A DNA stretch of 64,000 bases from [Flavobacterium] thermophilum. GTDB lineage: Bacteria > Bacillota > Bacilli > Bacillales > Anoxybacillaceae. How positions within the stretch are numbered: the first letter of the stretch is position 1; each line of letters starts with the position of its first letter. Positions 1 through 64,000 of the stretch are shown one piece after another. Location: contig UGGS01000001.1 of NCBI GenBank assembly GCA_900450595.1, positions 992,001 through 1,056,000 of the forward strand, in the 5' to 3' direction. A model generated the notes under the pieces. That model ran no database searches. It worked only from the letters and a program-made list of their open reading frames with translations, and was not told where the DNA came from. The position numbers and the translations under genes were made by a program.

Positions 1-920
1 TCCGTATCCCAGCCAAGCAGCATATCGCCTTGGTTCGCATCGACCGAGCCCAACATGCCGTGGATGCGGGCGACGCGCAGCTCATGTTCAAACGTATGGC
101 CGGCCAATGTCGCATGGTTCGCTTCAATATTGAATTTGAAATGATCTTTCAGCCCATATGTCTGCAAGAACGCCAACGCCGTCGCCACATCGAAGTCATA
201 TTGATGCTTCGTCGGCTCTTTCGGCTTCGGTTCGATCAAAAACTGGCCGTCAAAGCCGATTTCTTTCGCATAGTCGACCGCCATGTGCAAGAAGCGGGCT
301 AAGTTGTCAAGCTCCAGCTTCATGTCCGTATTCAAGAGCGTCTCATAACCTTCCCGGCCGCCCCAAAACACGTAGTTTTCCGCTCCGAGCCGTTTGGCGA
401 TCTCGAGCCCTTTTTTCACTTTCGCCGCCGCATAGGCGAATACATCGGCATTGCATGACGTTGCCGCCCCGTGAACGAAGCGTGGATGGCTGAACAAGTT
501 CGCCGTATTCCACAGCAGCTTCGTTTTGCTTGTTTTCATGTATTCTTCAATCATATCGACGATTTCATCCAAGTTTTTGTACGTCTCGCTGAGCGTCTCG
601 CCTTCTGGAGCGATGTCGACATCATGGAAGCAGAAAAACGGAACGTTCAACTTTTCAAACAGCTCAAACGCCGCCTCGACGCGCACCTTCGCCAAATCCA
701 TCCCGCTGTATTTGTCCCACGGACGAATCATATTGCCGACGCCAAACGGATCCGATCCATCCCCCGTGAACGTATGCCAATACGCGACCGAAAAGCGCAA
801 ATGCTCCTCCATTGTTTTGTCGCCGACTTTTTCTTCCGGATTATAAAACTTAAACGCCAACGGATTGCGCGACTCCGGTCCTTCATATGGAATGGTTCCG
901 ATATTCGGGAAATACGCCAT
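1..920 (-). CDS. xylA: xylose isomerase (3' end outside window)
   Basis: Converts D-xylose to D-xylulose in the cytoplasm. Read from the ATG at 918-920, about 306 codons are visible and the C-terminal third lies beyond position 1. Family motifs are plain: [10 protein letters not shown] (catalytic His and Asp), [25 protein letters not shown] (metal-binding Glu) and [18 protein letters not shown] strong ribosome site (AAGGAGGA) lies just upstream of the ATG, and an IS terminal repeat begins only about 15 bp from the start codon, so the native promoter and any XylR operator have been displaced. The coding part looks intact. Identity is certain; expression is the open question. Confidence 0.95.
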
Positions 921-935
921 GTCCAAGTCCTCCTT

Positions 936-2828
936 ACTCACATTTCGCACCCTCTCGACCAAAATCGGGAGGATTTTTTCATCCCGGTGTCGAATAGGTC
1001 CTTGACACACAAGGAATGCAAAGGAGTTTTTCCATCATGGACGTTCGAATTCGGGCGATTTATGAAAGTTCCTATTTGAATATAATAAGTACCATTTTCA
1101 AAGATCTTGGCCTCCCTCAGCTGATTGACCGGCTGGTTCCGGTGGATCCTCAATGCCAAACCCGAGCCAGTGATGTGGTCGGGCTGCTTCTCTTGGATAT
1201 CTTGAGCGGCCGGCAAGCCCTCGTTCATTTGGAACGGTGGGCGCATGACATCGACTTGCCCAAGCTGATCCGGCCAGGATTGGATCCGTCTTGGTTCAAC
1301 GACGATGCCATTGCTCGCCATTTGGACCGGCTGTATGAGGCCAATATCCATCAAGTCCTTTCGTCTTGCCTGGTGCAAATCTACAAGAAAGAAGGCCTCC
1401 CTCTCCGTGTCTTTCACGCGGATACGACGGACAAGACGGTTTACGGTGCGTATGAATCCGATTCGTCGGATGGGTTGCACATCACCTATGGCTATAACCG
1501 CCATCATCGCTGGCAAAAGCAGATCGGATTCGGCCTGATCGGCAACGAGGACGGCATCCCGTTTTACGGCGACGTGCACGACGGCAACGCGCCGGACAAA
1601 ACGTGGAATCCCGAGGTGCTCTCCCGTGTCCATGAGCAGCTGAGGGAAGCGAAGATCGAAGACGAATGGATTTACGTGGCAGATTCCGCTGCGATGACGA
1701 AGGACACGCTGGCGCAAACGAAAGCCGCCAACGCCTTTTTGATCACGAGAGGGCCGTCGTCGCTCCGGATTGTCAAAACGGCGCTTTCGGAGGCGGATGC
1801 CCAACCCGATTCGGCGTGGAGCGCCCCCTTTGCGCTGGCCGAGAAAAACGGCGCCACGTACCGGGTATGGGAAACGGCCTCGACATATGAAGGCCAGCCC
1901 GTACGACTGATCGTCGTCGAATCGAGTGCGCTCGACCAGCGAAAAGGAAAGACGCTCGAAACAGAACGAACCAAAGAAGCGGAGCTTCTTCGCGAGGAAC
2001 AAGCCCGTTGGGAGCGTCATCCTTTCTCTTGCCGGGAAGACGCCGAACAAGCCTTGGCCTCCTTGAAGGCATCCCTTCGTCCCCGGTTCCATCGAGTGGA
2101 GGCCGTCGTCGAAGAGATCGTGCGTCCGAAAAAACGGCGTGGACGGCCGAAAAAAGGGGCGGAACCGGAAATGGAGACGCTGTACACCCTTCGGCTGAGC
2201 GTGGAATTCAACCAAGACGCGTGGGAGCAGGCGAGACGGAAAGCGTCCCGGTTTGTTCTCGTCACGACCGTTCCGAAGGAATGGAAGGGCCAACCCATGG
2301 ATGCCCAAGAGATCTTGAAGCTGTATAAAGGGCAGATCTCGGTGGAAATGAACTTCTCCTTCCTAAAAGATCCGTTCTTTACGGACGAAATTTACGTCAA
2401 AAAACCCGAACGAGTGGCGGTATTGGGCTATTTGTTTTTGCTGGCCTTGGCCATTTACCGCGTCTTCCAGCGCCGAGTGCGTCAGTTCATCACACCTGAA
2501 CGCCCGTTAAAGGGCGCAGGAGGCCGGAAATTGACCCGGCCAACCGGACAAGCGATTTTTCAATTGTTTTGGTATGTCAGAGTCGTCCTGTTGGAACTGC
2601 CGGATGGGCAAATCCAACGCAGGCTGGGGAAACCGCTCACCCCTGATCAGCGAAGGATTCTGCAAGGATTAGGGATGGATGAGAGCATTTACTTGTAAAG
2701 GTTATACGGAACGACTAGCGATGGTAAAAAAAGGATTGCCATCGCTTGTTGTGTTGGTCAAAAAGTTATTCTGAAAAACTAAATAAAAAATCCTTTGTTT
2801 CTACCTTGTTAGGGTGCGAAATGTGAGT
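936..2828 (+). mobile_element. IS1634/IS4-superfamily insertion sequence
   Basis: An element of about 1.9 kb bounded by perfect 18-bp inverted repeats (936-953 and 2811-2828; left end ACTCACATTTCGCACCCT). It holds one intact DDE transposase gene. The bases next to the two ends (TCCTT on the left, TAGGA on the right) do not form a direct repeat. This suggests that the insertion was followed by a deletion or rearrangement on one side, in line with the truncated genes to its right. Confidence 0.85.
1037..2698 (+). CDS. IS1634-type DDE transposase
   Basis: A transposase of 553 residues. The start chosen is the ATG at 1037, which follows AAAGGAG by a normal spacing; an upstream in-frame ATG at 1016 overlaps that ribosome site. 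The N-terminal part (DLGLPQLIDRLVPVD) resembles the DUF4277 region of this family. DDE candidates are the Asp in FHADTTDKT, the Asp in YVADSAAM and the Glu in ISVEMNFSFLKD near residue 440. A basic stretch (RPKKRRGRPKKG) lies before the last catalytic part. It is full length and uninterrupted, so probably active. Family placement is from motif memory. Confidence 0.9.
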   Translation: MDVRIRAIYESSYLNIISTIFKDLGLPQLIDRLVPVDPQCQTRASDVVGLLLLDILSGRQALVHLERWAHDIDLPKLIRPGLDPSWFNDDAIARHLDRLYEANIHQVLSSCLVQIYKKEGLPLRVFHADTTDKTVYGAYESDSSDGLHITYGYNRHHRWQKQIGFGLIGNEDGIPFYGDVHDGNAPDKTWNPEVLSRVHEQLREAKIEDEWIYVADSAAMTKDTLAQTKAANAFLITRGPSSLRIVKTALSEADAQPDSAWSAPFALAEKNGATYRVWETASTYEGQPVRLIVVESSALDQRKGKTLETERTKEAELLREEQARWERHPFSCREDAEQALASLKASLRPRFHRVEAVVEEIVRPKKRRGRPKKGAEPEMETLYTLRLSVEFNQDAWEQARRKASRFVLVTTVPKEWKGQPMDAQEILKLYKGQISVEMNFSFLKDPFFTDEIYVKKPERVAVLGYLFLLALAIYRVFQRRVRQFITPERPLKGAGGRKLTRPTGQAIFQLFWYVRVVLLELPDGQIQRRLGKPLTPDQRRILQGLGMDESIYL

Positions 2829-2885
2829 TAGGACGCCTCCAATGATGAAAGATGAGCGGCAGGGCGGCGCTATACCAGCTGACCA

Positions 2886-3344
2886 TTATGTCAGCTCTTC
2901 AATCATTACTACCACCGCATCCCGCAAATCATTGTAGGACCAACTGGGCAAGGTCGGACGTTGGATGGCAAGCTCGTGTGAAGCGGGGAGATGAACAAAC
3001 CCGGCCTGAACGGACAAATTTTCACTGCTTACTTTATGCAGAACAGAATACATCACATGATTGCACAAATACGTTCCCGCGGTATTGGAGATCTGGGCGG
3101 GATAGCCTCGTTCATTCAGTGCGTTGACAAATTGACGAATTGGCAATGTAGAGAAATATGCCGCTGGCCCGCCTTCGACAATCGATTCATCTTGTACTTT
3201 TATCCCGCGGTTATCGGGCCCTCCGTCCTGACAATTGATCGCCACTCGCTCTGGAGTAATTTTGGTGCGGCCGGCGGCGAGGCCAAGTGATATAACGGCA
3301 TCCGGTTCAATTTCCGCTACATACGCTAAACAATGCAAAGAGGA
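2886..3344 (-). pseudogene. pcp: pyrrolidone-carboxylate peptidase, 5'-truncated
   Basis: The C-terminal 150 residues or so of pyroglutamyl peptidase I, which removes N-terminal pyroglutamate from peptides. The family is usually about 215 residues, so the first 60 or so are missing. All three catalytic positions remain: Glu in ITPERVAIN, Cys in TAGTYLCNHVMY and His in AGFVHLP. At about 3345 the reading passes directly into an oppA-like fragment in another frame, so the 5' end was lost by deletion. No ribosome site precedes the first in-frame Met. Probably not functional. Confidence 0.85.
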
Positions 3345-3556
3345 AGCTTGTATCGTTTTTGATTATTTTGCTCCACTTTCGCCTTTGCCATTAAATTATC
3401 AAATTGCTTATTGACGCAGTTTGTTCGGTTGTTCGGGCTGCCGCCTAGGTAGTAGTCTAAAATAACCGTTGGGTCAACGAACATGCCTACCCATTCCATA
3501 CGGTCTATTTGGAAATGGGTTAATATCTTTAGCCAAATTGGCTTGTTGGGAAGCAC
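3345..3556 (-). pseudogene. peptide ABC transporter binding protein fragment (OppA-like)
   Basis: About 70 residues from the C-terminal half of an oligopeptide-binding lipoprotein of the OppA/SBP_bac_5 family. The diagnostic stretch is MEWVGMFVDPTVILDY followed by GGSPNNRTNCVNKQFD. Both ends are missing: nothing recognisable lies upstream, and downstream the frame runs into the pcp remnant and stops. Together with pcp it marks a deletion that removed the rest of a peptide-uptake gene. Confidence 0.75.
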
Positions 3557-3603
3557 GTTTAGACAATGAAGAGCGGCTTCTACTTACCAGTTCCCGCCTG
3601 CTT

Positions 3604-4398
3604 TCAGAACAGAAGCCGCCCCCCTGCTTTGTTCCTACCTCCCCCAAACACCGGCTTCCGTTTTTCTAAAAAGGCACGGACGCCTTCGCGGTGGTCTTCG
3701 GTTTGCCGCATGCGCTGTTGGGCGTCGGTTTCGAGTTCGAGCACGCGAAGCAACTCTTCTTTTGTTTGTTCGACGTACACCATTTTCGTGGCGATCATGG
3801 CTTGAAGCGGTTTTTCCTGCAAGGAAGCGATGAATGGTTCGGCCTGCTCCTCGTTTTCGACAACGAAGTCAACGAGCCCAAGCTGCTGCGCTTCGTCGGC
3901 GCTCATCGGTTTTCCTTCCCAGATGATGTGTTTCGCTTTCGCCGTGCCGACCCGCTGCGCCAAAAGAAAATGCCCGCCGCCATCAGGGATGAGGCCGATG
4001 CCGATGAAATTCATCGCCAGGCGCGCTTCTTTCGTGGCGATAAGATAATCGCTTGCCAAGGCGAAGCTGAATCCAAGGCCAGCCGCAGGGCCATGGATGA
4101 GGGAAACGGTGATTTTCGGCATCGTATACAAGAGCATGATCATCTCCCGAATCGTATTCATCACCGTCTGAAACTGGTTTGGATCATCGACAGCGAGCAT
4201 CGTCTTAATGTCGCCCCCAGCCGAAAATCCTCTTCCTCTGCCGCGAATGACGACAACGGAAGCGTCGCTTTCCTTGACTTTCCGCAGTGCGTCGACGAGC
4301 TCATGCAACATTTGTACATCCATCGCATTGAGTGCCTGCGGACGATTGAGTTCCAGTATTGCTTTGTTTTGGTCAAATGTCAAAACAACTGTTTCCAT
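3604..4398 (-). CDS. enoyl-CoA hydratase/isomerase family protein
   Basis: A crotonase-fold enzyme of 264 residues. The start METVVLTF is preceded by AGAGGGGGA at good spacing, so longer in-frame starts were rejected. The oxyanion-hole motifs are GFSAGGDIKTML (near residue 65) and HGPAAGLGFSFALASDY (near 110). In canonical hydratases two Glu residues act; here the second region reads GLIPDGGGHFLL, with Asp-Gly in place of the usual Glu-containing motif, so the exact reaction (hydratase, isomerase or other) cannot be named. The last dozen residues (GGRNKAGGRLLF) run into decayed sequence and may not be original. It may be cotranscribed with nothing: a terminator lies upstream at 4471. Confidence 0.85.
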   Translation of the reverse strand: METVVLTFDQNKAILELNRPQALNAMDVQMLHELVDALRKVKESDASVVVIRGRGRGFSAGGDIKTMLAVDDPNQFQTVMNTIREMIMLLYTMPKITVSLIHGPAAGLGFSFALASDYLIATKEARLAMNFIGIGLIPDGGGHFLLAQRVGTAKAKHIIWEGKPMSADEAQQLGLVDFVVENEEQAEPFIASLQEKPLQAMIATKMVYVEQTKEELLRVLELETDAQQRMRQTEDHREGVRAFLEKRKPVFGGGRNKAGGRLLF

Positions 4399-4470
4399 CG
4401 TTCTCCCCCTCTGAATCATCATTCATTTATTCATTTCCCGATCGGAGGGCAAAATTCCTTTTTTGTGCAT

Positions 4471-4501
4471 GAAAAACTGGGTGCCCGCAGTCAAGGCACC
4501 C
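4471..4501 (-). terminator. rho-independent terminator
   Basis: Read on the minus strand, GGGTGCC (4495-4501) pairs with GGCACCC (4479-4485) around a 9-nt loop and is followed by AGTTTTTC. It ends the aldehyde dehydrogenase/small membrane protein transcript. Confidence 0.75.
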
Positions 4502-4543
4502 TCCCTTTCATTGCATTTTACCGTGTATGTTTGCCTGCTCTCT

Positions 4544-4715
4544 TTACAGCCGTCCTTTCTCCTCGCCTAAAGCAGCAAGCAGCCGCTCGATCCGTTCGAG
4601 CCGGCACCCCATACTCCCGATGGAGAAGGCGATCCATATTAACTGCCACAAACAGCACAAACGGCAGAAGCCACGCAAACAAAGGAAACAACCCATCTCC
4701 AATCGGAATCCTCAT
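4544..4715 (-). pseudogene. small membrane protein, apparently frameshifted
   Basis: The ATG at 4715 opens a hydrophobic segment (PLFAWLLPFVLFVAV) that is clearly membrane-like. About 40 codons in, the frame becomes cysteine/arginine-rich and implausible, while the neighbouring frame gives a clean amphipathic tail, RLERIERLLAALGEEKGRL, ending at a stop at 4544-4546. This pattern indicates a single-base indel somewhere between 4610 and 4650. The gene starts 27 bp after the aldehyde dehydrogenase stop and ends before a terminator, so the two probably form one operon. I do not recognise a function. Confidence 0.45.
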
Positions 4716-4742
4716 TTACCCTAACTTTTTCCATCTATAATT

Positions 4743-6179
4743 TTAGTTTTCGTTAAAAATAATCAACTTCAACTCCGTCATTTCTTCAATCGCATAACGA
4801 ATGCCTTCACGGCCAAACCCACTTTCTTTCACGCCGCCGTACGGCATATGGTCGACGCGGAACGTCGGGATGTCATTAATCAACACGCCGCCAACGTGCA
4901 GTTGTTTCGCCGCTTTCCACGCGGTATGGACGTTGTCGGTGTAGATGCCCGCCTGCAAGCCGTAGCGCGAGTCATTGACCAGTTCAATGGCTTCATCGAT
5001 CGAACGGACGCGGTTGATCAAGACGATCGGGGCGAACACTTCTTGGCAAGACACTTTCATCGTCGGTTCGGCGTCCACAATGACCGTCGGAAGCAAGATA
5101 TTGCCGTCGCGCTCGCCGCCGAGGACGACGTTTGCGCCGCCTTGTTTCGCCTCTTCGATCCAAGAGAGCGCCCGGTCGACATCGTTTGGCGTAATCAAGG
5201 CGGATACATCGGTATTCGGATCGAGCGGGTCACCCGTCTTCAATTGTTTGGCCGCCGTGACAAATTTCTCAACGAACTCGTCATAACGATTCTCATGCAC
5301 GTAAATGCGCTGGAGTGAAATGCACACCTGTCCTTGGAACGTGAACGCGCCGAACACGCAGCGCGGGATGATGCGGTCAAGATCGACCTGTTCATCGACG
5401 ATCACGGCCGAGTTCGAGCCGAGCTCGAGCGTCACCCGCTTTAAGCCAGCTTTATTGCGGATCGCGATGCCGACTTCCGGGCTGCCGGTGAAGGTGATCA
5501 TGCTGATGCGCGGGTCGGTGACGATTTTGTCGCCGACCGTGCGGCCGCTTCCCGTGACGACGTTGAGCGCCCCTTTCGGCAAACCGGCTTTTTCGAACAG
5601 TTCGGCAATAAAGTAGGCGGACAGCGGCGTTTGGCTGGCTGGCTTCAACACAACGGTGTTGCCCGAGGCGATGGCCGGGCCAAGTTTATGGGCCACCAAG
5701 TTCATCGGGAAGTTAAACGGCGTAATCGCCCCGATGATGCCGATCGGCTCGCGGACCGTCAAGGCGATGCGATGTTCCCCGCCCGGCGCGGCGTCAAGCG
5801 GCAGCGTTTCCCCGTGAATGCGTTTCGCTTCTTCGGCGGCGAATTTGTACGTTTGGATCGTGCGGGCGACTTCCCCTTTCGCCGTGGTGATCGGTTTGGC
5901 TGCTTCCAGCGCGATCAACCTTGCCGCTTCTTCATGCCGCGCTTTCAGCTGCTCGCCGACCCGCTCTAAAATGGCGGCTCGTTCATGCGCCGGCATAGCC
6001 GCCATCGTTTGCCGCGCGGCGTACGCCGCCGCGATCGCTTCGTCGACTTCTTGTTCGGTGGCCACAGGGATTTCGGCAATCGTCTCGCGTGAGTATGGCG
6101 ATTTCAGCTCCGTGTACGACTTGGCTTCCCGCCATTCGCCGTTGATGTATAGCTTCTGTTTCTGCACCGCGATTGACAT
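4743..6179 (-). CDS. NAD(P)-dependent aldehyde dehydrogenase family protein
   Basis: A full-length aldehyde dehydrogenase of 478 residues. It oxidises an aldehyde to an acid, probably a small metabolite aldehyde; the substrate cannot be read from sequence. Visible motifs: ITPFNFPMNLVAHK (cofactor pocket) near 150, FTGSPEVG near 228, catalytic Glu in LELGSNSA near 250, and nucleophile Cys in FQGQVCISLQR near 285. The C-terminal PYGGVKESGFGREG is typical. It is closest in style to the lactaldehyde/sulfolactaldehyde-like branch, by general resemblance only. It leads an apparent two-gene unit with the small membrane protein. Confidence 0.9.
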   Translation of the reverse strand: MSIAVQKQKLYINGEWREAKSYTELKSPYSRETIAEIPVATEQEVDEAIAAAYAARQTMAAMPAHERAAILERVGEQLKARHEEAARLIALEAAKPITTAKGEVARTIQTYKFAAEEAKRIHGETLPLDAAPGGEHRIALTVREPIGIIGAITPFNFPMNLVAHKLGPAIASGNTVVLKPASQTPLSAYFIAELFEKAGLPKGALNVVTGSGRTVGDKIVTDPRISMITFTGSPEVGIAIRNKAGLKRVTLELGSNSAVIVDEQVDLDRIIPRCVFGAFTFQGQVCISLQRIYVHENRYDEFVEKFVTAAKQLKTGDPLDPNTDVSALITPNDVDRALSWIEEAKQGGANVVLGGERDGNILLPTVIVDAEPTMKVSCQEVFAPIVLINRVRSIDEAIELVNDSRYGLQAGIYTDNVHTAWKAAKQLHVGGVLINDIPTFRVDHMPYGGVKESGFGREGIRYAIEEMTELKLIIFNEN

Positions 6180-6604
6180 CTTTTCACCCTTCCCTTCTTT
6201 TAAGCACGCGGCCGAAATTTTCCCCTTCAGTATATGTCCCGCATGCCCTGTTTATTTGTTTCATTCGCCATCGCGCGTGAAAATCCTTCCACTTGTCCTT
6301 TGTTTACGAAAGCCGTCCGTTGCCATGCAGCGCCATCATTCGCCTCTCTCGTTACGGGTGACGTTCCCCTCCCCTCTCTATGATAACACTCCGTCGCTCG
6401 GTTTGCCGCCAAACTGCTTGCCCCTGTTCGCGGAAAGACAAGCAACATAGCCCTTGGTCACCGGCCGCCCAACGTCGGCGCAACATTTCCCCAGCTAACC
6501 GTTCAGCCCCGCAAGGCATGATGATGGCTTTCTAATTCCTCCTTCTCCTATGTTTTTGTTGTATGATAAAAGCAGCCAAAAATAGTGTAGAGGGAGATTT
6601 GGAA
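6180..6604. other. divergent intergenic region, no gene seen
   Basis: About 420 bp between the divergent aldehyde dehydrogenase and cyclase genes. Short frames here lack ribosome sites and coding character. It must hold the promoters for both neighbours, but I see no convincing -35/-10 pair or operator. Confidence 0.4.
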
Positions 6605-7255
6605 ATGAACATTAAAACACTCATCGACCTCACCATGCCGATCACGGCCCAAACTCCGGTGTACCCGGGGGATCCGAAGCCGAAAATCGAACCGGCAGCG
6701 ACGTTCGCCCAAGACGGCTATCACGTCAGCCGCTTGGTGCTTGGGTCGCATAGCGGCACGCATGTGGATGCGCCGTTTCACTTTTGCGAACACGGTTGGC
6801 GGCTCGATGACGTGCCGCTCACGTATTTTCTTGGCCGCGGCATCGTGATCGGTGCCACCGGGAAAGCGGAAGGCGAAGCGGTGACGATGGCCGATGCCGC
6901 TCCGTATATCCCAAAGCTGTCGCCGGGAACCATTGTGTTGTTTCATACCGGCTGGTCGCAATACGCCGGAACAAAGCGGTATTTCCGCCATCCGTACGTC
7001 GCGCCGGATGTGATTGAAGCGATGCTGGAGCGAGGCGTGCGGACGTTTTTCATCGACGCGCTCAACATCGACCCGCCGGACGGCTCGTCGTTCCGCGCCC
7101 ACGAACTTATTCTTGGCGCCAACGGGGTGATCGGAGAAAATTTCGTGAACTTCGAGCAAATCGATTTTGATGACCCGTATATTATTGCCCTCCCCCTTTC
7201 CTTGCCTGGCTGCGACGGTTCGCCCGTTCGGGCGGTGGCGGTGCAGTGGGCGTAA
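6605..7255 (+). CDS. cyclase family protein (kynurenine-formamidase-like)
   Basis: A metal-dependent hydrolase of 216 residues in the cyclase/KynB superfamily. The signature HSGTHVDAPFHF (near residue 50) matches the HxGTHxDxPxH metal-binding motif; DLTMPI and VYPGDP at the N-terminus and SFRAHELIL near 170 also fit. The start at 6605 follows AGAGGGAG; an earlier in-frame Met at 6563 lacks one. No kynurenine-pathway neighbours are present, so arylformamide hydrolysis is only one option; isatin hydrolase or another cyclic-amide activity is equally possible. It stands alone, followed by a hairpin. Confidence 0.85.
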   Translation: MNIKTLIDLTMPITAQTPVYPGDPKPKIEPAATFAQDGYHVSRLVLGSHSGTHVDAPFHFCEHGWRLDDVPLTYFLGRGIVIGATGKAEGEAVTMADAAPYIPKLSPGTIVLFHTGWSQYAGTKRYFRHPYVAPDVIEAMLERGVRTFFIDALNIDPPDGSSFRAHELILGANGVIGENFVNFEQIDFDDPYIIALPLSLPGCDGSPVRAVAVQWA

Positions 7256-7278
7256 CAAAGAAGGATGATGCAACCAAA

Positions 7279-7305
7279 CGCCCCGCACATGCTTTGCGCG
7301 GGGCG
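7279..7305. terminator. GC-rich hairpin between convergent genes
   Basis: CGCCCCGC (7279-7286) pairs with GCGGGGCG (7298-7305). U-runs on both sides are weak. It sits between the convergent cyclase gene and maa relic and probably serves both. Confidence 0.5.
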
Positions 7306-7315
7306 CGGCCTTGGG

Positions 7316-7483
7316 CTATTTGAGCCATTTGATCACTTTCGCCGGGTTTCCGCCAACGACCGCGTTGGCGGTTTCATTATACAAACGAACGAGCCGCCGC
7401 GCCCGCTCCCGTTCTTTGACGAGCTCCAAATCGGCAGGGTTGTACAAGTGTCCCGCCAACATCTTTTCTTTTTCCGTTTTCAT
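7316..7483 (-). pseudogene. maa: maltose O-acetyltransferase with large internal deletion
   Basis: The frame opens with KTEKEKMLAGHLYNPAD and ERARRLVRLYNET, the N-terminal domain of sugar O-acetyltransferases, then jumps in frame to NAVVGGNPAKVIKWLK, the extreme C-terminus. The whole left-handed beta-helix (about 130 residues, acetyl-CoA and sugar sites) is missing. The start ATG at 7481-7483 still has a good GGAGGG ribosome site, so a peptide of about 55 residues could be made but cannot be an acetyltransferase. Confidence 0.85.
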
Positions 7484-7534
7484 CGAATCCCTCCAACACT
7501 TCATGCATTCGTTTCAAAACTCCATGGAATGATC

Positions 7535-8914
7535 TTATCGTCCTTCAGAAAAACCGTTCCCTGTCATCGTTTCGATGCGCACGCCTTCCCGATAATAGGC
7601 CTCCATCACATCCTTTAGCACCATGCTTCCGCCTGTCGCCCAGCCAATATGGACGGCGTTTTTCATCTTTTCTTTCAAACCGTTTGCCTCTACGTACGTT
7701 TGCCCCGCCAAATCACGAAACAGCCGAACAGGCCCCGCCACCCCCGCCAAGGCGGACGGCTCTAAATAGATTTCCTCCGTTTCCACCATCGCCGCGAGCA
7801 AGCGGTAAAGCGTCGCATCGTCCACCGTATAGACGCCGCTGATGACGTTCTCAAGCATGTTCCCCACCAGCCGCGACGGCCGCCCCACCGCCAGCCCGTC
7901 CGCTTCGGTCTTATTGTCGAGGCCAAAATCTTGCACCGACACGCGGTCGTGCTCTCCTGTCATCAGGCCGAGCAGCATGCAAGGCGAATGCGTCGGCTCA
8001 GCGAAAAAGCAATGCACATGATCGCCGTACACGAGCTTCAGCCCAAACGTCACCCCGCCCGGACCGCCGCCGACGCCGCAAGGAAGATACACAAAGAGCG
8101 GATGGGTTTCATCAACCGTGATGTTCATGTCCTCTAATTGCTTTTTCAGCCGAAACGCCGCCACCGCATAGCCTAAAAACAGATGGATCGAGTTCTCATC
8201 ATCGATAAAATACGACGTTGGATCCTCGGCGGACTGTCTTCGCGCCTCTTCCACCACCTGGTTGTAATCGGTGAGATGTTCGATGACGGTGACCCCTTTG
8301 CTTCGCAACAAGTCTTTTTTCCATTGTTTCGCATCGGCTGACATATGAACGGTGACGCGGAACCCAAGCTTTGCCCCGATGATGCCGATGCTCAAGCCTA
8401 AATTCCCTGTCGATCCAACGACCAGAGAATAGCGGGAAAAGAATTGCCGGAATTCTTCGCTGTCCATGACCGCATAGTCGTCTCCTATGGTGATCATCCC
8501 GTTGGCGAGCGCGAGGTCTTCCGCATGTTTCAGAACCTCATAGATTCCCCCTCTCGCCTTGATCGACCCGGAGATGGGAAGATGGCTGTCGCATTTTAGC
8601 AACAGCTCCCCCTCAATGTTGGTCTGAAACATCTTTTCCAAACGCTGTTTCATGTTCGGAATCCGGACTAAAGGGGATTCAATGATGCCATAGGCCGGCC
8701 GCGTCTCGGGAAACACTTTCGCGATGTAGGGGGCAAAGCGGCGCAATCGTTCTTCCGCCTCCTTGACATCGCGCTCGCGTAAAGGAATCGTTTGAATGGC
8801 TTGCGCAAACGCGTGATATTTTGGATTGCGCCAAAACACCTCTTCGGCCGCCATGATCGTTTCAAGCAGCGGGAATTCCTTTACCCACTTTTGGATTTCG
8901 TTTTTGGTCATCAT
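7535..8914 (-). CDS. dsdA: D-serine dehydratase
   Basis: A PLP enzyme of 459 residues converting D-serine to pyruvate and ammonia. The PLP lysine lies in SGSIKARGG (near residue 117), a phosphate-binding glycine loop is seen in CGVGGGPGG (near 280), and [15 protein letters not shown] (near 167) is typical. The length matches DsdA. There is no dsdX permease or dsdC regulator next to it; the neighbours are a maa relic and an MFS relic. Start taken at the first of two adjacent ATG codons after GGGAGAG. Confidence 0.93.
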
Positions 8915-9054
8915 GCACCATTCTCTCCCATGCGTGTTTGTCGTTTCGCACCCTGGGCGGATGCCGGTCCAAAGTCCGCTTCATTGTTTGTCGAACCGTT
9001 TACCTCCAGTCTCGCGAAAACCGCTCCCATTGTCAATAGGGAGGAAGGAAAATG

Positions 9055-9115
9055 ATTTGCGGGCGACATTCAGGAGTGATCGCCAGCCTCGTCGGAACGG
9101 CCAAGCAAGGTGTGA
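9055..9115 (+). mobile_element. solo end relic of an ISLre2-like element
   Basis: TTGCGGGCGACATTCAGGAG and the following bases, with GTCGG and CCAAGC further on, resemble the left end of the intact ISLre2-type element at 60564 (TTGTGGGTGACATTCAGGAA). No transposase is left. It lies just upstream of the promoter of the MFS gene. Similarity was judged by eye. Confidence 0.5.
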
Positions 9116-9121
9116 TTTGCT

Positions 9122-9150
9122 TTGAAAAACGCCTGTCTTTCCATTATGAT
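9122..9150 (+). promoter_or_regulatory. sigma-A-type promoter
   Basis: TTGAAA (9122-9127), 17-bp spacer, TATGAT (9145-9150). It lies 35 bp before the MFS start codon and abuts the ISLre2-like relic, so it may come from that element. Confidence 0.6.
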
Positions 9151-9350
9151 GAAAGAGGCAAATCATATCGTGGAGATGATGATCATGGACAATCGCCGCG
9201 GTTTATCGCTTTTGTTCCTCGTGATGTTTTTGGTCATGGCCGGGTTTGGCATCATCATTCCCGTCCTTCCGTTTTACGCGGAAAAAATCGGCGCGACTCC
9301 AACACAACTCGGTTGGCTAATGGCCGTGTATTCGCTCATGCAATTTTTAT

Positions 9351-10076
9351 CTTAATTAGGCGAGAAGACTCCCACTTCAACGAAGCGAAGCGGAGTAAGT
9401 GGGAGATGAATCGCCTTAACTATATTTTGCTGAAAATAGGATAGATTCAGTAAAATATAGTATCATATAGTTAGATGGGAGGTGAAAAAATGTATTTTTG
9501 TATCAAACAACAGCTAAATGGTTTGACCAAAGAAGAATACTTGACTCTTCGAGAACTGTGCCATATTGCCAAGAACATGTACAACGTCGGATTGTAAATT
9601 GGCAAACTTGTCATTGGCTATGCGGAAACATGGCAACGCAATATGAATCTAGGAAAAAAGACAAATCAAAACTTTGTCAATATTCCTCTCGGTAACATAA
9701 AAGAAAAACTAGAATATCTTTGTGAATTTTACGGCATTGAATTCTTGAAACAGGAAGAATCCTATACGTCTCAAGCCAGCTTTTTTGACGGCGATGAGAT
9801 TCCTGAATATAATGCCGACAATCCAAAAGAATATAAGTTCAGCGGCAAACGTATTAAGCGCGGCTTGTATCGAACAAAGTCTGGCAAACTAATTAATGCT
9901 GATGTCAATGGCGCATTAAACATCTTAAAGAAAAGTAAAGCTGTAGACCTGAGTGTCTTATGCTCTAGCGGCGAAGTGGACACGCCTCAAAGAATAAGGA
10001 TTGCTTGAAGCAGTCAAACTTCTTTGGAAGCCCCCACTTCAAATTTTCGCTAGAAAATTAAGTGGGGGTAGTTCAC
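9351..10076 (+). mobile_element. non-autonomous IS200/IS605-type element, copy 1
   Basis: A 726-bp element with no tnpA. The left end carries a palindrome (CTCCCACTT ... AAGTGGGAG) and the right end another (CCCCACTT ... AAGTGGGG). It lies directly after TTTAT (9346-9350) and shows no target duplication, as expected for single-strand transposition. Its boundaries are fixed by comparison with the second copy (59975-62418), where removing the element restores a perfect sortase reading frame. It contains a deleted tnpB and, by position, the right-end guide-RNA region. Confidence 0.85.
9490..10008 (+). pseudogene. tnpB: TnpB remnant with central deletion
   Basis: The first 36 codons (CIKQQLNGLTKEEYLTLREL) are a TnpB N-terminus and end at a TAA. 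The same frame then continues with the C-terminal 130 residues or so (QEESYTSQASFFDGDEIP, RGLYRTKSGKLINADVNGAL). The last RuvC Asp (NADVNGA) is present, but the RuvC-I Asp and RuvC-II Glu regions are gone, so nuclease activity is not possible. The other copy has the same architecture, so the deletion predates the spread of the element. Confidence 0.85.
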
Positions 10077-10399
10077 TCGTTCACAGCTTTTGGACAGCCG
10101 CGCTCTATTTAACCATTTTCGGCATCGGCAACGGCGTCATCCGCCCGTGCGTCTCCGCGTTGTTGACGAAATATACGGCGGACGGCCAAGGAAGCGCAAC
10201 AGGCGTCTTATCATCGTTCGATTCGCTCGGCCGCATCGGCGGTCCGGCGATGGCCGGCTGGTTGTTCACCTTAAAGTCCAGTTTGCCATATATGTCAGGG
10301 ATTGTGCTAACATTCATTTCCTTCGCTGTTTTTCAATCGTTTCAACGAGCCATGATGCAAAAAGACTCTGCCCTTTGACACAAGAGGAGGACGGATGTG

Positions 10400-10635
10400 G
10401 ACATCCCCTGTTACAGATCAGCGAGCGAAAAAGCCCACTCCTTGAGGGGTGGGATGAAAGCGAGCCCCGTCTAACCTAGCGCACTGGTCACAGGTGCGTC
10501 GCCCATTGGGGTACATCCTAACCCGATGGGACGGGGTGATGACACACCCCTGAATTTGGGCGTTGTCCGAACCAGAAATGGATGAGGACGCGAACGACCC
10601 AAGAATCCCACGCCTTTAGGCGTGCGGAGTGTCAA
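10400..10635 (+). ncRNA. orphan right end of a TnpB element, possible guide-RNA scaffold
   Basis: No coding frame. The stretch is rich in paired segments (CCCACTCCTTGAGGGGTGGG; GCCCATTGGGG with CCCGATGGGACGGGG; GGGGTGATGACACACCCC) and ends with GAATCCCACGCCTTTAGGCG and GGAGTGTCAA, the form of an IS200/IS605 right-end palindrome and terminus. In TnpB elements this region encodes the guide-RNA scaffold, with the guide read from the flank after the terminus. No tnpB is attached. The assignment rests on resemblance and needs a covariance search. Confidence 0.45.
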
Positions 10636-10707
10636 ACTCACGCACGGAAGTGAACGTCTTATGCATTGGGGTGAAAATCATCATCTGCACAAAGGAGGAG
10701 GAGCGCC

Positions 10708-11187
10708 TTGAACATCGTTCCAACCAAACAGTTGGACCGCGCCATCGTCAACCAATTTTTCAACGACCATTGGGGAAGTCCGCAAATGGTTGTTTCAACC
10801 GGCATCTATACCTGCAGCGAGCTGGATGGATTTGCGGCTGTTGAGAACGGTCAGCGGATCATCGGACTGATTACATTCATCATCCGTGGCAGCGAATGCG
10901 AGATCATCTCGCTAGACAGCATAATGGAAAACCGCGGCATCGGCAGCGCCCTTTTGCATGAGGCAGAGGCATGGGCGAGACAACAAAGGTGCACGGCTGT
11001 TCAACTGATCACTACCAACGACAACTTGCATGCCCTTCGTTTCTATCAAAAGCGCGGCTATCAAATTGTGAACGTCTTTCCCAACGCTGTCGACAAGGCG
11101 CGACAAATCAAGCCAAACATTCCGAAAACAAGTCCTGACGGCATTCCTATTCGAGATGAGTTGTTGCTTGTAAAACCACTGGTGTGA
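10708..11187 (+). CDS. GNAT family N-acetyltransferase
   Basis: An acetyltransferase of 159 residues. It starts at TTG 10708 after a very strong AAAGGAGGAGG. The acetyl-CoA loop is NRGIGSALLHEAEAWARQQ (motif A, RxxGxG/A, near residue 72), followed by LITTNDNLHALRFYQKRGY (motif B), the usual GNAT C-terminal signature. The substrate cannot be told. It is monocistronic, convergent with ureH and separated from it by a bidirectional terminator. Confidence 0.88.
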   Translation: MNIVPTKQLDRAIVNQFFNDHWGSPQMVVSTGIYTCSELDGFAAVENGQRIIGLITFIIRGSECEIISLDSIMENRGIGSALLHEAEAWARQQRCTAVQLITTNDNLHALRFYQKRGYQIVNVFPNAVDKARQIKPNIPKTSPDGIPIRDELLLVKPLV

Positions 11188-11218
11188 CACGAGGTGATGA
11201 TGACGCCGCATCGAAAAA

Positions 11219-11258
11219 GAAGCACCGGCCTTCTCCCAAGACCGGTGCTTCTTTGTTT
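11219..11258. terminator. bidirectional terminator
   Basis: GAAGCACCGG (11219-11228) pairs with CCGGTGCTTC (11242-11251), with T-rich tracts on both strands. It ends both the GNAT gene and the urease operon. Confidence 0.85.
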
Positions 11259-11297
11259 TGAACAACCCTCCACCTATGACGCCAGCCGCGAGGAGCG

Positions 11298-11921
11298 TCA
11301 AATTTCGGCGGCGATATGATACATGTAATAGACCCCATAGGCGATGCTGATGAGGGAGACGGTTTTCACGATCCATTGATTCATGACTTGCTGTTTCGCT
11401 TTCATCCAAACAAACGGAATCCCGAGAAACGTCGTGAACAGCATCATGCCGATGACCGTTCCTAGGCCAAAAATCAAAATAAAAGCAAGCCCCATCCAAG
11501 TTCCTTTGACCGTCGTCATCGTCAACAACACCATTCCGGCGCTGCCGGCCAAACCATGGACGATGCCGATCAATGTCGATTTCACATGCAAATGATGAAT
11601 ATCGCCCTGGTGATGATGATCCAGCCTCATTGTCGAACGGAAACTAGCAATTCCTAGAATAACGATCATGATGCCGACGCCCATTTCAAGATAAGAAGCA
11701 ATCTGTTCAGGAATTTGCCGCTCAAAGGCGATCATCGCCATCCCAACAACGAGCAGCGTCAACGTATGGCCGATTCCCCAAAACATGCCGGCCAGCGATG
11801 AAAGGGACAGTTTTTTCGTCCGGCTGGCAATGGTCGAAACGGCAATGACGTGATCCGGTTCCGTCGCATGCTTCATTCCTAGCAACAATCCAAACAAGAG
11901 CACAGGCCATATCGTTCCCAT
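11298..11921 (-). CDS. ureH: UreH-type nickel transporter of the urease operon
   Basis: A membrane protein of 207 residues, last gene of the urease operon. The N-terminal segment GLLLGMKHATEPDHVIAVST carries the HAxxPDH-like signature of nickel/cobalt transporters (HoxN/NixA, UreH), and a His-rich loop (LDHHHQGDIHHLHVK) lies near the middle. Six hydrophobic segments can be traced. The role would be to bring in Ni2+ for the urease active site. The ATG at 11921 is 20 bp beyond the ureD stop. The order ureABCEFGD-ureH is that of other thermophilic bacilli. Confidence 0.88.
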   Translation of the reverse strand: MGTIWPVLLFGLLLGMKHATEPDHVIAVSTIASRTKKLSLSSLAGMFWGIGHTLTLLVVGMAMIAFERQIPEQIASYLEMGVGIMIVILGIASFRSTMRLDHHHQGDIHHLHVKSTLIGIVHGLAGSAGMVLLTMTTVKGTWMGLAFILIFGLGTVIGMMLFTTFLGIPFVWMKAKQQVMNQWIVKTVSLISIAYGVYYMYHIAAEI

Positions 11922-11941
11922 TGTCTTCTTCCTCTCCCTTG

Positions 11942-12757
11942 TCAATATTTCCTCCAACAGACTGGCGCTTTCTCACCGCATTGTTGGCGAATGAACTGTT
12001 GGACGCGTTGGAATATCGCTTCGATGACCGATGTTTCATACGCCAATATACGTACAGAAAAGCCTGGAACGGCCGCCGCTGAAAAACCGCAGCGAACCTC
12101 TTGCGGCATCTCTTCCATGAATTGGTTGAACTGTTCTAACACTTCCTTTGTGATAAACGGAGAAAGAGCCACGAATGATCCGACATGCGTGTAGCCGCCG
12201 AGCTGCAGCATGCTCGTTAAGTGCTGCCGCGAGTCCAAGTACAGATGGTCAAACAGAACGAGCGCCTCGTCTTGATACACCTTCAGTTTCGAGCGAATCC
12301 AATCATAGCGGAACAGCTCGCCGCTTTCCGACCATCCAGGTGTGATGATTTCGCCATAAACGAACGTGGAGCTTGGCGTGATGTACACCGTCGTTTCTTG
12401 ATAAAAGCGCGCATGCTCATAGGCGATCGTCGGGTCGGGGAAATATTCAAGTACGCTTTGCTCCCCAAGTGACAATCGTGTATACTGCCTTACAGGCGTT
12501 GAAGGAGTTTTGTAGATTTTCGCCGCCGACTGGGTCGTCACCATCAACCGGGCGCTGGGCTCGAGGAAGATTTCCATATCATATGAATCCCCATCGACAT
12601 ACCCGCCGCCCACGTGGACAAGATATAACGTCGGATGAGCCGGGTCGAGGTAAACAGGACGCATCAGTTTCAGCGCCCCTTCACTATAGTTGTCCAAAAT
12701 GACGGTGCGGCCGTTTTTCACGACCGCTGTACATCGCAAACGCCCCGTCCAGCTCAT
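11942..12757 (-). CDS. ureD: urease accessory protein UreD
   Basis: A chaperone of 271 residues that, with UreF and UreG, delivers nickel to apo-urease. Recognised by [35 protein letters not shown] and [14 protein letters not shown], the conserved UreD/UreH core. The start codon overlaps the ureG stop (ATGA), indicating translational coupling. No nickel-binding His cluster is seen, as usual for this member. Confidence 0.93.
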
Positions 12758-13368
12758 TCTTCCAGCCCTGCCAGCAGCACCTGTTTTTCGATCCAATCCA
12801 CAACGTCAAAAAGACCAATCTCTTCTTTTAAATTTGTAAAAATGACCGGCTTCGCCCCTCGCGCTGCTTTGGCGTCCCGTTCCATCACTTCCAGACTGGC
12901 GCCGACGTAAGGAGCCAAATCAATCTTATTAATCACGAGCAAATCCGACTTCATCATCCCTTGCCCGCCTTTGCGCGGAATTTTCTCCCCTTGGGCGACG
13001 TCGATGACATAAATGGAGAAATCGACCAACTCCGGGCTGAAGGTCGCCGCCAAGTTATCGCCGCCGCTCTCGATCAAAATGAGTTCCACATCTGGATGGC
13101 GCCGTTTCAGTTCATCAATGGCCGCAAAATTCATTGATGCGTCTTCGCGAATGGCCGTATGCGGGCACCCGCCCGTTTCGACGCCGATAATCCGATCTTC
13201 CGGCAAGACGCTATGTTTGATTAAAAATTGGGCATCTTCTTTTGTATAAATATCATTCGTAATGACCGCGATGCTAAAGCGGCGATGCATCGCCCGCGTC
13301 AGCTTCTCGACAAGCATCGTTTTGCCGGCGCCGACCGGGCCGCCGATGCCGATTCGTACTGGTTCCAT
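12754..13368 (-). CDS. ureG: urease accessory GTPase UreG
   Basis: A SIMIBI-class GTPase of 204 residues that powers nickel insertion. P-loop [15 protein letters not shown] near residue 10; the metal-binding motif appears as [11 protein letters not shown] (CPH) near 70; [15 protein letters not shown] and the base-recognition NKID near 150 are conserved. It starts at an ATG after AAGGGAG. Essential for urease maturation and intact here. Confidence 0.96.
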
Positions 13369-13413
13369 TCTGGATTCTCCCTTCTCTGTCCTTCTTTCGA
13401 CGTCAAACAAGAT

Positions 13414-14091
13414 TTACGACATAAACAATCGAACAGGAAGACGTTCATGCTGCATTTGCGCGATTTCCAAGCCGACGGCTGCCGCCCCGAGCTCCTCTTC
13501 GTCGAGTGTCTCGATGATGCTCGCGGCATGAATCAAATATGGCTGCGCCATGACGAGCAGCTTTTGCCCGTCCGTCTGGCCGAGGGGAATGCCGCGAACC
13601 GCGTTTTGCACCATCGTTTGTACGGAAGCAAACAAATACGTCAGCACCGTCGTTTGTTTGGCTGCTCCGATTTTGCGGCCAACCGCCGCAAACACAATGG
13701 CCGGATGAATGGACCGCGTCGTTTGCACGATCTCATCCAATTCATCGACTCCGTAAATGTCGCGGCACAGTTTCCATAAGCGCCCCCCAATCATTCTCGT
13801 TCCTTCTCGCGTTTCCTTCGCCAAGCAGAGAGCAAACAGCGTGTCGTTCAGCCGCCGCAGTCCTTCCATACGGTCGGCTTCCAACTGCTCATAGGCGATC
13901 CGGCACGCCAATCCATCCGTATACGTCAGCTGGGTCTGAATATAAGCGACAAGCACATCGCCAAACGTTTTGGCATCGCAAATTTGTTCATTGTACATGT
14001 ATGTTTCAAACCCAAAGGAATGGGAAAATGCTCCAGACGGAAAATTCGAATCGGAGAGCTGCAGCAGCCACAACAACTGTTGGTCAGTCAT
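13414..14091 (-). CDS. ureF: urease accessory protein UreF
   Basis: A helical protein of 225 residues that bridges UreD and UreG in the activation complex. The N-terminal [19 protein letters not shown] is the UreF signature, and [11 protein letters not shown] and [13 protein letters not shown] fit the C-terminal half. The start overlaps the end of ureE by 8 bp. Full length. Confidence 0.93.
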
Positions 14092-14530
14092 GGCGATGCC
14101 CGATATGGCGGAACGCTTGTTTTACTTTCCGTTTTTCCCTCTTGTACGGGATGCCGAGTTGCTGGAGCAGCTCTTCGACTAAATAGTCGTATTGGACGAG
14201 CATTTCCCCTTCCTCGAATTGGGCGGGCAAGTGGCGGTTGCCGAGCTGATGAGCAATCTCCCCCATTTGTTTCATGGAAACCGGCTGGATGACAAGCAAA
14301 TCATCGGGAAGAACGGATACGACAATGGCATTATGCTCATCCATCCATAACACATCTCCGTCTACCAATTCTTTCGCTTCTTTCAAGCGAATGCCAATCT
14401 CCCTCCCATGGTCGGTCACCACCCGCTGAATTCGTTTTACTAAATCATCGCTTGGCATGTACACCCGTTCGATGTGCGGGGGGAGAGAAGAAAGAGCTCG
14501 AATGTTGCCGATAACCGTTTCTACAATCAT
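14084..14530 (-). CDS. ureE: urease accessory protein UreE
   Basis: A nickel metallochaperone of about 148 residues. [38 protein letters not shown] and [20 protein letters not shown] (interface metal His in GNRH) are family features; the tail ends in HIGHRHD, a short His-containing metal-binding terminus. Three consecutive ATG codons offer alternative starts (14536, 14533, 14530); the last is best spaced from GAGGTG. Confidence 0.92.
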
Positions 14531-14540
14531 CATCATCACC

Positions 14541-16250
14541 TCAAAACAGAAAATATCGTTGCGCCATGGCCACAACTTCAGCCGGTTCGCACGTGATGAG
14601 CCGCCCATCGACCTTCACTTCATACGTTTGCGGATCGACATCGATTTGAGGCATGGCGTTGTTGAACACCATATCGTGTTTCGTTAACGAACGAATGTTT
14701 CCAACCGGTTTGACGATTTTGTGCAATCGCAGTTTGTCAGGGACGCCGCGTTCGAACGCCGCTTTGGACAAAAACGTAATGGACGTTTTCGCGACGGCGG
14801 CGCCATAGTTGGCGAACATCGGGCGGTACAGAGCGGGCTGCGGCGTCGGAATGCTGGCGTTCGGGTCGCCCATCACGCTGTAGGCGATCATCCCGCCTTT
14901 GATGACGAGCTCAGGCTTGATCCCGAAAAAAGCGGGATGCCAAACGACCAAATCTGCGAATTTTCCGACTTCGACTGACCCGACATACTCCGCGATGCCA
15001 TGAGTGATAGCCGGGTTGATCGTATATTTGGCTACGTACCGTTTGACGCGGACATTATCGCCTCGCCCCGTTTCCTCCGGCAAGCGGCCAAACTGTTTTT
15101 TCATTTTGTCGGCCGTTTGCCACGTACGTAAAATGACTTCACCGACCCGTCCCATCGCTTGCGAGTCGGAACTGATCATGCTGAAGGCGCCGATGTCGTG
15201 CAAAATGTCTTCTGCCGCGATCGTTTCTTTGCGGATGCGCGAATCAGCAAAGGCAATGTCTTCTGGAACGGACGGATCTAAATGATGGCACACCATTAAC
15301 ATATCTAAATGCTCATCGAGCGTGTTTTTCGTATACGGCCGCGTCGGGTTCGTGGAAGAAGGCAAAATGTTCGGGAAGCTGGCGACTTTCATAATATCGG
15401 GCGCATGCCCCCCTCCGGCTCCTTCCGTATGGTATGTATGAATGACGCGTCCGTTAATGGCCTTCAGTGTATGCTCGACAAACCCGCCTTCATTCAATGT
15501 ATCGGTATGAATGGCGACTTGCACATCGTACTCATCCGCCACTCGCAAGCACGCATCAATCGCTGCCGCCGTCGTTCCCCAGTCTTCATGAAGCTTGAGT
15601 CCCACCGCGCCCGCGCGCACTTGCTCCGCGATCGGCTCTTTCGCCGACGCGTTGCCTTTTCCTAAAAACCCAAGATTCATTGGGAACGCTTCGGCGGCTT
15701 CAAGCATCCGGTAAATATTCCACTCTCCCGGCGTGCACGTCGTGGCATTCGTTCCGGTCGCCGGTCCGGTCCCGCCGCCAATCATCGTCGTAATGCCAGA
15801 TGACAGGGCGGTTTCGATTTGCTGCGGGCAAATGAAATGGATATGGGCATCCACTCCTCCAGCGGTCACGATTTTCCCTTCGGCCGCGATCACTTCCGTT
15901 GAGGCGCCGATGACAATATTGACGCCGTCCATTAACAGCGGATTCCCCGCCTTGCCGATGGCGGCGATGTTTCCATCTTTGATCCCGATATCGGCTTTGT
16001 AAATGCCGGTGTAATCAACGATGACGGCGTTCGTCAACACTAAATCGACCGCTTCGTCGCGGGTTGCGAGCGGATGCTGCCCCATCCCGTCGCGAATCAC
16101 CTTCCCGCCGCCGAATTTCACTTCATCGCCGTAAACGGTATAGTCATGCTCAATTTCAATCCATAAGTCTGTGTCCGCCAACCGGATGCAGTCCCCAGTC
16201 GTCGGTCCAAACATATCCGCGTATTGCCGTCTTGACATAGAAAAACTCAT
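14541..16250 (-). CDS. ureC: urease alpha subunit
   Basis: The catalytic subunit, 569 residues, hydrolysing urea to ammonia and carbamate at a dinuclear nickel site. Key features: [12 protein letters not shown] (HxH nickel ligands), [11 protein letters not shown] (carbamylated Lys), [17 protein letters not shown], the mobile flap with catalytic Cys-His in MVCHHLD, and [12 protein letters not shown] (Asp ligand). The start at 16250 is four bases past the ureB stop, behind GGGAGAG. Complete, with no substitution seen in the active site. Confidence 0.97.
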
Positions 16251-16254
16251 TCTC

Positions 16255-16581
16255 TTACTCTCCCTTCTTGCTGCCATCAAGCGGACCGTTGACCATATTG
16301 TTTAATCCGTACACCCGGCGCTCGCCGGAGAACGGGACGAGCTCCACTTGCTTCGCATCCCCGGGTTCAAAACGGACCGCTGTCCCGGCTGGGATGTTCA
16401 AATGTTTTCCGTATGCGGCCTGTCGGTCAAATTCGAGAAACGAATTGACTTCAAAAAAGTGAAAATGGGAACCGACCTGCACCGGGCGGTCGCCGCGGTT
16501 TATGACCGTCAGCTTCGTAACCGGCTTTTGCCGGTTGCACACAATCGGTTCGTCGCGCAATCGGTATTCTCCTGGGATCAT
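16255..16581 (-). CDS. ureB: urease beta subunit
   Basis: A structural subunit of 108 residues. [19 protein letters not shown] and [17 protein letters not shown] are the standard UreB landmarks. It sits between ureA (44 bp gap) and ureC, as in all three-subunit ureases. Confidence 0.96.
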
Positions 16582-16625
16582 AAGATCACTCCTTTATCCA
16601 CCTTCATCGGAATCGGCCGGCGCTA

Positions 16626-16931
16626 TTACGACCGGATCGGCTGGTGGACCGTGACGAGTTTCGTGCCGTCCGGAAACGTCGCCTCGACTTGAATCTCGTC
16701 GATCATGTCAGCGACGCCTTCCATCACATCATCGCGCGTCAAAATCGTTGCGCCGTATTGCATCAACTCCGCCACCGTCCGCCCGTCGCGGGCTCCTTCC
16801 ATCAGTTCATACGTAATGAGCGCCACCGCTTCCGGATAATTTAGCTTCAAGCCCCGCTCTTTCCGGCGGCGCGCCAAATCAGCGGCAACGACGATCAGCA
16901 GCTTTTCCTGTTCACGCGGAGTCAGTTTCAC
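16626..16931 (-). CDS. ureA: urease gamma subunit
   Basis: A structural subunit of 101 residues, first gene of ureABCEFGD-ure[13 protein letters not shown] and [21 protein letters not shown] are typical. The start is GTG at 16929-16931 (an ATG 4 bases upstream is out of frame) behind AGGGGGGAAG. Only about 27 bp separate the start from the end of an IS, so its native upstream region, probably read-through from urtE, has been cut away. Confidence 0.95.
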
Positions 16932-16950
16932 TCATCTCTTCCCCCCTCTT

Positions 16951-16958
16951 GAATGCTC
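16951..16958. repeat. 8-bp target duplication, left copy
   Basis: GAATGCTC occurs here and at 18805-18812, immediately outside the IS at 16959-18804. It proves insertion between urtE and ureA. Confidence 0.85.
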
Positions 16959-17102
16959 GGTATTGTCAAAAGTTTATCCTCCACACTCACGGTTTTCCCT
17001 TGAGTTTCAACGGTTGGAAGAAAAAAAGCTTGCCACCCCCGTTGTTTTCGGCCATCATTGAGGTAACGACACCCAACAGCCAAAACAAAGGAGTGACAAG
17101 CT

Positions 17103-18539
17103 TTGTTACCTCAATTATTAGCCTATTTGCTCGAAATAATCAAGACCCAATATCAAATCATTGTGTATTTGATGGGTGTGATCGTGGGAAAATCCTTGAA
17201 TCTCGAGGACTTGGACGAACCCATCCAAAAGCCGTACCGGAAACTTCAGGTCGATGACCTTCCGATCATCGATGTGCCGGAAACCCTTGATTACCGGAAG
17301 CTGTTGGCAGACTATGAAGCCCAGCACGGACGTCCTTTACGGCCCATCCAGCGCCGCGCGAATGCGAAACACCGTGTTCCGGATTCGTTGACCTGCCCTC
17401 GCTGCCAGGCTCCCTCTTCTTACCTGTACGCCAATAACGGCGGAAAAGGGCAATACCAATGCAAAGTGTGCCAGTGCCGGTTCAACCACCGAAATCGGTT
17501 CACCAAGCAAGCGGTCTTTCGCTGCCCGCACTGCAAAAAGACGCTGGAAAAAATCAAGGAACGCAAAGAATACAACATCTATAAGTGCAAGAACAACGCT
17601 TGCCCGTTTTACCAGGCCAACCTTCGCCGGATGACGAAGAAGGAGCGCCAACAGTTTCAACAGGATCCTCAAGCCTTCAAGGTGCGGTATTTGTTTCGAG
17701 AGTTCTTGTTTGACTTTCTCCCGTTGGCTTCCTCGTCGCTCATCAAGCCGAAGGTCGATTTGTCCCGGCTGGCTGCGTCGCCGCACGTGTTGGGGCTCGT
17801 GTTGACGTACTACGTCAACTTTGGGATGTCCTCGAGGGAGACCGCCGCCGCCATGAAGGACATCCATGGCGTCTCGATCTCCCATCAGACGGTGCTCAAC
17901 TACGCCAACAGCGTCGCGCTTTGGATCAAGCCCTTTGTCGACCGGTTCCCGTATGAGCTGTCCGGTTCGTTTTGCGGGGACGAGACGTATATTCGCGTCA
18001 AAGGGCGCTGGCATTACCTGTTCTTTATGTTTGACGCCGTCAAAAAGATCGTGCTGTCGTATCGCGTCTCGCCCAACCGGGACACGCTCTCGGCCATCAA
18101 GGCCATCGATGATGTCCTCAGGAAGCTAGCGTCCCTCCCAGACGACTTGTCGTTCGTCGTGGATGGCAACCCGATTTACCTGCTGGCGCAACACTTCTTC
18201 GCCCAACACGGGATTTCATTTGACGTCCGCCAAGTGATCGGGCTGACCAATGAGGATCCGGTCTCGGAAGAGTTTCGCCCTCTCAAGCAGATCATCGAGC
18301 GATTCAACCGGACCTTTAAAGGCAACTACCGCCCGACCCATGGGTTTGGTGCGGAAGAAGGCTCGGTGTCCTTTGTGACGCTGTTTGTGGCGTATTTCAA
18401 CTTTCTGCGCCCACACAGCGCGCTCGAAGGCCGGGTGCCGGTCGTCATCCCGGAACTGGCGGATCTTCCGCATATGCCGGCCCGGTGGACGAAGCTGATC
18501 GCCATGGCACAAGCGTTTCTCCAACAAGAGGCGGCCTGA
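17103..18539 (+). CDS. DDE transposase with N-terminal zinc ribbon
   Basis: 478 residues, starting at TTG 17103 after AAAGGAG. The N-terminal third carries repeated CxxC pairs (CPRCQAP, CKVCQCRF, CPHCKK, CKNNACPF), which suggest two zinc-ribbon-like modules for DNA binding. The catalytic core has Asp in FCGDETYIRVKGRWHYLFFM, Asp in FVVDGNPIYLL and Glu in LKQIIERFNRTFKGNYR, the pattern of the DDE_Tnp_IS240/rve group. Intact, so probably still active. Confidence 0.88.
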   Translation: MLPQLLAYLLEIIKTQYQIIVYLMGVIVGKSLNLEDLDEPIQKPYRKLQVDDLPIIDVPETLDYRKLLADYEAQHGRPLRPIQRRANAKHRVPDSLTCPRCQAPSSYLYANNGGKGQYQCKVCQCRFNHRNRFTKQAVFRCPHCKKTLEKIKERKEYNIYKCKNNACPFYQANLRRMTKKERQQFQQDPQAFKVRYLFREFLFDFLPLASSSLIKPKVDLSRLAASPHVLGLVLTYYVNFGMSSRETAAAMKDIHGVSISHQTVLNYANSVALWIKPFVDRFPYELSGSFCGDETYIRVKGRWHYLFFMFDAVKKIVLSYRVSPNRDTLSAIKAIDDVLRKLASLPDDLSFVVDGNPIYLLAQHFFAQHGISFDVRQVIGLTNEDPVSEEFRPLKQIIERFNRTFKGNYRPTHGFGAEEGSVSFVTLFVAYFNFLRPHSALEGRVPVVIPELADLPHMPARWTKLIAMAQAFLQQEAA

Positions 18540-18576
18540 CTTTTTTGTCCTCCGGAGCCCGTTGAACAGAACTCCT

Positions 18577-18735
18577 GCCGGATTCGGCGAAGCGAACCCT
18601 TGACCAACCGAACACCGCCAAAGGTAAAATTCGGTCATGGCAAGGGCGGCTTTCTTATTGCCTTCTTTTTTGTCCCCGTCGCCCTTGACGACTCTTCCGC
18701 ACCTTTGGCGGGTGTTGGTCAAGGGCGAATCCGGC
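18577..18735. repeat. long nested imperfect inverted repeat inside the IS
   Basis: The outer arm GCCGGATTCG plus CCTTGACCAA plus CCGCCAAAGGT (18577-18625) is complementary to 18701-18735. An inner pair (CAAGGGCGGC near 18640 with GTCGCCCTTG near 18678) nests inside it. The region lies after the transposase stop, is non-coding and could fold as one RNA or cruciform of about 160 nt. Function unknown. Confidence 0.65.
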
Positions 18736-18804
18736 CCTCCGCATGCCCCACGATGCTCAATGGGATGATCTGTGTGGAGTTTTCATAGAACTTTTGACGC
18801 TACC

Positions 18805-18812
18805 GAATGCTC
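18805..18812. repeat. 8-bp target duplication, right copy
   Basis: GAATGCTC, partner of 16951-16958. Confidence 0.85.
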
Positions 18813-18869
18813 CCGACTATACTCGCAGGTTCAAAAAATCTCTCATTCGCTAACACCGCTGTCTGCTGC

Positions 18870-19571
18870 TTAAACAGCAAGAAACGATTGAATATAAGTC
18901 AAATCAGCCCCATCGACATCCCCTTTCGCCACGACAGCGCCGCGATCCAAAATATAGAAACGATCGGCACAAGAAAACGCCAGCTCCACGTTATGTTCGA
19001 CCAATATGATGCCAACCTGCTTTTCTTCGGCGATTTTCATAATCGCATCATGAATCAACGCAACGATCGAGGGCTGAATGCCTTCCATCGGTTCATCAAG
19101 CAAGAGCAGTTTCGGCCGGCCGGCCAACGCGCGGGCAATGGCCAGCTGTTGCTGCTGTCCGCCGCTTAAATCTCCTCCTTTTCGCTGGCGCATCTCTTTT
19201 AAAATCGGGAACAGCGCGTACATTTCATCAAGGGTCGGCTGGGGACGGACTTTTTCGGCCTGCGCTTCCAGCCCGAGAAGAATATTTTCCTCCACCGTCA
19301 ACGCCGAAAAAATTTCCCTCCCTTGCGGCACATAGCCGATCCCCGCTCGCGCCCGCCGCTCCGGCGGCCAGCGCGTGATATCTTCCCCCTCCCATTCGAT
19401 GACGCCTGACATCGGGCGAATCAACCCGATGATCGTTTTCATCAACGTCGTTTTTCCAACCCCGTTTCTGCCCAACACCGCCGTCACCCGACCAAGAGGA
19501 ACATTCATGTCAACATGATCGAGCACCACACTCCCGTCATAGCCAGCCGTTACATCCCGGAGGCGCAGCAC
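18870..19571 (-). CDS. urtE: urea ABC transporter ATP-binding protein UrtE
   Basis: The second ATPase of the urea importer, 233 residues, LivF-like. Walker A GRNGVGKTT near 35, signature LSGGQQQQLAIARAL near 135, Walker B LLLLDEPMEGIQPS near 155 and switch His in VEHNVELA. The EGIQPS stretch after Walker B is typical of UrtE. It starts at GTG 19571 and overlaps the end of urtD. It is the last urt gene; 57 bp after its stop lies the IS that separates it from ureA. Confidence 0.92.
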   Translation of the reverse strand: MLRLRDVTAGYDGSVVLDHVDMNVPLGRVTAVLGRNGVGKTTLMKTIIGLIRPMSGVIEWEGEDITRWPPERRARAGIGYVPQGREIFSALTVEENILLGLEAQAEKVRPQPTLDEMYALFPILKEMRQRKGGDLSGGQQQQLAIARALAGRPKLLLLDEPMEGIQPSIVALIHDAIMKIAEEKQVGIILVEHNVELAFSCADRFYILDRGAVVAKGDVDGADLTYIQSFLAV

Positions 19572-20320
19572 GCGTTTTTCCCCCTTCCAAGGTACACATC
19601 GATCACTCGTTCGTTTTGCTGCACTTCATCCATCGATCCTTCGCACAATACTTTTCCTTCATGCATGACTGTCACTTGTTTGGAATAGCGGCGGACAAAG
19701 TCCATATCATGCTCGACAATAATGACCGCACAATGTTCGGCCATTTCATGGAGCCATTCCCCCGTGCGCTCCCGCTCCGCCGCACTCATGCCGGCGATCG
19801 GCTCATCCAATAGGAGGAGCTGCGGACGCTGAATGAGCTGCATGCCGATTTCCAACCACTGCTTTTGGCCATGAGACAGCGAGCCCGCTAAGCGATGACG
19901 TTCATCGAGCAATCCAATTTTCTCTAGCTGTGCTGCCATCATTTCTTTCTCTTCTCCAGTCAGCTTCGCCCGCAAAACGGAACGCAGACGCCGATCTTGT
20001 CGCATGGCTAACTCCATATTTTCCCACACCGTCAAAAACGGAAAAATGGAAGGGCTTTGAAACTTCCGGGCGATCCCTATTTGCACGATCTCATATTCCG
20101 GCCGTTGCGTGATGTCATGGGAAAAAAACAGCACCCGCCCGTCCGTCGCTCTCGTCCGCCCGCAAATGACATCGAGTAGCGTCGTTTTTCCCGCTCCGTT
20201 CGGACCGATCAAAAATCGCACTTCATGGGGGTAAACCGCGAGATCGACGCCTTGCAAAGCGCGAAATCCATCGAAGTCAACGACGACGTCACGACACATC
20301 AACACGGGCTTCACATTCAT
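19550..20320 (-). CDS. urtD: urea ABC transporter ATP-binding protein UrtD
   Basis: The first ATPase of the urea importer, about 256 residues, LivG-like. Walker A GPNGAGKTTLLDVICG near 42, IARKFQSPSIFPFLTVWEN (Q-loop), signature LSHGQKQWLEIGMQL and Walker B LLLLDEPIAGMS, then EHDMDFV. The chosen start MNVKP lies behind AAAAAAGGGG and overlaps the end of urtC by about 30 bp. Confidence 0.92.
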   Translation of the reverse strand: MNVKPVLMCRDVVVDFDGFRALQGVDLAVYPHEVRFLIGPNGAGKTTLLDVICGRTRATDGRVLFFSHDITQRPEYEIVQIGIARKFQSPSIFPFLTVWENMELAMRQDRRLRSVLRAKLTGEEKEMMAAQLEKIGLLDERHRLAGSLSHGQKQWLEIGMQLIQRPQLLLLDEPIAGMSAAERERTGEWLHEMAEHCAVIIVEHDMDFVRRYSKQVTVMHEGKVLCEGSMDEVQQNERVIDVYLGRGKNACCASGM

Positions 20321-21344
20321 GCCCCCTTTTTTCTTTGATGCGAACGGCAGCGAGCGATTCATAAATGCCCGCCAATCCCTTCGGAACAAACAGCACAACA
20401 ACGACAAACAAGGCGCCTAACAAAAGCAGCCATAGATCTGGATAATTTTCGCTTAAAAAGCTTTTCGCCGTGTTCATGACGATCGCGCCCATAATCGCGC
20501 CCATGAGCGAGTGGCGTCCGCCGACAGCAGCCCACAGCACCATTTCGATTGAAGGAATAATCCCCATCATCTCCGGGGAAATGAGCCCGACTTGCAGGAC
20601 AAACAATGCGCCTGCCACTCCGGCAAAGGCGGCTGACAAACTATACACAAACACTTTATAGACGGTCGGATTAAACCCTAAAAAACGAACCCGATTTTCA
20701 GCGTCGCGAATGGCAATGAGCACTTTTCCTAGCCGACCAGTCGTTAGACGGCGCGTCATAACGAAAATGAGGGCAAGAACAGCTGCTGTCAGCCAATACA
20801 ACACAATTTGCGTAAGCGGCGATGATAACGAAAAGCCGAACACGGTCGAAAAATTGGTCAAGCCGTTCGTTCCACCCGTCCATTCTTGCTTGCCGATAAA
20901 CAGCGTAACAAACACGACAACAACCGCCTGGGAAAGGAGAGAAAAATAGACGCCTTGAATCCGATTTTTAAACGTGAAATAGCTTAATAGGGCAGCCAGC
21001 AATGCAGGCAAGACGATCGCTGCTATGACAGCCACGACAGGATGCGCAAACGGCTTCCAAAACCACGGCAGTTCGCGCACACTGCTCCACTCCATAAAAT
21101 CAGGCAAATGCCCTCGCGAAGCTTCGAGCTTCAAATACATCGCCATGCAATAAGCACCCAATCCAAAATACACCCCATGGCCGAGGCTCAAAATGCCGGT
21201 ATATCCCCAAATGAGAGAAATGCCGACCGCCACGATGGCAAAGCAAAGAAATTTGCCAAGCAAAGACAGGCGAAACTCCGTTAAATAAAATGGCGCCAAA
21301 AACAAAGCAACGAAAAACAGCCAGTATCCCCAACGTTTGTTCAC
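20289..21344 (-). CDS. urtC: urea ABC transporter permease UrtC
   Basis: A LivM-type permease of about 351 residues with roughly ten membrane segments. GISLIWGYTGILSLGHGVYFGLGAY near residue 50 is the characteristic BPD_transp_2 motif, and GLISPEMMGIIPSIEMVLWAAVGGR near 265 matches UrtC. The GTG at 21344 follows GGGGAGGAAG and is preferred over a TTG six codons upstream that overlaps this site. Confidence 0.92.
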   Translation of the reverse strand: MNKRWGYWLFFVALFLAPFYLTEFRLSLLGKFLCFAIVAVGISLIWGYTGILSLGHGVYFGLGAYCMAMYLKLEASRGHLPDFMEWSSVRELPWFWKPFAHPVVAVIAAIVLPALLAALLSYFTFKNRIQGVYFSLLSQAVVVVFVTLFIGKQEWTGGTNGLTNFSTVFGFSLSSPLTQIVLYWLTAAVLALIFVMTRRLTTGRLGKVLIAIRDAENRVRFLGFNPTVYKVFVYSLSAAFAGVAGALFVLQVGLISPEMMGIIPSIEMVLWAAVGGRHSLMGAIMGAIVMNTAKSFLSENYPDLWLLLLGALFVVVVLFVPKGLAGIYESLAAVRIKEKRGHECEARVDVS

Positions 21345-21358
21345 GATGCTTCCTCCCC

Positions 21359-22252
21359 TCAATCGAGCGACCGCGTCCTCAAGCTAAGAAGACCGGACGG
21401 TTTCCATTGCAAGAACGCAATAATGAGAACGAACACAATGACTTTGGCGATGGTGGCGCTTGTGGAATATTCGACAAAGGTGGAGATTAAGCCGAGGCCA
21501 AACGCTCCCAGCAGCGTCCCGGCCAGTTTTCCCACTCCTCCTAAAATGACGACCATAAATGCATCAACAATATAGTACGTGCCGATCGTCGGCCCAATCG
21601 GCCCAAGCAAGGTCAACGCACATCCCGCCACCCCCGCCAATCCTGAACCGATGGCAAACGAGTATGCATCAACTTTCTGCGTGGCAATGCCGAGACAGGC
21701 CGCCATCGGCCGGTTCATGGTGACAGCCTGAATGCGTCGGCCAGCTCGTGTTTTCGTTAAATACATATAAAGAAAGAACACGATCGCCAATACAAGACAG
21801 AGAATAAACAACCGTTTATACGGAAACACCGCCCCAAACAAGCGGATTCCGCCATCCAGCCAGCTTGGCGGCACAACCGCCACGTTGGGCGCCCCAAAGA
21901 TGAGACGGGCCGTCTGTTGCAAAATCAAACTGATCCCCCATGTCGCCAACAAACTGTCCAGCGGGCGGTGGTACAAATGGCGGATCAAGCTTTTTTCCAA
22001 CCCCCACCCAAGCAAGGCAGCGATGAGAAACGACGACGGAATGGCAATGACAAAGTACATCCCCGCTGATTGCGGCGCATGATGGGCAAAGATTTGTTGA
22101 ATGACGTAGGTTGTGTACGCTCCGACCATCATCAGTTCACCGTGCGCCATATTGATGACGCCCATCAATCCAAAGGTGATCGCCAACCCAATGGCGATCA
22201 AAAGCAAAATCGAACCGACGCTCAGCCCGTTGAATAATTGGTCAATAAACAT
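21359..22252 (-). CDS. urtB: urea ABC transporter permease UrtB
   Basis: A LivH-type permease of 297 residues, starting [20 protein letters not shown] behind [31 protein letters not shown] and [20 protein letters not shown] are strong UrtB landmarks; [12 protein letters not shown] is the cytoplasmic coupling region. Its stop is 14 bp before the urtC start. Confidence 0.93.
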
Positions 22253-22313
22253 CGCCGTCCCCCTCTCATGTCCGCCGGGCAAGAAGGAAGGACATGCCTT
22301 CCTCCCCATGCAA

Positions 22314-23570
22314 CTATTCACTTAATCCTTTCGCCCATGGGTAGCTCTTTAAATACGGATCCGGCTTCACCGGCTGACCGGAATTCCATAACTCTTTGAA
22401 TTGTCCGTCCGCTTGGATTTCGCCAATGCGCACCGTTTTCCATAAATGCTGCGTTTCCCCGTCAATTTTCACCGTTCCTTCCGGCGCCTTGTATTCAAGG
22501 CCGGCCGCCGCTTTTTTCACTTGATCCACATCAAAGGAGCCGGCTTTTTTCACTGCTTCGGCCCATAAATGAACGGCCGTATACGCCGCTTCAATCGGAT
22601 CATCGGTCACGCGGTCTTGCCCGTACTTTTCTTTATACTTTTGTACAAATGCCTTATTTTCCGGTGTATCGGTCGTCTGAAAATAGTTCCACACAGCCAA
22701 ATGACCAGCCAACACATCCGGCCCGATCCCGCGTATTTCTTCTTCCGCGATGCTGACGGACATCACCGTCACGTCTTTCGGTGTGATGCCAGCGTCTTTC
22801 AACTGTTTGAAAAAGGCGACATTGCTATCGCCGTTGAGCGTATTGAAGACGACAGCCGGTTTCACTTGTTTGATTTTGCTGATAATGGTGCTATAATCGG
22901 TATGGCCGAGCGGCGTATATTCTTCCCCGACCACTTGCCCACCTTCGGCCTTCAACTGGGCCTTGATGATTTTGTTCGCTGTCCGCGGAAAGACGTAATC
23001 CGATCCAAGCAAGAAAAACGTCTTGCCGCGGTTTTTCAGGAGCCAGCTGACCGCTGGAACGATTTGTTGATTCGTCGTCGCCCCAGTGTAAAAGATGTTC
23101 GGAGACGACTCCATCCCTTCATATTGCACCGGATACCAAAGCAGCCCGTTGTTTTGCTCCACAACCGGAAGCATCGCCTTGCGGCTCGCCGATGTCCAAC
23201 CGCCGAAAATGGCGGCCACTTGATCTTTTTGCAGCAATTTTTTCGCCTTTTCGGCAAATGTCGGCCAGTCGGACGCTCCATCTTCCACAATCGGTTCAAT
23301 CTTCTTGCCGAGCAGCCCGCCCGATGCATTGATTTCCTCAATGGCCATTAACTCGGCATCGCGCAGCGACACTTCACTGATGGCCATCGTTCCGCTTAAC
23401 GAGTGCAGGATTCCTACTTTGACCACATCCCCTTCTTTGCCAGCCGAAGATGAATCATTTTGATTCTCGTTTTTGGCTTGATCCACTGCTGATGACGCCG
23501 CACATCCCCCAAGAGCAAAAACACTGACGCATAAAAACAGCCATAATTTCCACATGAATGCTGGTTTCAT
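22314..23570 (-). CDS. urtA: urea ABC transporter substrate-binding lipoprotein UrtA
   Basis: About 418 residues. Signal peptide with lipobox ALGGC near residue 23. The core motifs [55 protein letters not shown] and NQQIVPA are specific to the urea/short-chain amide branch rather than branched-chain amino acid binders. First gene of urtABCDE, preceded by a sigma-A-like promoter and a TnrA/GlnR box. With urease downstream, the context confirms urea as substrate. Confidence 0.94.
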
Positions 23571-23704
23571 TCGCACACCCTTCCCCCTATTCATTTGAAA
23601 CATCGATGAATTCCTGCCCCTCGTTCATCTAAAAGAGCGCATCCCTCCCTTGTTCCTCAAAAGCGATGCATGTTCTCCACGTTGAGGATTTGTTCTTGAT
23701 TAGC

Positions 23705-23733
23705 AGTATAAGGCCCACGTTTCACGGACTCAA
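23705..23733 (-). promoter_or_regulatory. urtA promoter (sigma-A type)
   Basis: On the minus strand TTGAGT (23728-23733), 17-bp spacer, TATACT (23705-23710). Predicted start of transcription is about 23698. The weak -35 suits an activator-dependent promoter. Confidence 0.65.
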
Positions 23734-23739
23734 CATATT

Positions 23740-23756
23740 TGTCATATTTTATTACA
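23740..23756. promoter_or_regulatory. TnrA/GlnR box
   Basis: TGTCATATTTTATTACA (minus strand TGTAATAAAATATGACA) matches TGTNAN7TNACA perfectly. Its centre is about 50 bp upstream of the predicted urtA start, the position known for TnrA-activated promoters. Confidence 0.75.
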
Positions 23757-23820
23757 TATTTTTGTTATATTTATTATCAATCATCTTCCGACCAATCAGC
23801 CAGGTCGAAAAACAAAACAT

Positions 23821-23854
23821 GCCCCAAAAAGGCACACATGCACCTTTTTGGGGC
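23821..23854 (-). terminator. terminator after the chemoreceptor gene
   Basis: GCCCCAAAAAGG (23821-23832) pairs with CCTTTTTGGGGC (23843-23854); read leftwards it is followed by TGTTTTGTTTTT. It insulates the urt promoter from the gene upstream. Confidence 0.85.
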
Positions 23855-23859
23855 AGCGT

Positions 23860-25257
23860 TCATTTCACAAGCGACAAATCCACTCCAATGACCCCGACAA
23901 TTTGACCGTTATGATCCCTAATGGGAGCGGACACCGTGACGCAAAGATGTTTCGTCAATGCCGATACATACGGATCGGAAACATACACTGTTCCTCTACA
24001 AGCTTCCTGAAACCACGACCGGACTTTGGCGTTGACCAAGCCCGCCGGCGGATTCGAATAGACAAACGCCCCATCAAGACGATTCGACCAGACAGCCTCA
24101 ATCTCTCCATTCTCAGATAAAAATCGATCCAGCACGCGTTGATGCATGGCCTCATCCATTTGTTCCAACGGAGCTGACTGAAGCAAAGCCGATAGTTTCT
24201 GAATCGTGTTTTTCACGACCGCATCATCGACAGAAATCGTTTCTCTCATCCAATCACGTCCGACCGTTTGCTGCAGCTCCTCCGCTGTCTTTTGCAGCGC
24301 TTCATTAATGCGCAAAATCTGTTCGACGCTTTCATGCTGTTCGTTCATATCCGCCGTCACTCGCTCGACAAACCGTTGATTTTCCCGGCTCAATTGCACG
24401 ATTTCTTCTAGGAGAACGGCGATTTCTTTCACGCTGTCCGACTGCCCAGACGCTGACCGGACAGAAGAGGAGACGAGGTCCGTCATATCATTCAGCTGTC
24501 GCTGCAGCAAATGAAGGAACGACATAATCGCTTCCATTTCTTTCTCTTCGACATCGATTTGCCTTGTTTCTTCGCGAACGATATCGGTTGTCGCTGCGAT
24601 TTCGCGTTGAATAAGGGACAAAATATCCTGTGTTTGCTGGACAGCTTCCGATGTTTGATTCGCCAACATGCCGATTTCCCGCGCGACGACCGCAAACCCG
24701 CGCCCATGTTCTCCCGCACGAGCCGCCTCAATATTGGCATTGAGCGACAAAATTTTCGTTTTCTGCGAAATCTCGCCGATCGCTGATATAATTTCATTGA
24801 TGCGTCGCGAATGATGAACGAGATGGTCCATTTGTTCCAATAATGTTTCATGGTGGGAGCGCAGTGTTCGAATTTCTTTTTGCAACGTCTCCAATGAATT
24901 CCATGAATGCAGCCAATGTTCGGAAAACTGCTGGCTGCTCGCATACATATCACGTGAAGATGCAGCGATTTCCCTAGCCGCCTCCTCGATTGTTCGCATT
25001 TTGTTCGCCACTTTTTCCGTATACTCCACCGTTTTCTCGCTATGGTCCATCAGCTCTGCCGCACTATTCCGGCTTGAATCGGAAATGTCATTCAGCGAAA
25101 GTGCCGCCATCTTCATCTGTTCCATCGCTGCTTTGAGCTGATCAACCGCCACAACAATTTGCCTTGCAATTTGTTGCGGTCCTCCCTGCGTTTCCTCACG
25201 TCGAGGCTGATCCAGTTCGCGCTTTATTTTTCGTTCCGCACGTCTCGCAAAAATCAA
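23860..25257 (-). CDS. soluble methyl-accepting chemotaxis protein, signalling domain first
   Basis: 465 residues with no membrane segment or signal peptide. Residues from about 60 to 320 are coiled-coil signalling domain, with the conserved hairpin tip [20 protein letters not shown] and [13 protein letters not shown]. The C-terminal 130 residues ([20 protein letters not shown] to [20 protein letters not shown]) look like a single Cache/PAS-type sensor, so the usual sensor-then-signal order is reversed and the sensor would be cytoplasmic. It lies just upstream of the urea importer but has its own terminator. Ligand unknown. Confidence 0.85.
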
Positions 25258-25330
25258 CAGGCGTCACTCCTTATGTCATTTTTTATTACATAATTATAAT
25301 ATAAAATATAACAAAAGGACATATAAAAAT

Positions 25331-25362
25331 AAGACGCCCGTTCTTCTAAAAACGAGCGTCTT
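25331..25362 (-). terminator. terminator after gntP
   Basis: AAGACGC (25331-25337) pairs with GCGTCTT (25356-25362), with CGTT/AACG inside. Leftward reading gives ATTTTTAT after the stem. Confidence 0.7.
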
Positions 25363-25374
25363 GCCTGGAAAAGG

Positions 25375-26120
25375 CTAGAGAACCATATTCAATAACAAAA
25401 TGAAGACAAACGCCACCACCGAAATAATCGTTTCCATGACTGTCCATATCATGAGCGTTTCTTTCACCGTCATGCCGAAATATTCTTTGATCATCCAGAA
25501 GCCGGAGTCATTGACGTGCGACAAGATCAACGAACCCGCGCCGGTCGCCAAGACAAGCAGTTCCATATTCGTTCCCGGCATGGTAGCCGCGATGGGGGCA
25601 ACGATGCCGGCAGCGGTCATCATCGAGACGGTCGCCGATCCCGTCGCTACGCGAATGAGCGCCGCAATGCCCCAGCCTAACAGGAGCGGAGAGAAGTGCG
25701 AGTGTTTCGCCACTTCCGCGATTTGTTCGCCGATGCCGGAATCAAGCAGCACTTTGTTGAATGCGCCGCCCGCCCCGATGACAAGCAGGATGTTCACGAC
25801 CGGGCCGAGGCAGTCGTTGGCAAATTTCAAGACAGCGTCGCGGTTGAAGCCGCGGGCGTAGCCTAAGCTAAAGAACGAATAAACCGTCGCGATCAAGAGC
25901 GCAACAATCGGGTCGCCGATAAAGCGCAGCACTTTCGCCGCTTCTGACTTTTGATCAAGCGTCACGTTTGCCACAGAGGCAATCAACATCAAAATGACCG
26001 GAAGCAAAATCGTGAACAGCGTATTGCCAAAGCCAGGAAGCTCACGTGCTTCTTTATGCTGCACAAGCTAATGAGCAATAATAACACGATAATAGCAGCA
26101 ACAACAATGGCGATTTCCAT
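25375..26120 (-). pseudogene. gntP: gluconate permease with central deletion
   Basis: The ATG at 26120 follows AAAGGGGGAG and encodes the GntP N-terminus MEIAIVVAAIIVLLLLIS, after which the sequence jumps, out of frame, to the C-terminal half (about 225 residues: LPGFGNTLFTILLPVILMLI, LVIGAGGAFNKVLLDSGIGE, ATGSATVSMMTAAGI, SHVNDSGFWMIKEYFG). GntP permeases have about 450 residues, so about 200 are missing, and an in-frame TAG precedes the C-terminal block. Gluconate uptake by this gene is lost although its kinase is intact. Confidence 0.88.
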
Positions 26121-26146
26121 CACAAGCTCCCCCTTTATCTTTGAGA

Positions 26147-26243
26147 TAAATCGATTTAGTGAACAAAGCAAACGTTTTCAGATCTTTGAAGGAAAGGGCT
26201 AAATCGATTTAGCGCCCGATCATAGCCAGCTAAATCGATTTAG
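26147..26243. promoter_or_regulatory. three palindromic operators upstream of gntP
   Basis: CTAAATCGATTTAG occurs at 26199-26212 and 26230-26243, and a 12-bp version TAAATCGATTTA at 26147-26158, all between gntK and gntP. The same palindrome lies before the LacI-type regulator gene at 28853, so these are very probably its operators. Confidence 0.8.
26167..26180 (-). promoter_or_regulatory. cre-like site upstream of gntP
   Basis: On the minus strand TGAAAACGTTTGCT, one mismatch from the CcpA cre consensus (TGNAANCGNWNNCA), about 50 bp before the gntP start. Confidence 0.45.
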
Positions 26244-26254
26244 TCTTCCTCCCT

Positions 26255-27799
26255 TTACCCACTCCGCCACTGAAACGCAGCGATGATGTCAAATTCCTCT
26301 TTCAATCGCTCATACAAGCGGGCATACAAATCAAACAGTTCAGCGTAAATGAGCGTATGTTCTTCCTTCGGCTCATGGCGGGCCGTTGTGTCGATCCACG
26401 TTTTCACCGTTTCCAGCGACGGCAGCTCGCCTAACGCGTAAAGCGCCACCGCAGCCGCCCCCAGCGCCGACGCCTCGTGCGTCTGCGGCACGATGAGCGG
26501 TTTGCCGAGCATATCAGAAAGCATTTGCCGCCAAAACGGCGACTTGGCGAATCCGCCCGAGACACGGATTTCCGACATCGGCCCCGTGACATCGCAAATG
26601 GCCAAGGCGACGGATAGGATGCTGAAGCAGACGCCTTCCATCACGGCACGAATCAAATGTTCACGTCGATGATGAAGGCCAAGTCCAAAAAACGTTCCGC
26701 GCGCGTTCGCGTTCCAATACGGCGCCCGCTCGCCCGATAAAAACGGCAAAAACACCAGCCCCTCGGATCCAGGTGGAACACGTTCGGCGTATTTCGTCAA
26801 CAAATCGTATGGATCCATTCCGAGCTTTTTCGCCACTTCCCGCTCCTGGGCGCCGAACTCATCGCGCAGCCAGCGAAGCAAAATGCCGCCGTTGTTCGTC
26901 GGTCCGCCGACGACCCAATAGCCGGGCGTCAACGCATAACAAAACGTCCGCCCTTTTTCATCGGTCGTCGGTTTTGCCGCGATCGTCCGCACCGCCCCGC
27001 TCGTTCCGATCGTGATGGCCGCTTCACCTGGGAGCACCGCCCCGACGCCGACGTTGGCGAGCACGCCGTCGCTTGCTCCGACGACAACAGGCACATCCGG
27101 AGCGACTCCCATTTTTTCCGCCCATTCTCTTTTCATCCCGGTCATGACATGAGTGGCGGGAACGAGCCGCGGCAGCTGGTCGCGGCGGATGCCGACAAGG
27201 GCGAGCGCCTCCTCGTCCCAATCGAGCGTGTCCAATCGGAATAAACCCGTCGCCGATGCCATGGAATGGTCAGCGACATAGTCGCCATACAGACGGTGCA
27301 ACACGTAATCTTTCACCGACACAAACCGCCGTGCTTGCTGAAATACGTTCGGCTGCTCCTCCTTGAGCCAAAGCAATTTCGATAGCGGCGACATCGGATG
27401 GATCGGCGTCCCCGTCCGCCGGTAAATGGCAAGCCCGTTTTGCTCTTTCCACAGCCGCTCCGTTTGAGCCACGCTTCGGTTGTCCGCCCAGATGAGGAGG
27501 CGGGTGAGCGGCCGGCCCGACTCGTCAAGCGCCATAATCGAGTGCATCGCCGCACTCAAACCCATCGCTTTCACTTGTTCTGGGCGGATGCCGTGGCGGA
27601 CCGTCACCGCCCCGACCGCTTGAACGACCGCCGCGAACAGTTCATCGGGATCCTGCTCGGCAAATCCCGGATGCGGCTGGATGATCGGATAGTCGACAGC
27701 GTGAGAAGCCAGCACCTTCCCCCGCCCGTCAAACACGACCGCTTTCGTACTTGTCGTTCCAATATCAATCCCAATGACGACGTCCCCATAAATCGCCAT
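26255..27799 (-). CDS. gntK: gluconokinase (FGGY family)
   Basis: 514 residues; phosphorylates gluconate to 6-phosphogluconate. The FGGY N-terminal ATPase loop is GIDIGTTSTKAVVFD; SAAMHSIMALDESGRPLT and LIWADNRS are typical of GntK rather than xylulokinase; GASDGVLANVGVG and TIGTSGAVR form the phosphate site; VSGGFAKSPFWRQMLSDMLG is the second FGGY signature. The start MAIYG follows GGGAGGAG and lies 18 bp from the regulator stop, so regulator and kinase are cotranscribed. Complete. Confidence 0.92.
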   Translation of the reverse strand: MAIYGDVVIGIDIGTTSTKAVVFDGRGKVLASHAVDYPIIQPHPGFAEQDPDELFAAVVQAVGAVTVRHGIRPEQVKAMGLSAAMHSIMALDESGRPLTRLLIWADNRSVAQTERLWKEQNGLAIYRRTGTPIHPMSPLSKLLWLKEEQPNVFQQARRFVSVKDYVLHRLYGDYVADHSMASATGLFRLDTLDWDEEALALVGIRRDQLPRLVPATHVMTGMKREWAEKMGVAPDVPVVVGASDGVLANVGVGAVLPGEAAITIGTSGAVRTIAAKPTTDEKGRTFCYALTPGYWVVGGPTNNGGILLRWLRDEFGAQEREVAKKLGMDPYDLLTKYAERVPPGSEGLVFLPFLSGERAPYWNANARGTFFGLGLHHRREHLIRAVMEGVCFSILSVALAICDVTGPMSEIRVSGGFAKSPFWRQMLSDMLGKPLIVPQTHEASALGAAAVALYALGELPSLETVKTWIDTTARHEPKEEHTLIYAELFDLYARLYERLKEEFDIIAAFQWRSG

Positions 27800-27816
27800 C
27801 GTTTCTCCTCCCTTCC

Positions 27817-28833
27817 TCATGCCTTCTCCCGTTTGATCGATGTCCGTTCCATCAATACCGGGGAGAAACGAAATACGCGCGGACCGTCGGCTTTTTTCGC
27901 TTTCATTTGTTCAAACACGCGCTCAGCTGCTTTCTTCCCCATCGCAAACGTCGGCTGGGCGATGGTTGTCAGCGCCGGCGTGTAAATGTCGGCAAACGGT
28001 ACATCATCGATGTTGATGATCGCCACCTCATCCGGCACACGAACCCCTGCGTCTTTCACAAACCGCAAAACGCCCATTAACGTCAAGTCGTTAATCGCAA
28101 ACAAGGCGTTCGGCCGCTCCGATTCCATGAACCGCTTCTTCAGCTCCCCAGGCAGCGCGGCAGGTTCAGCGGCGATGACGTTTTGATCGCCAACTTCAAA
28201 TCCCCTTTTCTCCATAGCCGCCCGAAACCCTTCCAACCGCTCCATCCGCGGCACGTTGTAAGAGACATGCGGCGGGGTGACAATCGCAATCCGATCGCGG
28301 CCATAGGAAGCGAAATACTGAACCGCCATTTCCGCTGCACCTGCATTATCAAGCAGCACGCTGTCTGCCTCCACTCCCGGCACCATCCGGTCGACAAACA
28401 CAAGCGGAAACCGTTCCTCGACAAGACGGCGGTAGACGTCCTCGTTCTTCCCTGTTGGAAACACGATCAACCCGTCCACTTGCTTCGCCAGCAGCGTATC
28501 AACATATGTTTTTTCCTTATCCGGATCATCGCCGGAATTGCAGACAATGACTTGAAACCCGCGCTTTTGGCATTCCTCTTCAATGGCGTGCAGCACTTGC
28601 GTTGTCATCATATGAAGCATATTAAAAACAATCACGCCAATGGTCGCTGTCGTCTTTTGCTTCAAACTGCGGGCGATGATGTTCGGCTGATACCCAAGCT
28701 CTTCAATCGCCTCGGCGATGCGTTTTCTCGTCTCCTCGCTCATATACTCATAGCGCTTATTTAAGTATTGTGACACCGTACTTTTCGAAACGTTGGCCAA
28801 TTTCGCGACATCGGCCATCGTTACTTTTTTCAA
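27817..28833 (-). CDS. LacI-family regulator of the gluconate locus
   Basis: 338 residues starting at TTG 28833 behind GAGAGGGA. Helix-turn-helix TMADVAKLANVSKSTVSQYL at residues 5-25, hinge region near 45-60 (LGYQPNIIARSLKQ), then a sugar-binding core (GVIVFNMLHMMTTQVLHAIE, VFVDRMVPGVEADSVLLDN, FAINDLTLMGVLRF). Palindromic operators lie in its own promoter and upstream of gntP, so it probably represses itself, gntK and gntP and responds to gluconate or a derivative. This differs from the GntR-type regulator of B. subtilis. Confidence 0.88.
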   Translation of the reverse strand: MKKVTMADVAKLANVSKSTVSQYLNKRYEYMSEETRKRIAEAIEELGYQPNIIARSLKQKTTATIGVIVFNMLHMMTTQVLHAIEEECQKRGFQVIVCNSGDDPDKEKTYVDTLLAKQVDGLIVFPTGKNEDVYRRLVEERFPLVFVDRMVPGVEADSVLLDNAGAAEMAVQYFASYGRDRIAIVTPPHVSYNVPRMERLEGFRAAMEKRGFEVGDQNVIAAEPAALPGELKKRFMESERPNALFAINDLTLMGVLRFVKDAGVRVPDEVAIINIDDVPFADIYTPALTTIAQPTFAMGKKAAERVFEQMKAKKADGPRVFRFSPVLMERTSIKREKA

Positions 28834-28852
28834 AAGGGATCCCTCTCTCGTA

Positions 28853-28894
28853 CTAAATCGATTTAGTTCAAAAGCGTTTTCATAAACCGGTTTA
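28853..28894. promoter_or_regulatory. operators in the regulator promoter
   Basis: CTAAATCGATTTAG at 28853-28866 and a variant TAAACCGGTTTA at 28883-28894, 20-60 bp upstream of the LacI-type gene. They imply autoregulation. Confidence 0.75.
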
Positions 28895-29080
28895 GCTTTA
28901 TTATAAATCAAGTGAAAGCGGTTTACAATAGTTTTTGTTTGAAATCTAAAAATCAATGAATGGTATACGGCCGTGACAGCTTGCCGATCGAGTGATGTCA
29001 TTCCGCCCGAATGGATCGCGCCAAACGGCTTCATAGATTGTACTTTCATTTTGCACTAAGCAATGCATTGATTCATTTTT

Positions 29081-29228
29081 ATGAACAAATACCTATTTTT
29101 ACCTGTCGTTTGTTTTAGTATTTTCTACATTATCGTTTGGCGTTTCTGAAACATCTGTGAAAGCCGCAGAAGAACATAATGAGTTTATTAGAGCTTCACA
29201 AGCACAATTGTATACCGATACCAATTAA
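29081..29228 (+). pseudogene. small secreted-peptide-like gene, frameshifted
   Basis: The ATG at 29081 opens NKYLFLP, but coding character moves to the next frame: LSFVLVFSTLSFGVSETSVK, then AAEEHNEFIRASQAQLYTDT, ending at TAA 29228. The combined product would be a signal-peptide-like hydrophobic stretch and a charged tail of about 30 residues. I do not recognise it. The start region lacks a clear ribosome site. Confidence 0.3.
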
Positions 29229-29246
29229 CAAAAAGGAGAATGGGAC

Positions 29247-29354
29247 ATGCTGACTACCATGACGTCTATTTTAGGCTACCTTTTTATAGGTGTCGTTATT
29301 TTAGCTGTTTTTATGGTTTATGAACCTCTCCTACTTGCGATTGCATTCAAATAG
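29247..29354 (+). CDS. short hydrophobic peptide, tail replaced by IS sequence
   Basis: An ATG behind AAAAGGAGAATGGGAC gives 35 codons (MLTTMTSILGYLFIGVVILA, then VFMVYE) with one membrane span. The last 10 codons lie in the antisense of a TnpB fragment, so the original 3' end was probably cut off by that element. It may have formed a unit with the frameshifted gene just upstream. No known family recognised. Confidence 0.35.
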   Translation: MLTTMTSILGYLFIGVVILAVFMVYEPLLLAIAFK

Positions 29355-29530
29355 TTTTTGGATAACTTCTTTCTTTGCCCGAAAACGGGTTTTCAGCGTT
29401 CGATACATGGTTTCACCTCCTATGTTTATTGTATTCTATTGTCATCCAAAAAAGAAAGAGAAAAACAGAAAAACCGAACGCCATTCATCCCCCACCTATA
29501 GAGGTGGAGGACTTCTGGCTAATTTATGTT
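29331..29530 (-). mobile_element. tnpB: left-end relic of a different TnpB element
   Basis: On the minus strand a palindrome (CCTCCACC ... GGTGGGGG) near 29495-29525 is followed by AGGAGG and an ATG at 29408 that encodes YRTLKTRFRAKKEVIQKLFE, a typical TnpB start, ending at a stop after 25 codons. The rest of the element is missing. The sequence differs from the 726-bp element elsewhere in the window. Confidence 0.7.
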
Positions 29531-29580
29531 AAATTCGTGAGAAAACGGTAAAAAATTAGAAGACTGATCATAAAAGAAAA

Positions 29581-29620
29581 ACGCCGTTCATAAATCGAAA
29601 AAGTTCCCAAAACACGGCGT
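29581..29620 (-). terminator. terminator after the first Rpn gene
   Basis: ACGCCGT (29581-29587) pairs with ACGGCGT (29614-29620). Leftward reading ends in a T-rich tract. The loop is long, so confidence is moderate. Confidence 0.5.
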
Positions 29621-29742
29621 TTCCAAAAACCTCCCCTGGGAACGAAACGTCCGAAGGCTCTAACAAGACGGCCGCCGCCCTTTATGAGGGATTTGACGCC
29701 ATTGCGGGCGGCGACGTTCGCTCTAGCCAGGGGGCATCCGAC

Positions 29743-30645
29743 TTACTGCCTCACCTTTTCAATCATCTCGACCGGCAGCCCAGTCAGTTCGTGAATCGTG
29801 TCGACATCGTACCCTTTCGCCAGCATTCTCTTCACCACGTCGAGCTTCCCTTCCTCGATCCCTTGTTGGCGTCCTTGCTTCATCCCCTGTTCGATTCCTT
29901 GTTGGATTCCCTTTTCCATCCCCCGCTGTTCGTATGAGACGATGAGTTCCATCACACGCTTTGCTTCCTTCGTCTCCATTTGGCTCACCTCGTGTCGCAG
30001 TTGGATTTCCTCCTCTTCGGATAACCGCAAATACGTCTCGAAAAAACCGAACAACAGCCGCTGTTTCGCTTCATCCAGCTCAAGGCGGACGAGCATGCGC
30101 AAAAATTCCTTTTTCACGTCGACTTTCTCATCTTCATTATACCCCATTTTGCTTAGCAAGGCAGCGGCGACAGGGTTGGCATGGCGGATGTACGCGCGCC
30201 ACGGCAGTTTGCATAGCTCCACCGTCAAAAAGCGGAAGTCAAGAACGGTCAAAAACGGAAACTGCATGACCAATGAGGAAGGTTCGTCGTATTGTTCGTC
30301 ATAGCTGAAGATGGCGATCGGGAGAATGCGGCGGCGGTATTTTTGAAACAAGCGGCTGAAGTAGAGGAACATTCGCTCGGGGAAGGTCCGCTGGGTGTAG
30401 CTTTGATGCTCGACATGGACAATGACGAGCCCGTCTTCCCCTTTCACCTTTGTTTCGACCAACAAGTCGACGCGGTGCTTCTCTCCGGCCGTCACATCGG
30501 TGAACAGTTCCTCGGAGAGGAAAGAGAGATGGTGAACGTCAATGTACTCGTACACGTCGGGAAAGAAAAGAAGCAAAAACTCCTCAAAAAATGTCGACAG
30601 CAACTCTTTGAACAACCGGTCATGATCGATGCGCTGTTTGGCCAC
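29743..30645 (-). CDS. Rpn-family PD-(D/E)XK nuclease, copy 1
   Basis: 300 residues from GTG 30645 behind GGGAGGG. N-terminal DHDRLFKELLSTFFEEFLLL and FPDVYEYID are the signature of the Rpn (recombination-promoting nuclease/putative transposase) family; the catalytic PD-(D/E)XK elements are Asp60 in RVDLLVETK and Glu79-x-Gln81 in VHVEHQSY. The C-terminal part has a Gln/Gly/Lys repeat (GIQQGIEQGMKQGRQQGIEE) and ends in LTGLPVEMIEKVR. It lies directly downstream, same strand, of a CRISPR array, and a close paralogue at 38566 has the same arrangement. Real role unknown; known Rpn proteins cut DNA and raise recombination. Confidence 0.85.
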   Translation of the reverse strand: MAKQRIDHDRLFKELLSTFFEEFLLLFFPDVYEYIDVHHLSFLSEELFTDVTAGEKHRVDLLVETKVKGEDGLVIVHVEHQSYTQRTFPERMFLYFSRLFQKYRRRILPIAIFSYDEQYDEPSSLVMQFPFLTVLDFRFLTVELCKLPWRAYIRHANPVAAALLSKMGYNEDEKVDVKKEFLRMLVRLELDEAKQRLLFGFFETYLRLSEEEEIQLRHEVSQMETKEAKRVMELIVSYEQRGMEKGIQQGIEQGMKQGRQQGIEEGKLDVVKRMLAKGYDVDTIHELTGLPVEMIEKVRQ

Positions 30646-30773
30646 GTTTTCCCTCCCTGCAATTGTCGGATTCACCGTACTGTATTCGCTCTTCGCGGCC
30701 AAATTCCTTCTTGTTTCCCCCGCGTTTTTTTGGCATGTGCCATTTCGCATTTGTCCTTTTCCTATGTCGAGCG

Positions 30774-30806
30774 GTAAAACAAGCTGAACTCAGCGGTGGT
30801 TCAGCT
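30774..30806 (-). terminator. terminator between CRISPR array 1 and the Rpn gene
   Basis: AGCTGAAC pairs with GTTCAGCT (30782-30789 with 30799-30806); leftward reading then gives TGTTTTA. It would stop most transcription of the array before the Rpn gene. Confidence 0.65.
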
Positions 30807-30819
30807 GAGGCGGGGAATA

Positions 30820-31513
30820 GTTTCAGTTCCTCGTAGGTACGATAAAAGCAATCAATAAGAAGGTGAAGAAACTTGGCTAGGACGGGTTTCAATCCCTCAT
30901 AGGTACGATAAAAACCATATATCCCAATATTCAATTCATTTGCAATATCTTTGTTTCAATCCCTCATAGGTACGATAAAAACATCCTTTCATTTTTGTTT
31001 TATTGCCTCCTGCATCTAGTTTCAATCCCTCATAGGTACGATAAAAACGATGGAAGGGGCTCCGATCGTAACGATCGGGATGACGTTTCAATCCCTCATA
31101 GGTACGATAAAAACATGAAATGGATGATCGGCAACGCGACCACTATTGGGTTTCAATCCCTCATAGGTACGATAAAAACACAGCACAAATTCAAACAGGA
31201 GCCATTACAAACGCTTGTTTCAATCCCTCATAGGTACGATAAAAACGGCCGTACCCATTTGTGCTTGTCTTTTTCATCCCAAGTTTCAATCCCTCATAGG
31301 TACGATAAAAACGTCGGCTAACAATGCAGACGGTACAGCCGCCGAAGAAAAGTTTCAATCCCTCATAGGTACGATAAAAACCTCTGGGGTTATTTGCTAT
31401 TATTGCTGGGGTGATTGTTTCAATCCCTCATAGGTACGATAAAAACGCAAAAACAGTTTGAAAAAGAAATGGAACAAATCAAAGTTTCAATCCCTCATAG
31501 GTACGATAAAAAC
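30820..31513 (-). CRISPR. CRISPR array 1 (11 repeats, 10 spacers)
   Basis: 30-bp repeats beginning GTTTCAATCCCTCATAGG and ending ACGATAAAAAC (plus-strand reading), starting at 30886, 30953, 31019, 31085, 31150, 31217, 31283, 31352, 31417 and 31484, plus a degenerate copy at 30820-30849. Spacers are 35-39 bp. On the transcribed (minus) strand each repeat ends in ATTGAAAC, the 8-nt tag typical of type I-A/I-B/III repeats. The degenerate terminal repeat and the promoter-bearing leader on the right fix the orientation. No cas gene occurs in the window. Confidence 0.97.
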
Positions 31514-31680
31514 CCAAACCATGTGCGTAAAATCAAGCTTTTCCCCTTTTGGCTGTTTTCAGAATAACACGTTTCAAAAATTCTGTCAATACTGTTCAGC
31601 CGTGTTGGCTGTAGGATTTTGACGCGAAAAGACATTGTCGTCGATCCCCCGGGATTTTTGCACGATTGGAGGTCGACGAC
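31514..31680 (-). promoter_or_regulatory. leader of CRISPR array 1
   Basis: About 167 bp nearly identical to the leader of array 2. It holds a near-consensus promoter on the minus strand: TTGACA (31584-31589), 17-bp spacer, TATTCT (31561-31566), giving a start roughly 40 nt before the first repeat. Its outer end is a hairpin, GTCGTCGA (31637-31644) with TCGACGAC (31673-31680), a probable terminator of the upstream AEC gene that insulates the array. Confidence 0.85.
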
Positions 31681-31695
31681 AACTTGCCCCCGTTT

Positions 31696-32658
31696 TCATC
31701 CGCCAATCGGAAACAGCAGACGGGCCGCATATACTGTGCCTGTCACGGTAATGGCGCTCAACAAGGTCGACACCAGCACTGCCTGGGCGGCGTAATCGGG
31801 GTGGCAGTCATACTCGAGCGCATACAGCGCCGTATTGCGTGAACATGGATACGAACTGGCAATGAGCAATGCCTGAGCCGTCACGCCATCCATTCCTAAT
31901 AGAAAGATCAAAGACCCAGCCAACAGCGGCGACAATATCAAGCGCCCGAACACACTCACATACACAAGCGGCGGCAAGGCAGTAAACCGAGCGTAGGCGA
32001 TTTGCGCTCCCAACGTAAAGAGGGCGATGGCTAAAAACGCATCGGCGACCCGCTGAAGCGGCGTCCATAAAAATGATGGGATCGGGACGTGGAGCCATCG
32101 GCAGACCACGCCAAGCAACAGCGCGTGAAGGACGGGATTTTTCCATATCTCAGCAGCCCATTTCCCACTTTTCCCGTTTCCTGACACGAACTGATACACT
32201 CCATATGTATTGGTCAAGAAGTTTTGAAAAATGGTCACGATGATTTGAATCGTCGCCCCGAGCGGATGTTGGTGAAACACCAGCTGGCTGACAGGAATGC
32301 CGAAGTTGCCAGAATTGTTCAGCACAACCGTATTTTGAAACACCGCTGCCATACTTCGCTCCAGTTTGAATAGTTTCGCCATGATCCTACTCAAAACCAT
32401 CAGCCCGCCGTTTTGCAACAGAAGAAACCCTAAGATAGCCGCTAACACCTTTCCATTCAACTCACTGTCGTACACGTTGATGAATGCGACTGCCGGCAGC
32501 AGGACATACATGTTCAATTTGGATAATGTATTGAGGTCAAGACGAAAGAAACGGTGAAGCCCTGCTCCCAAGCCGACAATCAACAGCATAGGAACCATCA
32601 CTTGCAATACAATTCCGCTAAAAACAGCCAAGACGTTTCCCCCGCTTTCTTTGTGCAT
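31696..32658 (-). CDS. AEC-family transporter
   Basis: About 320 residues with ten membrane segments in two halves, as in auxin-efflux-carrier/malate permease proteins. Motifs: LLPAVAFINVYDSEL, VVLNNSGNFGIPVSQLVF and LIASSYPCSRNTALYALEY (the Asn/Pro-rich break of the second half). Last gene of the tct cluster, 48 bp after the response regulator, so probably moves organic acids. Two starts are possible: ATG 32658 (used here) or TTG 32631 with a better GGGGG spacing. Confidence 0.83.
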   Translation of the reverse strand: MHKESGGNVLAVFSGIVLQVMVPMLLIVGLGAGLHRFFRLDLNTLSKLNMYVLLPAVAFINVYDSELNGKVLAAILGFLLLQNGGLMVLSRIMAKLFKLERSMAAVFQNTVVLNNSGNFGIPVSQLVFHQHPLGATIQIIVTIFQNFLTNTYGVYQFVSGNGKSGKWAAEIWKNPVLHALLLGVVCRWLHVPIPSFLWTPLQRVADAFLAIALFTLGAQIAYARFTALPPLVYVSVFGRLILSPLLAGSLIFLLGMDGVTAQALLIASSYPCSRNTALYALEYDCHPDYAAQAVLVSTLLSAITVTGTVYAARLLFPIGG

Positions 32659-32706
32659 ATGTCGGCTCGATGTTCCTTGTATAACGTTGTTCAGACATCC
32701 CGCCTT

Positions 32707-33399
32707 TTACACTTTTTTTCGATAAATCCGCTCCGGACGACCGACCGATCCATAGACAATATCGGCTAGCACTTGTCCCGTGGAGACAAGGTATTCTAAA
32801 TATCGACGGGCGGTCGTCCGGCTTGTGCCAATTTGCCGTCCGACTTCTTCAGCAGTGATGCCTTCTTGGCACTGCCTAACAACCGCTAACACTTTTTCCA
32901 GCGTCAACGGCTGAATGCCTTTAGGCAACATCGGCTGTTCCTTAACGGACCATTCTCTTCCCATCAGTTCATCAACATCTTCTTGGCCAATCCACTCTTT
33001 CTCTTTCACCCACCGCTGCATTTTGTCATAGTACTCTTTATACCGATGCAATGTGTCGACAAATCGATCAAACATAATCGGCTTGATAATATAATCAAAC
33101 ACCCCGCCATGCAGCGCTTGTTTCAAGGCATCCACTTCTCGTGCTGCTGTGATCATAATAATATCGATATTGGAAAAGCGTTCCCGAACCCATTTTAAAA
33201 AAGAGAGGCCGTTCATATCCGGAAAATAGACATCAAGCAACAACACGTCGGGTTGCAGCACCTCTGTCAATTCCCTTGCCTCTTCGGCGTTCGTGGCGAT
33301 GCCGACCACTTCATAACCGTTCACTTTCTCGACAAAGCGCCGATTGATTTCCGCAATGCGGCGGTCGTCTTCAATAATCAGTACACGAATCGGCAACAT
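32707..33399 (-). CDS. CitT/DcuR-type response regulator
   Basis: 230 residues. Receiver domain with acidic pocket IIEDDRR, phosphorylated Asp in LLLDVYFPDMNG (near 58), Thr in MITAA and Lys in IIKP. The C-terminal part (LEKVLAVVRQCQEGITAEEV, GRQIGTSRTTARRYLEYLVS) is the HTH of citrate/malate regulators. It pairs with the kinase ending 13 bp upstream and probably controls tctCBA and the AEC transporter in response to tri- or dicarboxylates. The start MLPIRV follows AGAAGGAGGG. Confidence 0.9.
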   Translation of the reverse strand: MLPIRVLIIEDDRRIAEINRRFVEKVNGYEVVGIATNAEEARELTEVLQPDVLLLDVYFPDMNGLSFLKWVRERFSNIDIIMITAAREVDALKQALHGGVFDYIIKPIMFDRFVDTLHRYKEYYDKMQRWVKEKEWIGQEDVDELMGREWSVKEQPMLPKGIQPLTLEKVLAVVRQCQEGITAEEVGRQIGTSRTTARRYLEYLVSTGQVLADIVYGSVGRPERIYRKKV

Positions 33400-33412
33400 C
33401 GGTTCCCTCCTT

Positions 33413-35027
33413 CTAGCCTTGGCGGTCCTGCCGCCCGACATGGGCTGGCCGCTTTGGGATCATGATGGTAAATACCGTGCCTGCTCCTTGCTCAGATCGA
33501 TACGTCATTTGCCCCCCGAGCATTGTCAACGCCCGGTTCACTAGATCAAGCCCATACCCCCGCCCTCCGGCAGCCTTCGTTGAAAAGCCGCGCTCGTAGA
33601 TCCGTTCCGCTACAACTGGGTCAATGCCTAATCCGTTATCCTCGACCTCAATAATCAAGTCATCGCCGAGGTCGGTCAAAAAAATGGTCACTCGTTTCTC
33701 TTCTTTTCCGTTGTGGAGGACCGACCGCTTCCATGGCGTTATCTACTACATTTCCAATAATGGTTACTAGATGGTCCCGGTCCATCCATGGCGGCACATC
33801 ACGGAAACTGCTTTCCCGATCGATCTCAAACACAATTTTCAGCTCGTTGGCGCGATTGAACTTGCCGATCAGCAGACCGCCGATGATCGGATCCGGAATT
33901 TCTTTCATGACAAACCGGACGATGTTTTGTTGCAAGTCGGTCTCTTTTGCGATCAGTTCAAGCGCTTCCTCATACGATTCCAGTTGAATCAGGCCAGAGA
34001 TCAAATACAGCTTGTTGGAAAATTCGTGCGTTTGCGCGCGTAAGGCATCGGCATAACTGCGAAGCTGCGATAACTCTTTGGTCAAGCGATACAATTCCGA
34101 TTTGTTTCGAAACGTCGATACCGCTCCGATCACACGCCCTTGCTTGTCTTTGATCGGAATGCGGTTGGCAATGACGGTTTCTTCCCCTAACACCATTTCA
34201 TCGTCAAATTCTGCCTGCCCCGTCCGAATGACTTCAGGCAGCCTCGAGTGGGGAATAAGCTGCAAGATCGGCATTCCCAACACATCGCGTTCGTTCTCAT
34301 ACCCAAGCAGCTTCAGCGCCGTTTGGTTGACCATTGTAATCGTTCCCTCTTGATTGATGGCCACCATTCCTTCGCGAATTGCCTCTAAAATCGCCTGCTT
34401 TTCTTGGTAGAGCAAACCGATTTCTTCCGGTTCAAGACCATGAATCGATTTTTTCACCGCCTTGGCGATCGCCATTGCACCCACCGCTCCGAGAAAGAGG
34501 GCAAAAACGGAGAAGAGAAACATCTTCATACGATACGACCATACTGTACGCTGAATATCCTCTAGCAAAAAACCAACCGAAACAATGCCGATCACATGTC
34601 CGTTTTCATCAAAAATCGGCGCTTTTCCCCGGATCGCCGGACCAAGCGAACCGACCGCCTCCGAAATAATGGCCTTGCCTTTGAGCACCTCACCGTTGTC
34701 GCCCCCGACCATCGGTTTGCCGATCCGGTCCGGCAGCGGGTGAGCATAGCGGATTCCCTTACGGTTGCCAATCACTACGTACTCCGCCCCTGTCTTTCGG
34801 CGAATATATTCGGCAAACGGCTGCAAGCGCACGGACGGATTCGGGTCGCGGAACGCCTCGCGCACAAGCGGGGTGGACGCAACGGTTTCCGCCACGTTCA
34901 GCGCCCGCATGCCGATTTGTTGTTTGATAGTCTCCGCGAACATATGTTGGAATAAAAATGTAAGAAACACGATGACAAACAAAAGCAGCGAACAAATGAT
35001 CATCATCAACCGTGTTTGCAGTTTCAT
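33413..35027 (-). pseudogene. CitA/DcuS-type sensor kinase broken by a 4-bp duplication
   Basis: N-terminal TM (MMIICSLLLFVIVFLTFLF), extracytoplasmic Cache/PAS-like sensor (TVASTPLVREAFRDPNPSV to APIFDENGHVIGIVSVGF), second TM, PAS domain (AINQEGTITMVNQTALKLLG), phospho-acceptor His in AQTHEFSNKLYLISGLI and N-box VVDNAMEAV. Then the frame is lost: GACCGACC at 33720-33727 is a tandem duplication of GACC. Removing one copy restores AVLHNGKEEKRVTIFL, leading to the ATP-binding G boxes DNGLGID and GRGYGLDLV. As it stands the protein stops before the G boxes and cannot bind ATP. It could be a switchable contingency site or an assembly error. Confidence 0.85.
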
Positions 35028-35103
35028 CGTGCTGTCCCCCAAACGGAAAAATGAAAAGAAAGACCATCCTCCAACTTAAGGAAGAAAGCCTTTCTTTCTA
35101 TTA

Positions 35104-36630
35104 TTACATATCTTCATTGACAATGACGGTTTTTCCTCGTAACTTCATGAAAAACGGCACGGCAATCCACAACAAGGCGATGACTAACAAGACAAGCGAA
35201 ATCGGCTTTTCAACGAAAACGAGATAGTCCCCGTTGGATGCCGTCAACGCCCGGCGCATGTTGTTTTCGATCATCGGCCCCAACACAAGCCCCAGCACAA
35301 GCGGCGCAAGCGGATAGTCGTGTTCCGCAAGCCAATAGCCGAGCAAGCCAAATGCCAACAACAGAAACACATCAAACGTCGTCACTTGCACCGCATACAC
35401 GCCGAATACAGAGATGGCAATAATGAGCGGCAACAAATACTTCGTCGGCGTTTGGATGATTTTTGCGAAAATTTTTACAAGCGGCATGTTCAGAATTAGC
35501 AACATCACATTTCCAATGAACATGCTCGCAATCAATCCCCAGGCGACAGCCGGATGTTCATCAAACAACAGCGGACCTGGCTGGACGTTGTACATAATGA
35601 GCGCTCCCATCAAAATGGCCGTCGTCCCGGACCCCGGAATCCCGAGCGTCAACAGCGGAATCATCGCGCCTCCAGACGCACCGTTGTTCGCCGACTCGGG
35701 CGCCGCGACGCCGGCGATCGTCCCTTGGCCGAATTTTTCCGGATGTTTGCTGATTTTCTTTTCAAGAATATAAGAGAAAAATGAGGCCAACGTCGCTCCG
35801 GCTCCCGGCAGCACGCCGATGAAAAATCCGAGCAGCGACCCGCGGGCAATCGGGCCGGCACTTTCCTTCAAGTCCGATTTGGTTGGCAAGATGCGCCCGA
35901 TTTTAGCAATTTCCCCTTCGTTCGTTTCCCGATGGAGAATCGCTCTAAACACTTCTCCCAACGCAAACAACCCGACCGCTACGGTTAAAAACTCCAGCCC
36001 CCCATACAAATAGGAAATGTTGTACGTGAAGCGTGCGACGCCAGAGACGTTGTCGAGCCCGATCGTGGAAAGCAACAAGCCGAACACCGTCATGATCCAC
36101 GCTTTCGTCATCGATTTGCCGGCAAGGCCGCTCACCGCCGCCAACCCGAGCAGCATGAGCGAAAAATATTCAGCCGGACCGAACTTCAAGGCGACATTGG
36201 ACAGCGGCTCCGCTAATAATACAAGACCGATGAGCGACACAATCCCCGCCACAAACGAGCCGATCGCCGCAATCGCCAGCGCCGCCCCGGCCCGGCCTTG
36301 CCGCGCCATTTGGTAGCCGTCCAGCGTCGTGACAACAGACGATGATTCCCCGGGCGTGTTTAACAAAATTGACGTCGTCGACCCGCCGTACATCGCCCCG
36401 TAATAGACGCCGGCCAACAAAATGATCGAACTGGCGGCCGCCTGCTCGGGACTCAAACCCGATGTCATCGACGCCGTCACCGGAATGAGCAGCGCCACCC
36501 CGCTCATCGGCCCGATCCCAGGAAGCACGCCGACCGCCGTGCCGATCAACACCCCGATAAACGCAAACAGCAAGTTATGCGGCTGAAGCGCCGTCTGAAA
36601 TCCGTCAAACAAAAACGATAGTGTGCTCAT
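35104..36630 (-). CDS. tctA: tripartite tricarboxylate transporter, large membrane subunit TctA
   Basis: 508 residues with about 11 membrane segments. GTAVGVLPGIGPMSGVALLI near 35, YYGAMYGGSTTSILLNTPGE near 80 and GASGGAMIPLLTLGIPGSGTT near 320 are the TctA repeats. It forms the channel that works with TctB and the binding protein TctC. It lies 13 bp after tctB, with the sensor kinase next. Intact. Confidence 0.94.
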   Translation of the reverse strand: MSTLSFLFDGFQTALQPHNLLFAFIGVLIGTAVGVLPGIGPMSGVALLIPVTASMTSGLSPEQAAASSIILLAGVYYGAMYGGSTTSILLNTPGESSSVVTTLDGYQMARQGRAGAALAIAAIGSFVAGIVSLIGLVLLAEPLSNVALKFGPAEYFSLMLLGLAAVSGLAGKSMTKAWIMTVFGLLLSTIGLDNVSGVARFTYNISYLYGGLEFLTVAVGLFALGEVFRAILHRETNEGEIAKIGRILPTKSDLKESAGPIARGSLLGFFIGVLPGAGATLASFFSYILEKKISKHPEKFGQGTIAGVAAPESANNGASGGAMIPLLTLGIPGSGTTAILMGALIMYNVQPGPLLFDEHPAVAWGLIASMFIGNVMLLILNMPLVKIFAKIIQTPTKYLLPLIIAISVFGVYAVQVTTFDVFLLLAFGLLGYWLAEHDYPLAPLVLGLVLGPMIENNMRRALTASNGDYLVFVEKPISLVLLVIALLWIAVPFFMKLRGKTVIVNEDM

Positions 36631-36643
36631 GATGCCCCTCCTT

Positions 36644-37099
36644 TCATTGGAACCAAATCGGCCAGCTCGGCAATGTTCCTTGCAGCAGCTTCACATAAAG
36701 GCCATATACGCCTAACGAAAAACCAGCCGCAATGGCGATCGATTTCCACAGCGCCCCTTTTTCCATCGTTTGAAAGCCGATGACAAGAAAGAGAAATGTC
36801 GTGATCACATATCCAACCGTTTCAAGCAACGCCGCATAGAAAATGGCGGCGATGAAAATGACAAGAAACTTTTTATATTGCCGCGGCAGTTTCTCCCCTG
36901 TTGCGCCTGAATAATTTCTTGTCTCAAACAGCAGTTTTATGCTTAATAAAACCAACACAAGTCCAAGCAAAAACGGAAACACATTCGGCCCGACAGCGCT
37001 GCCGTAGGCGCTTTTCGATATGCGCAAACTTTCCACCATAAACAAAGCGCCCACAGCCAAAAACGCCACCGCCGCGATCCGGTCAGCCGTTTTGTTCAT
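36644..37099 (-). CDS. tctB: tripartite tricarboxylate transporter, small membrane subunit TctB
   Basis: 151 residues with four membrane segments: AAVAFLAVGALFMVESLRI, VFPFLLGLVLVLLSIKLLFE, FLVIFIAAIFYAALLETVGY and AIAAGFSLGVYGLYVKLL. Low conservation is normal for TctB; identity comes from size, topology, the ending LPSWP and position between tctC and tctA. The start MNKTADR follows GGGAGGG. Confidence 0.9.
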   Translation of the reverse strand: MNKTADRIAAVAFLAVGALFMVESLRISKSAYGSAVGPNVFPFLLGLVLVLLSIKLLFETRNYSGATGEKLPRQYKKFLVIFIAAIFYAALLETVGYVITTFLFLVIGFQTMEKGALWKSIAIAAGFSLGVYGLYVKLLQGTLPSWPIWFQ

Positions 37100-37151
37100 C
37101 GCTTTCCCTCCCGCTTTTGGAAAAAGGGGAAGAATGCTCTTCCCCCTCGAG

Positions 37152-38192
37152 TTATTTATGCATCCCAAGCGACTTCAGCAGGTCGCCGACTTGCTGCTCT
37201 TGCTCTTGCAAAAATTTCGTAAACTCTTCCGAATTGCGATACTCTGCTTCCCAACCTTGTTTTTGCAGCTCTTCTTTCCATTTTTCATGCTCAGACAGTT
37301 TTTTCAATGTCTCTTCCCAAAACGCTTTTGCTTCCGAAGACATTTCCTTCGGCCCGAACACGCCGCGCCAAATCGTAAACTCGGCATCAACGCCAAGCTC
37401 TTTCATCGTCGGCACGTCTTTCAGCACTCCGCCGAGGCGTTCAGGAGCGGAAACCGCCAGCACCCGCACTTTGCCGGCTTTCAAATATTCGCCAACCGAA
37501 GACGCATCCGTCGCAATCACATCCGCATTGCCGCCAAGCAGCGCCGCCATCGCTTCTCCGCCGCCATCGTACGAAACATACTTGACTGATTTTGGATCGA
37601 TGCCCGACTTATAGATCGGCAAAATCGCCACTAAGTGGTCCATCGACCCTGGCGCCGACCCTCCGGCAATGGTGACGGATTTCGGATTTTGTTTAATGGC
37701 GTTCAGCAAGTCGGTCAACGTTTGAAACTTTGAATCGGCTTTAACCACAATCGCGCCAAAGTCTTTTGTCAACTGGGCGAGCGGGGTTGTGTCTTTGTAG
37801 CCGAACGGGCTGTTCCCTTCTTTTTTCAGGTTGTTGATGATAATCGGCGGCGAGTTGACAAACAGTTTGTAATCGTTTTTGACATCCTGGGTGGCGTACT
37901 CAGCCATAAAGACCGCCCCGCCGCCGCCCGGTTTGTTTTCGACCGTCATGGTCTGTTTGACAAGCCCTGTCTCATCCAACACTTTCGTGACCGCGCGGGC
38001 CGTTAAATCCCAACCGCCGCCCGCCCCAGACGGAGCAACAATCGTAATCGGCTTCGTCGGATAGTTTGAGGCCGATGAGCCAGAGTTCGAACCGGACGAT
38101 TTCGACCCCGCCGATTCATTGCCCCCACAGGCCGCCAAAGCCAGTGTCATCATCCCTGCAGCGAGCAATCCCCACCATTTCGTTTTCTTCAT
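37152..38192 (-). CDS. tctC: tricarboxylate-binding lipoprotein TctC
   Basis: About 346 residues. Signal peptide with lipobox LALAACGG near 20. The Bug/TctC fold shows in YPTKPITIVAPSGAGGGWDL, VENKPGGGGAVFMAEYA, GGSAPGSMDHLVAILPIYK and GNADVIATDASSVGEYL. The Ser/Gly-rich stretch after the Cys is the usual linker. First gene of tctCBA. The start MKKTKWW follows AAGGGAG, and a cre box lies just upstream. Confidence 0.92.
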   Translation of the reverse strand: MKKTKWWGLLAAGMMTLALAACGGNESAGSKSSGSNSGSSASNYPTKPITIVAPSGAGGGWDLTARAVTKVLDETGLVKQTMTVENKPGGGGAVFMAEYATQDVKNDYKLFVNSPPIIINNLKKEGNSPFGYKDTTPLAQLTKDFGAIVVKADSKFQTLTDLLNAIKQNPKSVTIAGGSAPGSMDHLVAILPIYKSGIDPKSVKYVSYDGGGEAMAALLGGNADVIATDASSVGEYLKAGKVRVLAVSAPERLGGVLKDVPTMKELGVDAEFTIWRGVFGPKEMSSEAKAFWEETLKKLSEHEKWKEELQKQGWEAEYRNSEEFTKFLQEQEQQVGDLLKSLGMHK

Positions 38193-38215
38193 TTCTCCCT
38201 TGCCCCCTTGTTTTT

Positions 38216-38229
38216 TGATAACGTTTTCA
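38216..38229 (-). promoter_or_regulatory. cre box upstream of tctC
   Basis: TGAAAACGTTATCA on the minus strand matches the CcpA cre consensus (TGNAANCGNWNNCA) at every defined position. It lies 24-37 bp before the tctC start, suiting glucose repression of the tct operon. Confidence 0.75.
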
Positions 38230-38367
38230 ATCACAACCTTACCATGCCGCGGGATGAGCGTGAAGTTTTTGAAAATAAAATGAATTTTGTGCATTTTGTT
38301 CATGGACATATAGCCGACATGATCTCATATGGCCAAGACGCCTAGCGGAACGCCGGAGCCCCATAAC

Positions 38368-38400
38368 AAAAAAAGGCCGCCTGCCTTTCAAGGCCGACGG
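38368..38400 (-). terminator. terminator after the second Rpn gene
   Basis: Leftward reading: GCCG and CGGC enclose an inner GCCTT/AAGGC hairpin, followed by CTTTTTTT. It lies between the Rpn gene stop and tctC. Confidence 0.6.
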
Positions 38401-38565
38401 TGCATAAAACGTTGATACGGTGCATACTTTCTGACTTTCGTTCCTCATCTTTCATGTGGCAGGACGATCATTCGTTTTTTTACAATCGATCACTTACGAA
38501 TCAATGATTTCATCTGCCTCTTTTGTCGCCGCCAACCGTCCTCGTTAGATAGCCGCCTCTTGTGT

Positions 38566-39423
38566 TTAATTTCCCTGCTCTTCAAGCAATTCCCAAACAT
38601 CTTCCTCTGGAAGATCCACCAACCTAGCAATGTCTTCCGCCTTCATTCCTTTGCGCGCCATGTTGCGGATCAGCTGTTTCATTCCTTGTTTTATCCCCTG
38701 TTTCCTTCCCTTTTGCTCATAGGAAATGATCAGCTCCAACACTTGCTCTTTTTCTTTCGTTTCCATCGCCCTCACCTCTCTTTGTAGTTGTTGCTCTTCC
38801 TCCTCCGACAGCTTCACATATGTTTCAAAAAAGCCCAACAGCAGCCGCTGCCTCGCTTCATCCAGCTCCAATCGCACCAACATGCGCAAACACTCTTTTT
38901 TCAACTCGACTTTCTCACTTTCAGTATACCCCATTTTGCCAAGGAGGGCAGCTGCGATCGGATTGTCATGCCGGATGTAGTCTCTCCAATGTTTCTTGCG
39001 CAGCTCTACGGGGAAAAAGCGAAACTGCAGCACGTCGCCAAAGGGAAACTCGATTGAGAACACGGATGGTTCCTCGCGAAGGGCATCATGGCTGAAGACA
39101 GCGATCGGAACGATGCGCGTGCGGTATTTTTCAAACAGACGGCTGAAATAGATAAACATGCGCTCTGGAAACGATGGTTGCACGTAGCTTTGATTCTCCA
39201 CATGAACGATGATCAGCCCATCTTCTCCTTTCAGCTTCGTCTCGACCAATAGATCGACGCGGTATTTTTCACCTGCGGTGACATCGGTAAACAGTTCTTC
39301 GGACAGGAAGGACAAATGGCGGAAATCAATGTGTTCGTGCATGTCGGGGAAAAAGAGGAGAAGAAACTCTTCGAAGAACGTTTGAATCAGTTCTTTGAAC
39401 AACCGGTCGTGGTCAATAACCAT
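38566..39423 (-). CDS. Rpn-family PD-(D/E)XK nuclease, copy 2
   Basis: 285 residues, clearly paralogous to the protein at 29743 (shared DHDRLFKEL, FFEEFLLLFFPD, LSFLSEELFTDVTAGEK). Catalytic candidates: Asp in YRVDLLVETK and Glu in IVHVENQSY (ExQ). The C-terminus has the short repeat KGRKQGIKQGMKQ and ends with a helical LVDLPEEDVWELLEEQ. It lies 100 bp downstream, same strand, of CRISPR array 2, and here I see no terminator in between, so read-through from the array is possible. Both copies intact. Confidence 0.85.
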   Translation of the reverse strand: MVIDHDRLFKELIQTFFEEFLLLFFPDMHEHIDFRHLSFLSEELFTDVTAGEKYRVDLLVETKLKGEDGLIIVHVENQSYVQPSFPERMFIYFSRLFEKYRTRIVPIAVFSHDALREEPSVFSIEFPFGDVLQFRFFPVELRKKHWRDYIRHDNPIAAALLGKMGYTESEKVELKKECLRMLVRLELDEARQRLLLGFFETYVKLSEEEEQQLQREVRAMETKEKEQVLELIISYEQKGRKQGIKQGMKQLIRNMARKGMKAEDIARLVDLPEEDVWELLEEQGN

Positions 39424-39523
39424 TCCATCACCCCTCTTTGAACGTGTTCGATTCTATCCATTCGCAAACAGGGGGTGAAAATCCTGCATGGGGGACAGAA
39501 AAAGTTGTGCCGTACTACACAGT

Positions 39524-39816
39524 GTTTCAATCACTGATGGGGACGATAAAAGCCCGAAACAGTCCGATTGGAACGGTACGAGTGAGTAGTTTCAATCCCT
39601 CATAGGTACGATAAAAACTATGGGTCAAGTGGAATGCTTGAATTGTGATGAATGGTTTCAATCCCTCATAGGTACGATAAAAACATTAACCGGAAAAGGA
39701 GGGGGAAAGCAGGTGAAATGTTTCAATCCCTCATAGGTACGATAAAAACATTCGATGGCCTGCTTGAGCACGCTCAATAAATTGTTGTTTCAATCCCTCA
39801 TAGGTACGATAAAAAC
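39524..39816 (-). CRISPR. CRISPR array 2 (5 repeats, 4 spacers)
   Basis: The same 30-bp repeat as array 1, at 39589, 39655, 39720 and 39787, plus a degenerate terminal repeat at 39524-39553. Spacers are 35-37 bp and differ from those of array 1. Orientation as array 1 (transcribed leftwards). No cas genes nearby. Confidence 0.97.
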
Positions 39817-39983
39817 CCCAAAGAATGCGCATAAAATCAAGCTTTTCCCCTTTTGGCTGTTTTCAGAATATCACGTTTCAAAAATTCTGTCAATATCGTT
39901 CAGCAGTGTTGGCTGTAGGATTTTGACGCAAAAAACATTGTCGTCGATCCCCCGGGATTTTTGCACGATTGGAGGTCGACGAC
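39817..39983 (-). promoter_or_regulatory. leader of CRISPR array 2
   Basis: Nearly identical to leader 1. Promoter TTGACA (39888-39893), 17-bp spacer, ATTCTGA region with TATTCT (39865-39870). The outer hairpin GTCGTCGA (39940-39947) with TCGACGAC (39976-39983) is followed, leftwards, by TGTTTTTTG, a good terminator for the upstream mtlD. Confidence 0.85.
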
Positions 39984-39996
39984 ATTTGCAAGACGG

Positions 39997-41158
39997 TCAG
40001 TTTTTGTTTTTCTCCATTCTTCCGTACTCGTCCTTCACCGCCGCCACGAGCGGGTGCCCACTTTCAAGCCCCGCGTATTGCCGAAGCGCTCCTTCGATTC
40101 CGTGGTGTGCGATCGTTTGTTGCAGAGCGGCGGCTTCCACGTCGCGGTCGTCATCGAACCGCAGGAGGGCGGCGATTCCTTTAGCCAAGCCGTGCGGGAC
40201 GTTGCCGAATAAGGCGCAATATTGCACGGCTGGAGCGACGAGGCGGTCGTTCGGCCCAAGTTTGCGGATCGGCGAGCGGGCGACACGGATGATGTCGTCG
40301 GACAGCGCCGGGTTCATGAAGCGCCCGATCGTCGTCTCGATATACGCGCGGTGCTCATCTGCCTTCCAACCGTGCTTTTTCACCAACACCGCTCCGGATT
40401 CGCTGAGCGCCTGTTCGACATCCGCCCCAATGGCGCTGTCTTTCATCGCGTCTTGCACGGTTTCGTATTGCTTGAGGTAGCCTAAGTAGGCGGCAAGGGC
40501 ATGGCCGGTGTTGACAGTAAATAACTTTCGTTCAATATACGGCCCTAAGTCAGCGACAAAATGAGCCCCTTGAATCGGCGGAACAGTGCCGATGACGTTG
40601 CGCGTTTCAATCGCCCATTCGAAAAACGGTTCGACCGTCACCGCCAGCGGATCATCGTTCGTTTGGTTTGGCACGATGCGGTCAACCGCGCAGTTGAGAA
40701 AGCCGACCGACTCGCCCGCCAGCTGTTGTTCGGCTTCGGAAAGATGGGCAAACACGTGCTGCTTCAACGTCTCCGTGCCGCCAATCATGTTTTCGCACGC
40801 GATGACATGAAGGGGAGTTTGCTGAACGCCCAGCCGCTGCTTGAGCCCATCGGCAACAAGGGGGGGCGATGGCCGGCAAAATGTGCGGGCCGACCGCGGT
40901 CGTGACCAAATCAGCGGCGGCGATCGCCGCGATGACTTGCTCCCGCTCTGTTTGGCTGTTCAGCGCCGAAACGCCGCGCACCCATTGCTCCTCTTGCCGC
41001 TCGCCGGCAACAATGACCCGATACTCCCCCCGCTCCTTGAGCAGGCGGACGATTTGTTCGTTGACATCGACAAAAACGACCTTATATCCCGACGCAGCCA
41101 GCAGACTGCCGATAAAGCCGCGGCCGATGTTGCCAGCGCCAAAATGAACCGCCTGCAT
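39997..41158 (-). pseudogene. mtlD: mannitol-1-phosphate 5-dehydrogenase, frameshifted in a C7 tract
   Basis: The N-terminal Rossmann region ([20 protein letters not shown]) and the catalytic C-terminal part (GETLKQH-type region, [31 protein letters not shown]) both belong to MtlD, about 386 residues when joined. The frame is lost at a run of seven G (plus strand 40860-40866); six would restore [14 protein letters not shown]. This is either a recent mutation, a slippery contingency tract or an assembly error. With mtlR also broken, mannitol use by this operon is probably lost. Confidence 0.88.
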
Positions 41159-41601
41159 CAGCCGTTCACCTCATGGAGCAGCGCAAGAATGTCTTCTTCT
41201 GTTTTGGCGTTCGCCATCGCTTCGACATTGTCCGCTTCCGCACAGACGAGCGCGAGTTTTGACAGAATATCCAAATGCTCCCCGTCTTTGCCGGCAATGC
41301 CGATCACGATCGTGGCCATGTTGCCGCCGCCAAAATCGACGCCGCCCGGGACTTGCACGATCGAAATGCCGGACTGTTCCACGAGCGCTTTGGCTGCTTC
41401 CGTTCCGTGCGGAATGGCGACATTGTTGCCGATATACGTTGATGTCAGTTCTTCCCGCTCAAGCATCGCATCAACATATGCCGGGGCGACATATCCTTGC
41501 TTGACCAACACCTCGCCAGCAAGGCGGATCGCCTCTTCTTTTGTTTTGGGTTGGGCATTTAGCACAATGTTTTCTTTGTTTAAAATCGAATGGGTTACCA
41601 T
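41158..41601 (-). CDS. mtlF: mannitol PTS EIIA component
   Basis: 147 residues. The phosphorylated His lies in [16 protein letters not shown] (near residue 62); [21 protein letters not shown] and the C-terminal [11 protein letters not shown] fit EIIA-Mtl. The start MVTHS follows AAGGAG. It overlaps the mtlD start by one base. Intact, but its partner mtlA is not in the window. Confidence 0.9.
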
Positions 41602-41606
41602 CGTTT

Positions 41607-42272
41607 TCACTCCTTCATTGATGTCCAGTAATGATCAAAAAATTGCTCCAAATGGGCGCTGACAAGTGAATACACTTCTTCCTCGCCGCCATGCGCCAAA
41701 ACGGCAAGGCTTTGCTCATCCTTCACGAGCAAGGAGCTGACCTCGCTTAACACAGTGAGCATCTCCTTATCGGCATCTGATGGCCCAAGCAGCAACACAA
41801 CCGTGTTGATCTCCATCGGCTCCCCGTCCATGCCGGGCACCGTTTGCGGCGCATCAAGTCGGTACATCGTCAGAGATGGACGAAGGACAGCGAAGCTTCG
41901 AGCGTGGTAAAGCGCCAGCGTCGTGCCAGGGACGCCAAGCCCGCCAAGCGACTCGCGGCGCCGCAGCTCCTCGATGACGACATCGGCATCGACGATGACG
42001 CCACTTCGTTCAAGACGGCGGCACGCGTCCGCCAATAGTTCATGAACAGAGCGCCCCTTGACCACCTCCAGGGAAAAACCGTCCAACAGGTGGACGATCG
42101 TCTCGCTGATGCGCCGAACCGCCTTCATCGCCTCGAGCGCTGGCCTGTTTCTCTGTGCGGTTGACTCTTTCCTCATCCGCTTTTCAGCGGCCGATTTTCG
42201 CTCTAAAAATTCACGAATCGCCCGCGCTTCCTCTTCCGTCAGCATCGGGCTGACGGTGAAGTATGGGCCCAT
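41607..42272 (-). pseudogene. mtlR: mannitol operon activator MtlR, C-terminal third only
   Basis: About 220 residues: a linker (SPMLTEEEARAIREFLERK) and the EIIA-like regulatory domain (GLGVPGTTLALYHARSFAVL with its His, INTVVLLLGPSDADKEMLTV). Full MtlR is near 690 residues, so the HTH, both PRD domains and the EIIB-like domain are missing. The truncation point coincides with the start of an IS4-like relic, which probably caused it. Confidence 0.82.
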
Positions 42273-42282
42273 ACCCATCAAG

Positions 42283-42719
42283 TTAAGAATTTTGGTCTTT
42301 GTGCATCGTCAAAAACACGGTATCCTTTCTAACGAACACTCCACGTTAGAAAGGATTTTTTTCATGGAAAAACAAATGAATGCATGGATTCAAACCATTC
42401 GTCAACTCTTTTCTCCCGAAGAATGAACCCGTCTCGCACAGAAAACAGGCTTTATCCGGCGGCAGCGTTCGTTAACGGCGGAAGCCTTTCTGACTCTCTG
42501 TGCATGGGGATGTTTCAAGCTCGGATGTATTGGCATCAAAAGGAAGACATTGAAATCAGTGAACGGAAAGCGCTCGATCTTCTCCAATCGTATTGGCACC
42601 AGTTGCTTTTGCGTTCGCATATGGCGGAAATCAACCTTTTTCTCTCTCCTTTCCCTGTTACGAAAACATGCCAAGAAAGGTCGAAGGAAAGGGGGAAGAA
42701 ACGGCATCAGATATCGTAA
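42283..42719 (+). mobile_element. decayed IS4-family transposase relic
   Basis: The ATG at 42364 gives EKQMNAWIQTIRQLFSPEE, then TGA, then TRLAQKTGFIRRQRSLTAEA and FLTLCAWGCFKL in the same frame, the N-terminus of an IS4/IS231-type transposase with Trp changed to stop. Farther on, fragments appear in other frames (KEDIEISE, LRSHMAEI), so several indels have accumulated. The hairpin before the ATG (CTTTCTAAC ... GTTAGAAAG) is part of the left end. The right end is lost. Confidence 0.7.
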
Positions 42720-42757
42720 CGAAATTAGAGATATGGTAGAATTAGATATGGATATAA

Positions 42758-42794
42758 ATACCAACCCCCCCTCTTCTGGAGGGGGATTTGGTAT
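42758..42794. other. strong hairpin of unknown role
   Basis: ATACCAA and TTGGTAT enclose CCCCCTC/GAGGGGG around TTCT. There is no U-run on the plus strand and only a weak one on the minus strand. It may be the end of a small mobile element or a terminator for the toxin-antitoxin pair. Confidence 0.4.
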
Positions 42795-42934
42795 GCCCAA
42801 TAATGGATGTGATCCCCATCATTCACTGCGGGGATGAACACGAGTATCGTCTTAAAAATTTTATACCGCTAAACTTGACGGGTATGGGGTTGTTGACAGG
42901 GGTTAAAAAGGAAAAGCCGAGCGCGGCGGCGGGG

Positions 42935-43438
42935 TTACGGCGTTTCTTCTGCCAACGACAACGCCTCTCGATAGAGACGTTGGGAGAGATAAAATCCATT
43001 TTCAAGCAAAGTGTCTAACAGCGGCTTGACTTCCGCTATTTTCCTGTTTTTCTTTCCCAGAATCAAAACTCCGATTGTGCCGATAGGTCGTAAAAGGAAT
43101 TGTTTCGACAATGATCTGGCAGCATGCTCATCCATCACAACGACTTGAGCACCAAGTTCTTTCGCTCCAATAATAACTTCTAACTCCCCGGCATGGAATT
43201 TTCCATATAAACTTTCAACAAGGCTGCGATTTTTTACATGGTATAGTCGAAACACCCCCTCGCTGACCAATCGTTTGAGCTCCTCTTTTCCATAATGGCG
43301 TGGGGCATGGTGATGAACAATTTCTTGATAGACAGCTTCCGGAACATATACTTCATCAAATAGTTCAGACAAAAGAGTCAATTGACCAACGATCGACAGA
43401 CCTATAATCGGTGTAGAATTAACCGTAACCCTACTCAT
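42935..43438 (-). CDS. PIN-like toxin (DUF3368)
   Basis: 167 residues. The N-terminus VTVNSTPIIGLSIVGQLTLL has the Asn-Ser-x-P variant of the PIN motif typical of DUF3368; FHAGELEVIIGAKELGAQVVVMDEHAARSL supplies the conserved Glu and Asp. PIN toxins are RNases. It overlaps the upstream UPF0175 gene by 8 bp, the standard pairing. Complete. The target RNA is unknown. Confidence 0.85.
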   Translation of the reverse strand: MSRVTVNSTPIIGLSIVGQLTLLSELFDEVYVPEAVYQEIVHHHAPRHYGKEELKRLVSEGVFRLYHVKNRSLVESLYGKFHAGELEVIIGAKELGAQVVVMDEHAARSLSKQFLLRPIGTIGVLILGKKNRKIAEVKPLLDTLLENGFYLSQRLYREALSLAEETP

Positions 43439-43727
43439 TGTGATCCCTATTTTCTTTGCTCAATTTTTGCACCGTGTCCCAATCATCTTTAATGTGTTCC
43501 TCCGTATATTCCATCCAAGGAATCGCCTTCGAACGCAATACATCGATAAATTCCCCTAAGGATTTTCCTGCCAATTCAGCCGCTTTCGCCAGCGTCACCT
43601 GTTTTCCAACAAACAAACCAATCGCCAATGAAAGCTTTATTTTTGCCTCAACGGTGTTGCCTTCCAATTCATTAATGGCGGACAAAAACTCTTTCGGCAA
43701 GTTCACCTGAAAATAGTCCATGGCCAT
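43431..43727 (-). CDS. UPF0175-family antitoxin
   Basis: About 98 residues. NTVEAKIKLSLAIGLFVGKQ, VTLAKAAELAGKSLGEFIDV and LRSKAIPWMEYTEE match UPF0175, a ribbon-helix/HTH-like antitoxin paired with DUF3368 toxins. The start is uncertain: ATG 43727 (used), GTG 43736 or ATG 43721. The pair could help hold this otherwise decaying region in the genome. Confidence 0.83.
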   Translation of the reverse strand: MAMDYFQVNLPKEFLSAINELEGNTVEAKIKLSLAIGLFVGKQVTLAKAAELAGKSLGEFIDVLRSKAIPWMEYTEEHIKDDWDTVQKLSKENRDHNE

Positions 43728-43854
43728 CGAACTCACACCCTTTTTTATTTTATTCTATCACACTCTGCTCCTTTTGGATGCAGTCACGGAACGAATAGCA
43801 TTCCCTAAATTTTTACTACATACTCAATACGCCGGAAATGAAACCGACTCAATT

Positions 43855-44115
43855 GAACACTCCTCACCCGCGCTCACGTAGAGAAGTAGGGGATTCTCGG
43901 GAACACCCTAACATACGGTAAGCGGTCAGCTAAGCCATCCGTGTGCATCCCACCGTTAAGCTTCCTCAAAAAGATCGCAATCGAAGCCCTTCCTTTGTTC
44001 TTTTGGTGCAAGGGGAAGATCGTTGGTGGAAGACGCCGGTTCATCCCCCACTTACGCTCATGCTTGGAAGTTGAGGCCTTCTCGGTTCGAGGTGATAAAA
44101 AGGGGACTGACCCAA
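43855..44115 (-). mobile_element. right-end relic of another TnpB-type element
   Basis: Leftward reading gives AACGGTGGGATGCACACGGA, several paired segments, then GAATCCCCTACTTC and GGAGTGTTCAA, which parallels the right terminus at 10600-10635 (GAATCCC ... GGAGTGTCAA). A frame spelling KNKGRASIAIFLRKLNGGMH runs through it but is unsupported as a gene. Likely an IS200/IS605 right end with its guide-RNA region. Confidence 0.4.
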
Positions 44116-44171
44116 AAGGGTAATTTTCCTTAACAAAACACAACATATTGTCTATATACGGTAATAAGAAA

Positions 44172-44198
44172 GGGTGTCCCGATCCTTTTGGGACACCC
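44172..44198 (-). terminator. terminator after the aldo/keto reductase
   Basis: GGGTGTCCC (44172-44180) pairs with GGGACACCC (44190-44198); leftward reading then has TTTCTTATT. Confidence 0.8.
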
Positions 44199-44207
44199 TC
44201 ACCTCTT

Positions 44208-45155
44208 TTACGCCAAAACCCCCTCAATCTTCTCCAGCACCTCATCACTGAGCACAACATGGACCGCCTTGACGTTTTCTTCGACTTGTTCCGGGCGGCT
44301 GGCACCAATTAAGGCGCTGGCGACGTTCGGCTGGCGCAGCACCCAGGCGAGGGCGAGCTGGGACAACGTAATGCCAAGCTCAGCGGCGACTTTTTCGAGC
44401 TGTTCGACTTTCGCCAACACGTCATCATTCAGCAGCCGCTGAATAAAGGCGTTCGCCTTCGGGTCGGCGGCGCGGCTGTCAGCCGGCAACGCTTGACCTC
44501 GTTTGTATTTGCCGGTCAGCACCCCTTGCGCGAGCGGCGAGAAGACGATTTGACTGATGCCGTTTTGTTCGCACACCGGGATGACTTCCTTTTCAATATA
44601 GCGGTGGAACATGTTGTATTGCGGCTGATTGACGACGATCCGGTCGAGCAGGTAGCGGTCGGCCACGCCGAGCGCCTCTTGAATTTGCTGGGCCGTCCAT
44701 TCGCTCACGCCGACATACAGCACTTTTCCTTGGCGGACGAGGTCGTCGATCGTACGCAACGTCTCCTCGACCGGTGTTTCTTTGTCATAGCGGTGGCAAT
44801 AGTAGATATCGACATAATCCAGTTGCAGCCGCTTTAAGCTCGCATGGAGCTGTTCAAACACATGCTTGCGCGACAGGCCGCGGTCGTTCGGGCCGTCGCC
44901 CATCGGCCAAAACACTTTCGTCGCGATAACATACGATTCGCGCGGATATTTGCGCAGCGCTTCGCCGACGATTTTTTCCGCTTCCCCGCGCGCGTAGACG
45001 TTCGCCGTGTCAAACGAGTTGATGCCAAGTTCGTACGCCTTGTCAATGACGCGGATCGCGGTTTCTTTTTCTACCGAATTTCCATATGTAAGCCAGCTGC
45101 CTAAACTAATCTCACTGACTTTCAGCCCCGTGCGGCCGAGTTTTCGATACTTCAT
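44208..45155 (-). CDS. aldo/keto reductase
   Basis: 315 residues, NADPH-dependent (beta/alpha)8 barrel related to the potassium-channel beta subunit/YhdN group. Catalytic Asp-Tyr-Lys-His: FDTANVYARGEAE (Asp, Tyr), ATKVFWPMG (Lys) and YYCHRYDKETPVEE (His). IVFSPLAQGVLTGKY and the C-terminal IGASRPEQVEENVKA are the cofactor site. Monocistronic. Substrate not predictable. Confidence 0.92.
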   Translation of the reverse strand: MKYRKLGRTGLKVSEISLGSWLTYGNSVEKETAIRVIDKAYELGINSFDTANVYARGEAEKIVGEALRKYPRESYVIATKVFWPMGDGPNDRGLSRKHVFEQLHASLKRLQLDYVDIYYCHRYDKETPVEETLRTIDDLVRQGKVLYVGVSEWTAQQIQEALGVADRYLLDRIVVNQPQYNMFHRYIEKEVIPVCEQNGISQIVFSPLAQGVLTGKYKRGQALPADSRAADPKANAFIQRLLNDDVLAKVEQLEKVAAELGITLSQLALAWVLRQPNVASALIGASRPEQVEENVKAVHVVLSDEVLEKIEGVLA

Positions 45156-45314
45156 TTGCGGTTTCCTCTCCTTTCAGCATCCATCAATGCCAAATTCTTC
45201 ATGTCCCATTATAATTCTCGACTGCTGATTTGCAAAGAGATTTGCCTTACTATTCAAAAAATGACTTCCCCTTCTTTGCGTCCATCATCGTCTTTTTCAA
45301 TCGATTCACAAAAT

Positions 45315-45340
45315 TTTTGTAGATTTCCGTAGATTTTCGT
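45315..45340 (+). promoter_or_regulatory. three GlnL-like direct half-sites upstream of glnQ
   Basis: TTTTGT (45315), TTCCGT (45325) and TTTCGT (45335), each followed by AGAT and spaced exactly 10 bp. B. subtilis GlnL binds TTTTGTN4TTTTGT repeats. No good -10 follows, which fits an activated promoter. The glnKL genes lie just downstream of the transporter. Confidence 0.6.
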
Positions 45341-45402
45341 AGATGCGCATTTACAATCAATTCGAAAAACATTCACAAATTTGTCACAAAGGAGGGGGGC
45401 TA

Positions 45403-46131
45403 TTGATTTATTTCCACCAAGTCAACAAATACTACGGCGATTTTCATGTGTTGAAAGACATTAACTTGACGATCAACCAAGGGGAAGTCGTCGTCATTAT
45501 CGGGCCATCCGGTTCGGGCAAAAGTACGCTCGTGCGCTGCATCAACCGGCTCGAGACGATCTCAAGCGGCGAATTGATCGTAGACGGCATCAAAGTGAAC
45601 GACAAACACATCAACATTAACGAACTGCGGCGCAATATCGGCATGGTGTTTCAACATTTCAACTTATACCCGCACATGACTGTTTTGCAAAACATCACGT
45701 TGGCGCCGCGCAAAGTGCTCGGCATGTCCGAAAAAGAAGCGAACGAGATCGCCATGTATTACTTGGAAAAAGTCGGAATCCCAGACAAAGCGAACGCCTA
45801 TCCGTCCGCGCTGTCCGGCGGCCAGCAGCAGCGCGTCGCCATCGCCCGCGGGTTGGCGATGAAACCGAAAATCATGCTGTTTGATGAACCGACATCGGCG
45901 CTGGACCCAGAAACGATCGGCGAGGTGCTCGATGTCATGAAGCAGCTGGCGAAAGAAGGGATGACGATGGTTGTCGTCACCCATGAAATGGGATTTGCCC
46001 GCGAGGTGGCCGACCGCATCGTCTTTATGGACCAAGGCCGCATTTTAGAAGAAGCGCCGCCTGAGGAGTTTTTCGCAGCGCCGAAAGAAGAACGGGCGCG
46101 CGTCTTTTTAAGCCGCATTTTAAACCATTAA
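45403..46131 (+). CDS. glnQ: glutamine ABC transporter ATP-binding protein
   Basis: 242 residues, from TTG 45403 behind AAAGGAGGGG. Walker [15 protein letters not shown]-loop [17 protein letters not shown], signature [17 protein letters not shown], Walker [15 protein letters not shown], switch [17 protein letters not shown] polar amino acid importer ATPase; glutamine is inferred from the B. subtilis order glnQ-glnH-glnM-glnP followed by glnK-glnL. Confidence 0.92.
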
Positions 46132-46159
46132 TTCCGGTCAATCAAAGGGGGTTTTGTTC

Positions 46160-47005
46160 ATGAGAAAGAAAGCATGGAAATGGTGGATCGCCGTCGCCTT
46201 GACGGCCTTATTGAGCGCTGTTGCGTTGACGGGCTGCAGCACGACGGACAAAGGGGAAGGCGGAACATCGTCAGAAAAAACGGAAGCGACCAATACGCTT
46301 GAAAAAATTAAACAACGCGGCAAGCTTGTTGTTGGCGTCAAATACGATCTGAACTTATTCGGATTGAAAAACCCGGAAACGGGCAAAGTCGAAGGATTTG
46401 ACATTGATATTGCCAAAGGGCTGGCGAAAAAAATTCTCGGTGATGAAAACAAAATTGAATTGAAAGAAGTGACGTCCAAAACGCGCATCCCGATGCTGAA
46501 CAACGGGGAAATTGACGCCATTATCGCCACCATGACGATCACCGAGGAACGGAAAAAAGAAGTGGATTTCTCGGATGTGTACTTTATGGCAGGCCAATCG
46601 CTGCTTGTGAAAAAAGACAGCCCGATCAACAGCGTGAAAGACTTGAAAAAAGGCATGACGGTCTTGACGGCGAAAGGATCGACATCGGCGGAAAACATCC
46701 GCAAAGCGGCCCCGCAAGTCAACGTGCTTGAATTTGAAAACTACGCGGAAGCGTTTACTGCATTGAAAGCGGGCCAAGGTGATGCGCTCACGACCGACAA
46801 CGCGCTGCTTTGGGGGATGGCCAAACAAGATCCGAACTATCGCGTCCTTGATGAAACGTTCACCGAAGAACCGTACGGCATCGCCGTCCGCAAAGGAGAC
46901 AAAGAACTGCTGCAAGTTATCAACGAATACTTGAAAGAAATTAAAGAAAACGGCGAATACGATAAGATCTACGAAAAATGGATCGGCAAAAAGCCGCAAC
47001 AATAA
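46160..47005 (+). CDS. glnH: glutamine-binding lipoprotein
   Basis: 281 residues. Signal peptide with lipobox ALTGCST near 25, then the SBP_bac_3 fold: KIKQRGKLVVGVKYDLNLFG, VEGFDIDIAKGLAKKILG, DAIIATMTITEERKKEVDFS, GMTVLTAKGSTSAENIRKA and DEPYGIAV-like TEEPYGIAVRKGDKELL. The start ATG at 46160 follows AAAGGGGG. A hairpin after its stop may raise its mRNA level relative to the permeases. Confidence 0.92.
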   Translation: MRKKAWKWWIAVALTALLSAVALTGCSTTDKGEGGTSSEKTEATNTLEKIKQRGKLVVGVKYDLNLFGLKNPETGKVEGFDIDIAKGLAKKILGDENKIELKEVTSKTRIPMLNNGEIDAIIATMTITEERKKEVDFSDVYFMAGQSLLVKKDSPINSVKDLKKGMTVLTAKGSTSAENIRKAAPQVNVLEFENYAEAFTALKAGQGDALTTDNALLWGMAKQDPNYRVLDETFTEEPYGIAVRKGDKELLQVINEYLKEIKENGEYDKIYEKWIGKKPQQ

Positions 47006-47015
47006 CAGGCGAAAC

Positions 47016-47041
47016 GGTGGGCGGAACAATATCCGCCCACC
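47016..47041 (+). other. intercistronic hairpin between glnH and glnM
   Basis: GGTGGGCGGA (47016-47025) pairs perfectly with TCCGCCCACC (47032-47041), loop of 6 nt and no U-run. Such hairpins often protect the upstream mRNA and boost binding-protein output. Confidence 0.6.
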
Positions 47042-47093
47042 TGTTTGCCCAAAGGACAGGCCATGAGTCAGCGAGGAAAGGAGGCGTTTAGCC

Positions 47094-47747
47094 TTGTTGC
47101 GCTATTCTATTTTAGTTGAACATTGGGATTTGTACATGCAAGGGTTTGGCCATACGATCAAGGCCAGCGTGCTGGCGCTGATCGGCAGCTTGGCCCTGGG
47201 GACTATCATCGCCATTTTCCGCATCGCGCCGATTCGCCCGCTCAATTGGATCGGAACGGCGTACGTGGAATTTATCCGCAACATCCCGCTTGTGTTGATC
47301 GTCTTTGTTTTTTTTATGGGCTTGCCCGCCGTCGGCATCCGGTTTGACTCGTTTACCGCCGGAACGCTCGGACTGATGGTGTATACCGCTGCTTTTATCG
47401 CCGAAGCGATCCGCTCGGGCATTCAAGCCGTTCCGAAAGGACAAATGGAAGCGGCCCGTTCCTCCGGATTGACCTACTTACAGGCGATGCGTTACGTCAT
47501 CTTGCCGCAGGCGGTGAAAATCGTCATTCCGCCGCTTGGCAACCAGTTCATCAACTTGGTGAAAAACTCTTCGGTGCTTGGCGTCATCGCCGGATTGGAT
47601 TTAATGTATTACGGCGACTTGATTTCCTCGAAAACGTTCGTCACCTTTGACGTTTATATTTTCGTCGCCTTGTTTTACCTCGTCTTAACGATCCCGCTCA
47701 GCCTTGGCGTCGGCTACTTAGAGCGCCGGCTGCTCAAGGCGCGGTAG
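47094..47747 (+). CDS. glnM: glutamine ABC transporter permease GlnM
   Basis: 217 residues from TTG 47094 after AAAGGAGG. HisMQ-family permease: YVEFIRNIPLVLIVFVFFMG near 60, and the EAA loop EAARSSGLTYLQAMRYVILPQAVKIVIPPLGNQ in two halves near 120-150. About five membrane segments. Confidence 0.9.
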   Translation: MLRYSILVEHWDLYMQGFGHTIKASVLALIGSLALGTIIAIFRIAPIRPLNWIGTAYVEFIRNIPLVLIVFVFFMGLPAVGIRFDSFTAGTLGLMVYTAAFIAEAIRSGIQAVPKGQMEAARSSGLTYLQAMRYVILPQAVKIVIPPLGNQFINLVKNSSVLGVIAGLDLMYYGDLISSKTFVTFDVYIFVALFYLVLTIPLSLGVGYLERRLLKAR

Positions 47748-47760
47748 GAAAGGAGGCCAA

Positions 47761-48414
47761 ATGATGGATTTTGCCGGTGCTTATGCGCCCGCCCATTTGA
47801 AGTTTTTGCTTCAAGGGTTTCTCGTCACATTGGAAGTGGCGTTCATTTCCATTGTTTTGAGTTTTATCTTCGGCATTGTCATCGGGGTCATTCGCTATAC
47901 GAAAATCCCAGTGTTTTCCCAGCTGCTCGCCGTACTGGTCGAAACGATCCGGAACTTGCCGCTGTTATTAATCATTTTCTTTACGTATTTCGCTCTTCCG
48001 GAAGTCGGATTAAAGCTGGATAAACTATATGCCGCCATTTCGGCCTTGGTCATTTTTGAATCGGCCATGTTGTCGGAAATCGTCCGCAGCGGCCTGCAGT
48101 CAATCGACAAAGGGCAAATCGAAGCGGCGCGCTCATCGGGGCTTACGTATGGGCAGACGCTATGGTACATCATTTTGCCGCAAGCGTTGCGGCGCATGGT
48201 GCCGCCGATCGTCAGCCAATTCATTTCTTTATTGAAAGATACGTCGCTTGCCATTGTCATTTCCTTGCCGGAATTGATGAACCATGCACAAATCATTAAC
48301 GGCCGCAACGTCAATTTTGTCATCCCGATTTTCATTCTTGTGGCGTTCATGTACTTTATCGTCAACTATTCGCTGTCGCTCGTTTCGCGCCGGTTGGAAT
48401 ACCGCCAGCGATAA
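47761..48414 (+). CDS. glnP: glutamine ABC transporter permease GlnP
   Basis: 217 residues, starting 13 bp after glnM behind AAAGGAGG. Same family as GlnM: LVETIRNLPLLLIIFFTYF, then the EAA motif EAARSSGLTYGQTLWYIILP and LRRMVPPIVSQFISLLKDTS. It ends in a strong terminator, so glnKL has its own promoter or depends on read-through. Confidence 0.9.
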   Translation: MMDFAGAYAPAHLKFLLQGFLVTLEVAFISIVLSFIFGIVIGVIRYTKIPVFSQLLAVLVETIRNLPLLLIIFFTYFALPEVGLKLDKLYAAISALVIFESAMLSEIVRSGLQSIDKGQIEAARSSGLTYGQTLWYIILPQALRRMVPPIVSQFISLLKDTSLAIVISLPELMNHAQIINGRNVNFVIPIFILVAFMYFIVNYSLSLVSRRLEYRQR

Positions 48415-48417
48415 GGA

Positions 48418-48457
48418 AACCGTATCCCCTTTTTTCAGCTGGGGCATACGGTTTTTT
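48418..48457 (+). terminator. terminator after glnP
   Basis: AACCGTATCCCC (48418-48429) pairs with GGGGCATACGGTT (48441-48453) with one bulge, followed by TTTTC. Confidence 0.85.
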
Positions 48458-48662
48458 CTTGCCATTCGCGGCACCGCTCGCTCCTTGAGCGTCCATTTCC
48501 ATCGCTCGTTGAGGCGTCAAAAGGGGAATGAATATTTTTCACGAAAATCACCCGTTGTTTCCGCTTTCCTGTTATATAATAGAATTGGAGATTCGTTCAC
48601 GACTTTCACAAAGGCGGTGACGTCCACTGACACCAGCAAAAAAAGAACCGCTTTGGCTTCTT

Positions 48663-49958
48663 TTGCTTTTGCTTTCGGCTGCCGCGTTTCTCGGTGAAAT
48701 GAAAATGAACCCGTTTGATAGCCCGTTTCGCGTCTCGCTCGGCAGCGCCGTCTTTTTTCTCGGGCTTGTCGCCTTTCGCTCCCTTTCGCCGCTTGTCATC
48801 GGCGCAAGCACCGGAGCAGCAGTCGTTGGATTTCGCGTCTTTCTGGACTCGTTGACCGGAGAAATGTCGACTTCTGAGAGTCTGCTGACCCATCTCCCGG
48901 CAGCGGGGTATTATATCAGCTTTTCCATGATGGCGTCTGCTGTTCGGTTTCGCCAGCGAATGGCCGCACCGATTCGAGCTGGAGTGGTTGGAGCGGCGCT
49001 CGACTTTTTTGCTAACGCCTGTGAACTAGGGATCCGGTATTGGATGGGGGAGCCGTTTGCCTTCAGCGGCCAAACAGTCATCGTCTTATGGTTATTCGCC
49101 ATTTTGCGCAGTTTCTGCGTGATTGGCGTTTACAATATGTGGGTGACGAAGCATGTCCGCTCGCTCGCTGAAGCGAGAAAGCAAGAACTCGAGCGGCTCA
49201 TGATGGTGAGCAGCGAATTATACGAAGAAATGTTTTACTTGCAAAAATCAATGGCTCTCATGGAAGACATGACGCGCCAAAGCTATGACCTTTACTCGCA
49301 GTTGATCGAACGAAAGCACGTTGAGCCGCGCGTCGCCCTGGAGCTTGCCGAACATATTCACGAGACGAAAAAAGATATGCAACGCATTTTCGCCGGCCTT
49401 TCTAAGCTTATCGGCCGCCAATCGGTGCGCGGGCGCATTTCGATTGCCGAACTGTGCGCCATGGTCATTCGCGCCAATGAAAAATACGCCAACTTATCCG
49501 GAAAAACGATCACATTTTTGTACAACGGCCATGTCGATCTCATGACTGACCAATTGTATCCGCTTCTTTCCGTGTTGAACAACTTGGTATCGAACGCCGT
49601 CGAGGCGATTGAGAAAACGGGCGCCGTCACTTTGCATGCACGTCTTCGCGGAAACGAGTTAATCATCGAAGTGGAGGATACCGGCCCCGGCATTGCGGCT
49701 GATGACATCACTTGGATTTTTCAGTCCGGATTCACAACAAAATACGACCGCCAAGGCAATCCGTCAACAGGCATCGGTCTTACCCATGCACGCGATATCG
49801 CCCAAACACTTGGGGGGCATCTACAGCTCGTCAAAAGCGAGCCGGGGCACACGGTGTTTCGTCTTGCCGTGCCGACAGCCCACCTCCTGCAAAGCACGTC
49901 GATCACAGCCAAAATGTCCGATCACGAGGCTGACCAGCAAGAAAATGCCGTGATGTAG
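48663..49958 (+). CDS. glnK: glutamine-sensing histidine kinase GlnK
   Basis: About 431 residues. The N-terminal 160 form several membrane segments (LGSAVFFLGLVAFRSLSPLV, IGASTGAAVVGFRVFLDSL, VIVLWLFAILRSFCVIGVY). The phospho-acceptor His is probably in LAEHIHETKKDMQRIFAGL; N-box LNNLVSNAVEAIEKTG; G boxes VEDTGPGIAADD and GIGLTHARDIAQTLGG. The first bases are ambiguous: a CTG at 48627 is in frame and better placed after AAAGGCGGTG, adding 12 residues. Partner of the regulator 49 bp downstream. Confidence 0.85.
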   Translation: MLLLSAAAFLGEMKMNPFDSPFRVSLGSAVFFLGLVAFRSLSPLVIGASTGAAVVGFRVFLDSLTGEMSTSESLLTHLPAAGYYISFSMMASAVRFRQRMAAPIRAGVVGAALDFFANACELGIRYWMGEPFAFSGQTVIVLWLFAILRSFCVIGVYNMWVTKHVRSLAEARKQELERLMMVSSELYEEMFYLQKSMALMEDMTRQSYDLYSQLIERKHVEPRVALELAEHIHETKKDMQRIFAGLSKLIGRQSVRGRISIAELCAMVIRANEKYANLSGKTITFLYNGHVDLMTDQLYPLLSVLNNLVSNAVEAIEKTGAVTLHARLRGNELIIEVEDTGPGIAADDITWIFQSGFTTKYDRQGNPSTGIGLTHARDIAQTLGGHLQLVKSEPGHTVFRLAVPTAHLLQSTSITAKMSDHEADQQENAVM

Positions 49959-50007
49959 GCAATGGCACCCATTCTGGAACTTCCAAAGAAAGGAGAGAAC
50001 AAAGGAC

Positions 50008-50907
50008 ATGGGGCTTCGCTTTTTTCTCATCGAAGACGATCGTGTCGTAAGGAAGATGTTGGAAAAGTTAATTGATGAATCCGAACTTGGCGAGGTGGTC
50101 GGCTGTGCCGAAGAGGGACTGCACGTTCGCGCGGCCGACTTGCTTCACGTGGATGTGGTGCTCATTGACTTGTTAATGCCGGGGCGTGATGGCATTCAGA
50201 CGATCAAGGCGTTGCGGGAAGAAGGATTTGCCGGAACCTTTATCATGATTTCTCAAGTTGAAAACAAAGAAATGATCGGCCAAGCCTATTTGCATGGCAT
50301 TGACACGTACATTCAAAAACCGATCAACCGCTATGAAGTGCTGTCCGTGCTGAAACGCGTCGCCGATCACATGTCCGCCGTCCGCTCGCTCGAGTCGATC
50401 CGCCAGGTGCTCAAAGGGTTTGAGACGCAAACGGCCGATGCCGCCGTCTCCAAACCGTCCGCCATTGAGCAACAGGCGCAACAGCTTCTGCTTCTTCTTG
50501 GCGTCGCCGGCGAGGCGGGCAGCGCGGATGTGCTTCTCGTGGTGCGCTGGTTGGCCGAGCAAGAAGCAAAAGGCCTTCCCGTCCGCGAACTGCCGCCGCT
50601 GAAAGAACTGTATGCAGGACTCGTCCAGCGGGAATACGGCCTGTCCCCGACTGAAACGGCCAAGGAAGCGCGGGCGATGGAACAGCGCATCCGTCGGCTC
50701 GTCTTGCAGGCGTTCACCCATCTCGCTTCCCTCGGCCTGACTGACTACACGAACCCGACGTTTGAGCATTTCGCACCTAGGCTGTTTGATTTCGGTGACA
50801 TCCGTCGACGGATGAAAGAGCTCGAACGCGGCCAAGCTGAGACGGAATGCCGGATGAATGTGCGGAAGTTTTTAACGGCTTTTTTTCTCGAGCTGAAGCG
50901 CGTCTAG
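50008..50907 (+). CDS. glnL: response regulator GlnL (YcbB-type)
   Basis: 299 residues behind AAAGGAGAG. Receiver: FLIEDDRVVRKML, phosphorylated Asp in VVLIDLLMPGRDGIQT, Ser in MISQVENKEM and Lys in YIQKPINRYEV. The C-terminal half (SADVLLVVRWLAEQEAKGLP, RRLVLQAFTHLASLGLTDYT, FGDIRRRMKELERGQ) is the YcbB DNA-binding domain peculiar to GlnL. In B. subtilis it activates glnT; no glnT follows here, and the repeats before glnQ suggest that the transporter is its target. Confidence 0.9.
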   Translation: MGLRFFLIEDDRVVRKMLEKLIDESELGEVVGCAEEGLHVRAADLLHVDVVLIDLLMPGRDGIQTIKALREEGFAGTFIMISQVENKEMIGQAYLHGIDTYIQKPINRYEVLSVLKRVADHMSAVRSLESIRQVLKGFETQTADAAVSKPSAIEQQAQQLLLLLGVAGEAGSADVLLVVRWLAEQEAKGLPVRELPPLKELYAGLVQREYGLSPTETAKEARAMEQRIRRLVLQAFTHLASLGLTDYTNPTFEHFAPRLFDFGDIRRRMKELERGQAETECRMNVRKFLTAFFLELKRV

Positions 50908-51186
50908 AAAGCTGGTGATTTAGTGAAGAAGGCTGATGGCCCCGCCTATTTTTCAATTAGAGAAACCTTGCCGGACGGGCTTGCGATTCTGATCCAACGC
51001 CGTTGATTTGCGCGCGACGCCCCGTTTTTCACTAGGCTTCTAGGGGTAGGGAATCCACCATCCCCTTCACTTCACGACCCGCAAATGCGAAAAACTTGGA
51101 ACTCGGGATGATGAAGTTGCGTTTCCTGTTAAATGGCCAGTCTTCTACATGATGATGGGGCTGCCTTTAGGACAGGTCAACCTTTT
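50908..51186. other. gap with no recognisable gene
   Basis: About 280 bp between glnL and a regulator relic. Short frames only, no ribosome sites. A hairpin-poor, degenerate-looking stretch that may be leftover sequence from deleted genes. Confidence 0.4.
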
Positions 51187-51405
51187 TCATTCCTTATGCC
51201 AACTGCGCCGCTCTTCGCTAGCAACGAATGAGGCAAAACAAACGACGCTCGCTTCGCTTGTGTCAGCCGCCTGGGCCAAATCCTTCGTCGTCATATTCGG
51301 CACGAGTTCGGCATGGTCGAGAATGTAGGCGGCTACCTTTTTTTCCGCCGGTGAAAACCGTTCCATTTGCTGTTTGATTTTCGCTAAAAGGCCGATTTCA
51401 TTCAT
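51187..51405 (-). pseudogene. RpiR/MurR-family regulator, N-terminal fragment
   Basis: MNEIGLLAKIKQQMERFSPA, then EKKVAAYILDHAELVPNMTT, KDLAQAADTSEASVV is the start of the HTH_6 domain of RpiR-type regulators. After SVV the frame turns to unrelated residues and stops at 72 codons. The second half of the HTH and the sugar-phosphate-binding SIS domain (about 200 residues) are missing. A deletion relic. Confidence 0.8.
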
Positions 51406-51495
51406 CTTATTCTCCCTTTCCGCACATCATTTTTCTTTCATCTTATCATGGAAAGCCCCCTGTGCTCCATACTAATAATCTTTAATAAAAAATAT

Positions 51496-51524
51496 TTGAT
51501 TTCGAGATATACATTTGTTATGAT
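51496..51524 (+). promoter_or_regulatory. sigma-A-type promoter of the yceI-like gene
   Basis: TTGATT (51496-51501), 17-bp spacer, TATGAT (51519-51524), 38 bp before the start codon. Confidence 0.7.
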
Positions 51525-51562
51525 AGTGGTGTGAATATGAATCATAAAGAGGAGGAAAAGCG

Positions 51563-52090
51563 ATGACAACATTCCAACTCGACAAAGCGCACAGCTCTGT
51601 CGCCTTCCAAGTAAGACATATGATGATCTCCAAAGCGAAAGGGGAATTCACCAACTTTGACGTTGAGGTCGAAGGCGACATCAACGAACTCGAGTCGCTG
51701 AAAGTCAAAGCGACGATCGATGCCGCCTCGATCGACACGAAAAACGCCGACCGCGACAACCATCTCCGCTCGGCCGACTTTTTCGATGTCGAGAACTATC
51801 CAACCATTACGTTTGTCAGTGAATCCGTGCGCAAGCTGTCCGACACGGAATATGAAGTGACCGGGAAGCTGACGATCCGCGGCGTGACGAGAACGGAAAC
51901 GTTCAAAGTCGAATACAACGGCCAAGTGAAAAACCCGCTCACCGGCGGCATCTCGGTCGGTTTTGACGTCGAAGGAACGATCAACCGCGAAGACTACGGA
52001 TTGGTATGGAACGTCGCACTCGAAACCGGCGGATTCCTTGTCGGGAAAGAAGTCAAAATCCTCGCGAGCTTTGAATTCGCTCTCAGCTGA
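51563..52090 (+). CDS. YceI-family lipocalin-like protein
   Basis: 175 residues behind GAGGAGGAAAAGCG. FQLDKAHSSVAFQVRHMMIS at the N-terminus, RDNHLRSADFFDVENYPTIT in the middle and TGKLTIRGVTRTETFKVEY are the conserved YceI beta-barrel landmarks. Family members bind polyisoprenoid chains; bacillar ones are cytoplasmic and of unclear role. No signal peptide here. Monocistronic, with its own promoter and terminator. Confidence 0.92.
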   Translation: MTTFQLDKAHSSVAFQVRHMMISKAKGEFTNFDVEVEGDINELESLKVKATIDAASIDTKNADRDNHLRSADFFDVENYPTITFVSESVRKLSDTEYEVTGKLTIRGVTRTETFKVEYNGQVKNPLTGGISVGFDVEGTINREDYGLVWNVALETGGFLVGKEVKILASFEFALS

Positions 52091-52103
52091 ACGACCAAGC
52101 AAC

Positions 52104-52135
52104 AAGCCCTTAGCCATTTGCGAGGCTAAGGGCTT
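52104..52135. terminator. bidirectional terminator
   Basis: AAGCCCTTAGCC (52104-52115) pairs with GGCTAAGGGCTT (52124-52135). It separates the convergent yceI-like and hydroxybutyrate dehydrogenase genes. Confidence 0.85.
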
Positions 52136-52143
52136 ATTGCGCT

Positions 52144-53812
<1,669 letters not shown>

Positions 53813-53897
53813 TCCCCCATCCGCTTGCTTTGCCCTTATTATACCATCGGACATCCGCGGCCGTCATACAACTCAAGAGCTTGCTCCTCAAAAAAAA

Positions 53898-53925
53898 GAG
53901 CCATCCGATCGAGATGGCTTTTTCG
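53898..53925 (-). terminator. terminator after the lipase gene
   Basis: AGCCATC (53899-53905) pairs with GATGGCT (53913-53919). T-runs on both strands (seven T on the minus strand), so it may be bidirectional. Confidence 0.8.
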
Positions 53926-53938
53926 CAAAATACTCGTT

Positions 53939-55192
53939 TTAAGGCCGCAAACTCGCCAGTTGCTCGGCAAGCCGCAAATAAAAGGCGCGAATATTAAATG
54001 ACGGATTCGGGTCAACGCCGATGACTTCCAAATGGTCGACGTTGTACGTCCCCATATCATTCCAAACTCCTTTTTTCAACGTCCCGTCATACGGCACGAT
54101 TCGATCGTTTGATCCACGCTTCGGACCGTTCATCGAAATGGTATTGACAATGCCGTCGTTCCCAAGCCAATGGCTGTCAATGCCAAGCGCCGCATTGCGG
54201 TACGAGCCGAGAAACGGGGCGCAGACAATCGCGCTGAATGCGTTCATTCCAAGTTCGGGATAATAGTTGCCTGTCAGAGCTCCTCGATACGTCCGTTCGG
54301 TAGAAAAGCTCAAATAATACGTATTCGGGCTGGCTTTCACCCATCGATTCAACGTCTCAGCCCCGGGAACGGATAAATCGTAGCGGGCGGTATCGGTCGA
54401 TGTCCAGACAGGGGAGCGCTTGAGCCGTTCAAAATAATGGTCGAACGATTCGCCTGGCTCGCGGCGCAGCCCCCATTGGTCGAGCTTAAAATCGTATATT
54501 TCGCTTGTGTACGGCGCGTTGCTGGCGACAGCCGCCGCTTCCAGCACCGCTTTTTGCAAGTCAAAAAAGCGATCGGTGAAATCAACCATGTTGACAAGCG
54601 TCGTCCCGTCATGAGGAGTGGCGATGGTCGTCACGCTCAACACAAAACGATGTCCGCCTTCAAACAACGGCGACAACGACACGTTGTGCTCCTTGGCGTA
54701 CTCCCGCTCTTCTTGGCTTCCGTTCTCCAGGAGCGAGACAAGCATACGGGCCGTCTGCCCTCCTTGGCTGTGGGCGATGATATGGACGCGGCCTCCTCTT
54801 TTCAATTCCGGCAGCAACCCCGGATACGTGCGGCCAAACCGCGCATGGCCGTGCTTCGCCGCATGGGCCGCGCCATAATCGACCGTTCCGCCGACAAGCT
54901 GGGCGTACGCTTCACACGCCCGGTCCCAGTTGCTCGAGAGCGGTCCGACCGCCAGCGTATACGTTCGATATCCGTTGTCGTTCAGCCATTGTTCGATATC
55001 GCCGCGTACGCCGCCCCAATACTTGAATCCAAGCATTTCCTCTCGCCCCCATCCGGTAAACCCATGGAGAAGCACGATGGGTGCATCATTGGCGCGTGGA
55101 GATGCCGCTTCCGTCCGCCCTCCCGGGACCGATAGGCCGAACACAAACCATAATCCGAGCAACACAACCATCACCCGGCAGTATTTCATCAT
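53939..55192 (-). CDS. lip: secreted thermostable lipase (family I.5)
   Basis: 417 residues. A signal peptide of about 28-29 (VMVVLLGLWFVFGLSVPGG) precedes the mature start ASPRANDAPIVLLHGFTGWG. The nucleophile Ser lies in AHSQGG (the Ala-x-Ser-x-Gly form peculiar to Geobacillus/Staphylococcus lipases, Ser113 of the mature enzyme), Asp in IDSHWLGNDGIV or PYDGTLK region and His in YNVDHLEVIG. Zinc-site residues fall in AAHAAKHGHARFGRT. Length, signal and sequence match the known thermophilic lipases. Start after GGAGGAG. It hydrolyses long-chain triglycerides outside the cell. Confidence 0.96.
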   Translation of the reverse strand: MMKYCRVMVVLLGLWFVFGLSVPGGRTEAASPRANDAPIVLLHGFTGWGREEMLGFKYWGGVRGDIEQWLNDNGYRTYTLAVGPLSSNWDRACEAYAQLVGGTVDYGAAHAAKHGHARFGRTYPGLLPELKRGGRVHIIAHSQGGQTARMLVSLLENGSQEEREYAKEHNVSLSPLFEGGHRFVLSVTTIATPHDGTTLVNMVDFTDRFFDLQKAVLEAAAVASNAPYTSEIYDFKLDQWGLRREPGESFDHYFERLKRSPVWTSTDTARYDLSVPGAETLNRWVKASPNTYYLSFSTERTYRGALTGNYYPELGMNAFSAIVCAPFLGSYRNAALGIDSHWLGNDGIVNTISMNGPKRGSNDRIVPYDGTLKKGVWNDMGTYNVDHLEVIGVDPNPSFNIRAFYLRLAEQLASLRP

Positions 55193-55355
55193 TCTATCCT
55201 TCTCCTCCCTCATATACTGAACCTCTTTGTTCATCGTTATCTGAATATTCTATTATATCTATCAAGCGATTCAATCCCGGCAATTGTCGGGTTTTTTCTG
55301 TGAGGAAAAGAGAAAAGCGCGCTTTTGTGCCGGCGCATTTCGTTTCCCGCCGACA

Positions 55356-55824
55356 ATGGAAGGTGGCTGCACTCTGGCATGGCAGCGTTCCATCACGGCC
55401 TCGTACGGATGGTTGGCTATTCTTCTTTCATGCGCGCTAGCCGCCGCGCCTACGTGGCTTCAGCGCTGCTTGCGTCTTGGACGGGGACGTATTTGGATTT
55501 GTATTTCGTGGGAAAAGGGCTGTATGCGTTCCCGAAACGGCCCTTTCCTTCTGTCTTTTCGATCGATATTTTCTTTACGGCCGTCGTTCTTCCGCTCGGC
55601 ACCGTCTTCTTTCTTGCCCTCATGGAGCGGCTTAGCCGCCTTGGGCGCATGGGGCTCATCGCTGCATTGTCGGCACATTGGCGGCCGCATTGGAGGCCAA
55701 AGCCGAGACGTACGGTTTGTTCACCCACACGGCCGAATGGAGCCATTGGTATTCAGTTGCCGGTTACGGTCTTTTTCTTTCAATAATATGGGAATTTTAC
55801 CGCCGATTCCAAACGGTGGACTAG
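55356..55824 (+). pseudogene. CBO0543-like membrane protein with two frameshifts
   Basis: Coding character moves through three frames: YGWLAILLSCALAAAPTWLQ (near 55400), then TYLDLYFVGKGLYAFPKRPF and DIFFTAVVLPLGTVFFLALM (55490-55630), then LEAKAETYGLFTHTAEWSHW and GYGLFLSIIWEFYRRFQTVD to the stop at 55824. Joined, these give a four-helix protein of about 155 residues like the CBO0543 family of bacilli. The first shift lies near 55465, the second near 55670. Not functional as read. Confidence 0.7.
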
Positions 55825-55914
55825 CACGAATGGCGCATAAAGGCAATGGCAGCGAGCAACGATAACGGGGAACAAACCGAAAAGACGAGCAGCTGCCGGA
55901 TAGGAGGAATCCGA

Positions 55915-56751
55915 TTGAGAAGAAAAAAAGCCGCATTCCTTTGCTTGGCTGTCATCGCCGCCAGCGTTGCCCTCATCGCCCAACCGGACACGGATGGAAA
56001 AGCATCCAAAACGGGCGGACGGGCCGTCATAACGATCTACTTGGCAGGCGATTCGACCGTCGCCGCCGCCCCCCGCTCCCGCGCTCCCCGGGCCGGATGG
56101 GGTGAAATGCTCGATGATTGGTTTGATGACAACGTCATGGTGAAAAATATGGCCGCTTCCGGCCGCAGCGCGAAAAGTTTTGTCGAAGAAAGACGGCTCT
56201 CCCGCATTTTGCGGGAAATGAAAAAAGGGGATTACTTGTTCATCCAATTCGGTCACAACGATGAAAAGGTGAACGATCCGGCACGCTACACCGAACCATT
56301 CACCTCCTACCAATCATACTTGAAACGGTATATTGACGGCGCCCGCACGAAAGGAGCAACCCCTGTCCTCATCACTCCGGTCGAGCGGCGGCGCTTTTCT
56401 GCCGACGGACGAGCGCTCAACTCGCATGGACTTTATCCTGCGGCCATGAAGGCGCTTGGGGAGAGAGAGCACGTTCCCGTCATCGATTTGACGGCAAAAA
56501 GCAGACAACGGTTTGAACAGCTCGGCCCGGAACAGACGAAACAGCTGTTTCTATGGCTTGCGCCCGGCGAGCATGCAAATTATCCGCACGGAATCGAAGA
56601 CAACACGCATTTTCACAAACGAGGAGCGAAAGAAATCGCCCGGCTAGTCGTCGAGGGGATTATGGAGCTCAACCTCCCCCTCCGCCACCACCTCATCCGT
56701 TCACCGAAACGAGAACCTATACGAGACCGCCTCAGCGACGAAACGCCGTGA
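55915..56751 (+). CDS. SGNH/GDSL esterase, rhamnogalacturonan-acetylesterase-like
   Basis: 278 residues from TTG 55915 behind AGGAGG. An N-terminal hydrophobic stretch (AAFLCLAVIAASVALIA) acts as signal or anchor. SGNH blocks: IYLAGDSTVAA (Ser), KNMAASGRSAKSF (Gly/Ser), FIQFGHNDEKV (Asn) and DNTHFHKRGAKEIA (Asp-x-x-His). The GHND and NTHF forms point to the rhamnogalacturonan acetylesterase branch, which deacetylates pectin. No pectin-degrading neighbours. Export likely. Confidence 0.85.
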   Translation: MRRKKAAFLCLAVIAASVALIAQPDTDGKASKTGGRAVITIYLAGDSTVAAAPRSRAPRAGWGEMLDDWFDDNVMVKNMAASGRSAKSFVEERRLSRILREMKKGDYLFIQFGHNDEKVNDPARYTEPFTSYQSYLKRYIDGARTKGATPVLITPVERRRFSADGRALNSHGLYPAAMKALGEREHVPVIDLTAKSRQRFEQLGPEQTKQLFLWLAPGEHANYPHGIEDNTHFHKRGAKEIARLVVEGIMELNLPLRHHLIRSPKREPIRDRLSDETP

Positions 56752-56864
56752 CACCGGCAGCGCCTCGCCTGCTTTTTCCCGCCCCCGTCCCACCTAGGGC
56801 GGGTGTGTGCTCCCTTTTTACTCCCGCTAGGCGCTGTCCGACAGCCGGCATACCGCCTGCCTCT

Positions 56865-57851
56865 CTACCGGGCGCTTCCGACGTATGGCGCTCTGCCGCT
56901 CGTTGGTGAATGGTACGTTTTGTTCAACAAGCGGTGGTATATGGACGCGAGCACTTGTTGAAACAGCATGCCGAGCACGACCGGCACGCTCACTGGCGGC
57001 GGAAAATACGTCATCGCGAGCACCGCGCCGGCGCTGATGTTGCGCATCCCGCCGGTAAACGTTAACGCGATGATGTCCGCCGGGGCAAATCTGAGCCAAC
57101 GGGCGGCCATCCAAGAAAGAAAATAGCCGGAGCTCGCGATCGCCAAGACAAGCAGCGCCATGAAAAACAGCCGGGCGTCAACACGGCCAAAATACGGGGC
57201 GACGACTGCGCTGTTGATCATGACGACAAGCGCCAGCGCCAGCTTGGAAAACGGGGACAGCACCACCGCCAGCTGCTCGTTCGCTTGAGCAGACAGCCGT
57301 TCGCCCACGAACATGCCGGCTAGTGACGGCAAAATAATCATAAAAAACAAGCCGAGCATCATCTGGCCCACGTCGAGCTCGACCACGCTTCCGGCCAATA
57401 CAAGCAACGTCAGCGGCACAACGATGGGCGATAAAAACGTATCAATCAAAATGACAGAAAGGGCAAGCGCCAAGTTTCCGCGGCCGAGCGACACCCAGAT
57501 AAAGCTTGTCACCCCGGTCGGAATAGCGGCCGCCAACACAAACCCGATCACCGTCCAACGGTCGCTGCCAAAAAACAGATGTCCAAGCCCAAACGCCCAC
57601 AGCGGGATGATGAAATGGAGCAGACATAGCGCCGCAGCGATCGGGCCAGGGTGAATGAGCGCCTCTTTCAAATTGGCCAAACGCAAGCGCAAACTGCCGC
57701 TAAACGTCATCAACGCAAACAGCCACGGCACAAGCGCGGCATAGCCGTGCAGTTCGTCCGCCAGCCAGATGCCGGCCGCCACGCTCGCCGGCGTAAGAAA
57801 CGGCAGCGCCTTCTCAAGCCGACGGTTGATCGATTGCCACATCGGTTTCAT
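56865..57851 (-). CDS. BASS-family (bile acid:sodium symporter-like) transporter
   Basis: 328 residues with nine or ten membrane segments. LFALMTFSGSLRLRLANLKE near 45, AAAIPTGVTSFIWVSLGRGN near 120 and DIIALTFTGGMRNISAGAVL near 270 are the conserved crossover regions of the family. Prokaryotic members carry pantoate, keto acids or similar anions. Its start overlaps the stop of the small gene before it. The C-terminus after LLNKTYHSP is unusual and may be extended. Confidence 0.85.
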   Translation of the reverse strand: MKPMWQSINRRLEKALPFLTPASVAAGIWLADELHGYAALVPWLFALMTFSGSLRLRLANLKEALIHPGPIAAALCLLHFIIPLWAFGLGHLFFGSDRWTVIGFVLAAAIPTGVTSFIWVSLGRGNLALALSVILIDTFLSPIVVPLTLLVLAGSVVELDVGQMMLGLFFMIILPSLAGMFVGERLSAQANEQLAVVLSPFSKLALALVVMINSAVVAPYFGRVDARLFFMALLVLAIASSGYFLSWMAARWLRFAPADIIALTFTGGMRNISAGAVLAMTYFPPPVSVPVVLGMLFQQVLASIYHRLLNKTYHSPTSGRAPYVGSAR

Positions 57852-58156
57852 CTCCCTGTCTCACCATTCAAGGGCTCTTTTGCTATGCCTACACCTCCCC
57901 CATTATACACCGTAATCGCCCCATTGGAGCGACAAATTTTCGCCAAAACCGATGGACAACGGTTGACCAGCCAGCTCCTTAGGCTATTTCGCTGCTTTTC
58001 CCCCTCACCATTCAGCAACAAAACGACATCGCCTCGCTTCACATCATACAGCCCAGTCATTGCTTTTTCCATCCGTTCAAGCCTTTCTTTGTTCGTCCAT
58101 GCGCCACACAATAATACAAAAAGATTCCAACTCTCTAGCAGCTGGACATCGGTCAT
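57848..58156 (-). CDS. hypothetical protein of 102 residues
   Basis: Not recognised. The N-terminal VQLLESWNLFVLLCGAWTNK is helical; the middle (LYDVKRGDVVLLLNGEGEKQ) and end (ICRSNGAITVYNGGGVGIAK) look like beta-rich segments. It overlaps the MBL gene stop by 4 bp and the transporter start by 4 bp, so all three were probably one operon. It has no strong ribosome site and likely relies on coupling. Confidence 0.55.
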   Translation of the reverse strand: MTDVQLLESWNLFVLLCGAWTNKERLERMEKAMTGLYDVKRGDVVLLLNGEGEKQRNSLRSWLVNRCPSVLAKICRSNGAITVYNGGGVGIAKEPLNGETGR

Positions 58157-58929
58157 TGCCGATAAACGATTGCATGCCGATGCTCCTCTTTTTGCAATTC
58201 ACCGACAGACACCAAATATTCCAAATGCGCCAATGTCTCAGCCACTGCAAACCGCCATTGGTGCGCGGTCAGCGGCTTATGGCCGAACACAAGATGGGCC
58301 ACTTCATAGGCGGTGCGCCCCGATGTTGCTAGCGTTTTCATTTTTTGCAACCGTTGTTCGTGGTGGCGGAAAATGTCGCTGATCCGCTCGCGAAATTGGC
58401 GAATGACCGCGCCATGGGCAGGAAGAGCCACATCCACCTCCAGTTCCTCCACTTTGCGAAGCGAGGCAAAATATTGCTCGAGCGGATTTGGATAAGCGCC
58501 GGGCCATACACTAATGTTCGGAGTAATGCGATCAAGCACATGATCTGATGCAAGCAACTGGCGCGATTCCGGCTGATAAAAGCTGATCAATCCATCGCTG
58601 TGCCCCGGGACCGGGATGACCGCCCATCGCCGCTGCCCCAGCACAATTTCCGAACGATCCAAAACGGTTAGCACCGGAAACGGGCTAACGCGCAACGACA
58701 GCTTCCACATGCTCTCCTCAATGTCCGTTACCAACTCATCCGGCACACCATGGCGGCGAAACATGGCACCCACTTCGCTCGCCTGAACGCTCTCTTCCCC
58801 CCACACTCGTTCCGCCATCGCATAATCCGGCTCGCTGATCCAGACAGGCGCCTCCGTCTGCTGTTGCATCCACCCAGCCAAGCCAAAATGATCCGGATGA
58901 AAGTGAGTGATGTAAATGACTTGCTTCCG
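58153..58929 (-). pseudogene. MBL-fold hydrolase lacking its 5' end
   Basis: The sequence enters at KQVIYITHFHPDHFGLAGWM, so the metal motif HxHxDH is kept but the first 60 residues or so are gone. The rest (VIPVPGHSDGLISFYQPESR, LASDHVLDRITPNISVWPGA, HLEYLVSVGELQKE) is a glyoxalase II/RNase-Z-like hydrolase. At about 58920 it meets, head to head, the truncated surface-protein gene, sharing a few bases. No start codon or promoter is evident; the first in-frame Met (58881) lies after the HxHxDH motif. Confidence 0.83.
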
Positions 58930-59544
58930 GATTTAGACGAGCTTGGTTTGACGGACGCAGAGTTGGAAAAGCTCTATAACCATTTTGAATCGCTGAATAT
59001 GGAAGATCCGCAATTCGCCGAGAAAATGGAAGAAATCGGCCAACGGCTTGAGGCGATCGGTGCGTACGATTTTACGAGCGCGACGGAGCTATCGCCAACG
59101 CAAATCGCTGAGATCGCCAATGTATGGACCGACCTGCTTTCCACATTTCAGCTGGAAGCGAAGTTTTATTTGACAAAAGGTGGCGAGAAAAAGCCGCTCA
59201 GCCTGTCGACGCTGCTGACAATGGAATCAGCGAACGGCTACGATTTGCTTGTTGAAATTTACAGCACTGACGGCGAGCTGCTGGCTGATTTTGTCGTGAC
59301 CGAAGAGATGTTTGCCTCCGACATATTCGATGAAATCGGCGAAGACTTGCAACAGAGCGGCCAGGCAGCGAAAATCGAAAAAGTGGTGAAACCGGCGCCG
59401 CCGAAACCGCTGAAGCGGACCGAAGCCGGAGCGAAACTGCCGAAGACGGCATCCCCGTATGCCGCTTATATGCTTTTTGGTTTGACCTTAATCGGTGCCG
59501 GCGCATTCCTTGTCCGCTTCCGCCAAGGAGCCGAGGCGAAATAA
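58915..59544 (+). pseudogene. processed acidic surface protein (LPXTA), 5'-truncated
   Basis: About 210 residues remain: LPDLDELGLTDAELEKLYNH, acidic helical repeats, a beta-rich domain (AKFYLTKGGEKKPLSLSTLL), a Pro-rich linker (KVVKPAPPKPLKRTE), sorting motif LPKTA, a hydrophobic span (YMLFGLTLIGAGAFLV) and a charged tail. This is the 'acidic surface protein' type that sortase D anchors in bacilli. The signal peptide and N-terminus are lost at the junction with the MBL gene, so no exported product can be made. Its sortase follows at once and is also broken. Confidence 0.82.
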
Positions 59545-60042
59545 ATGAACCGGAAACGGCTCGTGCGCTTTTTTGGAGCAAGCTTGATCGCAGCTGGAAT
59601 CGCCGCAGTCGGCATTAGTGCTCTGAAATGGAAAAGCGGCCTGGAAGCGGTCAAGCCGCTGGCCGCTGAAACAAAGCGATCAGTGGACGCCGCACCGATT
59701 CAAATCCAGGATCCACTCTACCCAAAGCTGCCAAAAATCGGTGAACAAATCGGCGAGCTGATCATCCCGAAGCTCAACATGAGCCTAGCGATTTACCACG
59801 GTACAGATGAAGACGAGTTGGAAAAAGGGGTCGGCCATTACGCCGGCAGTGTCCTGCCAGGAGAGGCGGACAACTGCGTGCTTTCTGGCCATCGTGACAC
59901 GGTCTTCCGCCGTCTTGGCGAAGTCGGCCAAGGCGATCTCTTGATCGTCCGTACGTCCGCCGGCACATTCACCTGTGAACTACCCCCACTTAATTTTCTA
60001 GCGAAAATTTGAAGTAGGGGCTTCCAAAGAAGTTTGACTGCT

Positions 60043-60563
60043 TCAAGCAATCCTTATTCTTTGAGGCGTGTCCACTTCGCCGCTAGAGCATAAGACACTC
60101 AGGTCTACAGCTTTACTTTTCTTTAAGATGTTTAATGCGCCATTGACATCAGCATTAATTAGTTTGCCAGACTTTGTTCGATACAAGCCGCGCTTAATAC
60201 GTTTGCCGCTGAACTTATATTCTTTTGGATTGTCGGCATTATATTCAGGAATCTCATCGCCGTCAAAAAAGCTGGCTTGAGACGTATAGGATTCTTCCTG
60301 TTTCAAGAATTCAATGCCGTAAAATTCACAAAGATATTCTAGTTTTTCTTTTATGTTACCGAGAGGAATATTGACAAAGTTTTGATTTGTCTTTTTTCCT
60401 AGATTAATATTGCGTTGCCATGTTTCCGCATAGCCAATGACAAGTTTGCCAATTTACAATCCGACGTTGTACATGTTCTTGGCAATATGGCACAGTTCTC
60501 GAAGAGTCAAGTATTCTTCTTTGGTCAAACCATTTAGCTGTTGTTTGATACAAAAATACATGT
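60043..60563 (-). pseudogene. tnpB: TnpB remnant, copy 2
   Basis: The same two blocks as copy 1: N-terminal CIKQQLNGLTKEEYLTLREL and C-terminal EESYTSQASFFDGDEIP with LINADVNGAL, missing the RuvC-I/II regions. The ISLre2-like element has inserted at the start codon and separated the frame from its ribosome site. Confidence 0.85.
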
Positions 60564-62271
60564 GTGTGAGTAAAATATTTGTGGGTGACATTCAGGAATG
60601 ATTCCCCGACGAGGGTTGCGAACTTTTGTTCGCGACGCTCGTCGGGGCCACCAAGCGAAGCGCGGTAGAAAAAGCAAATGTCGTGCAAAAAGGACTCTCT
60701 CCCTGCTATGATGGTGATGACCAACATCCATAAAACAGGAGGGAGAGAGTCCATGAAACATCTTACCACAGAATGGCCTTTATTAAAAGAGCTGGAGGAA
60801 CAATTAGTCAGAACTCTTCAAAAGGTGTTCGCTGTCTTGTTGGCGGCCCTTTTGGAGGAGATCGATCAACAACTGGCGGAAGCGCGGGACAAGCGCCGGT
60901 ATCAGCTGAAAGACAAACGGCCGACCACGATCCAAACGCTGTTTGGAGAAGTGACGTTTCGACGGAACTACTACTATGATCGGCAGGCGGGGGCGTATAC
61001 CTTCTTGCTGGATGCCGAACTGGGCTTTGATGGAGCGCAGTCGATCAGCCCTTGCCTCGAGGAAACGGCGGTCGAGTTGGCCGTAGAGTGCTCTTCCTAC
61101 CGCAAAGCAGCCCGTACGTTGGAGTCGATCGTGGGGTATGCGGTCCTAAGCCACGAGGCGATTCGCCAACTGGTGCTGGAGGCCCCTGTCTCGCTGCACC
61201 ACCCTGTTTCCCAACGGCACGGCCGAGTGCTGTTTGTGGAGGCGGATGGGCTGTTCATTTCCCGCCAGGGGAAAGGGAAACGGGCGAAAGAAGAGAAAAT
61301 CCTGGCGGTTCACGAGGGATGGAAACGAAACGGTTCGCAGCTCGAGCTCGTGAACCGGCGCCACTACCTCCATGAAGGGGAGGGAGACGTGTGGGAACGG
61401 TTCGAAGAGTGGCTGATGAACGAATATGCCTATGACCCGTGCCGGGACCTTTTGATCATCAACGGCGACGCGGCGTCGTGGATCACAGCCTGCCGGGAGT
61501 ATTTTGGGAAGCGGGCGTGCTTTCAGCTGGATCGATTTCATGTGGCGCGGGAGCTGCGTCAGTGTCTGTCCGGCCATCCGCGTTGGCGGGAGGTGCGGAA
61601 GAAGCTGGCGAAACAAGACGAAGAAGGACTTTTGGTCGAGCTGAACAGCGCGGTCGGCACGTTGGAGGACGAAGGCAAAGAACAACAGCTGGCCGCCTTG
61701 ATTCGCCGGATCGAGTCGATGCCGGGATGCATCCGGGACTATCGGGAGTGGCTGTCGGAGCAAGGGGTGGAGACGACCGGCATGCGTCCGATGGGCCACG
61801 CCGAGAGCGTGATGAGCCGGTTTGCGCATCGGGTGAAATCCCGCCGCAGCTGGAAAGACCAAGGGCTTCGGGCGTTTCTGAGGGCGATGGCAGCCCGAAT
61901 CGACGGGATTTGGCGGAGAAATGGGCAGTTGGTGGAGGAAGAAGAGACCCGAACGGCAGCCTCGGCCTCGACGAAGTCCAAGCGGGTTGAACAGGCCAAA
62001 CGGAAGGCAGGACGGTTATGGGCAGATGTGGTGCGTCAGAATCTACCGTGTCTGCAGCGGTCATCCGGGACGCCGATCCATCGAGCGTTGTCGGCGCTTC
62101 GGGATTTTGGTTGGGTGTAAAAAAATGGAATACAATATCATCACCTCAAGATGAGGGATGAGAGTCCGAAAGCGCTTACGATATCAATTCCTGAAAATGG
62201 TTCGCTAACTAGTGATTGACAACGCCCGTAGTGAACCGAAAAAATGTTCTCCACAAAGTCTTGACTGACTC
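60564..62271 (+). mobile_element. ISLre2-family insertion sequence
   Basis: A 1708-bp element with a 9-bp duplication AATACATGT at 60555-60563 and 62272-62280. The ends are imperfect inverted repeats (left GTGTGAGTAAAATATTTGTG; right, read inward, GAGTCAGTCAAGACTTTGTG). A subterminal palindrome around CGACGAG ... CTCGTCG lies at 60610-60650. One intact transposase gene. Confidence 0.88.
60753..62120 (+). CDS. ISLre2-family transposase (UPF0236)
   Basis: 455 residues from the ATG behind AGGAGGGAGAG. RRYQLKDKRPTTIQTLFGEV and TFRRNYYYDRQAGAYTFLLD are typical of UPF0236; catalytic Asp candidates are in LFVEADGLFI and LLIINGDAASWI, followed by CFQLDRFHVARELRQCL, and a C-terminal Glu in GHAESVMSRFAHRVKSRRSW. 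Full length. Inserted in the IS200/IS605 relic within srtD. Confidence 0.9.
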   Translation: MKHLTTEWPLLKELEEQLVRTLQKVFAVLLAALLEEIDQQLAEARDKRRYQLKDKRPTTIQTLFGEVTFRRNYYYDRQAGAYTFLLDAELGFDGAQSISPCLEETAVELAVECSSYRKAARTLESIVGYAVLSHEAIRQLVLEAPVSLHHPVSQRHGRVLFVEADGLFISRQGKGKRAKEEKILAVHEGWKRNGSQLELVNRRHYLHEGEGDVWERFEEWLMNEYAYDPCRDLLIINGDAASWITACREYFGKRACFQLDRFHVARELRQCLSGHPRWREVRKKLAKQDEEGLLVELNSAVGTLEDEGKEQQLAALIRRIESMPGCIRDYREWLSEQGVETTGMRPMGHAESVMSRFAHRVKSRRSWKDQGLRAFLRAMAARIDGIWRRNGQLVEEEETRTAASASTKSKRVEQAKRKAGRLWADVVRQNLPCLQRSSGTPIHRALSALRDFGWV

Positions 62272-62597
62272 AATACATGTTTTCACCTCCCATCTAACTA
62301 TATGATACTATATTTTACTGAATCTATCCTAATTTTCAGCAAAATATAGTTAAGGCGATTCATCTCCCACTTACTCCGCTTCGCTTCGTTGAAGTGGGAG
62401 TCTTCTCGCCTAATTAAGATAAAGTGCGCAAAGTGCGCATCGTCGACGCCGACGACCGGACGGTCATCGTTCCAAAGCCGAAAGCGACACTCACCCTTTC
62501 CACGTGCTATCCGTTCCGCTACGTCGGCCCTGCTCCGCAGCGGTACGTGCTCGTCGCCAACTTAATCAATGATCGCTCTTAACCTTGCAAAAAGCGA

Positions 62598-62629
62598 AAG
62601 GATGGCCGAAACAAGGGTCATCCTTTTTT
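62598..62629. terminator. terminator between srtD and capA-like gene
   Basis: AAGGATG and CATCCTT with inner GCC/GGT pairing, followed by TTTTTT on the plus strand and a T-rich tract on the minus strand. It serves both convergent genes. Confidence 0.8.
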
Positions 62630-63779
62630 ACTTCACTTCGTACGCGGTCCAAGTCGGCTTTTTGATTTTCGCCGACAGCGAGACAATTTTCCGTTTCACT
62701 CGGGCTGCTTCCCCTCCCGCTAACGGCATCGGCTGATAATTGTTTCTTGTCGTCACCGATGAAATGCGAAATGGGATGACGCGGATTTCTTTTTTGGCCG
62801 TCCGCTTGCCGTTTTGAAAAGAGAACACTTGCTGGAAGACAAACGTATCTTTGTCGCTCGGGTTTTTGTTTCCGCCAAACATAAAATTGCCGAGGCTGTA
62901 GACGATGAACTTCCCTTTATACTCCTCAATCCCTTGAATGACATGCGGATGATGGCCGACGACCAAATCGGCGCCGCTGTCAATCGCAAAGCGGCCGAGC
63001 GCCTTTTGCGTGCGGTTTGGCACATAGCTTCGTTCCACTCCCCAGTGGAAATGGACTAGAATGATGTCGGCTCCTTGTTTCCGAAGTGTGCGAATATCGT
63101 TGGCGATTTGCTTGCGCAACGTGCTGGTATTGCTCCAGCCTTCATAGCCGAGCGCCCCGACTTGAATGCCTTTGACCGTTTTCATGAGCCGAAGCGTACG
63201 GCCGAAATAACCGATGTTTTCCTTTTTTAAACTGGCAATCGTGTCATTGTATCCTCGTTGCAAGTAATCGTATGTATGATTATTGGCCAGATTCACAGCA
63301 TCAATGCCGCCATAGGTTAAGATTTTCGCATAACTCGGGTGGCCGCGAAAACGAAATGTCTTGCTTGCCTTCCGCGTCGAGGTCGTCAGCGTCGTTTCCA
63401 AATTGACGGTCGTAAAATCGTCCTTTTTGAAGATCGGCTCAATGTATTTCGTAAAATAGCGCAAGCCGTGCTTTTTCACTTCTTCATCAAACGAATACGC
63501 ATAACCGTAGTTTTCATCACGCCCAAGCGTCACATCGCCCGCCGCGCTGATGGTGATGCGCACTTCGTTCGGGTTCGGCGCCGCTTGTTTGGCAGAGGCT
63601 GACGCTATCGCCATCTTATCGATCGGACTCGGCAACGGTAGATGCTCGATTGTTTGCCCCGCGGTTGGCGCCGCCAGCACTTCCTCGACGCTGCGATCAG
63701 CCGCATTGCTGCAAGAAAATAAAAAGACAGACGCCATGCATATAAGCGCCGCATTTCTTCCCTTGATCCATGCGTTCAT
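62628..63779 (-). CDS. CapA-family lipoprotein (poly-gamma-glutamate-type capsule biosynthesis)
   Basis: 383 residues. Signal peptide with lipobox LFSCSNA near 20. The metallophosphatase-like CapA/PGA_cap core: ISAAGDVTLGRDENYGYAYS (Gly-Asp), TVNLETTLTTS (Asn-Leu-Glu), GIDAVNLANNHTYDYLQRGY (Asn-Asn-His), VHFHWGVERSYVPNRTQ and DLVVGHHPHVIQGIE. It is like PgsA, but no pgsBC genes are in view, so capsule synthesis is unproven. The start follows AGGAGAGGG. Confidence 0.88.
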   Translation of the reverse strand: MNAWIKGRNAALICMASVFLFSCSNAADRSVEEVLAAPTAGQTIEHLPLPSPIDKMAIASASAKQAAPNPNEVRITISAAGDVTLGRDENYGYAYSFDEEVKKHGLRYFTKYIEPIFKKDDFTTVNLETTLTTSTRKASKTFRFRGHPSYAKILTYGGIDAVNLANNHTYDYLQRGYNDTIASLKKENIGYFGRTLRLMKTVKGIQVGALGYEGWSNTSTLRKQIANDIRTLRKQGADIILVHFHWGVERSYVPNRTQKALGRFAIDSGADLVVGHHPHVIQGIEEYKGKFIVYSLGNFMFGGNKNPSDKDTFVFQQVFSFQNGKRTAKKEIRVIPFRISSVTTRNNYQPMPLAGGEAARVKRKIVSLSAKIKKPTWTAYEVK

Positions 63780-63903
63780 CTTCCCTCTCCTATCCATCTA
63801 TTTTCTTCAAAAGACGAAAACTTCTGCTAATGACGTATTCAACACACCCCCTATTTATCCCTTTTCTTTCCCTCAATTTAGGAGTGATGCCCTAGCCAAG
63901 CCA

Positions 63904-63912
63904 TGATATAAT
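63904..63912 (+). promoter_or_regulatory. extended -10 element
   Basis: TGATATAAT (TG-n-TATAAT), consensus extended -10, facing the right window edge. It may drive a gene beyond position 64000. No clear -35. Confidence 0.4.
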
Positions 63913-64000
63913 GAGCTTGCAGGCGTTTCCTCTCCTATTTCCACATCTTGGACTCCTCACGTTTCATGGTTGAAACGCCCCGAGTGAATCCCATCTCGAT

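Follow-up and report, generated by a model that had tools for sequence, protein, structure and literature searches.

The locus analysed here raises the question of why two CRISPR arrays with nearly the same leader, each followed by a gene for an Rpn-family nuclease, stand on both sides of the tct gene cluster in [Flavobacterium] thermophilum. The window, i.e., the whole 64,000-nucleotide stretch of DNA that was analysed, was compared with Geobacillus genomes and with other genera of the same family.

Two modules around the tct cluster

The tct cluster is flanked by two modules in which leader, CRISPR array and Rpn gene follow one another in equal orientation, all on the minus strand (Table 1). 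This order and orientation had been described by an earlier sequence-only reading, which also held that the leaders and repeats are nearly identical and the spacers different. The leaders are 93–94% identical, the perfect repeats of both arrays match Rfam CRISPR-DR2 and no spacer is common to arrays 1 and 2. Module 2 lies between the mtlD stop codon and a terminator-like hairpin. Sites A and B, as we term the positions of modules 1 and 2, adjoin AEC, tct and mtlD genes.

Table 1. Features of the two modules in the window
Feature	Coordinates	Strand	Remarks
Leader of module 1 (site A)	31514-31681	-	promoter-like TTGACA-17-TATTCT at 31589-31561 reads into array
Leader-distal inverted repeat, module 1 (site A)	31633-31681	-	nhmmer matches
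CRISPR array 1	30820-31513	-	11 repeats (10 perfect, last degenerate), 10 spacers
Candidate terminator hairpin separating array 1 from Rpn1	30782-30806	-	25 nt
Rpn1, TIGR01784 nuclease	29743-30645	-	GTG start at 30645, picked by homology and ribosome-binding site
Predicted RpnS-like internal frame of Rpn1	29743-29979	-	78 aa; GAGGTGA ahead of ATG
Leader of module 2 (site B)	39817-39984	-	promoter-like TTGACA-17-TATTCT at 39893-39865
Leader-distal inverted repeat, module 2 (site B)	39936-39984	-	nhmmer
CRISPR array 2	39524-39816	-	5 repeats (4 perfect, last degenerate), 4 spacers
Rpn2, TIGR01784 nuclease	38566-39423	-	
Predicted RpnS-like internal frame of Rpn2	38566-38766	-	66 aa
Terminator-like hairpin beyond module 2	38371-38389	-	counterpart directly behind mtlD in empty-site relatives

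The hairpin between array 1 and Rpn1, previously read as a terminator, is present with the same sequence in 4/4 other site-A loci compared. Its RNA fold is no stronger than those of shuffles (z -1.1), and a scan for terminators did not pick it up. The same scan, in line with the sequence-only reading, gave no terminator-like site between array 2 and Rpn2. The inverted repeat at the distal end of leader 1 has a fold of -24 kcal/mol (z -5.25).

Both arrays have a leader, regular repeats, unique spacers and phage matches: the spacer at 30916-30952 in array 1 matches Geobacillus virus E3 with 91.9% identity over 37 nt, and one spacer in array 2 matches the same virus with 93.8% identity over 32 nt. 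One type I-C cas locus, with a different repeat, was found in this genome. Cognate cas genes were sought as RAMP genes, which had no match in this genome, and as the Cas6 that neighbours the arrays in relatives, which had no relative here when a relative's Cas6 protein (TIGR01877) was the query; the Cas6 model PF10040 matched none of the 14 genomes.

These results bear on whether the array RNA guides an effector that represses or employs the Rpn nuclease, as in CreTA-like control. Degenerate last repeats lie ~70–175 bp ahead of Rpn at sites A and B and at a third site, C, of this genome, and a promoter-like site in the leader points towards Rpn, both of which are consistent with such control. 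However, none of the 14 window spacers matches its own Rpn region above the best of 60 shuffles, and the last spacers are common to only some species at site B (that of array 2 also occurs in G007 and G013) and to none at site A. A CreTA reading, which calls for a guide spacer matching the toxin region, is thus unsupported among the 14 window spacers, and we regard control of this kind as extremely improbable. Because no spacer matches Rpn and neither RAMP genes nor a counterpart of the relatives' Cas6 were found in this genome, crRNA control of Rpn in the window appears unlikely, and the crRNA-linked defence suggested earlier finds no support.

As for the nucleases themselves, Rpn1 and Rpn2 are 67% identical and score 75.5 and 66.6 bits against TIGR01784 (NCBIfam; cut-off 52.1). 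Pfam PF04754 is reached by Rpn1 only, and Rpn2 is without any Pfam match. The rpn genes of Escherichia coli, RpnL/RpnS, are described as toxin-antitoxin phage defence in the cited sections of PMC10327210, which also note that rpn genes group with systems of the dCas12a or type I-E Cascade kind. An internal Met with a Shine-Dalgarno core was found at the RpnS position in 61 of the 63 recognised genes (66 searched), including all 23 array-linked ones, compared with 16/563 other internal Mets of those genes and 137/5600 in other long frames. These counts were taken at the RpnS position; a first-suitable-Met rule chose another Met in 7/62 genes. By this pattern, the Geobacillus Rpn genes bear the predicted signature of an RpnL/RpnS toxin-antitoxin system.

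Rpn genes beside leaders in Geobacillus

In Geobacillus, joining of Rpn genes to these arrays far exceeds chance. Of the 68 leader loci in 14 genomes, 38 are accompanied on the same strand by an Rpn gene or a remnant of one, 16 at the trailer end and 22 just before the leader, and none has an antisense one. The 38 linked loci comprise 23 full or nearly full Rpn genes and 15 remnants or broken copies; 12 of the 22 leader-side copies are remnants. The strict count leaves 30/68 leaders without Rpn. It omits Rpn at site C in G000 and G007, where the array now present is set apart by a gap from older terminal repeats; these two copies are treated as linked in the tree labels and the local re-placement. 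Genome-wide re-placement in nine genomes (20000 rounds, with adjoining Rpn pieces merged) gave a mean of 0.035 and a maximum of 2 linked units, compared with 26/43 observed. The window arrangement is no local accident. The sequence-only reading had set as its own check that Rpn genes be over-represented next to arrays of this repeat family, and within the genus this held by both counts and re-placements.

The linkage extends over many places in the chromosome. Linked loci occurred in at least one genome in 11 of 18 upstream contexts, and in a twelfth (U4) via a broken remnant beside the leader; contexts were grouped by short flanks, since long flanks lumped 85 of 145 loci into one group. In other genera of the family, 5/77 leaders are Rpn-linked and 0/77 have the same-strand trailer arrangement among the matches listed. 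Both totals (68 and 77) count leaders in fetched stretches, with some BLAST-only pieces (e.g., G004:C1:307051) left out.

One might suppose that two families simply meet by coincidence in defence islands, given that rpn genes tend to group with defence genes according to the cited sections of PMC10327210. However, re-placement within the same segments (3000 rounds) gave a mean of 1.30 linked leaders and a maximum of 7, compared with 39/68 observed, and we reject such coincidence as the sole cause; moreover, the genes next to sites A and B are those named above, and Rpn neighbours in the genus are never antisense. We consider this explanation highly improbable.

Separate insertions and a shared Rpn-leader block

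Three sites carry trailer-side Rpn genes, namely A, B and C, and each of them recurs in several species. In a genome-by-genome tally, site B carries neither array nor Rpn in G002, G003, G005, G009 and G011, an Rpn-free leader and array in G001 and G012, and all three in G000, G004, G007, G008, G010 and G013, with the Rpn copy of G008 broken. In G006, Rpn2 and the terminator are kept while mtlD and the leader are unmatched. Arrays can thus occupy site B without Rpn.

The leaders of sites A and B are 93% identical, and duplication of a leader-array-Rpn module across the tct operon had been proposed. Rpn1 and Rpn2, however, fall in deeply split clades, and a single clade was rejected by an AU test run after the tree was seen (p 4e-6). 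Because the Rpn clades are deeply split despite the close leaders, and both sites are old and each common to several species, en-bloc duplication of the module is rejected.

A heritable Rpn-CRISPR unit, which the sequence-only reading had also proposed, does exist, but in the order Rpn-leader-array and not in the leader-array-Rpn order of the window. One block of Rpn1, linker and leader, ~1.1–1.2 kb long and 83–91% identical, is common to several different chromosomal contexts (U1, U5, U12 and U13), and a shorter stretch of it is shared with contexts U4, U11 and U15. In the Rpn1 subclade 15/17 rows are array-linked, compared with 0/19 for the other rows of that clade, and changes between the linked and unlinked states on the tree number 11, compared with a mean of 21.8 and a minimum of 14 in 300 shuffles. 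In some of the dispersal Rpn seems to have moved alone, because trailer-side site A and the leader-side loci share only ~50–75 bp upstream to ~11 bp downstream of Rpn1. With regard to a possible insertion sequence or transposon, the loci compared have a common left edge, ~70 bp before Rpn1, and a varied right edge, and no very close relative offered an exactly matching empty site. A plasmid search returned 9 records, whose best places cover the leader and array only and none of which spans 80% of the query. That the block is a mobile memory cassette, in which the nuclease would keep and spread arrays after cas loss so that memory lasts until a new effector arrives, is in our judgement distinctly unlikely.

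The Rpn nuclease could also act on the leader inverted repeat or the repeats and so promote array dispersal, for which a strong distal inverted repeat common to the leaders found and the spread of an Rpn-leader block would speak. The 174-nt leader query, however, was matched in 40/41 family genomes among the matches listed, many over the first ~46–55 nt only, which are this inverted repeat, whereas Rpn linkage outside the genus is as rare as given above. Because the repeat is found family-wide in leaders and is missing at this genome's Rpn loci away from leaders, which have no leader match, we reject it as an Rpn-owned end. With autonomous transposition by rpn genes also without evidence in the cited sections of PMC10327210, nuclease-driven dispersal is improbable.

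We propose, as a joint and probable reading, that in the window related arrays were inserted long ago on two separate occasions, with Rpn genes from different subfamilies, and that two dispersed families, leader-arrays of one repeat type and nucleases of RpnL/RpnS type, have been joined on the same strand at many sites and spread by recombination. Homologous recombination, together with horizontal transfer, would have carried the copies to new places; each family would offer the other a stretch of homology to anchor on, so that both partners could spread together once a junction exists. Each Rpn gene would then be retained for its own toxin-antitoxin phage defence, for which no crRNA would be needed. 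On its own, a neutral model leaves the absence of antisense neighbours in the genus unexplained.

Purifying selection acts on the Rpn copies at all three trailer-side sites, with dN/dS of 0.10–0.19 at site A (5 intact copies), 0.07–0.14 at site B (6 copies, the broken G008 copy excluded) and 0.00–0.13 at site C. This selection, the RpnL/RpnS signature and the persistence of arrays in a genome where RAMP genes and the relatives' Cas6 were not found would also suit addiction, in which the toxin-antitoxin pair stabilises dispensable orphan arrays since losing the region means losing the antitoxin. However, linkage of chromosomal leaders is not significantly higher in genomes without a Cas6 match (13/18) than in other genomes (26/46; p 0.27), and the leaders without an Rpn neighbour and the frequent leader-side remnants counted above argue against it. 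Addiction is thus unlikely.

Relation to known systems

In the cited sections of PMC10327210, the E. coli RpnL/RpnS system resembles the Geobacillus genes in its TIGR01784-type nuclease, its internal translation start, which yields a small protein from the C-terminal part (here predicted), and its short amino-acid repeats of variable kind; grouping with defence genes is also reported there. Unlike RpnL/RpnS, the Geobacillus Rpn genes, whose products are putative toxins, abut CRISPR leaders or array ends, and one subclade lies in a shared leader block. In CreTA, a CRISPR-regulated toxin-antitoxin system (PMC9458426, PMC8501985), a toxin-antitoxin gene is likewise positioned with CRISPR repeats, some of them degenerate. 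Unlike CreTA, the toxin region here is without a spacer match, the toxin is a predicted protein nuclease and array-matching effector genes were not found in this genome. The findings connect a recently recognised family of intragenic toxin-antitoxin nucleases with CRISPR arrays, through their placement and through common blocks, and not through RNA as in CreTA.

In thermophiles, CRISPR arrays with a common repeat type occur in multiple, scattered copies, several of which share a leader and some of which are far from cas genes. Unlike those, the Geobacillus arrays are often accompanied by Rpn and include a composite Rpn-leader block. No description of Rpn linked to Geobacillus arrays was found in the open-licence papers searched. 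Two anti-virus systems seem to be paired here, with some Rpn copies having spread around chromosomes together with arrays. The sites provide a natural set in every state, empty, array alone and array with Rpn, from which one can ask why arrays scatter and persist without matching cas genes.

Rpn genes beside CRISPR leaders in Geobacillus

The leader and Rpn were each sought in all 14 Geobacillus genomes analysed, with trailer-side linkage taken as a same-strand Rpn within 300 bp of the trailer end and leader-side linkage as an Rpn end within 100 bp before the leader. In the fetched stretches of these genomes, a same-strand Rpn gene or remnant was found on the trailer side of 16 and on the leader side of 22 of the 68 leader inverted repeats, while antisense Rpn within the 300/100 bp limits was found at 0 of the 68 leaders. 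By table reading, the 38 linked Rpn comprise 23 that are full or nearly full and 15 remnants or broken copies; 12 of the 22 leader-side copies are remnants. In the nine closed or nearly closed genomes 26 of 43 units are linked, whereas 20000 random placements averaged 0.035 linked units and never exceeded 2. When each unit was instead moved at random within its own segment, 1.30 of 68 were linked on average and at most 7, versus 39 observed under slightly wider linkage limits. The association of Rpn with arrays of this repeat family, which the sequence-only reading noted in two modules, is enriched far beyond chance within the genus. The 68 leaders represent 18 upstream contexts, and for 11 of these linkage was flagged in one genome or more; U4 is a twelfth, via a broken Rpn remnant. 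Outside the genus, the matches listed for 27 genomes from eight genera comprise 77 leaders; 5 have a linked Rpn, in each case on the leader side, and two trailer-side Rpn are antisense. Rpn and dispersed CRISPR arrays are already known; no description of the Rpn-array composite or its enrichment was found in the literature searched.

The leader-distal inverted repeat is widespread in the family, with matches in at least 40 of the 41 genomes. A same-strand frame of at least 100 aa ends within 80 nt before it at 45 of the 68 Geobacillus leaders and at 29 of the 77 others (among the matches listed), and such an end precedes 2625 of 20000 random positions. The inverted repeat may act as a stand-in terminator for the preceding gene.

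Locations of the inverted repeats and of other features noted
Feature	Location	Remark
Leader-distal inverted repeat	window 31633-31681	~46 bp; strong fold, -24 kcal/mol
Leader-distal inverted repeat	window 39936-39984	~46 bp; strong fold, -24 kcal/mol
5' ureB small RNA family match	window 15809-16099	115.9 bits
C-terminal Rpn piece (L044)	G000 C2:999030-999422	~130 codons
Site-A leader (L110)	G011 C3:1470649	
Variant-repeat arrays (L047)	G000 C4:17290 and 27110	43.5-kb contig

Structure and history of the two window modules

Both modules are on the minus strand in the order leader, CRISPR array, Rpn, and their positions bear out that they are direct repeats flanking what we take to be tct, kinase, regulator and AEC genes, named from reading frames alone rather than by family search. 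The perfect repeats of both arrays match Rfam CRISPR-DR2, the Rpn1 and Rpn2 proteins both exceed the TIGR01784 cut-off, and each leader has a promoter-like site directed into the array and onward to Rpn. The hairpin described between array 1 and Rpn1 is present, as it is in 4 of 4 other printed site-A loci (site A being that of module 1), and the terminator scan reported none between array 2 and Rpn2, but the fold of the hairpin is no stronger than those of shuffles.

The proposal that the two modules are copies of one module was not sustained, because Rpn1 and Rpn2 are in two separate clades (a single clade was rejected with p 4e-6, in a test run after the tree was seen) and sites A and B are recurrent in several species. 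The two proteins are 67% identical and the leaders 93% identical in the window genome. At site B, that of module 2, nothing is inserted in five relatives (G002, G003, G005, G009 and G011), where the mtlD stop is followed by a terminator and tctC; G012 and G001 have a leader and array without Rpn, in G012 with the terminator directly 3' of the array; and the window genome (G000), G004, G007, G008, G010 and G013 have leader, array and Rpn, then the same terminator. These three states place the insertion between the stop codon and its terminator. In G006, Rpn2 and the terminator are retained, and neither mtlD nor a leader was matched beside them. The site-B leaders of G001 and G012 form a distant group, so they may have reached this position independently. 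At site A of G011 the leader is nearly complete, and in place of CRISPR repeats it has a different short tandem repeat after it.

Probable dispersal of Rpn and leaders

An unbroken block of Rpn1, linker and leader (~1.1-1.2 kb, 83-91% identity) is common to contexts U1, U5, U12 and U13, with its left edge ~50-90 bp before the Rpn1 start (in U13, the contig end), and shorter versions are found in U4, U11 and U15. The sharing of this block across contexts supports the suggested heritable Rpn-array unit, but its order is Rpn, leader, array, unlike that in the window. Contig 72 of G002 has an array on either side of one Rpn1 (a leader piece and 2 repeats, then Rpn1, then a leader and 51 repeats), and the 5' flank of this Rpn1 is in common with site A as far as -184. 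Within the Rpn1 subclade, where both trailer-side and leader-side arrangements occur, 15 of 17 rows are linked, compared to 0 of the 19 remaining rows of that clade. As site A and leader-side loci elsewhere have only the Rpn1 gene and short flanks in common, Rpn seems also to spread alone.

The best-supported explanation is that leader-arrays and Rpn genes are two repeated families that would be dispersed together by recombination, with a carrier of this movement that we infer, and that Rpn would be retained through its own function. In one report, rpn genes are regarded as not autonomous transposases (PMC10327210). Addiction, by which Rpn would stabilise the arrays, is possible, but linked chromosomal leaders are 13 of 18 in genomes without a Cas6 match versus 26 of 46 in the others, which is not significant (p 0.27).

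Rpn function and array content

From their sequences, the Rpn genes here appear to be built like RpnL/RpnS toxin-antitoxin genes, which have an internal start for RpnS that the Geobacillus genes match with a predicted signal. Of 66 genes searched, the RpnS position was recognised in 63, and 61 of these, including 23 of 23 array-linked Rpn, have an internal Met there together with a Shine-Dalgarno core; the same combination occurs at 16 of 563 internal Met codons elsewhere in these genes and at 137 of 5600 in further long frames. The same report describes RpnL/RpnS genes as defending against phages (PMC10327210). The dN/dS of intact Rpn is 0.10-0.19 at site A, 0.07-0.14 at site B and 0.00-0.13 at site C, a third recurrent site with trailer-side Rpn. 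A C-terminal Rpn piece, open in frame before the leader in the window genome, G006, G010 and G013, has dN/dS of 0.15-0.45 and resembles a separate RpnS gene.

No spacer at site A is common to any of the five species compared, and sharing at site B is confined to the last spacer, with one common to G000, G007 and G013 and another to G008 and G010. This is the pattern of arrays that began alike and then acquired spacers separately. The crRNA-linked defence that had been envisaged found no support: spacers of both window arrays match their own Rpn region no better than shuffles, and the window genome (estimated 100% complete) has no match to RAMP genes or to the Cas6 found beside such arrays in five relatives (identified by TIGR01877, with Cmr4 on the same G013 contig), so a crRNA link between arrays and Rpn is unlikely there. 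Its one Cas1 is inside a type I-C locus with a different repeat. Each window array has one spacer with a match in Geobacillus virus E3, at 91.9% over 37 nt in array 1 and 93.8% over 32 nt in array 2. On one contig of the window genome, and likewise on contig C2 of G010, which fits plasmid CP014336.1 in length and match position, an array whose repeat and leader are variants occurs twice, with no Rpn.
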